From NCBI GenBank assembly GCA_028868695.1, contig JAGWTZ010000027.1:1-40966 (forward strand): a DNA stretch of 40,966 nucleotides, given 5' to 3'. Shown in pieces: positions 1 through 40,966 of the stretch. The notes beneath the pieces are model-generated. The model ran no database searches, was not told the DNA's origin, and saw nothing but the letters and a program-made list of their open reading frames with translations. The stretch comes from Alphaproteobacteria bacterium. GTDB lineage: Bacteria > Pseudomonadota > Alphaproteobacteria > Rhizobiales > Aestuariivirgaceae. Numbering within the stretch: the first letter of the stretch is position 1; the number at the start of each line of letters is the position of its first letter. Made by a program: the position numbers and the translations under genes.

Positions 1-136
1 GGTGATGCCGGGCGACAACGTGGCCTTCGACGTTGAGCTGATCACGCCGATCGCCATGGAAGAAAAGCTGCGCTTCGCCATCCGCGAAGGCGGCCGCACC
101 GTCGGCGCCGGCGTCGTCGCCAAGATTGCTGAGTGA
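1..136 (+). CDS. tuf: Elongation factor Tu, C-terminal end (5' truncated)
   Basis: Reading from base 2, the frame gives the last 44 residues of a protein ending in [11 protein letters not shown], with a TGA stop at 134-136. The segment [20 protein letters not shown] and the closing RTVGAGVV strand are the conserved end of the third beta-barrel domain of EF-Tu, the GTPase that carries aminoacyl-tRNA to the ribosome. The start lies outside the window. Its position directly before rpsJ matches the str-to-S10 junction of many alphaproteobacteria. Only 14 bases separate it from rpsJ, so co-transcription is likely. Confidence 0.95.
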
Positions 137-150
137 TTGGAAGAATAGAC

Positions 151-459
151 ATGCAACGTCAAAACATCCGCATTCGTCTCAAGGCGTTTGACCATCGCAT
201 TCTCGACAACTCGACGCGCGAGATTGTGAACACGGCCAAGCGCACGGGCGCTGCCATCCGTGGCCCGGTGCCGCTGCCGACCCGGATCGAGAAGTTCACC
301 GTGAACCGTTCGCCGCACGTCGACAAGAAGAGCCGCGAGCAGTTCGAAATGCGCACGCACCGCCGTCTGCTCGACATCGTCGATCCGACGCCGCAGACGA
401 TTGACGCCCTCATGAAGCTGGATCTGGCTTCGGGCGTTGACATTGAAATCAAGCTCTAA
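151..459 (+). CDS. rpsJ: Small ribosomal subunit protein S10
   Basis: Codes for 102 residues beginning [16 protein letters not shown], the usual length and start of S10 (30S head, also the NusB partner in transcription antitermination). The frame is open upstream to a TTG at 133, but the ATG at 151 gives the family's normal N-terminus and follows a purine-rich GGAAGAA stretch. [12 protein letters not shown] and the C-terminal [13 protein letters not shown] are typical. First gene of the S10 operon, 14 bases after tuf. Confidence 0.97.
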
Positions 460-482
460 CGGGCTGAATGAGGAGCAAGACG

Positions 483-1169
483 ATGCGTTCTGGCATCATC
501 GCAAAAAAGCTGGGCATGACCCGGATTTACACGGACGAGGGCGCGGCTGTGCCTGTGACCGTGTTGAAGGTGGACAACGTTCACGTTGTTGGCCACAAGA
601 CCAAGGACAAGCATGGCTATACTGCCGTGCAGCTCGGCTCTGGCACCCCGAAGGTGAAGAACCTGACGAAGGCCGACCGCGGCGTGTTCGCCAAGGCCTC
701 GGTGGAGCCCAAGCGCAAGCTGCAGGAATTCCGCGTGACCGAGGACAGCTACATCCCGGTTGGCGCTGAAGTCACCGCCGACCATTTCGTGGCCGGCCAG
801 TTTGTCGATGTGACCGGCACCACCAAGGGCAAGGGCTTCCAGGGCGGCATGAAGCGCTGGAACTTCGGCGGCTTGCGCGCCACGCACGGCGTGTCGATCT
901 CGCACCGCTCGATCGGTTCCACCGGCAACCGCCAGGACCCGGGCAAGGTGTTCAAGAACAAGAAGATGCCTGGCCATCTCGGTTCCGACACCGTGACCAC
1001 GCAGAATGTTTCCGTCGTCCGCACTGACAAGGAACGCGGCCTGATCCTGGTGAAGGGTTCGGTTCCGGGTTCGCAGGGCGGCTGGGTGACGGTGCGCGAC
1101 TCGGTGAAGCGCAAGCTTCCTGACGGCGCTCCGAAGCCGGGTGCTTTCACCGCCGCGGCGCAAGGGTAA
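483..1169 (+). CDS. rplC: Large ribosomal subunit protein L3
   Basis: 228 residues from ATG 483, with an AGGAG ribosome binding site at 471-475. An in-frame ATG at 468 would precede that site, so 483 is preferred. L3 binds 23S rRNA near the peptidyl transferase centre; the long loop with [22 protein letters not shown] and the [21 protein letters not shown] segment (about residues 120-165) are the diagnostic parts. This second segment also holds the glutamine (GNRQDPG) methylated by PrmB in other bacteria. Second gene of the S10 operon; the next gene begins 6 bases later. Confidence 0.97.
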
Positions 1170-1175
1170 TTGACC

Positions 1176-1796
1176 ATGAAGCTGAATGTAAAAACACTTG
1201 AAGCAGCAGCGGCCGGCACGGTTGACGTGTCGGATGCGATTTTCGGCCTCGAGCCGCGCGCTGACATCATCCACCGTGTCGTCCAATGGCAGTTGAACAA
1301 GCGCCAGCAGGGCACGCACCAGGCCAAGAGCCGCGGCGAGATCAACCGCACCACCAAGAAGCTGGGCAACCAGAAGGGTGGCGGCACGGCCCGTCACGGT
1401 TCGCGCAAGTCGGGCATTTTTGTCGGCGGCGGCAAGGCCTTTGGCCCGCGCTTCCGCAGCCATGAGACGGCGCTGAACAAGAAGATCCGCGCGCTTGGCC
1501 TGCGCCATGCCATCTCGGCCAAGGTGAAGGCCTCGGACCTGATCATTCTCGACAAGGCGGAACTCAAGGCCGCCAAGACCAAGGACGTGAAGGCCGCGTT
1601 TGAAAAGCTGAACCTGGCCAACGCCCTCATCATCGATGGCGCCACGGTCAATGAAGGCTTCGCCAAGGCTGCTCGCGCCGTGCACAACATCGACGTGCTG
1701 CCCATCCAGGGCATCAATGTCTATGACATCCTGCGCCGCAAGAACCTGGTTCTCACCAAGGCTGCCGTTGAAGCTCTGGAGGCTCGATTTAAATGA
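1176..1796 (+). CDS. rplD: Large ribosomal subunit protein L4
   Basis: 206 residues from ATG 1176 ([14 protein letters not shown]). A TTG two codons upstream at 1170 is in frame, but the ATG fits the AAGGG at 1162-1166 better. L4 lines the exit tunnel; the [15 protein letters not shown]-like basic loop near residues 55-80 (here [16 protein letters not shown]) is its tunnel extension. In E. coli L4 represses its own operon; no equivalent leader can be judged here because rpsJ follows tuf closely. The stop overlaps the rplW start by 4 bases (ATGA). Confidence 0.96.
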
Positions 1797-2086
1797 GCAA
1801 AGAACACCACTATTCGATCATCAAGAGCCCGGCCATCACGGAAAAGGGCACGCTGGTTTCGGCTTCGAACACGCATGTGTTCAACGTCGCTTCCCGCGCC
1901 ACCAAGCCGCAGATCAAGGCCGCCATTGAAGGCCTGTTCAACGTCAAGGTGAAGGCCGTGAACACGCTGGTCCGCAAGGGCAAGGTGAAGCGCTTCAAGG
2001 GCCGCCCCGCGCTGCTCTCGGACGTGAAGAAAGCCTATGTGACGCTCGCCGACGGCGAACGCCTCGATGTGACGACGGGACTGTAA
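1793..2086 (+). CDS. rplW: Large ribosomal subunit protein L23
   Basis: 97 residues, the normal size of L23, the protein at the tunnel exit that docks trigger factor and the signal recognition particle. [12 protein letters not shown] near the start and [21 protein letters not shown] (central beta hairpin) are family hallmarks. Translation is probably coupled to rplD through the ATGA overlap. Four bases separate it from rplB. Confidence 0.96.
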
Positions 2087-2090
2087 CACC

Positions 2091-2921
2091 ATGGCACTCA
2101 AAACATTCAACGCAACGAGCGCCGGCCGCCGCCACCTGATCCAGGTGGACCGCAGCCATCTCTTCAAGGGCAAGCCCGTGAAGGCGCTCATCGAAGGCCA
2201 GAACAGCCACGGCGGCCGCGGCAATTCCGGCCGCATCACCTCGCGCCGCAAGGGCGGTGGCCACAAGACCGCCTACCGCCTGATCGATTTCAAGCGCACC
2301 AAGCACGACATGCCTGCCGTGGTGGAACGCCTGGAGTATGATCCGAACCGCACCGGCTTCATCGCCCTGATCAAGTATCAGGACGGCACGCTGTCCTACA
2401 TCCTGGCGCCGCAGCGCCTGGCCGTGGGTGATACCGTGGTGTCCGGCAAGCTGGTGGACGTGAAGCCCGGCAACGCCATGGAGATCGGCTCGATCCCCGT
2501 CGGCACTGTGGTGCACAATGTCGAAACCAAGCCCGGCGCTGGCGGCTCGCTGGCCCGCGCCGCCGGCACCTATGCGATGGTGGCTGGCCGCGATGGCGGC
2601 AATGTCATCATCCGTCTGAAGTCTGGCGAAACCCGCCTGGTTCCGGCGCATGGCATGGCCTCGGTTGGCGCTGTTTCCAACCAGGACCACATCAACGAAG
2701 TGGTTGGCAAGGCCGGCCGCGCCCGCTGGAAGGGTGCACGTCCGGTTTCGCGCGGTATCGCCCGCAACCCGGTCGACCATCCGAACGGTGGCCGTACCAA
2801 CGGCGGCAAGCACTGGCGCACGCCATGGGGCCAGCCGACCAAGGGCTACAAGACCCGCACCAACAAGAGAACCTCGAAGATGATCGTGCGCTCGCGCCAT
2901 GATCGCAAGAAAGCCCAGTAA
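2091..2921 (+). CDS. rplB: Large ribosomal subunit protein L2
   Basis: 276 residues starting [16 protein letters not shown], close to the usual 273-280. L2 is a primary 23S rRNA binder needed for subunit joining. The C-terminal block around residues 225-240 with [14 protein letters not shown] includes the conserved histidine region close to the peptidyl transferase centre, and the tail [14 protein letters not shown] is typical. Follows rplW by 4 bases, precedes rpsS by 11. Confidence 0.97.
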
Positions 2922-2932
2922 GGAATAAGCTG

Positions 2933-3211
2933 ATGGCACGTTCAGTTTGGAAAGGCCCGTTTGTCGACGGGTATATTTTGAAGAAGGCCGAGGCCGCCCG
3001 CGGCCAGCGCAACCAGGCGATCAAAACCTGGAGCCGCCGCTCGACCATCCTGCCGCAATTCGTGGGCCTGACATTCCAGGTGCACAACGGCAACAAGTTC
3101 ATCCCCGTTCACATTTCGGAAGAAATGGTGGGCCACAAGCTGGGTGAGTTCGCTCCCACCCGCACGTTCAAGGCTCACTCGGCTTCCGACAAGAAGGCAG
3201 CGGCGAAGTAA
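2933..3211 (+). CDS. rpsS: Small ribosomal subunit protein S19
   Basis: 92 residues beginning [20 protein letters not shown], the standard S19 start (MxRSxWKGPFV). S19 sits in the 30S head with S13 at the subunit interface. [23 protein letters not shown] is the conserved centre. An AAGGAA site at 2921-2926 lies 6 bases before the ATG. The start of rplV follows after 2 bases. Confidence 0.97.
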
Positions 3212-3213
3212 TC

Positions 3214-3594
3214 ATGAGCAAACCCAAAACCAAGCGCGCGCAAGCGGACAATGAGGCCAAGGCGGTCACCCGCTCGATCCGCATCTCCCCGCGCAAGTTG
3301 AACGAAGTGGCTGCCGAGATCCGCGGCATGAAGGTTGCGAAGGCTCTCGCCCATCTCACCTTCTCGCGCCGCCGCATCGCCAAGGACGTGAAGAAGACGC
3401 TGGAAAGCGCCATCGCCAACGCCGAGAACAACCACTCGCTCGACATCAACGACCTGGTCGTTGCCGAGACCTGGGTGGGCAAGAACCTGGTGATGAAGCG
3501 CTGGTCTCCGGACAGCCGCGGCCGCGTTGGCCACCTTGCCAAATTCTTCAGCGAACTGACGATCATCGTCCGTCAAACGAAAGAGGCCGCCTAA
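3214..3594 (+). CDS. rplV: Large ribosomal subunit protein L22
   Basis: 126 residues. L22 lines the exit tunnel next to L4; the motif [23 protein letters not shown] and the basic beta-hairpin with [12 protein letters not shown] (where macrolide-resistance changes occur in other species) identify it. The N-terminus has about 15 extra residues ([17 protein letters not shown]) compared with short 110-residue forms, as in other alphaproteobacteria. The last base of its TAA is the first base of the rpsC ATG, so translation is likely coupled. Confidence 0.95.
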
Positions 3595-4316
3595 TGGGTC
3601 AGAAGATCAATCCAATCGGCTTGCGCCTTGGCATCAACCGCACGTGGGATTCGCGCTGGTTCGCCAATTCCCGTGACTTCGGCAAGATGCTGCACGAAGA
3701 CGTGAAGATCCGCGAATATCTCACCAAGGAACTGAAGCAGGCGGGCGTTGCCCGCGTGGTCATCGAGCGCCCGCACAAGAAGTGCCGCGTGACGATCTAC
3801 TCCGCCCGTCCGGGCGTGGTGATCGGCAAGAAGGGCGCCGACATCGAGAAGCTGAAGAAGAAGGTCGGCGAGATGACCGCTTCGGAAGTGCATCTCAACA
3901 TCGTTGAAGTGCGCAAGCCGGAAATCGACGCCACCCTGGTTGCCGACAACATTGCCCAGCAGCTGGAACGCCGCGTGGCCTTCCGCCGCGCCATGAAGCG
4001 CGCCGTGCAGTCGGCCCAGCGCCTCGGCGCTGAAGGCATCAAGATCACCTGCTCGGGCCGTCTCGGCGGCGCTGAAATCGCCCGCGTGGAATGGTACCGC
4101 GAAGGCCGTGTGCCGCTGCACACGCTGCGCGCCAACGTTGATTACGGTGTGGCCACCGCCCACACCGCCTATGGCACCAACGGCGTCAAGGTCTGGATCT
4201 TCAAGGGCGAAATCCTTGAGCACGATCCGATGGCCCAGGACCGTCTGGCCAATGAAGGTGGCGACAGCCACGGCCACCAGCCGCGCGCGCCCCGCCGCGA
4301 ACCGGCTGCTGCCTGA
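3594..4316 (+). CDS. rpsC: Small ribosomal subunit protein S3
   Basis: 240 residues starting [23 protein letters not shown]3 lines the mRNA entry channel. The KH domain GXXG-type loop is seen in [20 protein letters not shown] (about residues 66-85), and the C-terminal domain contains [20 protein letters not shown]. The tail is basic and alanine-rich. Translation is coupled to rplV through a 1-base overlap. Confidence 0.97.
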
Positions 4317-4333
4317 GTTTGAGAGTGTAGATC

Positions 4334-4747
4334 ATGCTGCAACCGAAAAAGACCAAATACCGCAAGGCCCACAAGGGCCGCATCCACGGCAAGTCCACCT
4401 CCTGCAACACGCTGGATTTCGGCGCCTTCGGCCTCAAGGCCCTGGAGCCGGAGCGCTTGACCGCCCGCCAGATCGAAGCCGCCCGCCGCGCCCTTGCGCG
4501 TGGCATGAAGCGTGCCGGCCGCATCTGGATCCGCGTGTTCCCGGACGTGCCGGTTTCCAAGAAGCCTGCTGAAGTCCGCATGGGCTCCGGCAAGGGTTCG
4601 ACCGAATACTGGGCCGCGCGCGTGAAGCCGGGCCGCGTGCTCTTCGAGGTGGATGGCATCTCGCGCCAGATCGCTGAAGAGTCTCTGCTGCTGGCCGCCG
4701 CCAAGCTGCCGATCAAGACGCGCTTTGTTGCGCGCCTGGGCGAATAA
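4334..4747 (+). CDS. rplP: Large ribosomal subunit protein L16
   Basis: 137 residues, exactly the common L16 length, starting [17 protein letters not shown]16 organises the A-site region of the 50[28 protein letters not shown] is the conserved block around residues 75-102 and includes the arginine that is hydroxylated in some bacteria. Sits between rpsC and rpmC in the standard order. Confidence 0.97.
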
Positions 4748-4762
4748 GGGGAGGGTGCTCAA

Positions 4763-4957
4763 ATGAAGTATTCCGACGTCAAGGGCATGTCCCCCGACCA
4801 GATCAAGGAAGAAATCCTGAAGGCGAAGAAGGAGCAGCTCAACCTGCGCTTCCAGCGCGCCTCGGGCCAATTGGAAAAGCCTTCGCGCATCCGTGAACTG
4901 CGCCGTGATGTGGCCCGTCTGAAGACGGCCCAGAACGCCGCCAAGACCGCGAAGTAG
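4763..4957 (+). CDS. rpmC: Large ribosomal subunit protein L29
   Basis: 64 residues, typical for L29, a two-helix protein at the tunnel exit. The start [24 protein letters not shown] and the motif [29 protein letters not shown] define the family. A GGGGAGGG ribosome binding site precedes the ATG by about 8 bases. Next gene rpsQ begins 11 bases after the stop. Confidence 0.95.
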
Positions 4958-4968
4958 GAGAATTAGAA

Positions 4969-5217
4969 ATGCCAAAACGCATTTTGCAAGGGACCGTGGT
5001 TTCCGACAAGAACGACAAGACCATTGTCGTGAAGGTCGAACGCCGCCTGCTGCACCCCGTCTTCAAGAAGACGGTGCGCCTGTCCAAGAAGTATCACGCC
5101 CACGATGAGAAGAACGAAGCCAAGGTTGGCGAAATCGTTCGCATCGAAGAAACCAGGCCGTCCTCCAAGCTGAAGCGCTGGTCGCTTGTCGGCAAGGTGG
5201 ATGCGTCCAAAGCTTAA
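4969..5217 (+). CDS. rpsQ: Small ribosomal subunit protein S17
   Basis: 82 residues beginning [26 protein letters not shown], the OB-fold start of S17, an early 16S rRNA binder. [21 protein letters not shown] and the [15 protein letters not shown] strand are diagnostic. Preceded by AGGAGAA at 4957-4963. Last gene of the S10 operon in the classical E. coli division; here it runs on to rplN with a 16-base gap. Confidence 0.97.
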
Positions 5218-5233
5218 GAGATCGGGGTAGGCC

Positions 5234-5602
5234 ATGATCCAACAAGAAACCAATCTCGACGTTGCCGACAACTCCGGCGCCCGCCGCGTGCAGTGCATCA
5301 AGGTGCTGGGCGGCTCGAAGCGCCGTTACGCCACGATCGGCGACATCATCGTCGTCTCGGTCAAGGACGCCATTCCGCGCGGCCGCGTGAAGAAGGGCTC
5401 GGTCATGAAGGCTGTCGTGGTGCGCCTGTCGAAGGACATCCGCCGCGCCGATGGCTCGTCGATCCGCTTTGACCGCAACGCCGCCGTGCTGATCAACGCC
5501 CAGGGCGAACCGGTCGGCACCCGCATCTTCGGGCCCGTGCCGCGCGAACTCCGCGGCAAGAACCAGATGAAGATCATTTCGCTCGCGCCGGAGGTGCTGT
5601 AA
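5234..5602 (+). CDS. rplN: Large ribosomal subunit protein L14
   Basis: 122 residues, the invariant L14 length, starting [28 protein letters not shown]14 is on the subunit interface and makes bridges to 16S r[38 protein letters not shown] is the conserved C-terminal half. First gene of the spc part. Its TAA shares one base with the rplX ATG. Confidence 0.97.
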
Positions 5603-5919
5603 TGGCTGCCAAGATCAAGAAGGGCGACAAGGTTGTCGTCATCACCGGCAAGGATAAGGGCAAGACCGGCGACGTGCTGCAGGTGATCCCCGGTGAAAAC
5701 CGCGTGGTGGTTTCCGGCGTGAACGTTGCCAAGCGCCACACCAAGGCGCAGGGCGCCAACGAAGGCGGCATCATCGCGAAGAACATGCCGATTCATGTTT
5801 CCAATGTGCAGCTGCGCGACCCGAAGACCGGGAAGCCGACGCGCGTTGGTTTTAAGACGCTTGACGGCGGCAAAAAGGCCCGCGTTGCCAAGCGCAGTGG
5901 AGAAGTGATCAATGGCTGA
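5602..5919 (+). CDS. rplX: Large ribosomal subunit protein L24
   Basis: 105 residues. L24 starts 50S assembly. The KOW motif is visible in [23 protein letters not shown] (residues 5-28), followed by [10 protein letters not shown] and the conserved [10 protein letters not shown]. The stop lies inside the next gene: rplE starts at 5912, an 8-base overlap. Confidence 0.96.
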
Positions 5920-6598
5920 ACAAGAAACCAAGCAGGCTGCAAAGCCGGCCAAGGCTCCGAAAGGCGCCAAGAAGGCTGACGCCGGCGAAGCGGCTGTGGC
6001 CGACGCCAACGCCGGCCTGCCGGAGGGCTATGTCGCCCGCCTGCAGAAGCATTATCTCGACGTGGTGCGCCCCGAGCTCATCAAGAAGTTCGGCTACACC
6101 AACGTGATGCAGGTTCCGCGCATCACCAAGATCGTGCTGAACATGGGCATCGGCGAAGCCACGCAGGATTCAAAGCTGGTGACGGTTGCCGCCGGCGAGC
6201 TGCAGAAGATTGCCGGCCAGAAGGTGGTGATCACCAAGAGCCGCAAGGCCATCGCCCAATTCAAGATCCGCGAGAACCTGGCGATTGGCGCCAAGGTGAC
6301 GCTGCGCAAGACCCGCATGTATGAATTCCTGGACCGCCTGATCACCATCGCGCTGCCGCGCGTGCGCGACTTCCGCGGCCTGACGGAGCGTTCGTTTGAC
6401 GGCAATGGCAACTATGCCATGGGCATCAAGGAACACCTGATTTTCCCGGAAATCGACTACGACAAGATCGACCGCATCTGGGGCCTGGACATCGTGGTGT
6501 GCACCACGGCCAAGACCGACGAGGAAGCCAAGGCGCTTCTTGATGCTTTCAACTTCCCCTTCCGCCGCAGCGCCGCGCCGAAGAAGCAGGCTGCGTAA
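5912..6598 (+). CDS. rplE: Large ribosomal subunit protein L5, with N-terminal extension
   Basis: 228 residues, whereas most L5 proteins have about 178-187. The common domain begins at [13 protein letters not shown] (about residue 37) and includes [20 protein letters not shown] and the [17 protein letters not shown] segment. L5 binds 5S rRNA and contacts P-site tRNA. The first 36 residues are a low-complexity Ala/Lys/Glu head. The ATG at 5912 is the first available in frame after a GGAGAAG at 5899-5905, so the extension appears to be translated; an in-frame downstream ATG does not occur until residue 87 or so. Overlaps rplX by 8 bases. Confidence 0.94.
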
Positions 6599-6612
6599 GA
6601 AAAGGACCCGAT

Positions 6613-6918
6613 ATGGCAAAGACCAGCTCTATCAACCGCAACGAAAAGCGCCGCAAGATGTCCAAGACCATGGGCAACAAGCGCGCGAAGCTGAAGGCGA
6701 TCGTCATGAAGAAGGACGCGCCGATGGAAGAACGCTTCGCCGCCGCCCTGAAGCTTGCCGAAATGCCGCGCAACTCCGCCAAGGTGCGCATCCGCAACCG
6801 CTGCGAGCTCACCGGCCGCCCGCGCGCCTTCTACCGCAAGGTGAAGCTGTCGCGCATCGCGCTTCGCGAAATGGCCAACAAGGGGCTCATCCCCGGCATG
6901 GTCAAGTCGAGCTGGTAA
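6613..6918 (+). CDS. rpsN: Small ribosomal subunit protein S14 (zinc-free type)
   Basis: 101 residues, the long form of S14 without the two CxxC zinc pairs; only one cysteine ([10 protein letters not shown]) is present. S14 sits in the 30S head near S10 and S3. [30 protein letters not shown] and the closing [11 protein letters not shown] are the family signature. AAAGGA precedes the start by about 8 bases. Confidence 0.97.
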
Positions 6919-6932
6919 GGAGCATTTGAAAA

Positions 6933-7331
6933 ATGACAATGGTGAATGATCCCATTTCCGACATGCTCGCCCGCATCCGCAATGCGTCGCAGCGTTCGAA
7001 GTCCAAGGTTTCCATCCCGCCCTCCAAGCTGCGCGAGCGCGTGCTTGAGGTGCTGGCCAAGGAAGGCTACATCCGCGGCTTCGCCACCATCGAGAAGGAC
7101 GGCAAGTCCGAGATCGAAGTGGAATTGAAGTATTTCGACGGCGCGCCGGTCATCAAGGAGATGACCCGCGTGTCCAAACCCGGCCGCCGCGTCTATGCGT
7201 CGGTTGACACTCTGCCCTCCGTGTTCAACGGCCTCGGCATCTCGATCCTGTCCACGCCCAAGGGCGTGATGTCGGACTCGGACGCCCGCGCCCAGAACGT
7301 CGGCGGCGAAGTGCTTTGCACGGTATTCTGA
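6933..7331 (+). CDS. rpsH: Small ribosomal subunit protein S8
   Basis: 132 residues. S8 binds the central domain of 16S rRNA and in enterobacteria represses the spc operon. [17 protein letters not shown] at the start and the closing [19 protein letters not shown] are typical. ATG 6933 sits 10 bases after AAGGAG (6917-6922); the second ATG at 6939, which gives MVNDPI, is an alternative start but is 16 bases away from that site. Confidence 0.96.
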
Positions 7332-7339
7332 GGTAAGCG

Positions 7340-7873
7340 ATGTCCCGTATTGGCAAAAAGGCAGTTTCTGTTCCCGCTGGCGTCACCGCCAACGTGTCGG
7401 GCCAGACTGTGACAGTGAAGGGCCCGAAGGGCGAGCTCAAGACCATCCTGAACGAGCAGGTTCTCGTGAAGATGGAGCAGGGCGGCGTGAAGGTCGATCC
7501 GATCAACAAGACGAAGCTGGCGCGCTCCTCCTGGGGCATGTCGCGCACGCTGGTGGCCAACATGGTCAAGGGCGTGACGGAAGGCTTCTCGAAGTCTCTC
7601 GAAATCAACGGCGTGGGTTACCGCGCCGCGCTGAATGGCAAGAACCTCCAGCTCAACCTGGGCTACAGCCATGATGTGGTCTATCCGGTGCCCGCCGGCA
7701 TCGAAATCAAGGTGCCGAAGCCCACGGAAATCGTGGTCTCGGGCATCAACAAGCAGCAGGTTGGCCAGGTGGCTGCCGAAATCCGCGAATGGCGCGGCCC
7801 CGAGCCCTACAAGGGCAAGGGTGTGAAATACGCCAATGAAAAGATCTTCCGCAAGGAAGGCAAGAAGAAGTAA
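7340..7873 (+). CDS. rplF: Large ribosomal subunit protein L6
   Basis: 177 residues, the usual L6 length, made of two similar domains. [21 protein letters not shown] opens the first; the second ends with [21 protein letters not shown], the rRNA-binding signature. L6 lies near the factor-binding site of the 50S. Follows rpsH by 8 bases. Confidence 0.97.
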
Positions 7874-7884
7874 CGGAGCAGCAA

Positions 7885-8247
7885 ATGGCAAATGCAAAGA
7901 ATGCGATGGGCCTGCGCAAGGCTCGTGTCCGCAAGGTTCTCAAGGCCCGCGAAAATGGCCGTCCGCGCCTGTCGGTGTTCCGCTCTTCCAAGAACATCTA
8001 CGCGCAGATCATCGATGACGTGAAGGGCCACACGCTGGCTTCCGCCTCGACGCTGGAGGAAGGCTTCCTCAAGGCGAAGAAGACGGGCGCCAACAAGGAC
8101 GCCGCCACCGAGATCGGCAAGCTGGTTGCCGAGCGCGCCGTGAAGGCGGGCGTTTCGGAGGTGGTGTTTGACCGCGGCTCCTACATTTATCATGGCCGCG
8201 TGAAGGCCCTGGCTGATGCGGCCCGTGCCGCTGGCCTGAAGTTTTAA
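7885..8247 (+). CDS. rplR: Large ribosomal subunit protein L18
   Basis: 120 residues. L18 binds 5S rRNA with L5. [31 protein letters not shown] (about residues 30-60) and the C-terminal [26 protein letters not shown] are conserved. A GGAG site precedes the ATG by 7 bases. Lies between rplF and rpsE as expected. Confidence 0.97.
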
Positions 8248-8259
8248 GGGATATTGCAG

Positions 8260-8826
8260 ATGGCAAAAGAACGTGCTGAACGCGGCAAGCGTGAAGACAA
8301 GGGCGGTGAAGAGCGCGATAGCGAATTCATCGACAAGCTGGTGCATATCAACCGCGTCGCCAAGGTGGTGAAGGGCGGCAAGCGCTTCGGTTTCGCAGCC
8401 CTGGTGGTTGTGGGCGACCAGAAGGGCCGCGTGGGCTTTGGCCATGGCAAGGCGCGTGAAGTGCCGGAAGCCGTGCGCAAGGCCACAGAGTCTGCCAAGC
8501 GCGGCCTCATCCGCGTGCCGCTGCGCGAAGGCCGCACGCTGCATCATGACGTTGACGGCCGCTGGGGTGCGGGCAAGGTGACTCTGCGCACCGCCCCTCC
8601 CGGCACCGGCGTCATCGCCGGCGGCCCGATGCGCGCCGTGTTTGAATCCGTGGGCATGGCTGACGTTGTCGCCAAGTCGCGCGGCTCCTCGAACCCCTAC
8701 AACATGGTTCGCGCCACGTTTGACGCGCTCAAGAAGCAGGTTTCGCCCCGCGCCGTGGCGGCCCGCCGCGGCAAGAAGGTGAGCGAGATCCTCAAGAACC
8801 GCACCGCCGACGTGGTGGCTGACTAA
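8260..8826 (+). CDS. rpsE: Small ribosomal subunit protein S5
   Basis: 188 residues from ATG 8260 ([13 protein letters not shown]). A TTG two codons earlier (8254) is in frame but closer to the AAGGG at 8246-8250 than is usual. S5 lines the mRNA entry and affects decoding accuracy. The first domain holds [18 protein letters not shown] and the second [18 protein letters not shown] with [18 protein letters not shown]. The N-terminal charged head is common in this class. Confidence 0.97.
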
Positions 8827-8838
8827 GGATTGATGACC

Positions 8839-9030
8839 ATGGCAAAAGCAGCAGCAAAGACCATCAAGCTCGAGCAGATCGCCTCGGCCAACCGCAAGCC
8901 CGCGGCGCAGGAAGCAACGCTGATCGGCCTTGGCCTCAACAAGATCCGCGCCACCTCTGAACTTGAGGACACGCCCGCCGTGCGCGGCATGATCCGCAAG
9001 GTCCAGCACCTTGTGCGCGTCGTTGAATAA
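8839..9030 (+). CDS. rpmD: Large ribosomal subunit protein L30
   Basis: 63 residues from ATG 8839 ([16 protein letters not shown]). Upstream in-frame TTG 8830 and ATG 8833 lie within or only 3 bases after the AAGGA at 8825-8829, so 8839 with a 9-base gap is preferred. L30 is a small 23S rRNA binder; [33 protein letters not shown] is its conserved body. Some bacteria lack it; this one keeps it. Confidence 0.94.
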
Positions 9031-9042
9031 GGATTACCTGAG

Positions 9043-9528
9043 ATGAAGCTCAATCAAATCGCTGACAACCCCGGCGCCAAGCACGTCAAGAAGCGCGTGG
9101 GCCGTGGCATCGGCTCCGGCCTGGGCAAGACCTCGGGCCGTGGCGGCAAGGGCCAGACGGCCCGCAAGGGCGGCGCAAAGGCCGGCTTTGAAGGCGGCCA
9201 GATGCCGATCTACCGCCGCTTGCCGAAGCGCGGCTTCAACAAGCCGAATGTGGTGGATTACAACGAAGTGTCCCTGGCGCGCATCGCCGCCGCCGTGGAA
9301 GGCAAGAAGATTGATGGCAAGTCTGCCGTGACGCAGGAAAGCCTGCTCGCCGCCGGCGTCATCTCGAAGCTGGCCCATGGCGTGCGCCTGATCGGCACCG
9401 CCGATCTCAAGGCCAAGCTCAACTTCGAAGTGTTCTATGCCACCAAGGGTGCGATTGCCGCGGTTGAAAAGGCCGGCGGCAGCGTGAAGGTCACGCGCCC
9501 GGAACCCAAGGCCGAAGCAAAGGCCTGA
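9043..9528 (+). CDS. rplO: Large ribosomal subunit protein L15
   Basis: 161 residues. The N-terminal glycine- and arginine-rich stretch after [23 protein letters not shown] (residues 18-40) threads into 23S r[21 protein letters not shown] is the other hallmark. A short C-terminal tail rich in Glu, Ala and Lys follows. Last ribosomal gene before secY, with 60 bases in between. Confidence 0.97.
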
Positions 9529-9548
9529 GGTTGATGAAACTGCAGGGC

Positions 9549-9571
9549 CTCCCCATATAGGGGGCCTTGTG
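9549..9571 (+). other. Imperfect GC-rich hairpin between rplO and secY
   Basis: GGCC(T)CCCC, a short ATATA loop, then GGGGGCC lie in the 60-base gap after rplO. The stem is imperfect: it needs a small bulge, and no T run follows, so it is not a standard terminator. It could modulate the passage of transcription or RNA decay between rplO and secY. This is a visual call only. Confidence 0.3.
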
Positions 9572-9588
9572 GAAAATGGGGATGGATG

Positions 9589-10920
9589 ATGGCATCAGCA
9601 GCTGAACAACTTGCAGCCAATATCAATTTCAGTTCGCTGGCCAATTCGGAAGATTTGAAGAAGCGCCTGTGGTTCACCCTTGGCGCTCTTCTCGTCTATC
9701 GGCTTGGCTCCTACATCCCGATTCCGGGCATTGACACCAATGCGATCGCGCAGTTCACCAACCAGAATTCCTCGGGCATTCTGGGCTGGATGAATGGCCT
9801 CGCCGGCGGTGCGCTTGGCCGCATGGCGATTTTCGCCCTCAACATCATGCCCTACATCTCATCGTCGATCATCATGCAGTTGATGACGACGGTGTCGCCG
9901 CAGCTCGAAGCCCTCAAGAAAGAGGGCGAGAGCGGCCGCAAGAAAATCAACCAATACACCCGCTATGGCACGGTTCTGCTGGCCGCCATGCAGGCTTACG
10001 GCATTGCCATCGGCCTCATCGGGCGAGGGGGGCTGGTGACAGACCCTGGTCCGTTCTTCATTGCCTCCACAGTGATCACCCTGACGGGCGGCACCGTGTT
10101 CCTGATGTGGCTGGGTGAGCAGATCACCGCGCGCGGCATCGGCAACGGCACATCGCTGATCATTTTCTCCGGCATCGTGGCCAACCTGCCCAATGGCGTG
10201 GCCGCCCTGCTGGAAATGGGCCGCAAGGGCCTTTTGTCTCCCTTCCTGATCATCGGCATCCTCGCCCTGGCCATTGCCGTTGTGGCCTTCATCGTGTTCT
10301 TTGAGCGCGCCCAGCGCCGCCTGCTGATCCAGTATCCCAAGCGGCAGATCGGCATGCGCGTCACCCAGGCTGAAAGCTCGCACCTGCCGCTGAAGCTGAA
10401 CACCGCTGGCGTCATCCCGCCGATTTTCGCCTCCTCGCTGCTGCTGCTGCCGCTGACGGTGGCCAACTTCTCGGCCGGCAAGGGCCCGGATTGGCTGAAC
10501 CAGATCACCGCCATGCTGGGCCATGGCAAGCCGCTGTTCCTGGTGCTCTATGCGCTGCTGATCGTGTTCTTCTGCTTCTTCTACACCTCGATCATGTTCA
10601 ACCCGAAGGAAACGGCCGAGAACCTCAAGAAGTCCGGCGGCTTCATCCTGGGCATCCGCCCCGGCGAGCAGACGGCGGCCTATCTCGATCACATCCTCAC
10701 CCGCATCACGGTGATTGGTGCTGCCTATATCGTGGTGATCTGCCTGATCCCCGAAATGATCGTGGGCTATTCCGGCATTCCGTTCTATTTCGGCGGCACC
10801 TCGCTGATGATCGTCGTTTCGGTGACGCTGGACACGGTTTCGCAGATCCAGGGCCACCTGCTCAGCCAGCAGTATGAGCGGCTGATGAAGAAATCCTCGC
10901 TGCGGGGCCCGCGCAAATGA
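9589..10920 (+). CDS. secY: Protein translocase subunit SecY
   Basis: 443 residues (444 if the ATG at 9586 is used). SecY is the ten-helix membrane channel for the general secretory pathway, working with SecE and with SecG (secG lies at 14.2 kb). The start region FSSLANSEDLKKRLWFTLGALLVYRLGSYIPIPGID is helix 1 and the plug approach; IMPYISSSIIMQL is in helix 2-3; the cytosolic loop has ERAQRRLLIQYPKRQ, and the last loop has IRPGEQTAAYL. GGGG precedes the start closely. The stop overlaps the adk start by 4 bases (ATGA), the standard secY-adk pairing. Confidence 0.97.
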   Translation: MASAAEQLAANINFSSLANSEDLKKRLWFTLGALLVYRLGSYIPIPGIDTNAIAQFTNQNSSGILGWMNGLAGGALGRMAIFALNIMPYISSSIIMQLMTTVSPQLEALKKEGESGRKKINQYTRYGTVLLAAMQAYGIAIGLIGRGGLVTDPGPFFIASTVITLTGGTVFLMWLGEQITARGIGNGTSLIIFSGIVANLPNGVAALLEMGRKGLLSPFLIIGILALAIAVVAFIVFFERAQRRLLIQYPKRQIGMRVTQAESSHLPLKLNTAGVIPPIFASSLLLLPLTVANFSAGKGPDWLNQITAMLGHGKPLFLVLYALLIVFFCFFYTSIMFNPKETAENLKKSGGFILGIRPGEQTAAYLDHILTRITVIGAAYIVVICLIPEMIVGYSGIPFYFGGTSLMIVVSVTLDTVSQIQGHLLSQQYERLMKKSSLRGPRK

Positions 10921-11576
10921 GCAACCTGATTTTGCTGGGGCCGCCCGGCGCCGGCAAGGGCACGCAAGCCAAGATCCTGGAAGAGCGCTTTGGCCTCAAG
11001 CAGCTGTCGACGGGCGACATGCTGCGTGCCGCCATTGCCGCCGGCACCGAAACGGGCCTCAAGGCCAAGGCGGTGATGGACCGTGGCGATCTCGTCTCCG
11101 ACGACATCGTGATCGGCATCGTCGCCGACCGGCTGGACAAGCCGGATGTGGCCAAGGGCGCCATTTTTGACGGTTTCCCGCGCACCACGGCCCAGGCCGA
11201 GGCGCTGGACAAGATGCTGCCCTCCAAGGGCAAGAAGATTGATTCCGTGATTGAGATGCGGGTGGATGACGAGGCGCTGGTGAAGCGCATCACCGGCCGT
11301 TACACCTGCGCAAAGTGCGGGCAGGGCTATCACGAGGAATTCGCCAAGCCGAAGACGCCTGGCGTGTGTGACGTGTGCGGGGGAACCGAGTTCACCCGCC
11401 GCGCCGATGACAATGAAAAGACCGTGCGCGACCGTCTGGCCGTGTACAACAAGCAGACTGCCCCGCTGGTGGCCTATTACCAGGGCAAGGGCAAGCTGCA
11501 TGTGGTTGACGGAATGGCGGATATCGCGGCGGTGACGCAGGCGGTTGAAGCCGTCGTGAAAGGGTTAAAGGGTTAG
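10917..11576 (+). CDS. adk: Adenylate kinase (zinc-lid type)
   Basis: 219 residues. Interconverts ATP + AMP and 2 ADP. The P-loop GPPGAGKGT is at residues 8-16, STGDMLRAA (AMP binding) follows, and DGFPRTTAQAEALD is the conserved Asp-Gly-Phe-Pro-Arg segment. The lid domain (about 125-160) carries two cysteine pairs, CAKC and CDVC, the zinc-binding form found in Gram-positive bacteria and many alphaproteobacteria, in contrast to the metal-free E. coli lid. Translation probably coupled to secY through the ATGA overlap. Confidence 0.97.
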   Translation: MSNLILLGPPGAGKGTQAKILEERFGLKQLSTGDMLRAAIAAGTETGLKAKAVMDRGDLVSDDIVIGIVADRLDKPDVAKGAIFDGFPRTTAQAEALDKMLPSKGKKIDSVIEMRVDDEALVKRITGRYTCAKCGQGYHEEFAKPKTPGVCDVCGGTEFTRRADDNEKTVRDRLAVYNKQTAPLVAYYQGKGKLHVVDGMADIAAVTQAVEAVVKGLKG

Positions 11577-11595
11577 AAGGGGGCGGCCTTTCCGG

Positions 11596-11624
11596 TTGAC
11601 GGGATTATGATTCCCCTCTATGGA
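11596..11624 (+). promoter_or_regulatory. Candidate sigma-70 promoter before rpsM
   Basis: TTGACG at 11596-11601 and TATGGA at 11619-11624 are separated by exactly 17 bases. They lie 20 bases after the adk stop and about 150 bases before rpsM, so a transcript from here would have a leader of about 140 bases. The -35 matches five of six consensus bases, the -10 four of six. Visual match only. Confidence 0.45.
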
Positions 11625-11683
11625 CGGCGCAATTCTGACCCAACGCTCTGGCTGGCCAAGGGAGGGCTTCTCTCTGGGCGCAG

Positions 11684-11711
11684 CCTTGTGCCTTTGTCAG
11701 GCACGGCAAGG
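11684..11711 (+). other. Leader hairpin upstream of rpsM
   Basis: CCTT-GTGCCT (11684-11693) can pair with AGGCAC (11699-11704) and AAGG (11708-11711), leaving a 5-base loop and a 3-base bulge. It falls inside the presumed rpsM leader. In E. coli, S4 regulates the alpha operon through a leader structure; whether this hairpin has a related role cannot be told from the sequence. No T run follows, so it is not an intrinsic terminator. Confidence 0.4.
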
Positions 11712-11770
11712 TGATGTTGGTTTTGATTTCAGTCAGTGGTGCAAGCCATTGATTTTATGAGGAGAATAAA

Positions 11771-12139
11771 GTGGCCCGTATTGCAGGCGTAAACATTCCA
11801 ACTGGCAAGCGCGTTGAAATCGCGCTGCGCTACATCAACGGCATTGGCCCGAAGAATTCGAAGATCATCTGTGATGAAGTGAAGATTCCCGCCGCCAAGC
11901 GCGTGAATGAGCTTTCGGACGCCGAAATTCTCGCCATCCGCGAAATCATCGACCGTGACTACACCGTGGAAGGCGACCTTCGCCGCGAAATCGCCGTCAA
12001 CATCAAGCGTTTGACCGACCTGGGCTGCTACCGCGGCCTGCGCCACCGCAAGGGCCTGCCGGTTCGCGGCCAGCGCACCCACACCAACGCCCGTACCCGC
12101 AAGGGGCCTGCCAAGGCCATCGCCGGCAAGAAGAAGTAA
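11771..12139 (+). CDS. rpsM: Small ribosomal subunit protein S13 (GTG start)
   Basis: 122 residues. The start is GTG at 11771, 7 bases after a strong AGGAG (11759-11763 region: GAGGAGAA), and gives the normal [26 protein letters not shown]-terminus. S13 lies at the top of the 30S head and contacts P-site t[28 protein letters not shown] near the C-terminus is diagnostic. First gene of the alpha group, 194 bases after adk. Confidence 0.97.
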
Positions 12140-12151
12140 GGATTACCTCAC

Positions 12152-12544
12152 ATGGCTAAAGAAGCAGCTGCCCGTTCGCGCCGCAAAGAGCGCAAAAACG
12201 TTTCCTCCGGCATGGTGCATGTCAATGCATCGTTCAACAACACCATGATCACCATCACCGACGTTCAGGGCAACACGATTGTCTGGGCCTCGGCTGGCAA
12301 GATGGGCTTCAAGGGCTCGCGCAAGTCGACGCCTTATGCTGCCCAGATGGCCGGTGAACAGGTGGCCCGCGCCGCCATCGAACACGGCATGCGCACGGTT
12401 GAAGTGGAAGTGACGGGCCCGGGTTCGGGCCGTGAGTCGGCGCTGCGCGCCCTCCAGGCCGCCGGCCTGCAGGTCACCTCGATCCGCGACATCACGCCGA
12501 TCCCGCACAATGGCTGCCGCCCTCCGAAGCGCCGCCGCGTCTAA
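12152..12544 (+). CDS. rpsK: Small ribosomal subunit protein S11
   Basis: 130 residues. S11 forms the 30S platform near the mRNA exit. [43 protein letters not shown] and the ending [17 protein letters not shown] are fully typical; the asparagine-glycine in PHNGCR is the site of isoaspartate formation known in E. coli S11. Follows rpsM by 12 bases. In many bacteria rpsD comes next, but here rpoA does, as is usual in alphaproteobacteria. Confidence 0.97.
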
Positions 12545-12553
12545 CTGAATTTG

Positions 12554-12577
12554 GCGGGGCTGCACTGGCCGCCCCGC
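12554..12577 (+). other. Perfect 7-bp hairpin after rpsK
   Basis: GCGGGGC at 12554-12560 and GCCCCGC at 12571-12577 are exact complements around a 10-base loop, starting 10 bases after the rpsK stop. The bases that follow (ATTCTGAG) are not a T run, so full termination is unlikely; a partial attenuator or an RNA-stability element is possible. Confidence 0.45.
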
Positions 12578-12600
12578 ATTCTGAGAGAACAACCGAGTTT

Positions 12601-12618
12601 GGAAGGGCACTCCCTTCC
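12601..12618 (+). other. Perfect 7-bp hairpin just before the rpoA ribosome binding site
   Basis: GGAAGGG (12601-12607), loop CACT, CCCTTCC (12612-12618). The right arm abuts the GGAGG ribosome binding site of rpoA at 12619-12623. The hairpin could influence access to that site or protect the 5' end of the rpoA part of the message. Confidence 0.45.
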
Positions 12619-12634
12619 GGAGGCTAACGGGAAC

Positions 12635-13663
12635 ATGAACATGCAGGTCAACCAAAAGAACTGGCAGGAACTGATCCGCCCCAGCAAGATCGACATTCAA
12701 TCGGGCAAGGACAAGAAGCGCCTGGCCACCATTGTTGCCGAGCCGCTGGAACGTGGCTTCGGCACCACGCTGGGCAATGCGCTGCGCCGCATTCTTTTGT
12801 CGTCGCTGCAGGGTGCCGCTGTCACCTCGGTGCAGATCGACGGCGTGCTGCATGAGTTCTCGTCGATTGCCGGCGTGCGCGAAGATGTGACGGACATGAT
12901 CCTGAACATCAAGGAAATCGCCTTCGCCATGCATTCCGAAGGCCCCAAGCGCCTGACGCTGAAGAAGAGCGGCCCGGGCATCGTCAAGGCCGGCGACATC
13001 CAGCAGACCGCGGACGTTCAGGTTCTGAACCCCGAGCACGTGATCTGCACGCTCGATCAGGGCGCCGAGCTGCGCGTTGAATTCACTGTCAACACCGGCA
13101 AGGGCTATGTGGCGGCAGACCGCAACCGCGCCGAAGATTCGCCGATCGGGCTGATCCCGGTTGATTCGATCTATTCGCCGGTGCGCCGCGTGTCCTACCG
13201 CGTCGAAAACACCCGCGAAGGCCAGATCCTCGATTATGACAAGCTGATTATGACCGTTGAGACCAACGGCGCGGTTTCGCCGGAAGACGCCGTGGCCTAT
13301 GCCGCGCGCATCCTGCAGGACCAGATCAGCGTGTTCATCAACTTCAGCGAACCCACCGCCCATGTGGTGGAGGAAGTGCGCCAGGAGCTGCCGTTCAACG
13401 CCGCCCTTCTCAAGAAGGTGGACGAGCTGGAGCTTTCGGTGCGTTCGGCCAACTGCCTCAAGAACGACAACATCGTCTACATCGGCGATCTCATCCAGAA
13501 GACCGAAGCCGAGATGCTGCGCACGCCGAACTTCGGCCGCAAGTCGCTCAACGAGATCAAGGAAGTTCTCGCCCAGATGGGCCTGCACCTCGGCATGGAA
13601 GTGCCGAACTGGCCGCCGGAAAACATCGACGAGCTCGCCAAGAAGCTCGAAAGCCATTACTGA
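12635..13663 (+). CDS. rpoA: RNA polymerase subunit alpha
   Basis: 342 residues from ATG 12635 ([19 protein letters not shown]), 11 bases after GGAGG; the ATG at 12641 is an alternative. The frame stays open upstream to 12551, but that part covers the two hairpins and is not protein-like. The N-terminal dimerisation domain has [37 protein letters not shown]; the C-terminal domain (about residues 250-335), which contacts promoter DNA and activators, has [22 protein letters not shown] and [14 protein letters not shown]. Follows rpsK, precedes rplQ by 21 bases. Confidence 0.97.
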
Positions 13664-13684
13664 GATTTGAGTTAGGAGACTATC

Positions 13685-14101
13685 ATGCGTCACGGTTTCA
13701 AAGGCCGCCAACTGAACCGCACTTCCGAGCATCGCCAGGCGATGTTCGCGAACATGGCTGCTTCGCTGATCAAGCATGAGCAGATCGTCACGACCCTGCC
13801 GAAGGCCAAGGACCTGCGCCCGATCGTGGAAAAGCTGGTCACCCTGGGCAAGAAGGGCTCGCTCGCCGCGCGCCGCCAGGCCATCTCGCAGATGCGCGAT
13901 GTGGAGCAGACCAAGAAGCTGTTTGACGTTCTCGCCAAGCGCTACAAGGACCGCAAGGGCGGCTACCTGCGCATCATGAAGGCGGGCTTTCGCTCGGGCG
14001 ACAACGCCCCGGTTGCGGTGATCGAGTTTGTTGACCGTGACGTGACCGCCAAGGGCAAGGATTCGGGCCCGGTGGCCAAGAAGGAAGAAGCCGCCGCATA
14101 A
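13685..14101 (+). CDS. rplQ: Large ribosomal subunit protein L17
   Basis: 138 residues. [42 protein letters not shown] is the standard L17 opening (tunnel exit side of the 50S). The C-terminal 20 residues are a Lys/Glu/Ala-rich tail, longer than in E. coli (127 residues) but normal in this class. TTAGGAGAC precedes the ATG by 6 bases. Last gene of the ribosomal block; a terminator follows. Confidence 0.97.
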
Positions 14102-14126
14102 GCCGGCCGCTCAAGAAATTTCGAAC

Positions 14127-14151
14127 AAGGGCCGGGCACTCCGGCCCTTTT
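14127..14151 (+). terminator. Rho-independent terminator after rplQ
   Basis: AAGGGCCGG (14127-14135), loop GCACT, CCGGCCCTT (14141-14149) continuing into a short T run (TTTTC). Nine base pairs, GC-rich, 26 bases after the rplQ stop: the end of the long ribosomal transcription unit. Confidence 0.85.
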
Positions 14152-14234
14152 CATTTGATGGGCCGGGCGCTTGCAAGCCGGTTGCGCCGCCCCCATCTAG
14201 CGGTTAAAGAGCTGCCAACTCAAAGGATCTGCCC

Positions 14235-14636
14235 ATGCAAACCATTCTCCTCGCCGTTCATCTCGTCATTGCCCTGTTCCTGATCGGGCTGGTGATGCTG
14301 CAGAAGTCGGAAGGCGGGGCCCTGGGCATTGGCGGCGGCGGGGGCAACCTGTTTTCGGCGCGCGGCGTGGGCAACACCCTGACGCGGCTGACGGCCATGC
14401 TGGCAGCGGCCTTCTTTGCCACCTCGATTGCGCTCACCATGCTGGCCAGCCACAGGGGCGGCAGCTCGATCGTGACTGGCGTTCCGGTGCAATCGGCACC
14501 CGCCACCGACGGCACCACGGCCACCGGCACGCCGCAGGCTCCGGCCGCGCCCGCCACGGGTGGTGACACCGGCGGCTCGGCCCTGCTGCCCAAGCTTGAT
14601 GGCGGCGGCAAGCCAGCCGTTCCGGCCACGCCGTAA
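14235..14636 (+). CDS. secG: Preprotein translocase subunit SecG
   Basis: 133 residues. Two hydrophobic segments (about residues 3-21 and 52-71) flank the conserved VMLQKSEGGALGIGGGGGNLFSARG region, the SecG signature. SecG assists SecA-driven transport through SecYE. The C-terminal 55 residues are a Thr/Pro/Ala/Gly-rich tail, absent from the E. coli protein but frequent in alphaproteobacteria. AAAGGA lies 8 bases upstream. Has its own transcription unit after the rplQ terminator. Confidence 0.93.
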   Translation: MQTILLAVHLVIALFLIGLVMLQKSEGGALGIGGGGGNLFSARGVGNTLTRLTAMLAAAFFATSIALTMLASHRGGSSIVTGVPVQSAPATDGTTATGTPQAPAAPATGGDTGGSALLPKLDGGGKPAVPATP

Positions 14637-14648
14637 GGCGTGAACAGC

Positions 14649-14675
14649 GCCGTGAAACGCCTGATGTTTCACGGC
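14649..14675 (+). terminator. Perfect 10-bp hairpin after secG
   Basis: GCCGTGAAAC (14649-14658), 7-base loop, GTTTCACGGC (14666-14675), beginning 13 bases after the secG stop. The stem is strong but is followed by ATTCC and only later by GTTTTG, so it is a terminator-like element without a proper T run. It separates secG from pyrG. Confidence 0.55.
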
Positions 14676-14700
14676 ATTCCACAAGTTTTGTGAGCCATGA

Positions 14701-16377
<1,677 letters not shown>

Positions 16378-16380
16378 TCC

Positions 16381-16857
16381 ATGCAGGAAAACGAGTTCCT
16401 GAAACTGGCGGCGGAGATTCACCGCGATTTCGAGAGCATGCCGGGGCTGGACTATCTGCGCACGGTGATGGCGCACAAGCGCACCTATCCCTACGGCGAA
16501 CTGCTGAACATGGATGTGGTGGCGGCGGGCGATGGCACGGCAGAGGTTTCGGCCCGGCTGGGCTATGAGTTCTACAATCCCATGATGCGCATCCATGGCG
16601 GCTATCTCGCGTCACTGATGGATACGGCACTGGGCTCCGCCATCATCACCAAGCTGGGCGGCGGCCAGGGGGCCGGCACGGTGAACCTCAATGTTCACTA
16701 TGTGCGCAAGGTGGATGTGGACAGCAGCCCGCTTCTGGCCAAGGCCAAGGTTCTTCACGCGGGCCGCAGCATGCTCACCGCTGAAGCGCAGGTGTTTGAC
16801 GCTGCCGGAAACCTTTGCGTCCACGGCACTGGCACGTTCCTGATCTATCCGAAGTAA
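16381..16857 (+). CDS. PaaI-type hotdog thioesterase
   Basis: 158 residues, one hotdog fold. RIHGGYLASLMDTALGSAI (about residues 70-88) is the HGG-x-x-x-x-x-D motif of the PaaI/YbgC-like acyl-CoA thioesterases, and VNLNVHYVRKVDVDSSPLLAKAKVLHAGRSMLTAEAQVFD forms the rest of the sheet. It probably hydrolyses an acyl- or aryl-CoA; the substrate is not visible. It starts 3 bases after the pyrG stop and may share its transcript. It converges with the next gene, whose stop is 1 base away. Confidence 0.85.
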   Translation: MQENEFLKLAAEIHRDFESMPGLDYLRTVMAHKRTYPYGELLNMDVVAAGDGTAEVSARLGYEFYNPMMRIHGGYLASLMDTALGSAIITKLGGGQGAGTVNLNVHYVRKVDVDSSPLLAKAKVLHAGRSMLTAEAQVFDAAGNLCVHGTGTFLIYPK

Positions 16858-16858
16858 C

Positions 16859-17740
16859 TCAGCGCTTCTCGGCAATGCCCAGCTTGCGTTCGCGCAGGAA
16901 GATGTAGAGGCCCGAGCCGATGATTAGTGCTGCGCCGGCCAGCGTGCTGAGGCCCGGCAGGTCGCCCCAGATGGCAAAGCCCGAGAGCGTGGCCCACAGC
17001 AGCGAGGAATAGGAGAAAGGCGCCACAACCGTGGCCGGCGCGTCAGAATAGGCGCGGATGAGGCACAGATGGCCCACGCAGCCCGCCGTGCCCGCCAGCA
17101 GGAACAGCCCCCAGCCCCAGAGATCCGGCGCCTGCCATTGGAAAGGCACCATCAGAGAGGTGATGAGCGCGCCAAAGGCCGCCGAATAGAGCAGGGTGGT
17201 GAGCGGGTTTTCGGCCCGCAGCTTGCGCGTGGCCACCTGATAGGTGGCATTGGTGAAGGCGGCAGCCAGCAACAGCAGCGCGCCATGGTTCAGGCCGGCA
17301 AGGCCGGTTTCCCACACGCGGATGACGATGAGCGCGCCCAGGAAGCCCACGGCGATGCTGCTCCATCTGCGCCAGCCGACATGCTCGCCCAGCACAAGGC
17401 CGGAAAGGGCAGTGACCAGGATTGGCGAGAGAAACATGATGATGGTGCCGGTGGGCAGCGGCACATAGGTGATCCCGGCATTGAACAGCCCCGTGGTGAT
17501 GGCCAGGAACAGCGAGCGGAAGGCCTGCATGCCCGGCGCCTGGGTGCGGGCAATCTGTGGCAGGTTGCGCCCGGCAATGGCCGCGGCAATCAGCGTGGCG
17601 AAGAAGAAACGCGCCCAAGTGACCTCCAGCAGCGGCAGGGTCTGCAAGGCGTATTTCATCGTGCTGTCGAGGGTGATGAAGCAGGCCATGGTGGCCAGCA
17701 TCCAGAGGATTCCCGAAGTCCGGTTTTCAGGTTTTTGCAT
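16859..17740 (-). CDS. EamA/DMT-family membrane transporter
   Basis: 293 residues with about ten hydrophobic segments in two halves of five, as expected for the drug/metabolite transporter superfamily (EamA domains at about 10-145 and 155-285). GILWMLATMACFITLDSTMKYALQ and PFSYSSLLWATLSGFAIWGDLP are typical of the group. The substrate (amino acid, metabolite or drug export) cannot be deduced. Convergent with the thioesterase. No strong ribosome binding site is visible before ATG 17740. Confidence 0.88.
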   Translation of the reverse strand: MQKPENRTSGILWMLATMACFITLDSTMKYALQTLPLLEVTWARFFFATLIAAAIAGRNLPQIARTQAPGMQAFRSLFLAITTGLFNAGITYVPLPTGTIIMFLSPILVTALSGLVLGEHVGWRRWSSIAVGFLGALIVIRVWETGLAGLNHGALLLLAAAFTNATYQVATRKLRAENPLTTLLYSAAFGALITSLMVPFQWQAPDLWGWGLFLLAGTAGCVGHLCLIRAYSDAPATVVAPFSYSSLLWATLSGFAIWGDLPGLSTLAGAALIIGSGLYIFLRERKLGIAEKR

Positions 17741-17950
17741 CGCCGCGCTGGCTGTGATTCTTGGTGTCTTGGCGTTGGGCCGGTCCGGGCCTTATGCCCA
17801 ATGTGGCTGGCCTGCGACAGGGTTAATGTTGCAGCGCTGTTATGCGCCTGTCCGGTTGGGCTGGCAGGGGCCATGGGCTCGATTCGCGCCGGACATGGCG
17901 GGTGGCCGCACTTCCCCGCGCGGAATTGCCCAAGCCATTCATAATGTTAT

Positions 17951-17974
17951 TGCCGTTAACACTTATTAACGGCA
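17951..17974. promoter_or_regulatory. Perfect 9-bp inverted repeat upstream of an unknown gene
   Basis: TGCCGTTAA (17951-17959), 6-base centre, TTAACGGCA (17966-17974). It lies in an AT-rich pocket within a GC-rich background, 55 bases before the start of the gene at 18030 and 210 bases from the start of the - strand transporter. The shape fits a dimeric regulator's operator. TTAA half-sites recall CtrA sites, but the spacing is 6 rather than 7, so CtrA is not claimed. Confidence 0.5.
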
Positions 17975-18029
17975 CATCATGTTAACCAAGGTTACTTGAT
18001 GATTCATGGGCGATGGACGGGGGGATTTG

Positions 18030-18701
18030 ATGAGTGCCGATAACAAGCACCCTGCAGACGAAATTGCAAAGGCGCTGTCGCGGGCTGGGGGCATCCTCAC
18101 CCTGCTGTCAAGCTGCTATGACAAGGGCGCCCAGCGCTTCGAGACGGGCGGCAACTTTGTTTATGAATCCATCCTCACCGTTGAAGCCATGATGGCACAG
18201 GCCAGCGAGGCGCTGGCCCGCCTGTATCAGACCTGCGACCTTTCTATAATCCGCGAAGCGCCAGCGGAAGCGGTGGCCCAGGCTGCGCCTGCGGTTGAAG
18301 AAGCCGTGGCGTCAGAAGAGGCCGCACCGGCTGATGTGCTGCCCATGGCCCAGGCTGAAGCCGCGTCGGCCGCAGAACCGCATTCGCGTTATGTGGCTGC
18401 ACCTGGCCCTTCAGGCTCCTATCTCGGTTTCTTTGGCCCGCAGGAGAATGGCTCCCGGCTGAGCGAGCGTTTGGACAATGCCTTGCCGCGCAGCTTCGGG
18501 CTGGAACGGGCACCGGCCACACCGGTGCTGACCGGCGCCATCAACCGCCCGGCTGAGAACTATGATGAACTGCTGCAGAAGCTCACGGCCGTGGCTGACC
18601 AGGCCGCCTTCCAGGCGCATCAATCACCAGGCGAGCGCAATTTGCTGCCAGCGCTGGAAGGCCTGCGCGCCGATCTGATCAAGCTGCGCAGCGTGGCCTG
18701 A
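18030..18701 (+). CDS. Hypothetical alanine-rich helical protein
   Basis: Not recognised. 223 residues from ATG 18030, which has GGGGGA 5 bases before it (the frame is open to an ATG at 18006). Residues 1-75 look helical with a conserved-looking core (ALSRAGGILTLLSSCYDKGAQRF, then SILTVEAMMAQASEALARLYQ); residues 80-120 are an acidic Ala/Glu/Pro linker; the C-terminal 50 residues (ENYDELLQKLTAVADQAAFQ to EGLRADLIKLRSVA) are again helical. No signal peptide or membrane segment. Follows a perfect inverted repeat. Cytoplasmic scaffold or adaptor is a guess only. Confidence 0.7.
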   Translation: MSADNKHPADEIAKALSRAGGILTLLSSCYDKGAQRFETGGNFVYESILTVEAMMAQASEALARLYQTCDLSIIREAPAEAVAQAAPAVEEAVASEEAAPADVLPMAQAEAASAAEPHSRYVAAPGPSGSYLGFFGPQENGSRLSERLDNALPRSFGLERAPATPVLTGAINRPAENYDELLQKLTAVADQAAFQAHQSPGERNLLPALEGLRADLIKLRSVA

Positions 18702-18830
18702 GCGCCGCGCTGCCTGTTGCCAAAGCTGGTTAGCGGCAGGTAACCCAGCCTGCCCAAACTTTCCTTGCTGGCTTAAATCTTTGTCCAGACGCCTTTGCTA
18801 GTTTGCACGCCGGGGGCGATGGGCACATAC

Positions 18831-20141
18831 ATGAAAAATTATCTGCGGGCAGCTTCCGGCAACGTGGCAATTTCCTTTGCGCTGGGTGGCGTCGTTCTGA
18901 TGGCGGGCGTTGGCGCCGCCATCGACATCAATGAGATGGAAAACAGCAAGGTCACGCTCAACGCAGCGGCCGATGCTGGCGTTCTGGCGGCCGTCAAGGA
19001 AGCTGATTTCCGCTTCACCAATGGCGACAACAACTGGGCTGTGACTGGCCGCAAGATGGGCGAACAGGTTTTTGCCAAGAACCTGCCTCCCAACATGCAG
19101 GATGCAAAGATCGCCATCAAGGTGGCGCGCAATGGCAACCAGTTCAGCGGTGACGCCACCTATGACTGGAACTACCAGCCCAAGCTCATGGGCATGTTCG
19201 GCATCAAGAACATGGACATCACCCGCGATGTCTCCGCCAGCGACAAGATCCAGAGCTATCTGGATGTACATTTGCTGATCGACGTTTCGCCTTCGATGGG
19301 CGTGGGCGCCACGGATGCCGACCAGACCACGCTGTTCAACGCCACAGGCTGCGCGTTGGCTTGCCACTACACCTACAACAACGGTGTCAGCAGCAACTAC
19401 ACCGCCGCCAGGGCGAGTGGGGCGACATTGCGCATCGACGTGGTGCGCCAGGCCACGCAACAATTGATCAAGGACATGCAGGCCCGCGCCACTGGTACCG
19501 ATCAGGTCCGGGTGTCGATTGACCTGTACAGCAACAGCATTATCCCACTTCTGGCGCCTACAACCGATCTCGCCGCCGCAGCCACCGCCGCCGGGCAGAT
19601 AGATCTCACCTCCGCGCTTGGTGAAAGCGGTACCGAGACCGAAGCCTCGCTTGCCCAGCTGGCGGCGAAGATCGGAACCAGCGGAACCGGCTATTCGGCC
19701 TCGAACCGGAAATCCTTTGTCGTGCTGATCAGTGACGGCACGCAGAACTCGGCGATCAGCGTTGGCCCGCTGGTCAATGGCAATCCTGCCATTGCCTATG
19801 ACTCTTCCTATGTCGTCAACTCGCCAAACTACACGTTCGACTCTTATGAAATCGTCTCCACCATCAAGGGCAGCGCCTGCGCGCCGTTGAAAGCCGCGGG
19901 CCACACCGTCCTCACCGGGCATGTAGACTATCTCATCCCGTCGGTTGCCAATGGCGGGGGTGATCCGCGCTTTGACTTCATCAGCAAGAATTTGCAGGGT
20001 GTCTCCAAGGCGCAGTTCCAGGTTTGCGCCTCAAGCCCAAAACTTGCCTACACTGCCCAGACGCCTGCTGACATCACTGTGATGTATCAGAACATCCTGG
20101 ATGCAATCCTCCCCGAGGCGGAAATCGCCCTGACGAAGTGA
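18831..20141 (+). CDS. TadG-like pilus-assembly protein with von Willebrand domain
   Basis: 436 residues from ATG 18831 (ATG 18819 possible). The N-terminus RAASGNVAISFALGGVVLMAGVGAAIDI is the TadE/TadG-type membrane anchor with the G-N-V-A-I-x-F-A-L pattern. A von Willebrand factor A domain follows from about residue 144, with a MIDAS motif D151-x-S153-x-S155 in LIDVSPSMG and a later SFVVLISDGTQN. TadG proteins help assemble Flp/Tad pili; similar proteins also occur outside tad loci. No tad genes are near, so this is an orphan. Converges with the aldolase-like gene; its stop codon is 4 bases from the other stop. Confidence 0.82.
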   Translation: MKNYLRAASGNVAISFALGGVVLMAGVGAAIDINEMENSKVTLNAAADAGVLAAVKEADFRFTNGDNNWAVTGRKMGEQVFAKNLPPNMQDAKIAIKVARNGNQFSGDATYDWNYQPKLMGMFGIKNMDITRDVSASDKIQSYLDVHLLIDVSPSMGVGATDADQTTLFNATGCALACHYTYNNGVSSNYTAARASGATLRIDVVRQATQQLIKDMQARATGTDQVRVSIDLYSNSIIPLLAPTTDLAAAATAAGQIDLTSALGESGTETEASLAQLAAKIGTSGTGYSASNRKSFVVLISDGTQNSAISVGPLVNGNPAIAYDSSYVVNSPNYTFDSYEIVSTIKGSACAPLKAAGHTVLTGHVDYLIPSVANGGGDPRFDFISKNLQGVSKAQFQVCASSPKLAYTAQTPADITVMYQNILDAILPEAEIALTK

Positions 20142-20150
20142 GGTCTCACT
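20137..20150. terminator. Short inverted repeat at convergent gene ends
   Basis: AGTGAG (20137-20142), GT, CTCACT (20145-20150). It overlaps the stop codons of both convergent genes. Six pairs with a 2-base loop and no T run: a weak candidate for a shared transcription end. Confidence 0.25.
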
Positions 20151-20916
20151 CCTTGCGGTAGGATTTGTCCTCTTCATCGAGAATGCGCTTCATCTCGGCG
20201 AAGTGGCTGTGGAATTGCAGGCGGTCGGCCTCCCATTCCTGCGCGGTCTTTTCGGCCACCGCATCGCTCATCACATGCAGGCGCTGGCCGGTGGAATAGG
20301 CCAGCACAAGGTTGCGGCAGGCGCGCTCAAGATAATAGGAAAGGTCAAAGGCCTCGGCCACCGTCTCCGCGCAAACGAGAATGCCATGGTTGCCCATCAT
20401 CATGATTTGCTTGTTGCCCAGCTTGCGGGCCAGCCGCTCGCCTTCCTCATCGGTGTTGGCCATGCCGCCGTAATCAAGGTCCACGGCGATGCGGTTGAAG
20501 AAGCGCGCGGTGTTCTGGTCAATGGGGCGGATTTCCGGGTCCGCCAATGAAGCAACCGCTGTGGCATAGGGCGGATGCAGGTGAATGATGCAGCGCGCCT
20601 GCGGCAGCAGCGCATGCAGCCGGCCATGGATGCTCCAGGCCGTGAGGTCCGGCGCGTCGGGCCGGTCCATCGTTGACTTGTCGGTGGAGTCGAGGTGCAG
20701 CAAGTCCTTGGCACGGATGCGCGCAAAGTGCATCCAGCGCGGATTCATCAGGAATTGGCGGCCATCCGGTGATGTGGCAAGGCTGAAATGGTTGGCCACG
20801 GCCTCATGCCAGTCATTTCTGGCGGCCAGCCTAAATGCTGCCGCAAGATCAACACGCAATTGCCATTCGGTGCTGTCACGAGAGGCCTTCACGGCCTTGC
20901 CCGGTTTTTTTGTCAT
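20146..20916 (-). CDS. Class II aldolase/adducin-family protein
   Basis: 256 residues from the - strand ATG at 20916 (MTKKPGKAVK), which has GGAG 6 bases upstream; the in-frame ATG at 20922 directly abuts that site. The fold's zinc ligands are visible: the HLH pair H112 and H114 in CIIHLHPPYATAV and H177 in GNHGILV; NHFSL at about 42-46 is the substrate loop. Family members cleave or epimerise sugar phosphates, but this longer, stand-alone type is often of unknown substrate. No sugar genes are adjacent, so the reaction is left open. Confidence 0.85.
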   Translation of the reverse strand: MTKKPGKAVKASRDSTEWQLRVDLAAAFRLAARNDWHEAVANHFSLATSPDGRQFLMNPRWMHFARIRAKDLLHLDSTDKSTMDRPDAPDLTAWSIHGRLHALLPQARCIIHLHPPYATAVASLADPEIRPIDQNTARFFNRIAVDLDYGGMANTDEEGERLARKLGNKQIMMMGNHGILVCAETVAEAFDLSYYLERACRNLVLAYSTGQRLHVMSDAVAEKTAQEWEADRLQFHSHFAEMKRILDEEDKSYRKE

Positions 20917-20990
20917 CGTCATCTCCACATCGCAGGAGGTGGATGCTATATCAAAGCGGGAGAGAGGCAAAGAAACTCTGGAGACGTTTG

Positions 20991-21431
20991 ATGAATAAAA
21001 CAGGATTGATGATTGCGGGGGCCCTGGGCCTTGCCGCCTTGTCGGGCGCCGCCTATTCGGCGGCCACCCCTGTCAACCCTTATGGCGACTGGACGCTGAG
21101 CGACGGCCGCCTCACCGTGAAGGTGGTTTCCTGCATGGGCAACCGCGTTTGCGCCAATGTGATCCGCCTGCAGGAGCCGAACAATGGCGACGGCACGCCG
21201 AAGCTGGATTTGAAGAACAAGAATCCCGCCCTGCGGTCGCGCCACCTGATCGGCATGCCGGTGATCGAAGGCATGGAGCCCACGGGCCCCAACACCTGGA
21301 AGGGCCAGATCTACTCTTCCGATGATGGCGATTTCTACCGTGCCTATGCGACGGTGAATGGCGATCATCTCAGCGTCAAGGGCTGCTGGTTCGTGATCTG
21401 CAAGGACCTGGAGTTCAACCGCGCAAAATGA
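20991..21431 (+). CDS. DUF2147 exported protein
   Basis: 146 residues from ATG 20991, with GGAG 7 bases upstream. Residues 1-24 (MNKTGLMIAGALGLAALSGA) are a signal peptide with a probable cut after YSA. The mature part matches DUF2147: GDWTLSDGRLTVKVVSCMGNRVCANVIRL and the end GCWFVICKDLEFNR, with two cysteine pairs that could form disulfides in the periplasm. Function unknown for the family; members are small beta-rich periplasmic proteins. The frame is open upstream to 20835, but that overlaps the divergent aldolase start. The stop overlaps the next ATG (ATGA). Confidence 0.85.
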   Translation: MNKTGLMIAGALGLAALSGAAYSAATPVNPYGDWTLSDGRLTVKVVSCMGNRVCANVIRLQEPNNGDGTPKLDLKNKNPALRSRHLIGMPVIEGMEPTGPNTWKGQIYSSDDGDFYRAYATVNGDHLSVKGCWFVICKDLEFNRAK

Positions 21432-22204
21432 GGCCGTTGCTGCGCAGCTTGTCGCTTGGGGTGATGCTGGCGCTTGCCGCCGGCGTTCCCGCCATGGCGG
21501 AAGACCCGGCCCTGGCTTCGCTGCCCTTCGCCAAGAAGCTGCAGCTCGCCAAGGCGGGGGATGTCGATGCGCGGCTTTCGGTGGCCGATGCCTATGAGAA
21601 TGGCGCGGGCGTCAAGGCCGATGCCGCCGAGGCTGCGAAGTGGTACCGCATGGTGGCGCTTTCCGGCAATCTTGATGCGCAGTTCCATCTCGCCAAGCTG
21701 GTGAGCAAGGGGGCGGCGGGCCTGAAGGCTGACAAGACTGCCGCGGCCAACCTGTTGCTCAACGCCGCCAAGAAAGGCCATGCGCCGTCACAAAACCTTT
21801 ATGGCCTGATGCTGCAGAATGGCGACGGCATCGCCAAGGATGAGAAGGCGGCCATTGACTGGTACCGCAAGGCCTCTGACCAGGGGCTGGCCGTGGCGCA
21901 AAACAATCTCGGCGTGATGATGCTCAAGGGCATCGGCACCGAGCGCAATCTCGATGAAGCCTTCAAGCTGTTCAACAAGGCCGCCGACGGCAAGGATGGC
22001 TGGGCCATGAACAACCTCGGCGGCATGTATGAAATGGGCTGGGGCACGGCCAAGGACGTTGAGAAGGCCAAGACCTATTACAAGCAGGCGGCCGATCTTG
22101 GCATCGACGTGGCCAAGAAGAACCTGGAGCGCCTGGGCGGCGGCCCCGCACCGGCTGATGCCGGGGCAGGGCAGCCTGCACCCGCGGCGGCGCCCGCGCA
22201 ATAA
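21428..22204 (+). CDS. Sel1-repeat (tetratricopeptide-like) exported protein
   Basis: 258 residues. A signal peptide covers about residues 1-24 (ending AMAEDP). About five Sel1-like repeats of 36 residues follow, e.g. DARLSVADAYENGAGVKADAAEAAKWYR, QNLYGLMLQNGDGIAKDEKAAIDWYRKA and MNNLGGMYEMGWGTAKDVEKAKTYYKQAAD. Such repeats are protein-binding scaffolds, often envelope-associated. A Pro/Ala tail ends the protein. Overlaps the DUF2147 gene by 4 bases, so the two are probably co-translated; rlpA follows 85 bases later. Confidence 0.88.
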   Translation: MRPLLRSLSLGVMLALAAGVPAMAEDPALASLPFAKKLQLAKAGDVDARLSVADAYENGAGVKADAAEAAKWYRMVALSGNLDAQFHLAKLVSKGAAGLKADKTAAANLLLNAAKKGHAPSQNLYGLMLQNGDGIAKDEKAAIDWYRKASDQGLAVAQNNLGVMMLKGIGTERNLDEAFKLFNKAADGKDGWAMNNLGGMYEMGWGTAKDVEKAKTYYKQAADLGIDVAKKNLERLGGGPAPADAGAGQPAPAAAPAQ

Positions 22205-22243
22205 TCAAGTCACCATTCATTAACCACGCTGCTTGACCCAACT

Positions 22244-22272
22244 TTTACCGAACAGGCGCAAGCTTTGGTAAA
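22244..22272. promoter_or_regulatory. Inverted repeat in the rlpA upstream region
   Basis: TTTACC (22244-22249) and GGTAAA (22267-22272) are inverted copies 17 bases apart, just before the rlpA start. TTGACC at 22233-22238 could be a -35 element but no convincing -10 is found at the correct spacing. A weak regulatory candidate. Confidence 0.25.
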
Positions 22273-22289
22273 TTTGTCTGGAGTTTGCC

Positions 22290-23309
22290 ATGCGTGCCCT
22301 CATGCGTGTTGCCCATGTGAAAAAGATGGCTGTGTTGCTGGCTGGCCTGGTTTTGGCTGGCTGTTCAAGCCACAGCGCCACGCACCGCTCGCATCACGGC
22401 TTTGCCAGCGCGGCCACCGATCCCTTCGCGGGCAAGGGCAGCCCCATCTACAAGGGCGCCCAGATTCCGTTTGGCGGCGGTGAATACCAGGTGGGCAATG
22501 CCTATCAGGTGGCTGGCCGGTGGTACACGCCGCGCGAACAGCCCGGCTATGACAAGACGGGCGTGGCCTCATGGTATGGCGAGGCCTTCCACCGCCGCAA
22601 GACATCCAATGGCGAATGGTTCGACATGAACACGCTGACGGCCGCACACGCCACGCTGCCGCTGCCGTCCTATGCGCTGGTCACCAATCTCGACAACAAC
22701 AGGCAGGTTGTCGTGCGCATCAATGACCGCGGGCCGTTCGTGGGCTCGCGCGTCATCGACCTTTCCAAGCGCGCCGCCGATGAGCTGGGCTACCGCGCGC
22801 GCGGCAAGGCGCATGTGCGCGTCAAGCTTATTGGCCCGGCCCCCAGCGATGATTCCATGGCCCACATGCTGGCGATGAATGACGCCATGCACCGCGGCGC
22901 CTCGATGAACCAGCTGGTGGCGATGTCGAATGACGTGAACGCCGCCGCGCCGGCCACCGCTGTGGCCGCGGCCCAGCCCAAGGCGCTGCCTTTCGCCAAG
23001 GCGGCCCCGCAGGCGCAAGTGCAGCAGGCGCAATACACGCCGCCAGCCCCCGCCCAGATGGCCTATATCGTGCGGGTGGGCGTCTATCATGACCTTGGCA
23101 ACGCCAGCACGGCCTATCAGCAGCTGCAAAGCTTTGGCCCAACCCGCATCGTGAAAGCCGTGGGCGCCAACGGGCCGCTATACCGTGTTGAAATGGGGCC
23201 GCTGGACAATCAGGCCGATGGTGAGGCGGCGCTGAACACGGCGCTGGGCGAGGGCTTTGAAGGTGCGCGCCTCGTCACCACCGAGCCGCTGCAGATTTCC
23301 ATGAAGTAA
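22290..23309 (+). CDS. rlpA: RlpA-like septal lipoprotein (DPBB and SPOR domains)
   Basis: 339 residues from ATG 22290 with GGAG upstream. A lipoprotein signal ends at the lipobox LAGC (cysteine 25). The double-psi beta-barrel runs from about 90 to 190 and contains VASWYGEAFHRRKTSNGEWFD and the catalytic-type VVRINDRGPFVGSRVIDLS. A Pro/Ala/Gln linker leads to a SPOR domain (about 255-335: AYIVRVGVYHDLGNASTAYQ, YRVEMGPL), which binds denuded glycan strands at the septum. RlpA is a lytic transglycosylase in Pseudomonas; activity here is inferred from domains. Confidence 0.9.
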   Translation: MRALMRVAHVKKMAVLLAGLVLAGCSSHSATHRSHHGFASAATDPFAGKGSPIYKGAQIPFGGGEYQVGNAYQVAGRWYTPREQPGYDKTGVASWYGEAFHRRKTSNGEWFDMNTLTAAHATLPLPSYALVTNLDNNRQVVVRINDRGPFVGSRVIDLSKRAADELGYRARGKAHVRVKLIGPAPSDDSMAHMLAMNDAMHRGASMNQLVAMSNDVNAAAPATAVAAAQPKALPFAKAAPQAQVQQAQYTPPAPAQMAYIVRVGVYHDLGNASTAYQQLQSFGPTRIVKAVGANGPLYRVEMGPLDNQADGEAALNTALGEGFEGARLVTTEPLQISMK

Positions 23310-23355
23310 AGTTACTGTGTTTGCCTCGCCTGGGGCTGGCGGGCTATGAGCGGGC

Positions 23356-24147
23356 ATGACCCGCCTTCTGTTGCTGCTTGCCGTTTTCATCACTTTCGCC
23401 GCGCCGGCGCGCGCCGAGCTGTTCCTTGAGAACATGACATGGACCGAGCTGCGCGATGCCATCGCCGCAGGCAAGGACACGGTGCTGGTGCCCATTGGCG
23501 GCACCGAGCAGAGCGGCCCGCATCTGGCGCTGGGCAAGCACAATGCGCGCGTGGCGGTGCTCTCCGGCCTGATTGCCGAAAAGCTGGGCCGCGCCCTGGT
23601 GGCCCCGGTGATGGCCTATGTGCCTGAAGGCAACATCGACCCGCCCACCCAGCACATGAAATTCCCCGGCACGCTCAGCCTCACTGACGCCACCTTCATC
23701 CAGGTTCTCGAACAGGCGGGGCGCAGCCTGCGCCATGCCGGCTTTGCCCATGTGGTCTTCCTGGGCGATCATGGCGGCTATCAGAAAGACCTGACCATTG
23801 CCGCCGCGGCGCTGAACAAGGAATGGGCGGGCAAGGGGCAGGCGCTGGGCCTCACCGAATATTATGCGCTGGCGCAAGGGCCCTATGTGGATGCGCTGCA
23901 TGCGGCGGGCTATGCGGATAATGAGATCGGCACCCATGCCGCATTGGCCGATACATCGCTCGAACTGGCAACCGTTCCCGCCATGGTGCGGCAGGCCAAG
24001 CTGGCAGACCCGGCGGCCGCCAATCCTGCCAATGGTGTTTATGGCGGCTCCCCGGCGCGCGCCAATGCCGCAGTGGGGCAGAAGGGTGTTGACCTCATTG
24101 TTGCGGGCACGGTAACCGCCATTACCCAGGCCCTTGCGGCCAAATAG
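23356..24147 (+). CDS. Exported creatininase-family protein with altered metal site
   Basis: 263 residues with a signal peptide (residues 1-20, cut after ARA). The creatininase fold is shown by VLVPIGGTEQSGPHLALGK (residues 44-61) and VFLGDHGGYQ (134-143). Creatininase itself uses an EQHGPH...TD pattern for its metal pair; here the motif reads E51-Q-S-G-P-H56 and the aspartate position is occupied by HN (62-63), so the classical site is not intact, while D138-H139-GG remains. Export, with this motif, suggests a distinct periplasmic amidohydrolase group. Followed after 15 bases by a beta-propeller protein. Confidence 0.82.
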   Translation: MTRLLLLLAVFITFAAPARAELFLENMTWTELRDAIAAGKDTVLVPIGGTEQSGPHLALGKHNARVAVLSGLIAEKLGRALVAPVMAYVPEGNIDPPTQHMKFPGTLSLTDATFIQVLEQAGRSLRHAGFAHVVFLGDHGGYQKDLTIAAAALNKEWAGKGQALGLTEYYALAQGPYVDALHAAGYADNEIGTHAALADTSLELATVPAMVRQAKLADPAAANPANGVYGGSPARANAAVGQKGVDLIVAGTVTAITQALAAK

Positions 24148-24162
24148 GCAGGCGTTTGAAGC

Positions 24163-25578
24163 ATGAAATTTGTGGCAGCCATAGGTGTTTCTCTTGTTGC
24201 GGCGATGGGCGGGGCCAATGACGCCACCGCGCCGGACCGCAGCAACTGCCTGGGCCGCGAAGGCCTGGCCAGCCCGGCAATCGTGGGGGTGACGCCCGCC
24301 AGCTTTGTGGTGGCCGAAGGTGACACGCAAAACCCCGCCGCTGTCGCGCCTGCCGATGCGCCAGCAGCCGCAGCCCCGGCAGATGCAAACGCGCCTGCGC
24401 CAGCCCCGCAGCCCGCCGTGGAAGCGCCGGTTCCCGCCACCATCGAGGGCCAGGCGCCGGCTGCAGCGCCGGCCCCTGCCGATGCGCCGCCCGTCAATGT
24501 CTATGCCGAAACCGGCTCCGGCAAGATTGCCGCCGTTGCCGCCAATTGGCCGGTGCGCGTCTATGTGCCCAACCACACATCGGGCACCATCACGGTGATT
24601 GACCCCGCCACCAAGAAGATCGTGGATAGTTTCCGCGTGGGCATCGGGCCGCAGCATGTGGTGCCGTCCTTTGATCTCAAGACACTGTGGGTGAACAACA
24701 CCGCCGATGGCACCACCAAGGGCACGGTGACGCCGCTGGACCCCGCCACCGGCAAGCCCGGCACAGCGATCCCGGTGGATGACCCCTACAACATGTATTC
24801 AATGCCCGACGGTTCCGCGGCCATCATCGTGGTGGAGGCCCACCGGCGGCTGGATCTGCGCGATTCGCAAACACTGGCGCTCAAGTCCTCGATCCCCACG
24901 CCCTCCTGCGAAGGCATCAATCACGCCGACTTTACGGCAGACATGAAATTCATGGTGCTCACCTGTGAGTTCGGCGGCGTGCAATCGGGCCTGCATGGCC
25001 AGGTGGCCAAGACCAAGAATGCCGGGCCAAGCCTGATCCGCGTGGATCTCGCCGCCGGCAAGGTGGTGGATGAATTGACCTTCTCCAAGCCCGGCATGCC
25101 GCAGGATGTGCGCCTCTCGGCCGATGGCAAGACCTTCTTTGTCACCGACATGATCAATGATGGCGTGTTCCTGGTGGATGCCGAAAGCTTCAAGGAAACC
25201 GGCTTCATCCACACCGGCAAGGGGGCGCATGGCCTCAATGTCTCGCGCGATGGCAAATATCTCTATGTGGCCAACCGCGGCTCCAACCGCATGCCGGACA
25301 GGGCCGGCGGGGCAGGCAGCGTCTCGGTCATCAATTTTGAGACACGCGCCGTGGAACACACCTGGATGATCCCCGGCGGCGGCTCGCCGGACATGGGCAA
25401 TGTCTCCGCCGATGGCAAGGAGCTGTGGCTCTCCGGCCGCTTCGACGGGCAGGTCTATGTGATCGACACCACCAGCGGCGCCGTCACCAAGATCAATGTG
25501 GGCATCGAGCCGCATGGCCTGACGCTTTGGCCGCAACCCGGCCGCTTCTCACTCGGCCACACCGGCAACATGCGCTAG
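24163..25578 (+). CDS. YncE/YVTN-type beta-propeller protein
   Basis: 471 residues. A hydrophobic start (MKFVAAIGVSLVAAMGGA) is probably a signal peptide; residues about 50-120 are an Ala/Pro-rich linker. From about 128 on there are repeated propeller blades of the YVTN type: VRVYVPNHTSGTITVIDPATKKIVDSF, DGKYLYVANRGSNR, and ELWLSGRFDGQVYVIDTTSGAVTKI. Such proteins are periplasmic or surface binding scaffolds; no enzyme motif is seen. Blade sequences include PQHVVPSFD and MPQDVRLSADG. 15 bases behind the creatininase-like gene, so probably one operon. Confidence 0.87.
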   Translation: MKFVAAIGVSLVAAMGGANDATAPDRSNCLGREGLASPAIVGVTPASFVVAEGDTQNPAAVAPADAPAAAAPADANAPAPAPQPAVEAPVPATIEGQAPAAAPAPADAPPVNVYAETGSGKIAAVAANWPVRVYVPNHTSGTITVIDPATKKIVDSFRVGIGPQHVVPSFDLKTLWVNNTADGTTKGTVTPLDPATGKPGTAIPVDDPYNMYSMPDGSAAIIVVEAHRRLDLRDSQTLALKSSIPTPSCEGINHADFTADMKFMVLTCEFGGVQSGLHGQVAKTKNAGPSLIRVDLAAGKVVDELTFSKPGMPQDVRLSADGKTFFVTDMINDGVFLVDAESFKETGFIHTGKGAHGLNVSRDGKYLYVANRGSNRMPDRAGGAGSVSVINFETRAVEHTWMIPGGGSPDMGNVSADGKELWLSGRFDGQVYVIDTTSGAVTKINVGIEPHGLTLWPQPGRFSLGHTGNMR

Positions 25579-25718
25579 GGCGCAAGGCCGCTCATTTGCC
25601 GCAGAAACTGCAACCGCTTGTCCTGCTCCCGGACGGCGAGCTGCCGCGCAAGCGGCTGAGGGGCGATGGTTTCAGCATCCCAACTGCCACCCTCATCTCC
25701 CCACCGGCGCGTGCCGCG

Positions 25719-25745
25719 CCACCTCCCCCTCAGGGGAGGAGGTGG
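25719..25745. repeat. REP-like palindrome with 8-bp arms
   Basis: CCACCTCC (25719-25726) and GGAGGTGG (25738-25745) are exact complements, with CCCCT/AGGGG pairing also possible inside. This CCACCTCCCC...GGGGAGGTGG form is a common dispersed intergenic palindrome in alphaproteobacteria. It lies 140 bases after the propeller gene and directly before the promoter-like sequence of the structured segment; no T run follows. Confidence 0.5.
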
Positions 25746-25757
25746 ACGGGAGCAGAT

Positions 25758-25788
25758 TTGACTTGCTTTTATTCCTAACATGTGCTAG
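25758..25788 (+). promoter_or_regulatory. Candidate promoter of the structured RNA segment
   Basis: TTGACT (25758-25763) followed by TGC, and TGCTAG (25783-25788), spaced by 19 bases; a TG two bases before TGCTAG gives an extended -10 look. The spacing is long for sigma-70, but TTGACTTGC is a strong -35 region. Transcription would start close to 25795, exactly where the self-complementary sequence begins. Confidence 0.45.
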
Positions 25789-26204
25789 CTGCCTTCCGCT
25801 CCCTTTCACTGGGGTCCGGTTCATGACGGTGAACCCGGATGCAAGGGGGCGGCAGGCCTGCTGGCAGCGCAGACGTAGCGCACCGCCACCGGGAGCCAGG
25901 TTGAACTTCCTCGGGCACTAAGACCCGGGCTGCTATGGCAAGGCCTCTGGTGTCCCCCATCAGGCTTCCTCCGTGTAGGAAGTGAGATGGATCACCTCGG
26001 GTGGAGGGAATCTCCCATCAAGATGGGAGAAACCCGGGGAAACCCAAGACCCATAGGGGCGGACTGACAGTTCACCTGATGCTCAATTCCTGCCGGCGCG
26101 TGGGGCAACCCAACGCATCAGTAATGCGACTTTAAACACAGTCGCACCCGCGTGAGTTACCCCACGCGTCTCCCTTCTACCTTCTGCCCCGTACGCCACG
26201 GGGC
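25789..26204 (+). ncRNA. Candidate structured noncoding RNA of unknown family
   Basis: About 415 bases with no convincing reading frame but dense complementarity. Stems seen: CTGCC/GGCAG (25789-25793 with 25851-25855) enclosing CCCTT/AAGGG (25801-25805, 25843-25847) and TCCGGTTC/GAACCCGGA (25815-25822, 25831-25839); CTGGTG/CATCAG (25947-25952, 25958-25963); CTTCCT/AGGAAG (25965-25970, 25977-25982); CTCCCATC/GATGGGAG (26012-26019, 26022-26029); TGCGACT/AGTCGCA (26125-26131, 26140-26146); CGCGTG/CACGCG (26149-26154, 26163-26168); GCCCCGT/ACGGGGC (26186-26192, 26198-26204). A promoter-like sequence precedes it. I find no RNase P core, tmRNA tag or TPsiC arm, SRP tetraloop region, 6S pattern or common riboswitch core. 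Ends are approximate and the strand is inferred from the promoter. Confidence 0.5.
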
Positions 26205-26262
26205 AACCAAGGGAAGAGCCATGACCAAATCCAACCCACCCACCTCCGTCATCCCCCTAACT

Positions 26263-26402
26263 CCGTCACCCCTGCGAAGGCAGGGGCCCAGCTAGGCCGC
26301 ACACTCCGCATGCCGCCCAAGCGGGATTCCGGCTCGCAGACTTCGCCACGATTGCCTTGCAATCGCGGCCGGGCTTCGCCCGGTCCTTGGCCGGAATGAC
26401 GG
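26263..26402. repeat. Palindromic intergenic repeat element with CCGTCA/TGACGG ends
   Basis: A 140-bp unit bounded by inverted CCGTCA (26263-26268) and TGACGG (26397-26402). Inside are three perfect small stems: CCCCTGC-GAAG-GCAGGGG (26269-26286), CGATTGC-CTT-GCAATCG (26349-26365) and CCGGGC-TTC-GCCCGG (26369-26383). The outer CGTCACCCC...CCGGAATGACG form is that of dispersed REP/MITE-like elements common between genes of alphaproteobacteria. No open frame of its own. A second CCGTCA lies at 26246-26251. Confidence 0.6.
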
Positions 26403-26565
26403 CGGTACGGTGCGGAGCCCGGTGGCGGCGGGCGAGTTGGGGCGCGTGGCCGGAATGACGGCTGGATAGGGTGAGGCCGGGTGATGACGGTCGAGTGGGG
26501 CGCATTCCGGAATGACGGCGGGAGAGGGTGGGGCCGGGTGAGGATCGGCGAGTTGCGGTGCTTGG
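26391..26565. repeat. Three tandem imperfect repeats of 57-59 bp
   Basis: Copies at 26391-26449, 26450-26506 and 26507-26565. Each begins CCGGAATGACGGC and contains a GGCCGGGTG-like middle and a (G)CGAGTTG/TCGAGTG stretch near its end; they differ at many other positions, so the duplication is not recent. The first copy begins inside the end of the palindromic element, suggesting that the element's right end was amplified. Confidence 0.6.
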
Positions 26566-26611
26566 CCGGTCCGCAACCCAGCAAGCCCGAGGCAGATCAA
26601 ACATTTGATGA

Positions 26612-27964
<1,353 letters not shown>

Positions 27965-27970
27965 CCGGCC

Positions 27971-28029
27971 CCGGCGCTCTCACGCCGGCTTGGAAATGGA
28001 AACGCTCAGGCCCCCAAGGCCTGAGCGTT
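27971..28029 (+). terminator. Two hairpins at the eno end, one inside the convergent kinase gene
   Basis: CCGGCG-CTCTCA-CGCCGG (27971-27988) is followed by a perfect 11-bp stem, AACGCTCAGGC (28001-28011) with GCCTGAGCGTT (28019-28029). The second stem lies within the last codons of the - strand histidine kinase. A T-containing CGTATTTG follows but no clean T run. Likely ends eno transcription; the call is structural only. Confidence 0.45.
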
Positions 28030-29305
28030 CGTATTTGATGGTGAGGCCATAGCTCTCCACCAGGTCGCGCACGATGGAAAGGCCAAGGCCGTGGCCGGGG
28101 TGCGTCAAGTCCAGCTTCAGGCCGCGCTGTTCAATCTCCTCGAGCTTATCGGCGGCCACGCCGGGGCCGTCGTCCTCGATGCGCAGCACCTTGCCATCAT
28201 AAGTGACGCGCACGCGGCCCTTGGCCCATTTGCGGGCGTTGTCCATCAGGTTGCCGAGCAGTTCGGTGAGGTCGTTGCGCTCGATGGCGATGGTGGCGGA
28301 AGTGGGCACCTCATTGTCCCATACCAGGTTCTGGCCCTCGGGAGTCTTGGAAAGGGTGTTGATCAGGCGCCTGGTCACCATGTGCAGCGGGGCCTGTTCG
28401 CTCACCTGGCCGCTGGCCATGCGGGCGCGGGCCAATTGGCGCTCCACCTGCTCGTGGATCATGCTGGTGTTGTCGCGGATCACGCGCGCGTTCTCGGCAT
28501 CGCCGCGCCCGTCAATCTCGTCGGCAACGGCATAGAGAACGGTGAGCGGCGTCTTCAGGCCATGCGCCATGTTGGAGGCGCGCTGGCGGGCGCGCTCCAG
28601 CGCCTGGTCCCGCGCTTCGAGCAAGGTGTTCAGCGTTTGCACCAGCGGCTGCACCTCATCGGGGTAGGTGCCGCCCACATGCCGCGCCTCACCTTCGTGG
28701 ACGGCCGCCACATCGGATTGCAGCGCCTGCAGCGGCCGCAAACCAAGCAGGATCTGCGCCAGCGAGCCCATCAGCAGGGCCAGTGACAGAATGGCAAGGC
28801 CATAGCCGAGATCACGCCTGAAACCGCGTGCCGCCGCGTCAATGTCGGTGCGCTCCACCGCCAGGGTGATCTGCAGCAGGCGTTCCTTGCCATTGCCGAG
28901 GGGCAGGGCGACCTGCCGGTAGATGGCAAACAGCGGGGCGCCGTTGGGTCCGGCGATCAGTTCAACCTTGCGGTCCGGGCGGCTGGGGTCCGGCAGGTCC
29001 ACGTCAAACAGCGATCGCGAGCGCAAGGGTTGCTGGCCCTGCTCGTCGATCTGCCAATAGAGGCCGCCATAGGGCTTCTCGAAGCGCGGATCAGACAAGA
29101 TGGCGCGCGAGACGATTTTGTCATCCTGGGCGATGCGGATGCCCGAGACCAGCTGGATGAAGTCATTCTCCAACTCACGCGTGGCAAGCTGTTCAGCATA
29201 GCGCTGGAAGATGAAGAAAAAGGCGGTGCCGGCAATCAGCAGTGAAATGGAGATGCCCAAGGCTGCCGAAAGCAACAGGCGCAGCTTGAGTGAGTTTCGC
29301 TTCAT
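27980..29305 (-). CDS. Sensor histidine kinase (PhoQ-like)
   Basis: 441 residues. Two membrane helices (about 9-33 and 168-190) flank a periplasmic sensor region of about 130 residues; a HAMP-like stretch follows. The phospho-accepting H248 is in ASNMAHGLKTPLTVL, the N box is GNLMDNARKWAKG (about 351-363), the G1 box EDDGPGV and the G2 box GHGLGLSIV. It autophosphorylates and passes the phosphate to the regulator encoded just upstream, whose stop overlaps its start by 4 bases. H-K-T-P in the H box and the PepSY partner gene recall PhoPQ-type systems; the signal is unknown. Confidence 0.93.
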   Translation of the reverse strand: MKRNSLKLRLLLSAALGISISLLIAGTAFFFIFQRYAEQLATRELENDFIQLVSGIRIAQDDKIVSRAILSDPRFEKPYGGLYWQIDEQGQQPLRSRSLFDVDLPDPSRPDRKVELIAGPNGAPLFAIYRQVALPLGNGKERLLQITLAVERTDIDAAARGFRRDLGYGLAILSLALLMGSLAQILLGLRPLQALQSDVAAVHEGEARHVGGTYPDEVQPLVQTLNTLLEARDQALERARQRASNMAHGLKTPLTVLYAVADEIDGRGDAENARVIRDNTSMIHEQVERQLARARMASGQVSEQAPLHMVTRRLINTLSKTPEGQNLVWDNEVPTSATIAIERNDLTELLGNLMDNARKWAKGRVRVTYDGKVLRIEDDGPGVAADKLEEIEQRGLKLDLTHPGHGLGLSIVRDLVESYGLTIKYERSGLGGLSVSISKPA

Positions 29306-29967
29306 GCCGTGGTCGTTGCGATGAAATATCCAAATCCGCGTTTGGTTTTGATGATGTCACTGCCCAGCTTGCGGCGCAAGCGGCTGATCACCGCCTCAAT
29401 GGCGTTGGCGTCACGCTCATGGTCGTGGGCATAGAGCGCTTCAGCCAACTCAACCTGGGTGACCACGCGTCCCTTCTGCATGGCAAGGAAATGGATCAGC
29501 CGGTATTCCAACGGGGTGAGCGAGATCAAGGTGCCGCCCACTGTCACGACGCTACTGCGCAAATCAATATGCAGGGGCCCCATGGTGAGAGAAGGGGCTG
29601 CATGGCCGCTGGCGCGGCGCAGGAGGGCGCGCAAGCGGGCCACCAGTTCCTGCATCTGGAACGGCTTGGTCAGATAGTCATCCGCGCCGCTATCAATGCC
29701 ATCAACCCGCTCGGCCCATGTGCCACGCGCGGAGAGAACGAGGATTGGTGTCTCGATGCCCTCGGCGCGCCAGCGCTTCATCAGGGTCAGGCCGTCCAGC
29801 TTGGGCAGGCCGAGGTCGAGGATGATGGCGCCATAGGGTTCGGTTGAGCCCTTGAACCAGGCTTCTTCGCCATCGCCGACGATCTCCGGCAGCAGGCCGG
29901 TTGTCTTCAGCGAGTCGGCAATGTTCTGGGCAATGTGAAGTTCGTCTTCAACGACAAGAATGCGCAT
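29302..29967 (-). CDS. OmpR/PhoP-family response regulator
   Basis: 221 residues. Receiver domain (1-118) with acidic pocket residues E7 and D8 (VVEDE), phosphorylation site D51 (ILDLGLP), T/S switch in LVLSARG and K101 (YLTKPF). The C-terminal winged helix (about 128-218) has LTPLEYRLIHFLAMQKGRVV and VISRLRRKLG...IKTKRGFGYF, typical of OmpR-type DNA binding to direct repeats. Starts immediately after the PepSY gene's stop (TGA then ATG) and overlaps the kinase gene by 4 bases. Possible binding repeats are at 30708-30726. Confidence 0.95.
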   Translation of the reverse strand: MRILVVEDELHIAQNIADSLKTTGLLPEIVGDGEEAWFKGSTEPYGAIILDLGLPKLDGLTLMKRWRAEGIETPILVLSARGTWAERVDGIDSGADDYLTKPFQMQELVARLRALLRRASGHAAPSLTMGPLHIDLRSSVVTVGGTLISLTPLEYRLIHFLAMQKGRVVTQVELAEALYAHDHERDANAIEAVISRLRRKLGSDIIKTKRGFGYFIATTTA

Positions 29968-30459
29968 TCACATGGCTTTCAGTGACTGCGCGTCAAGATA
30001 GACGGTATGCAAGAAAATGACATTTGCAAGATACCGCACCTCATAGATGTAGCTGTTCCCGGCATCATGTAGCTTCACGTCGACGACTTCACCGGGGTAA
30101 TTGATTTTGAGATAGGCCAGCAGAAGACTCATGCTGGCGGCCTGGCCCTTGGCAATGGCAAGCTTTGCCTGGTCCGCGTCAAGAACAGGGAGACGGGACA
30201 ACGCCCCGACCGTTGCCGGACGCGCGGCGGCATTTGCGCCGGCTGTGGGGACAGAAGAACTCACATTTGTTGATGAATTTGAAGAACTGTCGTCTTCCGA
30301 GTTGTTGCCATTGGTATGGTCTTCCGAGTCGTGGCCGCCGGGACCCGAGCTGCTTGAGGGCCTTGATTTGTCGTCATCAGCAAAAGCATGCGCCGCCAGC
30401 GCCAGCGGCAGGGCCGCTAGCATCAAGGCAGTGGTTGCTGGACGCAGACAGTTCGGCAT
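29968..30459 (-). CDS. PepSY-like exported protein with Ser/Asn/Asp-rich linker
   Basis: 163 residues. A signal peptide covers residues 1-27 (cut near AFA-DDD). Residues 28-70 are a low-complexity Ser/Asn/Asp/Gly segment. The rest (VLDADQAKLAIAKGQA to GEVVDVKLHDAGNSYIYEVRYL and VYLDAQSLKAM) resembles a PepSY domain, with the closing YEV...YLDA strands. First gene of a three-gene operon with the regulator and kinase; in PhoPQ-like systems of Proteobacteria a periplasmic PepSY protein often accompanies the pair and may modulate the kinase. A TATACT at 30479-30484 (- strand) could be its -10 box, but no -35 is clear. Confidence 0.8.
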   Translation of the reverse strand: MPNCLRPATTALMLAALPLALAAHAFADDDKSRPSSSSGPGGHDSEDHTNGNNSEDDSSSNSSTNVSSSVPTAGANAAARPATVGALSRLPVLDADQAKLAIAKGQAASMSLLLAYLKINYPGEVVDVKLHDAGNSYIYEVRYLANVIFLHTVYLDAQSLKAM

Positions 30460-30478
30460 GTTCTCTTCAGCACTACAT

Positions 30479-30484
30479 AGTATA
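30479..30484 (-). promoter_or_regulatory. Possible -10 box of the PepSY-regulator-kinase operon
   Basis: On the - strand the sequence reads TATACT, 20 bases before the start codon at 30459. No -35 hexamer is recognised 16-18 bases further up, which would fit an activator-dependent promoter. Weak evidence. Confidence 0.3.
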
Positions 30485-30707
30485 TGGGCCCCGCATCAAT
30501 CCCCGTTTGGTCGGTGGCAGGGCAAAGGGGCGCCAGGCGACGAGGGGGGCGATGCAGGGCCCAATTTTCAACTGCGGAAACGGCCACATTCGGGCAAAGC
30601 GGCTTTACTTTCCACGCAACTGACATCGCCATCGGCAGGATCGGGGTTCTGATTCCGGCGATAGGTATGAAACTAATTTACCATGCCTGACAGTTAACGG
30701 CCAAAAC

Positions 30708-30726
30708 TTGTCAGACAATTGTCAGA
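30708..30726. promoter_or_regulatory. Direct repeats TTGTCAGA at 11-bp spacing, candidate response-regulator site
   Basis: TTGTCAGA occurs at 30708-30715 and 30719-30726, an exact 11-bp period, one DNA turn; an inverted CTGACAG is near at 30688-30694. OmpR/PhoP-family regulators bind such direct repeats. It lies about 250 bases upstream of the PepSY-regulator-kinase operon and just past the Rrf2 gene. The rest of the 279-base gap (30460-30738) shows no gene. Confidence 0.45.
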
Positions 30727-30747
30727 AAAGTTGCCTGTTCAGGCAAC
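30726..30747 (-). terminator. Rho-independent terminator of the Rrf2 gene
   Basis: On the - strand: GTTGCCTG, loop AA, CAGGCAAC, then TTTTC. The 8-bp stem (30730-30747) overlaps the gene's stop codon at 30739-30741. The T run corresponds to AAAA at 30726-30729. Confidence 0.7.
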
Positions 30748-31170
30748 AGCCGCCGCGGGGTAACTGTCGACGATGTCACCCAGGCGCGTGGTGCCCAGCG
30801 CCACTGTCATGGCCTTCGAGGCATCCGCCAGCTTCGGCTTCAAGGTGCGCATGATGCTCTTGGCAAAATCGCATTCGGCGTCCTCGCCGGGCTTGTGCAT
30901 GCGGAAGACCTGTTCGTCTTCAACAGCCTGGTAGATATCAGCAAGACTGATGTCGCTGGCCGTTCGGGCCAGGAGGAAGCCGCCGGTGCGGCCGCTGGCT
31001 GAGGTGACCAGGCGGGCCGCTTCGAGCTGGGACATCAGGCGGCGGATGACGACCGGATTGGTGTCCACGCTCTTGGCGATGGTGGCCGAGCAGACGGGGC
31101 CCTTCTTGCCGTAATGGGCAAGGAGGCTGAGCACGTGCACGGCAACGACAAAGCGGCTTGATGACAACAT
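30739..31170 (-). CDS. Rrf2-family transcriptional regulator without an iron-sulfur cysteine trio
   Basis: 143 residues with an N-terminal winged helix: SRFVVAVHVLSLLAHYGKKGP, then ATIAKSVDTNPVVIRRLMSQLEAARLV and GRTGGFLLAR (wing). IscR, NsrR and RsrR carry a cluster of three cysteines near residues 90-106; here only one cysteine (about 100, in DAECDFAKSI) is present, plus one at 27. It therefore looks like the YwnA-like, possibly cluster-free branch. Target unknown. Divergent from the ftsB-like gene, 95 bases apart; ends in its own terminator. Confidence 0.88.
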   Translation of the reverse strand: MLSSSRFVVAVHVLSLLAHYGKKGPVCSATIAKSVDTNPVVIRRLMSQLEAARLVTSASGRTGGFLLARTASDISLADIYQAVEDEQVFRMHKPGEDAECDFAKSIMRTLKPKLADASKAMTVALGTTRLGDIVDSYPAAAVA

Positions 31171-31265
31171 AAGTACTAGATCGGCTTTCTTACTGGAAAA
31201 ATCAAGGGTGTAGCCGCATGATCCCTTAACTGGGCATTAAGCATCCCGGGGCCAAAGCTTGCGCC

Positions 31266-31571
31266 ATGCACCGTCTTGCCCGGCACCGCTTGGAGATTCT
31301 GGTGGGCCTGTCCTGTCTGGCCCTGCTTGGCTATTTCGGATGGCAGGGTTTTTATGGCCCGCGCAGCATTCACTACCGCGACCAGCTCACCTTGCAGTAT
31401 GCGCAGCTTTCTGCCGATTTGGCGGCAGTGGGCAACCGGCGCAAGGCACTGGAGGCCCGTGTGCAGCAGATGCGCCCCGAAAGCGTGGATGCCGACCTGG
31501 TTGACGAAATGGCCCGCAAGCTGCTCAACATGGGCAAGGCGACGGATTTCGTAGTCCGGCTTCCAGAATAA
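31266..31571 (+). CDS. ftsB: FtsB/DivIC-type septum formation initiator
   Basis: 101 residues. One membrane helix (about 10-28, LEILVGLSCLALLGYFGWQ) followed by a short coiled coil (LTLQYAQLSADLAAVGNRRKALEARVQQM) and a C-terminal segment with DLVDEMARKLLNMG. This is the FtsB/DivIC layout of the divisome FtsQLB complex. No strong ribosome binding site is seen. The position between eno and pdhA is the usual one in Hyphomicrobiales, which supports the assignment more than sequence alone. Confidence 0.8.
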   Translation: MHRLARHRLEILVGLSCLALLGYFGWQGFYGPRSIHYRDQLTLQYAQLSADLAAVGNRRKALEARVQQMRPESVDADLVDEMARKLLNMGKATDFVVRLPE

Positions 31572-31612
31572 AGCACTGGAAAATCCGGGCGATAAACCGA
31601 ATTTCAGTTAAT

Positions 31613-31653
31613 ACTGCTTTTGTGCAGTGCTCCCAATGATTTAGTGTTATAGT
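31613..31653 (+). promoter_or_regulatory. pdhA upstream region: palindrome and possible -10 box
   Basis: ACTGC (31613-31617), 6 bases, GCAGT (31624-31628) form an inverted repeat; a wider pair, AGCACTG (31572-31578) and CAGTGCT (31625-31631), also exists. TATAGT at 31648-31653 is a good -10 but lacks a clear -35 at the normal distance, so an activator or repressor acting at the palindrome is plausible. GGGGAG at 31667-31672 is the pdhA ribosome binding site. Confidence 0.4.
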
Positions 31654-31677
31654 CGCGCAAAATATAGGGGAGCGGTT

Positions 31678-32727
31678 ATGGCTGTCAGATCGGCTTACCT
31701 GGCGCGCAAAGGCGCCAAGGCAGAAAAATCGGCGAAAAAATCGGATATCGCAAACTCGGGCTTCACCGCCGAAGAGGAGCTGAAGGCTTACCGCGACATG
31801 CTCCTCATCCGGCGGTTTGAAGAGAAAGCCGGTCAACTCTATGGCATGGGGCAGATCGGCGGCTTCTGCCACCTCTACATCGGACAGGAAGCTGTGGTGG
31901 TTGGCTTGGAAATGGCAGCCATGGACGGCGACCAGCGCATCACCTCCTACCGCGACCATGGCCATATGCTGGCCTGCGGGATGGACCCGAAGGGTGTTAT
32001 GGCCGAGCTGACAGGCCGCAAGGGCGGCCTTTCCAAGGGCAAGGGCGGCTCCATGCACATGTTCAGCCGCGAAAAGAATTTTTACGGCGGCCACGGAATC
32101 GTGGGCGCGCAGGTGCCACTGGGGGCAGGGCTGGCTTTCGCCAACAAGTATCGGGGCAACCAGAATGTCTCCTACACCTATTTCGGCGACGGCGCCGCCA
32201 ACCAAGGCCAAGTCTATGAAACCTTCAACATGGCGGCCATCTGGCAGTTGCCGGTGATCTTCGTCATTGAGAATAACCGCTACGCCATGGGCACGGCGGC
32301 CACCCGCTCCACTGCCGCGTCTGACCAGCTGGGCATGCGCGGCGAAGCCTTTGGCATTCCTTCCGAACAGGTGGATGGCATGGACGTGCGCGCAGTCAAG
32401 GAAGCGGCGGACCGGGCGGTGGAGCACTGCCGCTCTGGCGAGGGGCCCTACATCCTCGAAATGATGACCTACCGTTACCGCGGCCATTCGATGTCCGACC
32501 CTGCGAAATACCGCAGCAAGGAAGAAGTGCAGAAAATGCGCGAAGAGAATGACCCGATTGAGCAAGTCAAGGCCCGGCTGCTGAAGGCAAACCGTGCGAC
32601 GGAAGATGACCTGAAGAAGATCGACGCCGACATTCGCGAGATTGTAACGGCGGCGGCGGATTTCGCGACGAGTGACCCATTGCCGGATGATTCCGAGCTT
32701 TGGACAGACATTTACAAAGTGGCGTGA
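31678..32727 (+). CDS. pdhA: Pyruvate dehydrogenase E1 component, alpha subunit
   Basis: 349 residues, ATG 5 bases after GGGGAG. With PdhB it forms the heterotetrameric E1 that decarboxylates pyruvate using thiamine diphosphate. Seen: ADMLLIRRFEEKAGQLYGMGQIGGFCHLYIGQEA, the GGSMHMFS loop, and the thiamine-diphosphate motif GDGAANQGQVYETFNMAAIWQLPVIFVIENN (about 165-200, GDG...NN). TYRYRGHSMSDPAKYRSKEEV is the conserved C-terminal loop. The first 25 residues are basic, as is common. First gene of the pdh operon; 12 bases to pdhB. Confidence 0.96.
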   Translation: MAVRSAYLARKGAKAEKSAKKSDIANSGFTAEEELKAYRDMLLIRRFEEKAGQLYGMGQIGGFCHLYIGQEAVVVGLEMAAMDGDQRITSYRDHGHMLACGMDPKGVMAELTGRKGGLSKGKGGSMHMFSREKNFYGGHGIVGAQVPLGAGLAFANKYRGNQNVSYTYFGDGAANQGQVYETFNMAAIWQLPVIFVIENNRYAMGTAATRSTAASDQLGMRGEAFGIPSEQVDGMDVRAVKEAADRAVEHCRSGEGPYILEMMTYRYRGHSMSDPAKYRSKEEVQKMREENDPIEQVKARLLKANRATEDDLKKIDADIREIVTAAADFATSDPLPDDSELWTDIYKVA

Positions 32728-32739
32728 GGAGAAGCACCA

Positions 32740-34092
32740 ATGCCCACCATTCTCATGCCCGCGCTTTCACCCACAATGGAAGAAGGCAAGCTGGCCAAAT
32801 GGCTCAAGAACGTTGGCGACCAAGTGAAATCCGGCGACATTCTGGCCGAGATCGAAACCGACAAGGCCACGATGGAAGTTGAGGCCGTTGACGAAGGTCC
32901 GCTGACCGAGATCCTGGTTCCGGCAGGAACTGAAGGCGTGAAAGTGAACACGCCGATTGCCGTGATTGGCGCGGCTGATGCAAAGCCTGCCGGCGTTGCT
33001 GCACCCGCTGCTGATGCGCCTGCCGCGCCCGCGCCCGCGCCTGCGGCTCCTGCCGTTCATGGCGCTGCGCCCGCCGAAATGGCTGATCCTGAGATTCCCG
33101 AAGGCACCGAGATGGTGAGCATGACGGTGCGCGAAGCCATTCGCGCCGGCATGTCGGAAGAAATGCGCGCCGATAAGGACGTGTTCCTGATGGGCGAGGA
33201 AGTGGCGCAATACCAGGGCGCCTATAAGATTTCCCAAGGCATGCTGGATGAATTCGGGCCGGAGCGGGTGATCGACACGCCGATCACCGAGCATGGCTTC
33301 ACCGGCATTGCGGTGGGTGCGGCCTTTGCCGGCCTCAAGCCGATTGTCGAATTCATGACCTTCAACTTCGCCATGCAGGCGATTGACCACATCATCAATT
33401 CGGCGGCCAAGACTCTGTACATGTCTGGCGGGCAGCTTGGCTGCTCGATCGTGTTCCGTGGCGCAAATGGTGCGGCGGCGCGCGTGGGCGCGCAGCACAG
33501 CCAAGATTATGCCGCGTGGTATGGCGCCATTCCGGGCCTCAAAGTGGTGATGCCATATTCGGCAGCGGATGCGAAAGGCCTGATGAAGGCGGCGATCCGC
33601 GATCCTAATCCGGTGATCTTCCTTGAAAACGAAATTCTCTATGGCAAGAGCTTTGAAGTGCCGAAGCTGGACGACTGGGTGGTGCCCATCGGCAAGGCAC
33701 GCATTGCCCGGGCCGGGCGCCATGTCACCATCGTTTCGTTCGGCATCGGCATGACTTATGCGTTGAGCGCGGCGGAAAAACTTGCTGCCGACGGCATTGA
33801 GGCGGAGGTTATTGACCTGCGCACCATCCGCCCGATGGACATTGCAACCGTTGTGAAGAGCGTGCAGAAAACCAACCGCTGCGTTTGCGTGGAAGAAGGC
33901 TTCCCGCAGTTCTCTGTGACGTCTGAACTTGCCGCCCAGATCATGACGCATGCGTTTGACTATCTCGACGCGCCCGTGGCGCGCGTGGCGGGCAAGGATG
34001 TGCCGATGCCCTATGCCGTCAATCTTGAAAAACTGGCGCTGCCGAATGTCGATGAAGTGGTGGCTGCCGCAAAAGGAGTTCTCTATGTCTAA
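32740..34092 (+). CDS. pdhB: Pyruvate dehydrogenase E1 component, beta subunit with lipoyl domain
   Basis: 450 residues. Unlike most E1 beta subunits it begins with a lipoyl domain (1-80), the modified lysine being K42 in [13 protein letters not shown], followed by an Ala/Pro linker (85-110). The E1 beta core from about residue 125 has [36 protein letters not shown] and [20 protein letters not shown], and the C-terminal [18 protein letters not shown]. An extra lipoyl domain on PdhB is known in rhizobia and relatives. LipA, encoded downstream, would supply lipoate. Overlaps the next gene by 8 bases. Confidence 0.96.
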
Positions 34093-34438
34093 TCACGACG
34101 ACCACGGCCACGATCATCACCATCATGACCACTCCCATGAGACCCATCCGCACCAGCTGCAGCCGCCGCATGAAGTGTTTCATGACCCCAAGGCCGGTGA
34201 GGTGGCGCGCGCATGGATCACCAATGGACATTTGAGCCTGTCGCTGCATTCGATGGCCTTTGGCAAGCCCGATGTGTGGGGCCATGTGCTGGCTGGAATG
34301 GCGCAGCAAGTTGCCGCCTCGATGGCCGAAATGGGCCATGGCTCGATGGCCGCCAATTTTGAAACCATCCGCAAAGTGCTGAATGAAGACCTGAACAAGG
34401 TCGCGGCGCAATCTTCGGTTCTCTCCAACAAGGGTTAA
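34085..34438 (+). CDS. DUF5076 protein with histidine-rich N-terminus
   Basis: 117 residues from ATG 34085, 5 bases after AAGGAG (34074-34079) and overlapping the pdhB end by 8 bases. Residues 1-25 include eleven or more histidines interspersed with Asp ([20 protein letters not shown]). From about residue 37 the DUF5076 core follows: [48 protein letters not shown]. Family function is unknown, but members sit between E1 and E2 genes of pyruvate dehydrogenase in Hyphomicrobiales, which suggests a role with that complex. The His-rich head could bind Zn, Ni or Co. Confidence 0.8.
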
Positions 34439-34442
34439 GCCC

Positions 34443-35738
34443 ATGTCCGCCACGGTTCTCATGCCCGCCCTTTCTCCCACGATGGAAAAGGGCAACCTTG
34501 CCAAATGGCTCAAGAAGGAAGGCGACAAGGTGAAGAGTGGCGACATTCTTGCCGAGATCGAAACCGACAAGGCCACAATGGAAGTGGAAGCCGTGGATGA
34601 GGGCGTGCTGGCCAAGATCCTTGTGGCGGCGGGCACGCAGGACGTGGCCGTGAACACGCCCATTGCGGTGATCGCCGCTGAGGGCGAGAAGGTAACGGAT
34701 GTGGCCGCCGCCCCTGCTGCACCCAAGGCTGCCACCGCAGCGGCAGCGCCGGTGGCTGCTGCTCCGCCTGCCGCAAAGGCGGCGGCTGCCCCTGCAGCAG
34801 CCAGTTCGGCTGCTGGCCGGGTTTTTGCCTCTCCGCTGGCCCGCCGGATGGCGAAGGAAAAGGGTGTCGATCTTGCTGCGGTTGCAGGCTCTGGCCCGCA
34901 TGGCCGCGTGGTGATGAAGGATGTGGAAAGCGCCAAGCCGGGTGCGGCGCCTGCCGCCAAGGCGGGCGCGGCCGCGCAAGCCGCCTTCGCGCCGCCGCCT
35001 TCGGACGAAGCGGTTCTGAAGGTGTTTGAGCCCGGCAGTTATGATCTTGTGCCGCATGACTCGATGCGCAAGGTGATCGCCCGCCGCCTGACCGAATCCA
35101 AGCAGCATGTGCCGCACTTCTATGTGAGCGTGGACATCACGCTTGACCGCCTGCTGGAGATGCGTGAACGGCTGAACCTGCAGGCGCCGAAAGACAAGGA
35201 GGGCAAGCACCTCTGGAAGATTTCGGTGAATGACTTCATCATCAAGGCCTTCGCGATGGCGCTGATCCGGGTGCCGGAGGCCAATGTGGCCTGGACCGAC
35301 AGCGCCATGGTGAAGCACAAGCACGCCGACATTGGCGTTGCCGTTTCCATCCCTGGCGGGTTGATCACACCTGTCGTGCGCAAGGCCGAAACCAAGGGCC
35401 TCGCCCAGATCAGCCAGGAAATGAAGGACTATGCCAAGCGCGCCAAGGACCGCAAGCTGAAGCCGGAAGAATATACCGGCGGCTCGGCTTCGGTTTCCAA
35501 CATGGGCATGATGGGGGTGAAGAATTTTGCGGCCATCGTGAACCCGCCGCAAAGCTCCATCTTGGCCGTGGGCGCAGGCGAACGCCGCGCCGTGGTGCGG
35601 GGCAATGACATTGTGATTGAGCAGTTGATGACCGTGACGCTTTCGACTGACCACCGCTGCATCGACGGCGCACTGGGCGCGCAGTTGCTTGAAGCGATCA
35701 AGATGTATCTGGAAGAGCCGGGGCTGATGCTGGTTTAA
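34443..35738 (+). CDS. pdhC: Pyruvate dehydrogenase E2, dihydrolipoamide acetyltransferase
   Basis: 431 residues. Lipoyl domain (1-80) with lysine K43 in [11 protein letters not shown]; Ala/Pro linker (85-125); peripheral-subunit-binding domain (about 128-160, [35 protein letters not shown]); linker; catalytic domain from about 195, with [17 protein letters not shown] and the active-site [16 protein letters not shown] (His and Asp). It transfers the acetyl group from lipoamide to CoA and forms the core of the complex. 4 bases after the DUF5076 gene. Confidence 0.96.
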
Positions 35739-35756
35739 CGTGTGGAGCGAACGAAC

Positions 35757-35975
35757 ATGACTAACGTTGAGTTTATCACTGGACGGCAGAAACTGCGTAC
35801 CGAGAAGCAGGGTGTTTCGTTCATTGTGCGCGGCTCAGATGGCAAGGCTGGCGAACTTGTTGTGAGCAAAGGCGGTCTTCGTTGGTTCCCCAAATGGAAG
35901 CAAAAGAAGAATTTCAAGGTTTCTTGGGCGAAACTCGAACGACTCTTCGAAGAAATGGGTCGTCCCGAGAAATGA
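35757..35975 (+). CDS. Small hypothetical basic protein in the pdh operon
   Basis: Not recognised. 72 residues from ATG 35757, 10 bases after GGAG; the frame is open to a GTG at 35742. It has an N-terminal strand-like part (MTNVEFITGRQKLRTEKQGVSFIVRG) and a basic C-terminal half (RWFPKWKQKKNFKVSWAKLERLFEEMG) with several tryptophans. Short, soluble, no signal peptide. It overlaps the following hydrolase gene by 4 bases (ATGA), which argues for real translation. Base composition is lower in GC than its neighbours. Confidence 0.65.
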   Translation: MTNVEFITGRQKLRTEKQGVSFIVRGSDGKAGELVVSKGGLRWFPKWKQKKNFKVSWAKLERLFEEMGRPEK

Positions 35976-36610
35976 AGAACATTCTTGCTTTTGGCGACAG
36001 CCTCACCTGGGGTGCCGTGGCCATTAAGCGCACGCGGCATCCGTTTGAAGTGCGCTGGCCGAATGTCTTGGCGGCGGGGCTGGGGGCAGGGTGCCGGGTT
36101 ATCGAAGAAGGCATGAACGGGCGCACCACTGTGTTTCCCGACCCCACCGATGATGCCGAGCGCAACGGCGCCGTGGCCCTGCCGATGTTGCTTAAAACCC
36201 ATGAGCCGCTTGATCTCATCATCATTATGCTGGGAACCAATGACATCAAATTCGCCAACCGCTGCCGGGCCTTTGATGCCTCGATGGGCATGGCGCGATT
36301 GATTGGCATTGCCCAGCGCTTCCCTTTCAATGAAAACTACAAGCGCCCTGAAATCCTCATCATGTCGCCGCCGCACTTGTGCAAGACGAATGATGAATGG
36401 TTCAACGACCTGTGGGGTCACGCCATTGAAGAGTCCAAGCTTCTGCCACGGCATTATGCGCGCGTGGCCCAAGAAGCTGGCGTGCATTTCTTCGACACCA
36501 ACAGCGTGGCCAAGACCGACCCAGGCGACGGCGGGCACCTTGATGCAGAAAACACAATTGCCATCGGCAAGGCCTTGGTGCCGCTGGTGAAGAAGATTTT
36601 GGGAGTTTGA
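35972..36610 (+). CDS. SGNH/GDSL-family hydrolase (esterase or lipase type)
   Basis: 212 residues from ATG 35972. Catalytic serine S10 in LAFGDSLTWG (block I), N90 in MLGTND (block III) and D186-x-x-H189 in GDGGHLD (block V) make up the SGNH set. Such enzymes hydrolyse esters or acyl groups; long relatives of this 210-residue type act on arylesters. No signal peptide, so cytoplasmic. It lies between pdhC and lpd, overlapping the small gene by 4 bases and ending 2 bases before the lpd start codon region, so it is embedded in the operon; its link to pyruvate metabolism is unclear. Confidence 0.88.
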   Translation: MKNILAFGDSLTWGAVAIKRTRHPFEVRWPNVLAAGLGAGCRVIEEGMNGRTTVFPDPTDDAERNGAVALPMLLKTHEPLDLIIIMLGTNDIKFANRCRAFDASMGMARLIGIAQRFPFNENYKRPEILIMSPPHLCKTNDEWFNDLWGHAIEESKLLPRHYARVAQEAGVHFFDTNSVAKTDPGDGGHLDAENTIAIGKALVPLVKKILGV

Positions 36611-36612
36611 AC

Positions 36613-38052
36613 ATGGCTGACACATCATTTGACGTGATCATCATTGGCGCTGGGCCCGGAGGTTATGTGACGGCCATTCGCGCTGCACAGCTGGGCTTCA
36701 AGACAGCGATTGTGGAGCGCGAGCATCTGGGCGGCATTTGCCTGAACTGGGGCTGCATCCCGACCAAGGCGCTGCTGCGCTCGGCCGAGATCTATCACTA
36801 CATGAAGCACGCCGGCGACTATGGCTTGGCCGCCAAGGACGTGAGCTTTGATGCCGCCGCCGTGGTGCAAAGAAGCCGCAATGTCTCGGGCCGCCTGAAC
36901 ATGGGTGTGAACGGCCTGCTCAAGAAGAACAAGGTTTCGATCATCTGGGGCGAGGCCAAGGTTACGAAGCCGGGTGAAGTGGTGGTGGGCACCGCGACCA
37001 AGCCCGTGGTCAACCCACAGAACCCGCCGCCCAAGGGCACGCTGGGGGCGGGCACCTATACCGCCAAGCATGTGATCATCGCCACGGGGGCACGGCCGCG
37101 GGTGCTGCCGGGGCTGGAGCATGACGGCAAGCTGGTGTGGAGCTATTTCGAGGCCATGGTGCCGAAGGACATGCCCAAGAAGCTGCTGGTCGTTGGCTCG
37201 GGTGCCATCGGCATCGAGTTTGCCTCTTTCTACAACGCCATGGGCGCGGATGTGACAGTGGTTGAGATCATGGACCAGATCATGCCGGTGGAAGACACCG
37301 AGATTTCCAAGATCGCCCAGAAGCAGCTGGAAAAGCAGGGCATAAAGTTCCGCATCTCGGCCAAGGTTGCGAAGCTTGACAAGGGCAAGGACAGTGTCAC
37401 CGCCACCATCGAGGCGGGCGGCAAGAGCGAGACGCTCACTGTTGACCGGGTGATTGCCGCCACGGGCGTGGTGGGCAACATCGAGAATCTGGGCCTGGAG
37501 GCCTTGGGTGTGAAGACTGACAAGGGCTGCGTGGTGACTGACGGATTCGGCCGCACCAATGTGCAGGGGCTTTATGCCATCGGTGACGTGGCAGGCCCGC
37601 CCATGCTGGCGCACAAGGCCGAGCATGAGGGTGTGATCTGCATCGAGAAGATCAAGGGCCTGGATGCCCATCCGATGAAGAAGGAGCAAATCCCCGGCTG
37701 CACCTATTGCCACCCGCAGGTGGCCTCGGTGGGCCTCACCGAAGCCAAGGCCAAGGCGGCGGGCCATGAGCTCAAGATCGGCCGCTTCCCTTTCCTGGCC
37801 AATGGCAAGGCCATCGCGCTGGGCGAGGATCAGGGCCTGGTTAAAACGATATTTGACTCCAAGACGGGCCGCCTTCTGGGCGCACACATGGTGGGCGCCG
37901 AAGTGACCGAGCTTATCCAGGGCTTTGTGGTGGCCATGGGGCTGGAGACCACCGAGGAAGAGCTGATGCACACGGTGTTCCCGCATCCCACCCTCTCCGA
38001 GATGATGCACGAAAGCGTCCTCGACGCCTATGGCCGCGTCATTCACATGTAA
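36613..38052 (+). CDS. lpdA: Dihydrolipoyl dehydrogenase (E3)
   Basis: 479 residues from ATG 36613, 7 bases after GGGAG. FAD-binding GAGPGG (13-18), the redox pair C43 and C48 in GGICLNWGCIPTKALL, the NAD-binding VVGSGAIGIEFASFYNAMGADVTVVE (about 193-220), and the C-terminal HTVFPHPTLSEMMHES carrying the catalytic His-Glu pair. It reoxidises the lipoyl groups of PdhB/PdhC. No extra lipoyl domain is fused to it. Last pdh subunit gene; a hairpin follows. Confidence 0.97.
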   Translation: MADTSFDVIIIGAGPGGYVTAIRAAQLGFKTAIVEREHLGGICLNWGCIPTKALLRSAEIYHYMKHAGDYGLAAKDVSFDAAAVVQRSRNVSGRLNMGVNGLLKKNKVSIIWGEAKVTKPGEVVVGTATKPVVNPQNPPPKGTLGAGTYTAKHVIIATGARPRVLPGLEHDGKLVWSYFEAMVPKDMPKKLLVVGSGAIGIEFASFYNAMGADVTVVEIMDQIMPVEDTEISKIAQKQLEKQGIKFRISAKVAKLDKGKDSVTATIEAGGKSETLTVDRVIAATGVVGNIENLGLEALGVKTDKGCVVTDGFGRTNVQGLYAIGDVAGPPMLAHKAEHEGVICIEKIKGLDAHPMKKEQIPGCTYCHPQVASVGLTEAKAKAAGHELKIGRFPFLANGKAIALGEDQGLVKTIFDSKTGRLLGAHMVGAEVTELIQGFVVAMGLETTEEELMHTVFPHPTLSEMMHESVLDAYGRVIHM

Positions 38053-38063
38053 GTAACGGTTCA

Positions 38064-38079
38064 GGCGCATCATTGCGCC
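38064..38079 (+). terminator. Short hairpin between lpdA and the next gene
   Basis: GGCGCA (38064-38069), TCAT, TGCGCC (38074-38079). Perfect 6-bp stem, 12 bases after the lpdA stop and ending directly before an ATG at 38080. No T run. It may mark the end of the pdh transcript or hide the next start. Confidence 0.35.
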
Positions 38080-38355
38080 ATGGATCAGGTCGACTCCCTG
38101 CTGGAACAGTTGGACATGCTGGATTTCGTGCTGGCGGTGTTCGGCGCGATCATCTTGGCCATGTGGTTTGGCCGCGGCAAAAGCTGGAAAGGCATATTGC
38201 TGGGGGCCGCCATGGGCGGCTTTGTGAAACCGGTGATCTTCACGGTTCTGGCTTTTGGCGGCGTCATGGCCCTGACCAGCAGCGGCGATGAAGACAGCCA
38301 GGCCCCTGGGCAAGCCACCGAGGATGTCATGAAGATCATGGGCAAGGCGCCCTGA
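38080..38355 (+). CDS. Small hypothetical membrane protein
   Basis: Not recognised. 91 residues. Two hydrophobic segments (about 15-31, LDFVLAVFGAIILAMWF, and 38-65, GILLGAAMGGFVKPVIFTVLAFGGVMAL), separated by RGKSW, then a polar tail with acidic residues. No ribosome binding site is visible because the start abuts a hairpin. The pattern resembles the small GlsB-type membrane proteins that follow but without clear sequence match. Confidence 0.6.
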   Translation: MDQVDSLLEQLDMLDFVLAVFGAIILAMWFGRGKSWKGILLGAAMGGFVKPVIFTVLAFGGVMALTSSGDEDSQAPGQATEDVMKIMGKAP

Positions 38356-38423
38356 TTCTTTTGCCTTAATCTTGAATCTGCCATCTCCATGGGCCATATC
38401 TCGCGCGAAACGGGGGAGTTGCC

Positions 38424-38672
38424 ATGGATTCAAGGAATGTTGCGATTGCGCTGGTTTTGGGTGTGGTGGCCGGCTGGCTGGCCTCATGGGTTGTGGGTGG
38501 CCACGGGCTCGTGCAATATCTGATTACTGGCGTGCTCGGTTCTTTCGTCGGGTCTTTTGTCCTGAACAAGGCGGGCATCAACTTGGGCATCCGCAACGAG
38601 GTGGGGCGCGATATCGCCACCGCCACCATTGGCGCGGTGATCATCGTCCTGCTGGCCCGCCTCATCGCTTAA
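38424..38672 (+). CDS. GlsB/YeaQ/YmgE-family membrane protein, copy 1
   Basis: 82 residues, three hydrophobic segments. The family pattern is GWLASWVVGGHGLVQYLITGVLGSFVGSFVL, with Gly-rich helices, known as transglycosylase-associated or stress-response proteins (function unknown). The first of three paralogues. GGGGGAG upstream (38412-38416) lies about 8 bases before the ATG. Confidence 0.85.
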   Translation: MDSRNVAIALVLGVVAGWLASWVVGGHGLVQYLITGVLGSFVGSFVLNKAGINLGIRNEVGRDIATATIGAVIIVLLARLIA

Positions 38673-38685
38673 GGGAAATCTGAAC

Positions 38686-38970
38686 ATGAACAACATCATG
38701 GAATTGGGTGGCGGCGTGCATTTCTGGGGCACGGTGCTGATCGGCATTCTGGCCGGCTGGCTGGCGCACAAGGTGATGGGCGGCCGGGGCGGTCTGATCT
38801 GGAACCTGATCATTGGCCTGGTGGGCTCTTGGATCGGTTTCTTCGCCGCAGGCAAACTGGGCCTGCAATTGGGTGAAATTTTCCATGGCTGGTTCTGGGG
38901 CAACCTGATAGTCTCCGCAGCAGGCGCCATTGTGTTGCTGTTCGTCTTGCGCGTGCTGCGCGGGCGCTGA
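38686..38970 (+). CDS. GlsB/YeaQ/YmgE-family membrane protein, copy 2
   Basis: 94 residues. Contains LIGILAGWLAHKVMGGRGGLIWNLIIGLVGSWIGFFAAGKLGL, the same G-W-L-A/ G-G / I-G-x-x-G-S-x-I-G pattern as copy 1. Carries a slightly longer C-terminus ending in RVLRGR. 13 bases after copy 1, so probably one transcript. Function unknown. Confidence 0.85.
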   Translation: MNNIMELGGGVHFWGTVLIGILAGWLAHKVMGGRGGLIWNLIIGLVGSWIGFFAAGKLGLQLGEIFHGWFWGNLIVSAAGAIVLLFVLRVLRGR

Positions 38971-39045
38971 ACTCAACAAGGCAGCCGGCAGGGGTGAGCC
39001 AGCTGCATCGCATGCGCCATTCACCCCGGACAGGAAGGTAAAACC

Positions 39046-39297
39046 ATGAACGGTTATGGCATCATCATGTCAATCATCCTCGGCGGCGTCGCTGGCGTCG
39101 TTGCCGAGAAGATCATGAATTTCAACACTGGCCTGGTGCTCAGTGTCATCCTGGGCATCGTTGGCGCGGTGGTCGGCAACTTCCTGCTGGGTCTGGTGGG
39201 CCTTGGCTTTGGTGGTGGCATCATTGGCAGCATCGTTACCGCCGTGATCGGCGCTTGCGTTCTGATCTGGGTTTACCGCCTGGTCGCCAGCCGCTGA
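39046..39297 (+). CDS. GlsB/YeaQ/YmgE-family membrane protein, copy 3
   Basis: 83 residues. MNGYGIIMSIILGGVAGVVAEKIMNF and VILGIVGAVVGNFLLGLVGLGFGGGIIGSIV show the family pattern with an extra glycine-rich loop; it is the most divergent of the three. A GGAAGG site is about 8 bases upstream. It ends 12 bases before lipA, which may be read from the same transcript. Confidence 0.83.
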   Translation: MNGYGIIMSIILGGVAGVVAEKIMNFNTGLVLSVILGIVGAVVGNFLLGLVGLGFGGGIIGSIVTAVIGACVLIWVYRLVASR

Positions 39298-39309
39298 CGA
39301 GAAACTGAA

Positions 39310-40257
39310 TTGGCAAATCTCATCGACACCGTGACGGCGGCGCGCCCGCGCCATCCTGAAAAAGCCAACCGGCCGGAAACACCTGTGCTGCGAAAGCCGG
39401 AGTGGATCCGCGTGAAGGCGCCCGGGTCTGCCGTTTACACTGAAACACAGAAGATCGTGCGCGACGGCAAACTTGTCACCGTGTGCGAGGAGGCTGGCTG
39501 CCCCAACATCGGCGAGTGCTGGTCCAAGAAGCACGCCACCTTCATGATCATGGGGGATACCTGCACGCGAGCTTGCGCGTTCTGCAACGTGAAAACTGGC
39601 TTGCCGGATGCACTGGATGGCGGGGAGCCTGAGCGCGTGGCGGATGCCGTTGCCCGGATGGGGCTTTCCCACTCCGTCATCACCAGCGTTGACCGCGATG
39701 ACTTGGCAGATGGCGGTGCCGGGCATTTCGTGCGCACCATCAAGGCGATCCGCGCCGCTTCGCCCGCCACCACCATCGAGATTCTCACGCCTGATTTTCT
39801 CAAGAAGGATGGCGCGCTGGAGCGTGTGGTGGAAGCCAAGCCAGACGTGTTCAACCACAACCTTGAAACCGTTCCCGGCCTCTATCTCAAGATCAGGCCG
39901 GGCGCGCGCTATTTCCATTCTCTGCGGCTGCTGCAGCGCGTGAAGGAGCTGGACCGGAACATGTTCACCAAGTCCGGCATCATGGTGGGCCTTGGCGAAA
40001 CGCGCGAACAAGTGATGCAGGTGATGGATGACATGCGCTCGGCCAATATCGACTTTATCACCATCGGCCAATACTTGCAGCCCACACGCAAGCATGCGGC
40101 GATCGACCGGTTTGTGACGCCGGATGAATTCAAGGCCTATGAAACCACCGCATATTCCAAGGGCTTCCTGATGGTTTCTTCTTCGCCGCTCACGCGTTCC
40201 TCGCACCACGCGGGGGATGATTTTGCGCGGTTGCGGGCAGCACGGGCAGCCGGCTGA
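39310..40257 (+). CDS. lipA: Lipoyl synthase (TTG start)
   Basis: 315 residues. No in-frame ATG exists near the start; TTG 39310 gives the expected N-terminus [39 protein letters not shown]. LipA inserts two sulfurs into protein-bound octanoyl chains. Auxiliary cluster cysteines C59, C64, C70 ([14 protein letters not shown]) and the radical-SAM cluster cysteines C85, C89, C92 (CTRACAFC) are present; the C-terminal [10 protein letters not shown] carries the conserved Arg-Ser-Ser. It serves the lipoyl lysines of PdhB and PdhC encoded upstream. Shares one base with the next gene (TGATG). Confidence 0.96.
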
Positions 40258-40733
40258 TGCCGCATGTTGCCGTGAAGCGCGCGGTGCCGCTGACACTGCA
40301 CCAGGTTTTTGCGATTGCCGCGGATGTTGCCTCCTACAAGGAGTTCCTGCCGTTGTGCACCCGTTCCACCATCCGCGGCGCGGTTGAGGAGCAGGGCGGG
40401 GTGAAACGGTTTTCCGCCGATCTTCAGATTTCAATTACCAAGCTTGGCCTGCATGAGAGTTTCACCAGCCGTGTGGAAGCCGATGACGCCAACAAGATGG
40501 TCGTGGCCACAAGCGCGGATGGGCCGCTGAAGAGCCTTCGCGCCGAATGGACGATGAAGGCCATTGACGGCGCGCGCAGCGAAGTGGCGATTACCATCGA
40601 CTATGAATTGAAAAGCAAATTGCTGCAATTGGCGGCTGGCAGCATGATGGATCATGCGGTGGCGCGGGTGTTGGAAGCATTTGAGGCCCGGGGGCGTAAG
40701 CTTTATCCCGCCAGCGCGCTGGCCAACATCTGA
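40257..40733 (+). CDS. COQ10/RatA-type START-domain protein
   Basis: 158 residues. [41 protein letters not shown] and the C-terminal LLQLAAGSMMDHAVARVLEAFEARG match the polyketide-cyclase/START fold of COQ10 and RatA proteins. In eukaryotes COQ10 binds ubiquinone; in alphaproteobacteria the gene regularly follows lipA, and a quinone-related role is inferred. Translation coupled to lipA through a 1-base overlap. Its 3' end overlaps the convergent cinA-type gene by about 31 bases. Confidence 0.88.
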   Translation: MPHVAVKRAVPLTLHQVFAIAADVASYKEFLPLCTRSTIRGAVEEQGGVKRFSADLQISITKLGLHESFTSRVEADDANKMVVATSADGPLKSLRAEWTMKAIDGARSEVAITIDYELKSKLLQLAAGSMMDHAVARVLEAFEARGRKLYPASALANI

Positions 40734-40966
40734 AGCGCCTGGTCGCGCGCCGCAGTGCGAATGGCCGCGCGGTCTCCCTCGAAGACTTTTCGCAGATGCC
40801 AGAGCTTGCCTGATTTGATGGCGCAGGCGAAGTGCACCAACCCGACAGGCTTGGTTTCGGTGCCGCCCGTTGGCCCGGCAATCCCGGTGATGGCCACAGA
40901 AAGCGTTGCGGCGGAGTGGGCCAAGGCTCCCTCGGCCATCGCCTTGGCCACGGCCTCGCTCACTGC
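40703..40966 (-). CDS. CinA C-terminal domain protein (nicotinamide-nucleotide amidase type), 3' part only
   Basis: The frame runs off the right edge; 87 residues are visible. AVSEAVAKAMAEGALAHSAATLSVAITGIAGPTGGTETKPVGLVHFAC is the end of the CinA/PncC C-terminal domain with its GIAGPTGG loop, which hydrolyses nicotinamide mononucleotide to the acid form. An in-frame GTG at 40963 is not the real start, as the family has about 75 more residues before it. Overlaps the end of the COQ10-like gene by 31 bases. Confidence 0.9.
   Translation of the reverse strand, partial: AVSEAVAKAMAEGALAHSAATLSVAITGIAGPTGGTETKPVGLVHFACAIKSGKLWHLRKVFEGDRAAIRTAARDQALQMLASALAG

What the first reader, a model, noticed from the sequence alone, without database searches (positions are those of the whole stretch)
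25758..26204. Unassigned structured RNA candidate between the propeller gene and eno
Seen: after a promoter-like TTGACT/TGCTAG pair, about 415 bases contain at least seven strong stems, several perfect (CTCCCATC/GATGGGAG, TGCGACT/AGTCGCA, GCCCCGT/ACGGGGC), with no protein-like frame. Known families were compared by eye: the RNase P core, tmRNA tag and TPsiC arm, SRP RNA core, 6S and common riboswitch cores are absent. Inference: a large independently transcribed RNA gene, or remains of a mobile RNA element. It could still be a divergent known family I could not recognise.
Basis: partly seen in the sequence, partly recalled or inferred. Interest (0 to 1): 0.7.

Follow-up and report, generated by a model that had tools for sequence, protein, structure and literature searches.

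The report
Dispersed large structured RNA gene family
The stretch is one of many scattered copies of a large, intricately folded RNA found in one order of bacteria; it matches no catalogued RNA family, its folds are preserved by matching mutations on both sides of its stems, and what it does is not yet known.

Summary
Region 25758-26222 is one copy of a dispersed repeat: the window's genome holds 14 to 18 copies of this class (8 full, 10 fragments at contig ends) plus 4 of a diverged second class. Rfam 15 gives no match; RNase P and tmRNA lie elsewhere. Stems change between copies by paired substitutions, and G-U wobbles outnumber A-C mismatches on the + strand, so the conserved object is most likely a + strand RNA of about 430 nt. 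Covariance models find it in 28 of 37 genomes of its genus, which includes Aestuariivirga litoralis, in 9 other genomes (nine genera) of a 297-genome sample of the order, and in no other genome of a 289-genome class sample. Copies are intergenic and mosaic; most sites differ between species, some (upstream of lepA) recur. Some copies carry a perfect GTTC-N7-GTTC LexA-type box over the promoter, the operator type that precedes recA in 29 of 30 loci; the window copy does not. Transcription and function are untested.

The parts
25762..25790 (+). Promoter-like stretch: CTTGCT, 17 nt, CTAGCT; the spacer holds the family motif TTCCTA (25772-25777) and a degenerate LexA-like pair ATTC-N7-GTGC (25771-25785)
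Evidence: Aligned with relatives; 2 mismatches to GTTC-N7-GTTC. The sigma-70 scan found 0 sites.
25779..26222 (+). Element / proposed RNA body; stretch aligned in the 8 full copies of this genome
   Evidence: consensus structure
25787..25862 (+). Helix P1 (25787-25807/25841-25862) carrying hairpin 25814-25824/25829-25840 around the conserved loop GACGG
   Evidence: P1 exists as two sequence types that keep most pairs (94.1% of cells) across 8 copies; 29-sequence alignment
25863..25887 (+). Hairpin with ACGUA loop region (stems 25863-25865/25885-25887 and 25867-25872/25876-25881); three compensated variants gcgc, gggata, ggtgta
   Evidence: helix 1 of A2
25910..25929 (+). Hairpin CTCGGG-CACTAAGA-CCCGGG; loop consensus YACUAMGR (by eye) conserved to other genera
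   Evidence: Helix 2 of A2: 97.8% of cells paired, 6 of 6 pairs with double changes; does not vary among the 8 own copies
25957..25990 (+). Middle hairpin 25957-25971/25975-25990
   Evidence: helix 12: one pair is CG in 4 and UA in 4 of 8 copies
26006..26035 (+). Variable insert hairpin CTCCCATC/GATGGGAG; different or shorter in other copies
   Evidence: (I3)
26097..26168 (+). 3' domain: long stem 26097-26116/26150-26168 enclosing hairpin GCGACT/AGTCGC (26126-26131/26140-26145; GCCACT/AGTGGC in other copies)
   Evidence: (I2)
26172..26213 (+). Terminal stem CCCTT/AAGGG enclosing hairpin 26185-26191/26199-26205 (GCCCCG/CGGGGC or GGTTTCG/CGAAGCC)
   Evidence: helices 17, 18
26209..26226 (+). 3' tail AAGGGAAGAGCC-ATG-ACC, resembling a ribosome site plus start codon; last conserved bases of the element
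   Evidence: no shared open frame follows

Best explanation
Window 25779-26222 is a gene for a roughly 430-nt structured RNA, read on the + strand from a promoter at about 25762-25790. It belongs to a multicopy, dispersed RNA gene family of Hyphomicrobiales that is absent from Rfam 15. Shown by computation: many copies, paired substitutions in stems, strand-biased wobble pairs, mostly intergenic position, exchange of modules between copies, recurrence of some sites and decay at others, and perfect LexA-type boxes in a subset. Inferred: each copy is transcribed from its own promoter; copies with a LexA box are induced by DNA damage; the RNA works in trans as a folded molecule, probably with a protein partner or as an RNA assembly, and not as the leader of the downstream gene; copies multiply within genomes and exchange modules by recombination or conversion. 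Rough estimates for the parts: real structured RNA family 0.9; dispersed spreading family 0.85; SOS control of a subset 0.5; trans-acting RNA-level function and not purely selfish spread 0.5.
For: Copies: 18 places in the own genome. Covariation: A2, 45 distinct core sequences, 91.4% of cells paired (71.0% shuffled), 15 of 18 pairs with double changes (11.3 shuffled), covariation score 0.595 against 0.204 shuffled and at most 0.196 slid; A3, 8 full copies, 97.9% paired (94.8% shuffled), 15 of 140 pairs with double changes (8.0 shuffled). Strand: G-U 139 and A-C 19 cells in A2, 74 and 8 in A3. Distribution: 28 of 37 genus genomes; 16 of 297 in the order, 7 of them of the genus and 9 in nine other genera; none besides the own genome in 289 of the class. 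Not a leader: the next gene is on the opposite strand in 16 of 43 copies and neighbours are mostly unrelated. SOS: perfect boxes in 13 of 100 upstream rows (10 distinct loci) against 0.04% of mononucleotide-shuffled rows; the same operator type upstream of recA in 29 of 30 loci.
Against: No transcript data. The sigma-70 scan finds no promoter and no terminator in 25580-26690. On single sequences the minus strand folds slightly better. The structures were predicted from the same + strand sequences, which favours them and the G-U counts; in A3 the number of further pair types does not exceed shuffles (36 against 36.0). The shuffles do not keep relatedness. The window copy's LexA-like site has 2 mismatches, a level that 14% of shuffled rows have as their best. 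Ten of the 18 own places lie at contig ends, so some mosaics in this draft could be misjoins. One of the 8 full copies (C74) lacks the upstream promoter stretch. Hits outside the genus are weaker (37 to 73 bits), and four of the nine genomes have a single weak hit that was not examined.
Confidence: 0.62

Rival explanations
1. A non-autonomous mobile DNA element (MITE- or REP-like) whose hairpins are signals for a transposase or recombinase acting on single-stranded DNA; the RNA reading is secondary.
For: Multicopy, dispersed, sporadic between genera; neighbours other repeats in this genome; similar copies with differing flanks; an SOS-type operator in some copies, which is common on mobile elements (general knowledge).
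Against: No terminal inverted repeat or target duplication seen by eye, though not tested systematically; wobble bias towards one strand; longer and more branched than REPs; promoter-like stretch in most copies seen with their 5' end; no match in phages or plasmids and no confirmed viral contig.
Confidence: 0.2
2. A cis-acting leader (riboswitch or attenuator) of the downstream genes, ending in a ribosome site and start codon.
For: 3' tail AAGG..ATG looks like a ribosome site; copies upstream of eno, aspS, an ABC-F gene and lepA on the same strand (genes named by eye from their translations); in L102 the frame found after the tail has 296 codons.
Against: Next gene on the opposite strand in 16 of 43 copies; the frames that the script found after the tail run from 3 to 296 codons and look unrelated; in the window about 460 nt lie between the element and eno; downstream genes share no evident function.
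Confidence: 0.07
3. A translated element: class II copies hold a ribosome site, start codon and an open frame of 89-157 codons, so the family encodes a small protein and class I is its decayed form.
For: Frame from the AGGAGGGG-ATG open for 89-157 codons in the 15 loci that the script's pattern caught (copy L301 was not caught).
Against: Substitutions fall evenly on codon positions (193, 179, 187 in 885 codon comparisons within the own genome; 2915, 2610, 2790 in 7356 over 13 loci); no NCBIfam or Pfam family for the 2 proteins tried; in L214 the frame differs by eye and in L215 another frame is longer; class I lacks the frame although its stems are conserved.
Confidence: 0.06
4. A divergent member of a known RNA family missed by Rfam models.
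For: Large multi-helix RNA; size near that of RNase P and tmRNA.
Against: No Rfam match for the window region or for the element in 13 related loci; RNase P and tmRNA found elsewhere, one hit each; 18 to 22 copies in this genome suit neither.
Confidence: 0.05

Closest known systems
Large structured bacterial RNAs of unknown or partly known function (OLE, GOLLD, ROOL)
   Same: Hundreds of nucleotides, many conserved stems (general knowledge and abstract starts in the listing)
   Different: No Rfam match; here 18 to 22 dispersed copies in the window's genome (14-18 of this class plus 4), with exchanged modules, in Hyphomicrobiales, without hits in phages or plasmids
REP/MITE/RIME-type intergenic repeats
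   Same: Dispersed, intergenic, palindromic, multicopy
   Different: About 430 nt with a multi-branch structure, strand-biased wobble pairs and a promoter-like stretch; no terminal repeats or target duplications seen by eye
SOS-controlled small RNAs and LexA regulon genes of Alphaproteobacteria
   Same: GTTC-N7-GTTC over the promoter in a subset; same operator type before recA
   Different: Most copies examined, the window's included, lack a perfect box; RNA much larger than typical base-pairing sRNAs (general knowledge)
RNase P RNA and alpha-type tmRNA
   Same: Similar length, complex fold
   Different: One hit each elsewhere in this genome; the element matches neither model

Membership tests
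Any Rfam 15 family (4227 models) | Score at or above a family's gathering threshold | tested here: not met
   window: only Alpha_RBS at 11680-11803; 25600-26700, E up to 10: 8 sub-threshold hits; 13 related loci, E up to 0.01: a neighbouring tRNA and one sub-threshold overlap with it
RNase P RNA (RF00010) | Covariance model match | tested here: not met
   The genome's single hit is G000:C7:19985-20376, 295.4 bits, not this element
Alpha tmRNA (RF01849) | Covariance model match; tRNA-like domain and tag | tested here: not met
   The genome's single hit is G000:C72:16282-16713; ARAGORN 0 genes in the window
OLE / GOLLD / ROOL | Match to their Rfam models | tested here: not met
   No match; that these families are among the 4227 models is recalled, not listed in a call
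Cis-regulatory leader / riboswitch | Constant association with a downstream gene class on the same strand | tested here: not met
   27 of 43 same strand, 16 of 43 opposite; neighbours mostly unrelated (crude frame caller)
Cis-regulatory leader / riboswitch | Ligand- or signal-dependent switching | not testable with these tools
   Needs experiment
DNA transposon / MITE | Terminal inverted repeats and target-site duplication | tested here: inconclusive
   None seen by eye; no empty site resolved to the nucleotide
LexA regulon member | Perfect GTTC-N7-GTTC over the promoter | tested here: inconclusive
   Perfect box in 10 distinct loci, among them own class II copies L238 and L241, two of the ten (L200, L235) with the box elsewhere; not in the window copy; regulation not measured
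Structured non-coding RNA | Compensatory substitutions beyond shuffled and slid controls | tested here: met
   (controls do not keep relatedness or were derived from the same sequences)
Structured non-coding RNA | Transcript | not testable with these tools
   No RNA-seq on hand
Protein-coding gene | Third-position bias of substitutions | tested here: not met
   Class II frames

The most novel reading that the evidence does not exclude
A bacterial counterpart of a SINE: a promoter-bearing, damage-inducible, non-coding RNA element that copies itself to new intergenic sites with the help of proteins encoded elsewhere, and whose copies keep exchanging hairpin modules so that each genome carries a mixed repertoire of RNAs.
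Probability: 0.2. Interest if true: 0.9.

Novelty: new variant of a known kind. Interest (0 to 1): 0.66.

Why it matters
Large structured bacterial RNAs are few, and several have long resisted functional assignment (general knowledge). This one appears in about twenty dispersed copies in the window's genome, with exchangeable hairpin modules and, in part of the family, a LexA-type operator. That gives natural variation for dissecting structure, a testable link to DNA damage and a cultured relative (Aestuariivirga litoralis). If it spreads by itself it would be a new type of bacterial RNA element; if it is a host RNA, its copy number and mosaicism need explaining.

Tried and rejected
Rfam at gathering and permissive thresholds: nothing for the element. 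Phages and plasmids by blastn: no match. Viral contigs by four exact patterns: 0, 0, 0 and 3 stretches, the 3 not confirmed by model R2 at E up to 10. I ran the nhmmer profile on those 80 only: 14 matched at E up to 1 and the other 66 were dropped as chance. Of the 33 not listed, L158, L159, L160 and L180 showed the element when a motif script went over all held loci; the rest were not examined further.

A TGGATCACCTC stretch (25988-25998) equal to the 16S rRNA 3' end (16S end recalled, no call) drew attention, but it is absent from L024 and other relatives printed, and was set aside. Group I and II intron cores were considered from memory; no Rfam support. A closing pairing of the element's ends (ATGTGCT/AGCCAT; its 6 pairs are inside the 140 counted) is not claimed, because its 5' strand overlaps the predicted -10. 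The class II frame was tested and not supported as coding. A role tied to eno was tested: model R2 hits upstream of eno in 2 of 30 loci; by eye L350 and L354 have ends like L211 there, which R2 does not confirm. An attempt to read eno upstream regions with a strict pattern failed for 28 of 30 loci and was repeated with a looser one (28 of 30 read). Literature: only search listings, titles and abstract starts were seen, lists were capped (for example 12 of 123), and no paper was read; none of the listed titles describes such a family.

Full report
What was found. The 447-base stretch folds better than all 100 dinucleotide shuffles on either strand. Rfam 15 finds nothing here at gathering scores, and only sub-threshold hits with E from 0.62 when E up to 10 is allowed.

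It is a repeat. A search with 473 bases against the window's own genome (3.09 Mb, 101 contigs) gives 18 places at E up to 0.001. Eight are full or nearly full length; the seven others are 80-94% identical to the window copy. Four places hold only the 5' part and six only the 3' part, all ten at or within 6 bases of a contig end, so the number of distinct copies lies between 14 and 18. A further four places form a second, diverged class that the models find but the first search does not (G000:C65, C43, C44 and C7:69515).

Structure. In the alignment of copies whole hairpins differ but remain paired, for instance GGGATAACGTATCCC, GGTGTATCGTGCACC and GCGCAGACGTAGCGC; GCGACT/AGTCGC and GCCACT/AGTGGC; GCCCCG/CGGGGC and GGTTTCG/CGAAGCC. 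On 8 full copies the consensus (RNAalifold; 140 pairs, 18 helices) has 97.9% of cells paired and 15 pairs with changes on both sides, against 8.0 (sd 1.8) in shuffles and at most 4 with slid partners; the count of further pair types does not exceed shuffles (36 against 36.0). On 45 distinct core sequences of several genera 15 of 18 pairs have double changes (11.3 in shuffles, 8 to 12 slid) and the covariation score is 0.595 against 0.204 shuffled and at most 0.196 slid. The shuffles do not keep relatedness and the structures were derived from these sequences, so these are strong indications and not probabilities. G-U cells outnumber A-C cells 139 to 19 and 74 to 8, which points to the + strand RNA, with the caveat that the structures were predicted on that strand.

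Distribution. A nucleotide search over 61 genomes matched 16, all of the same genus. Model R1 (29 sequences, all from this genus) matches 28 of 37 genomes of the genus at E up to 0.001, with 17 matches in G005 and 16 in the window's genome, and 16 of 397 sampled in the order. Model R2 (46 sequences) matches 16 of 297 genomes of the order: 7 of this genus and 9 in nine other genera. Of those nine, G194, G266 and G297 contributed one sequence each to R2; G038 (4 matches) and G173 (8) did not; G051, G094, G291 and G321 have one weak hit each, not examined further. G266 has 12 listed matches. Only up to 12 candidates per genome were scored, so counts are lower bounds. In a 289-genome sample of the class only the own genome matched, under stricter filters. 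The core shared by the R2 sequences has a stem with an ACGUA-like loop and a hairpin with loop YACUAMGR (consensus by eye). The genus includes Aestuariivirga litoralis KCTC 52945: locus L192 of G018 lies inside the record NZ_QKVK01000002.1 fetched as L111. No match was found in plasmids or phages and none confirmed in viral contigs.

Position and history. For 43 copies with enough flank a crude frame caller places the element between predicted genes; in 5 of the 43 a low-scoring frame overlaps it. The next gene is on the same strand in 27 and on the opposite strand in 16. Among the neighbours of these 43, three pairs matched: eno in G000 and G027, upstream genes of G005 and G038 (33% identical), and a short match between two own copies. 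Upstream of lepA 6 of 30 loci hold a copy, five like class I, one of them shortened, and one (G034) like class II; by eye two more (L406, L410) hold fragments. Upstream of eno 2 of 30 loci hold a copy by model R2. So some sites are inherited or reused and some copies decay, while most sites in this set differ between species. No terminal repeat or target duplication was seen by eye.

Mosaic copies. Six variable features in the own genome combine freely: of 15 pairs of features, 10 show every possible combination (for example P1 type with ACGUA-hairpin type, 6 of 6; inner hairpin with 3' hairpin, 4 of 4) and 5 show 3 of 4. Because this draft breaks at the repeat, some combinations may be misjoins, but by eye the same kind of reshuffling is visible in G027, which has 4 contigs.

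Promoter and SOS. Many relatives share CTTGAC(A/T), 16-17 nt with TTCCTA, CTATNN or a variant upstream of the RNA. A perfect GTTC-N7-GTTC occurs in 13 of 100 upstream rows against 0.04% of mononucleotide-shuffled rows. The 100 rows contain near-duplicates; the 13 come from 10 distinct loci (L009, L014, L024, L027, L075, L193 with its probable duplicate L159, L200, L235, L238, L241), two of which (L200, L235) have the box away from the usual place. L238 and L241 are own class II copies. The reverse complement of the box, GAAC-N7-GAAC, stands 159-174 bases before the RecA motif used as anchor in 29 of 30 genus loci, so it is the likely LexA operator. The window copy has 2 mismatches, which is not beyond chance. 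In class II copies and in several G005 copies an inverted repeat of the type TTCCT..AGGAA lies at the promoter (by eye), which hints at another regulator.

Class II frame. In the 15 class II or related loci caught by the pattern the frame after AGGAGGGG-ATG stays open for 89-157 codons, but substitutions do not favour third positions and no protein family matches the 2 proteins tried.

Interpretation. The best reading is a family of large structured RNA genes that multiplies within genomes, whose copies exchange hairpins, and that is in part under DNA-damage control. What the RNA does is inferred only in outline: a folded trans-acting RNA, not a leader of the neighbouring gene and not RNase P or tmRNA, which are elsewhere. 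The main gap is transcription, which could not be tested here. The literature searches (capped listings only) showed no title that describes it.

Noticed in passing
window 11680-11803: Alpha operon ribosome binding site (RF00140), 49.1 bits, the only Rfam gathering hit in the window.
   Followed up: no
window 26391-26569: Three direct repeats of about 63 nt starting CCGGAATGACGGC next to the RNA element; similar repeat units lie beside many of its copies in this genome, by eye in inverted orientation on the two sides.
   Followed up: partly
L238-L241, L297-L306: Second class of the RNA with AGGAGGGG-ATG near the 5' end, CCCCTCC downstream that could pair with it, and an open frame that ends near the same place in many copies although codon positions evolve evenly.
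   Followed up: partly
L219, L220, L222, L223, L224 (other genera): Upstream of the RNA in other genera a different shared stretch, ATCCCCG..AACCTCCC or similar before a TATAAT-like box.
   Followed up: no
L403, L404, L405, L409, L412, L414: Copies upstream of lepA in six species, five like class I and one like class II, suggesting an inherited or recurrent site.
   Followed up: partly
window 25988-25998: TGGATCACCTC, equal to the 16S rRNA 3' end (recalled), present in the own class I copies that cover it but not in relatives such as L024.
   Followed up: partly
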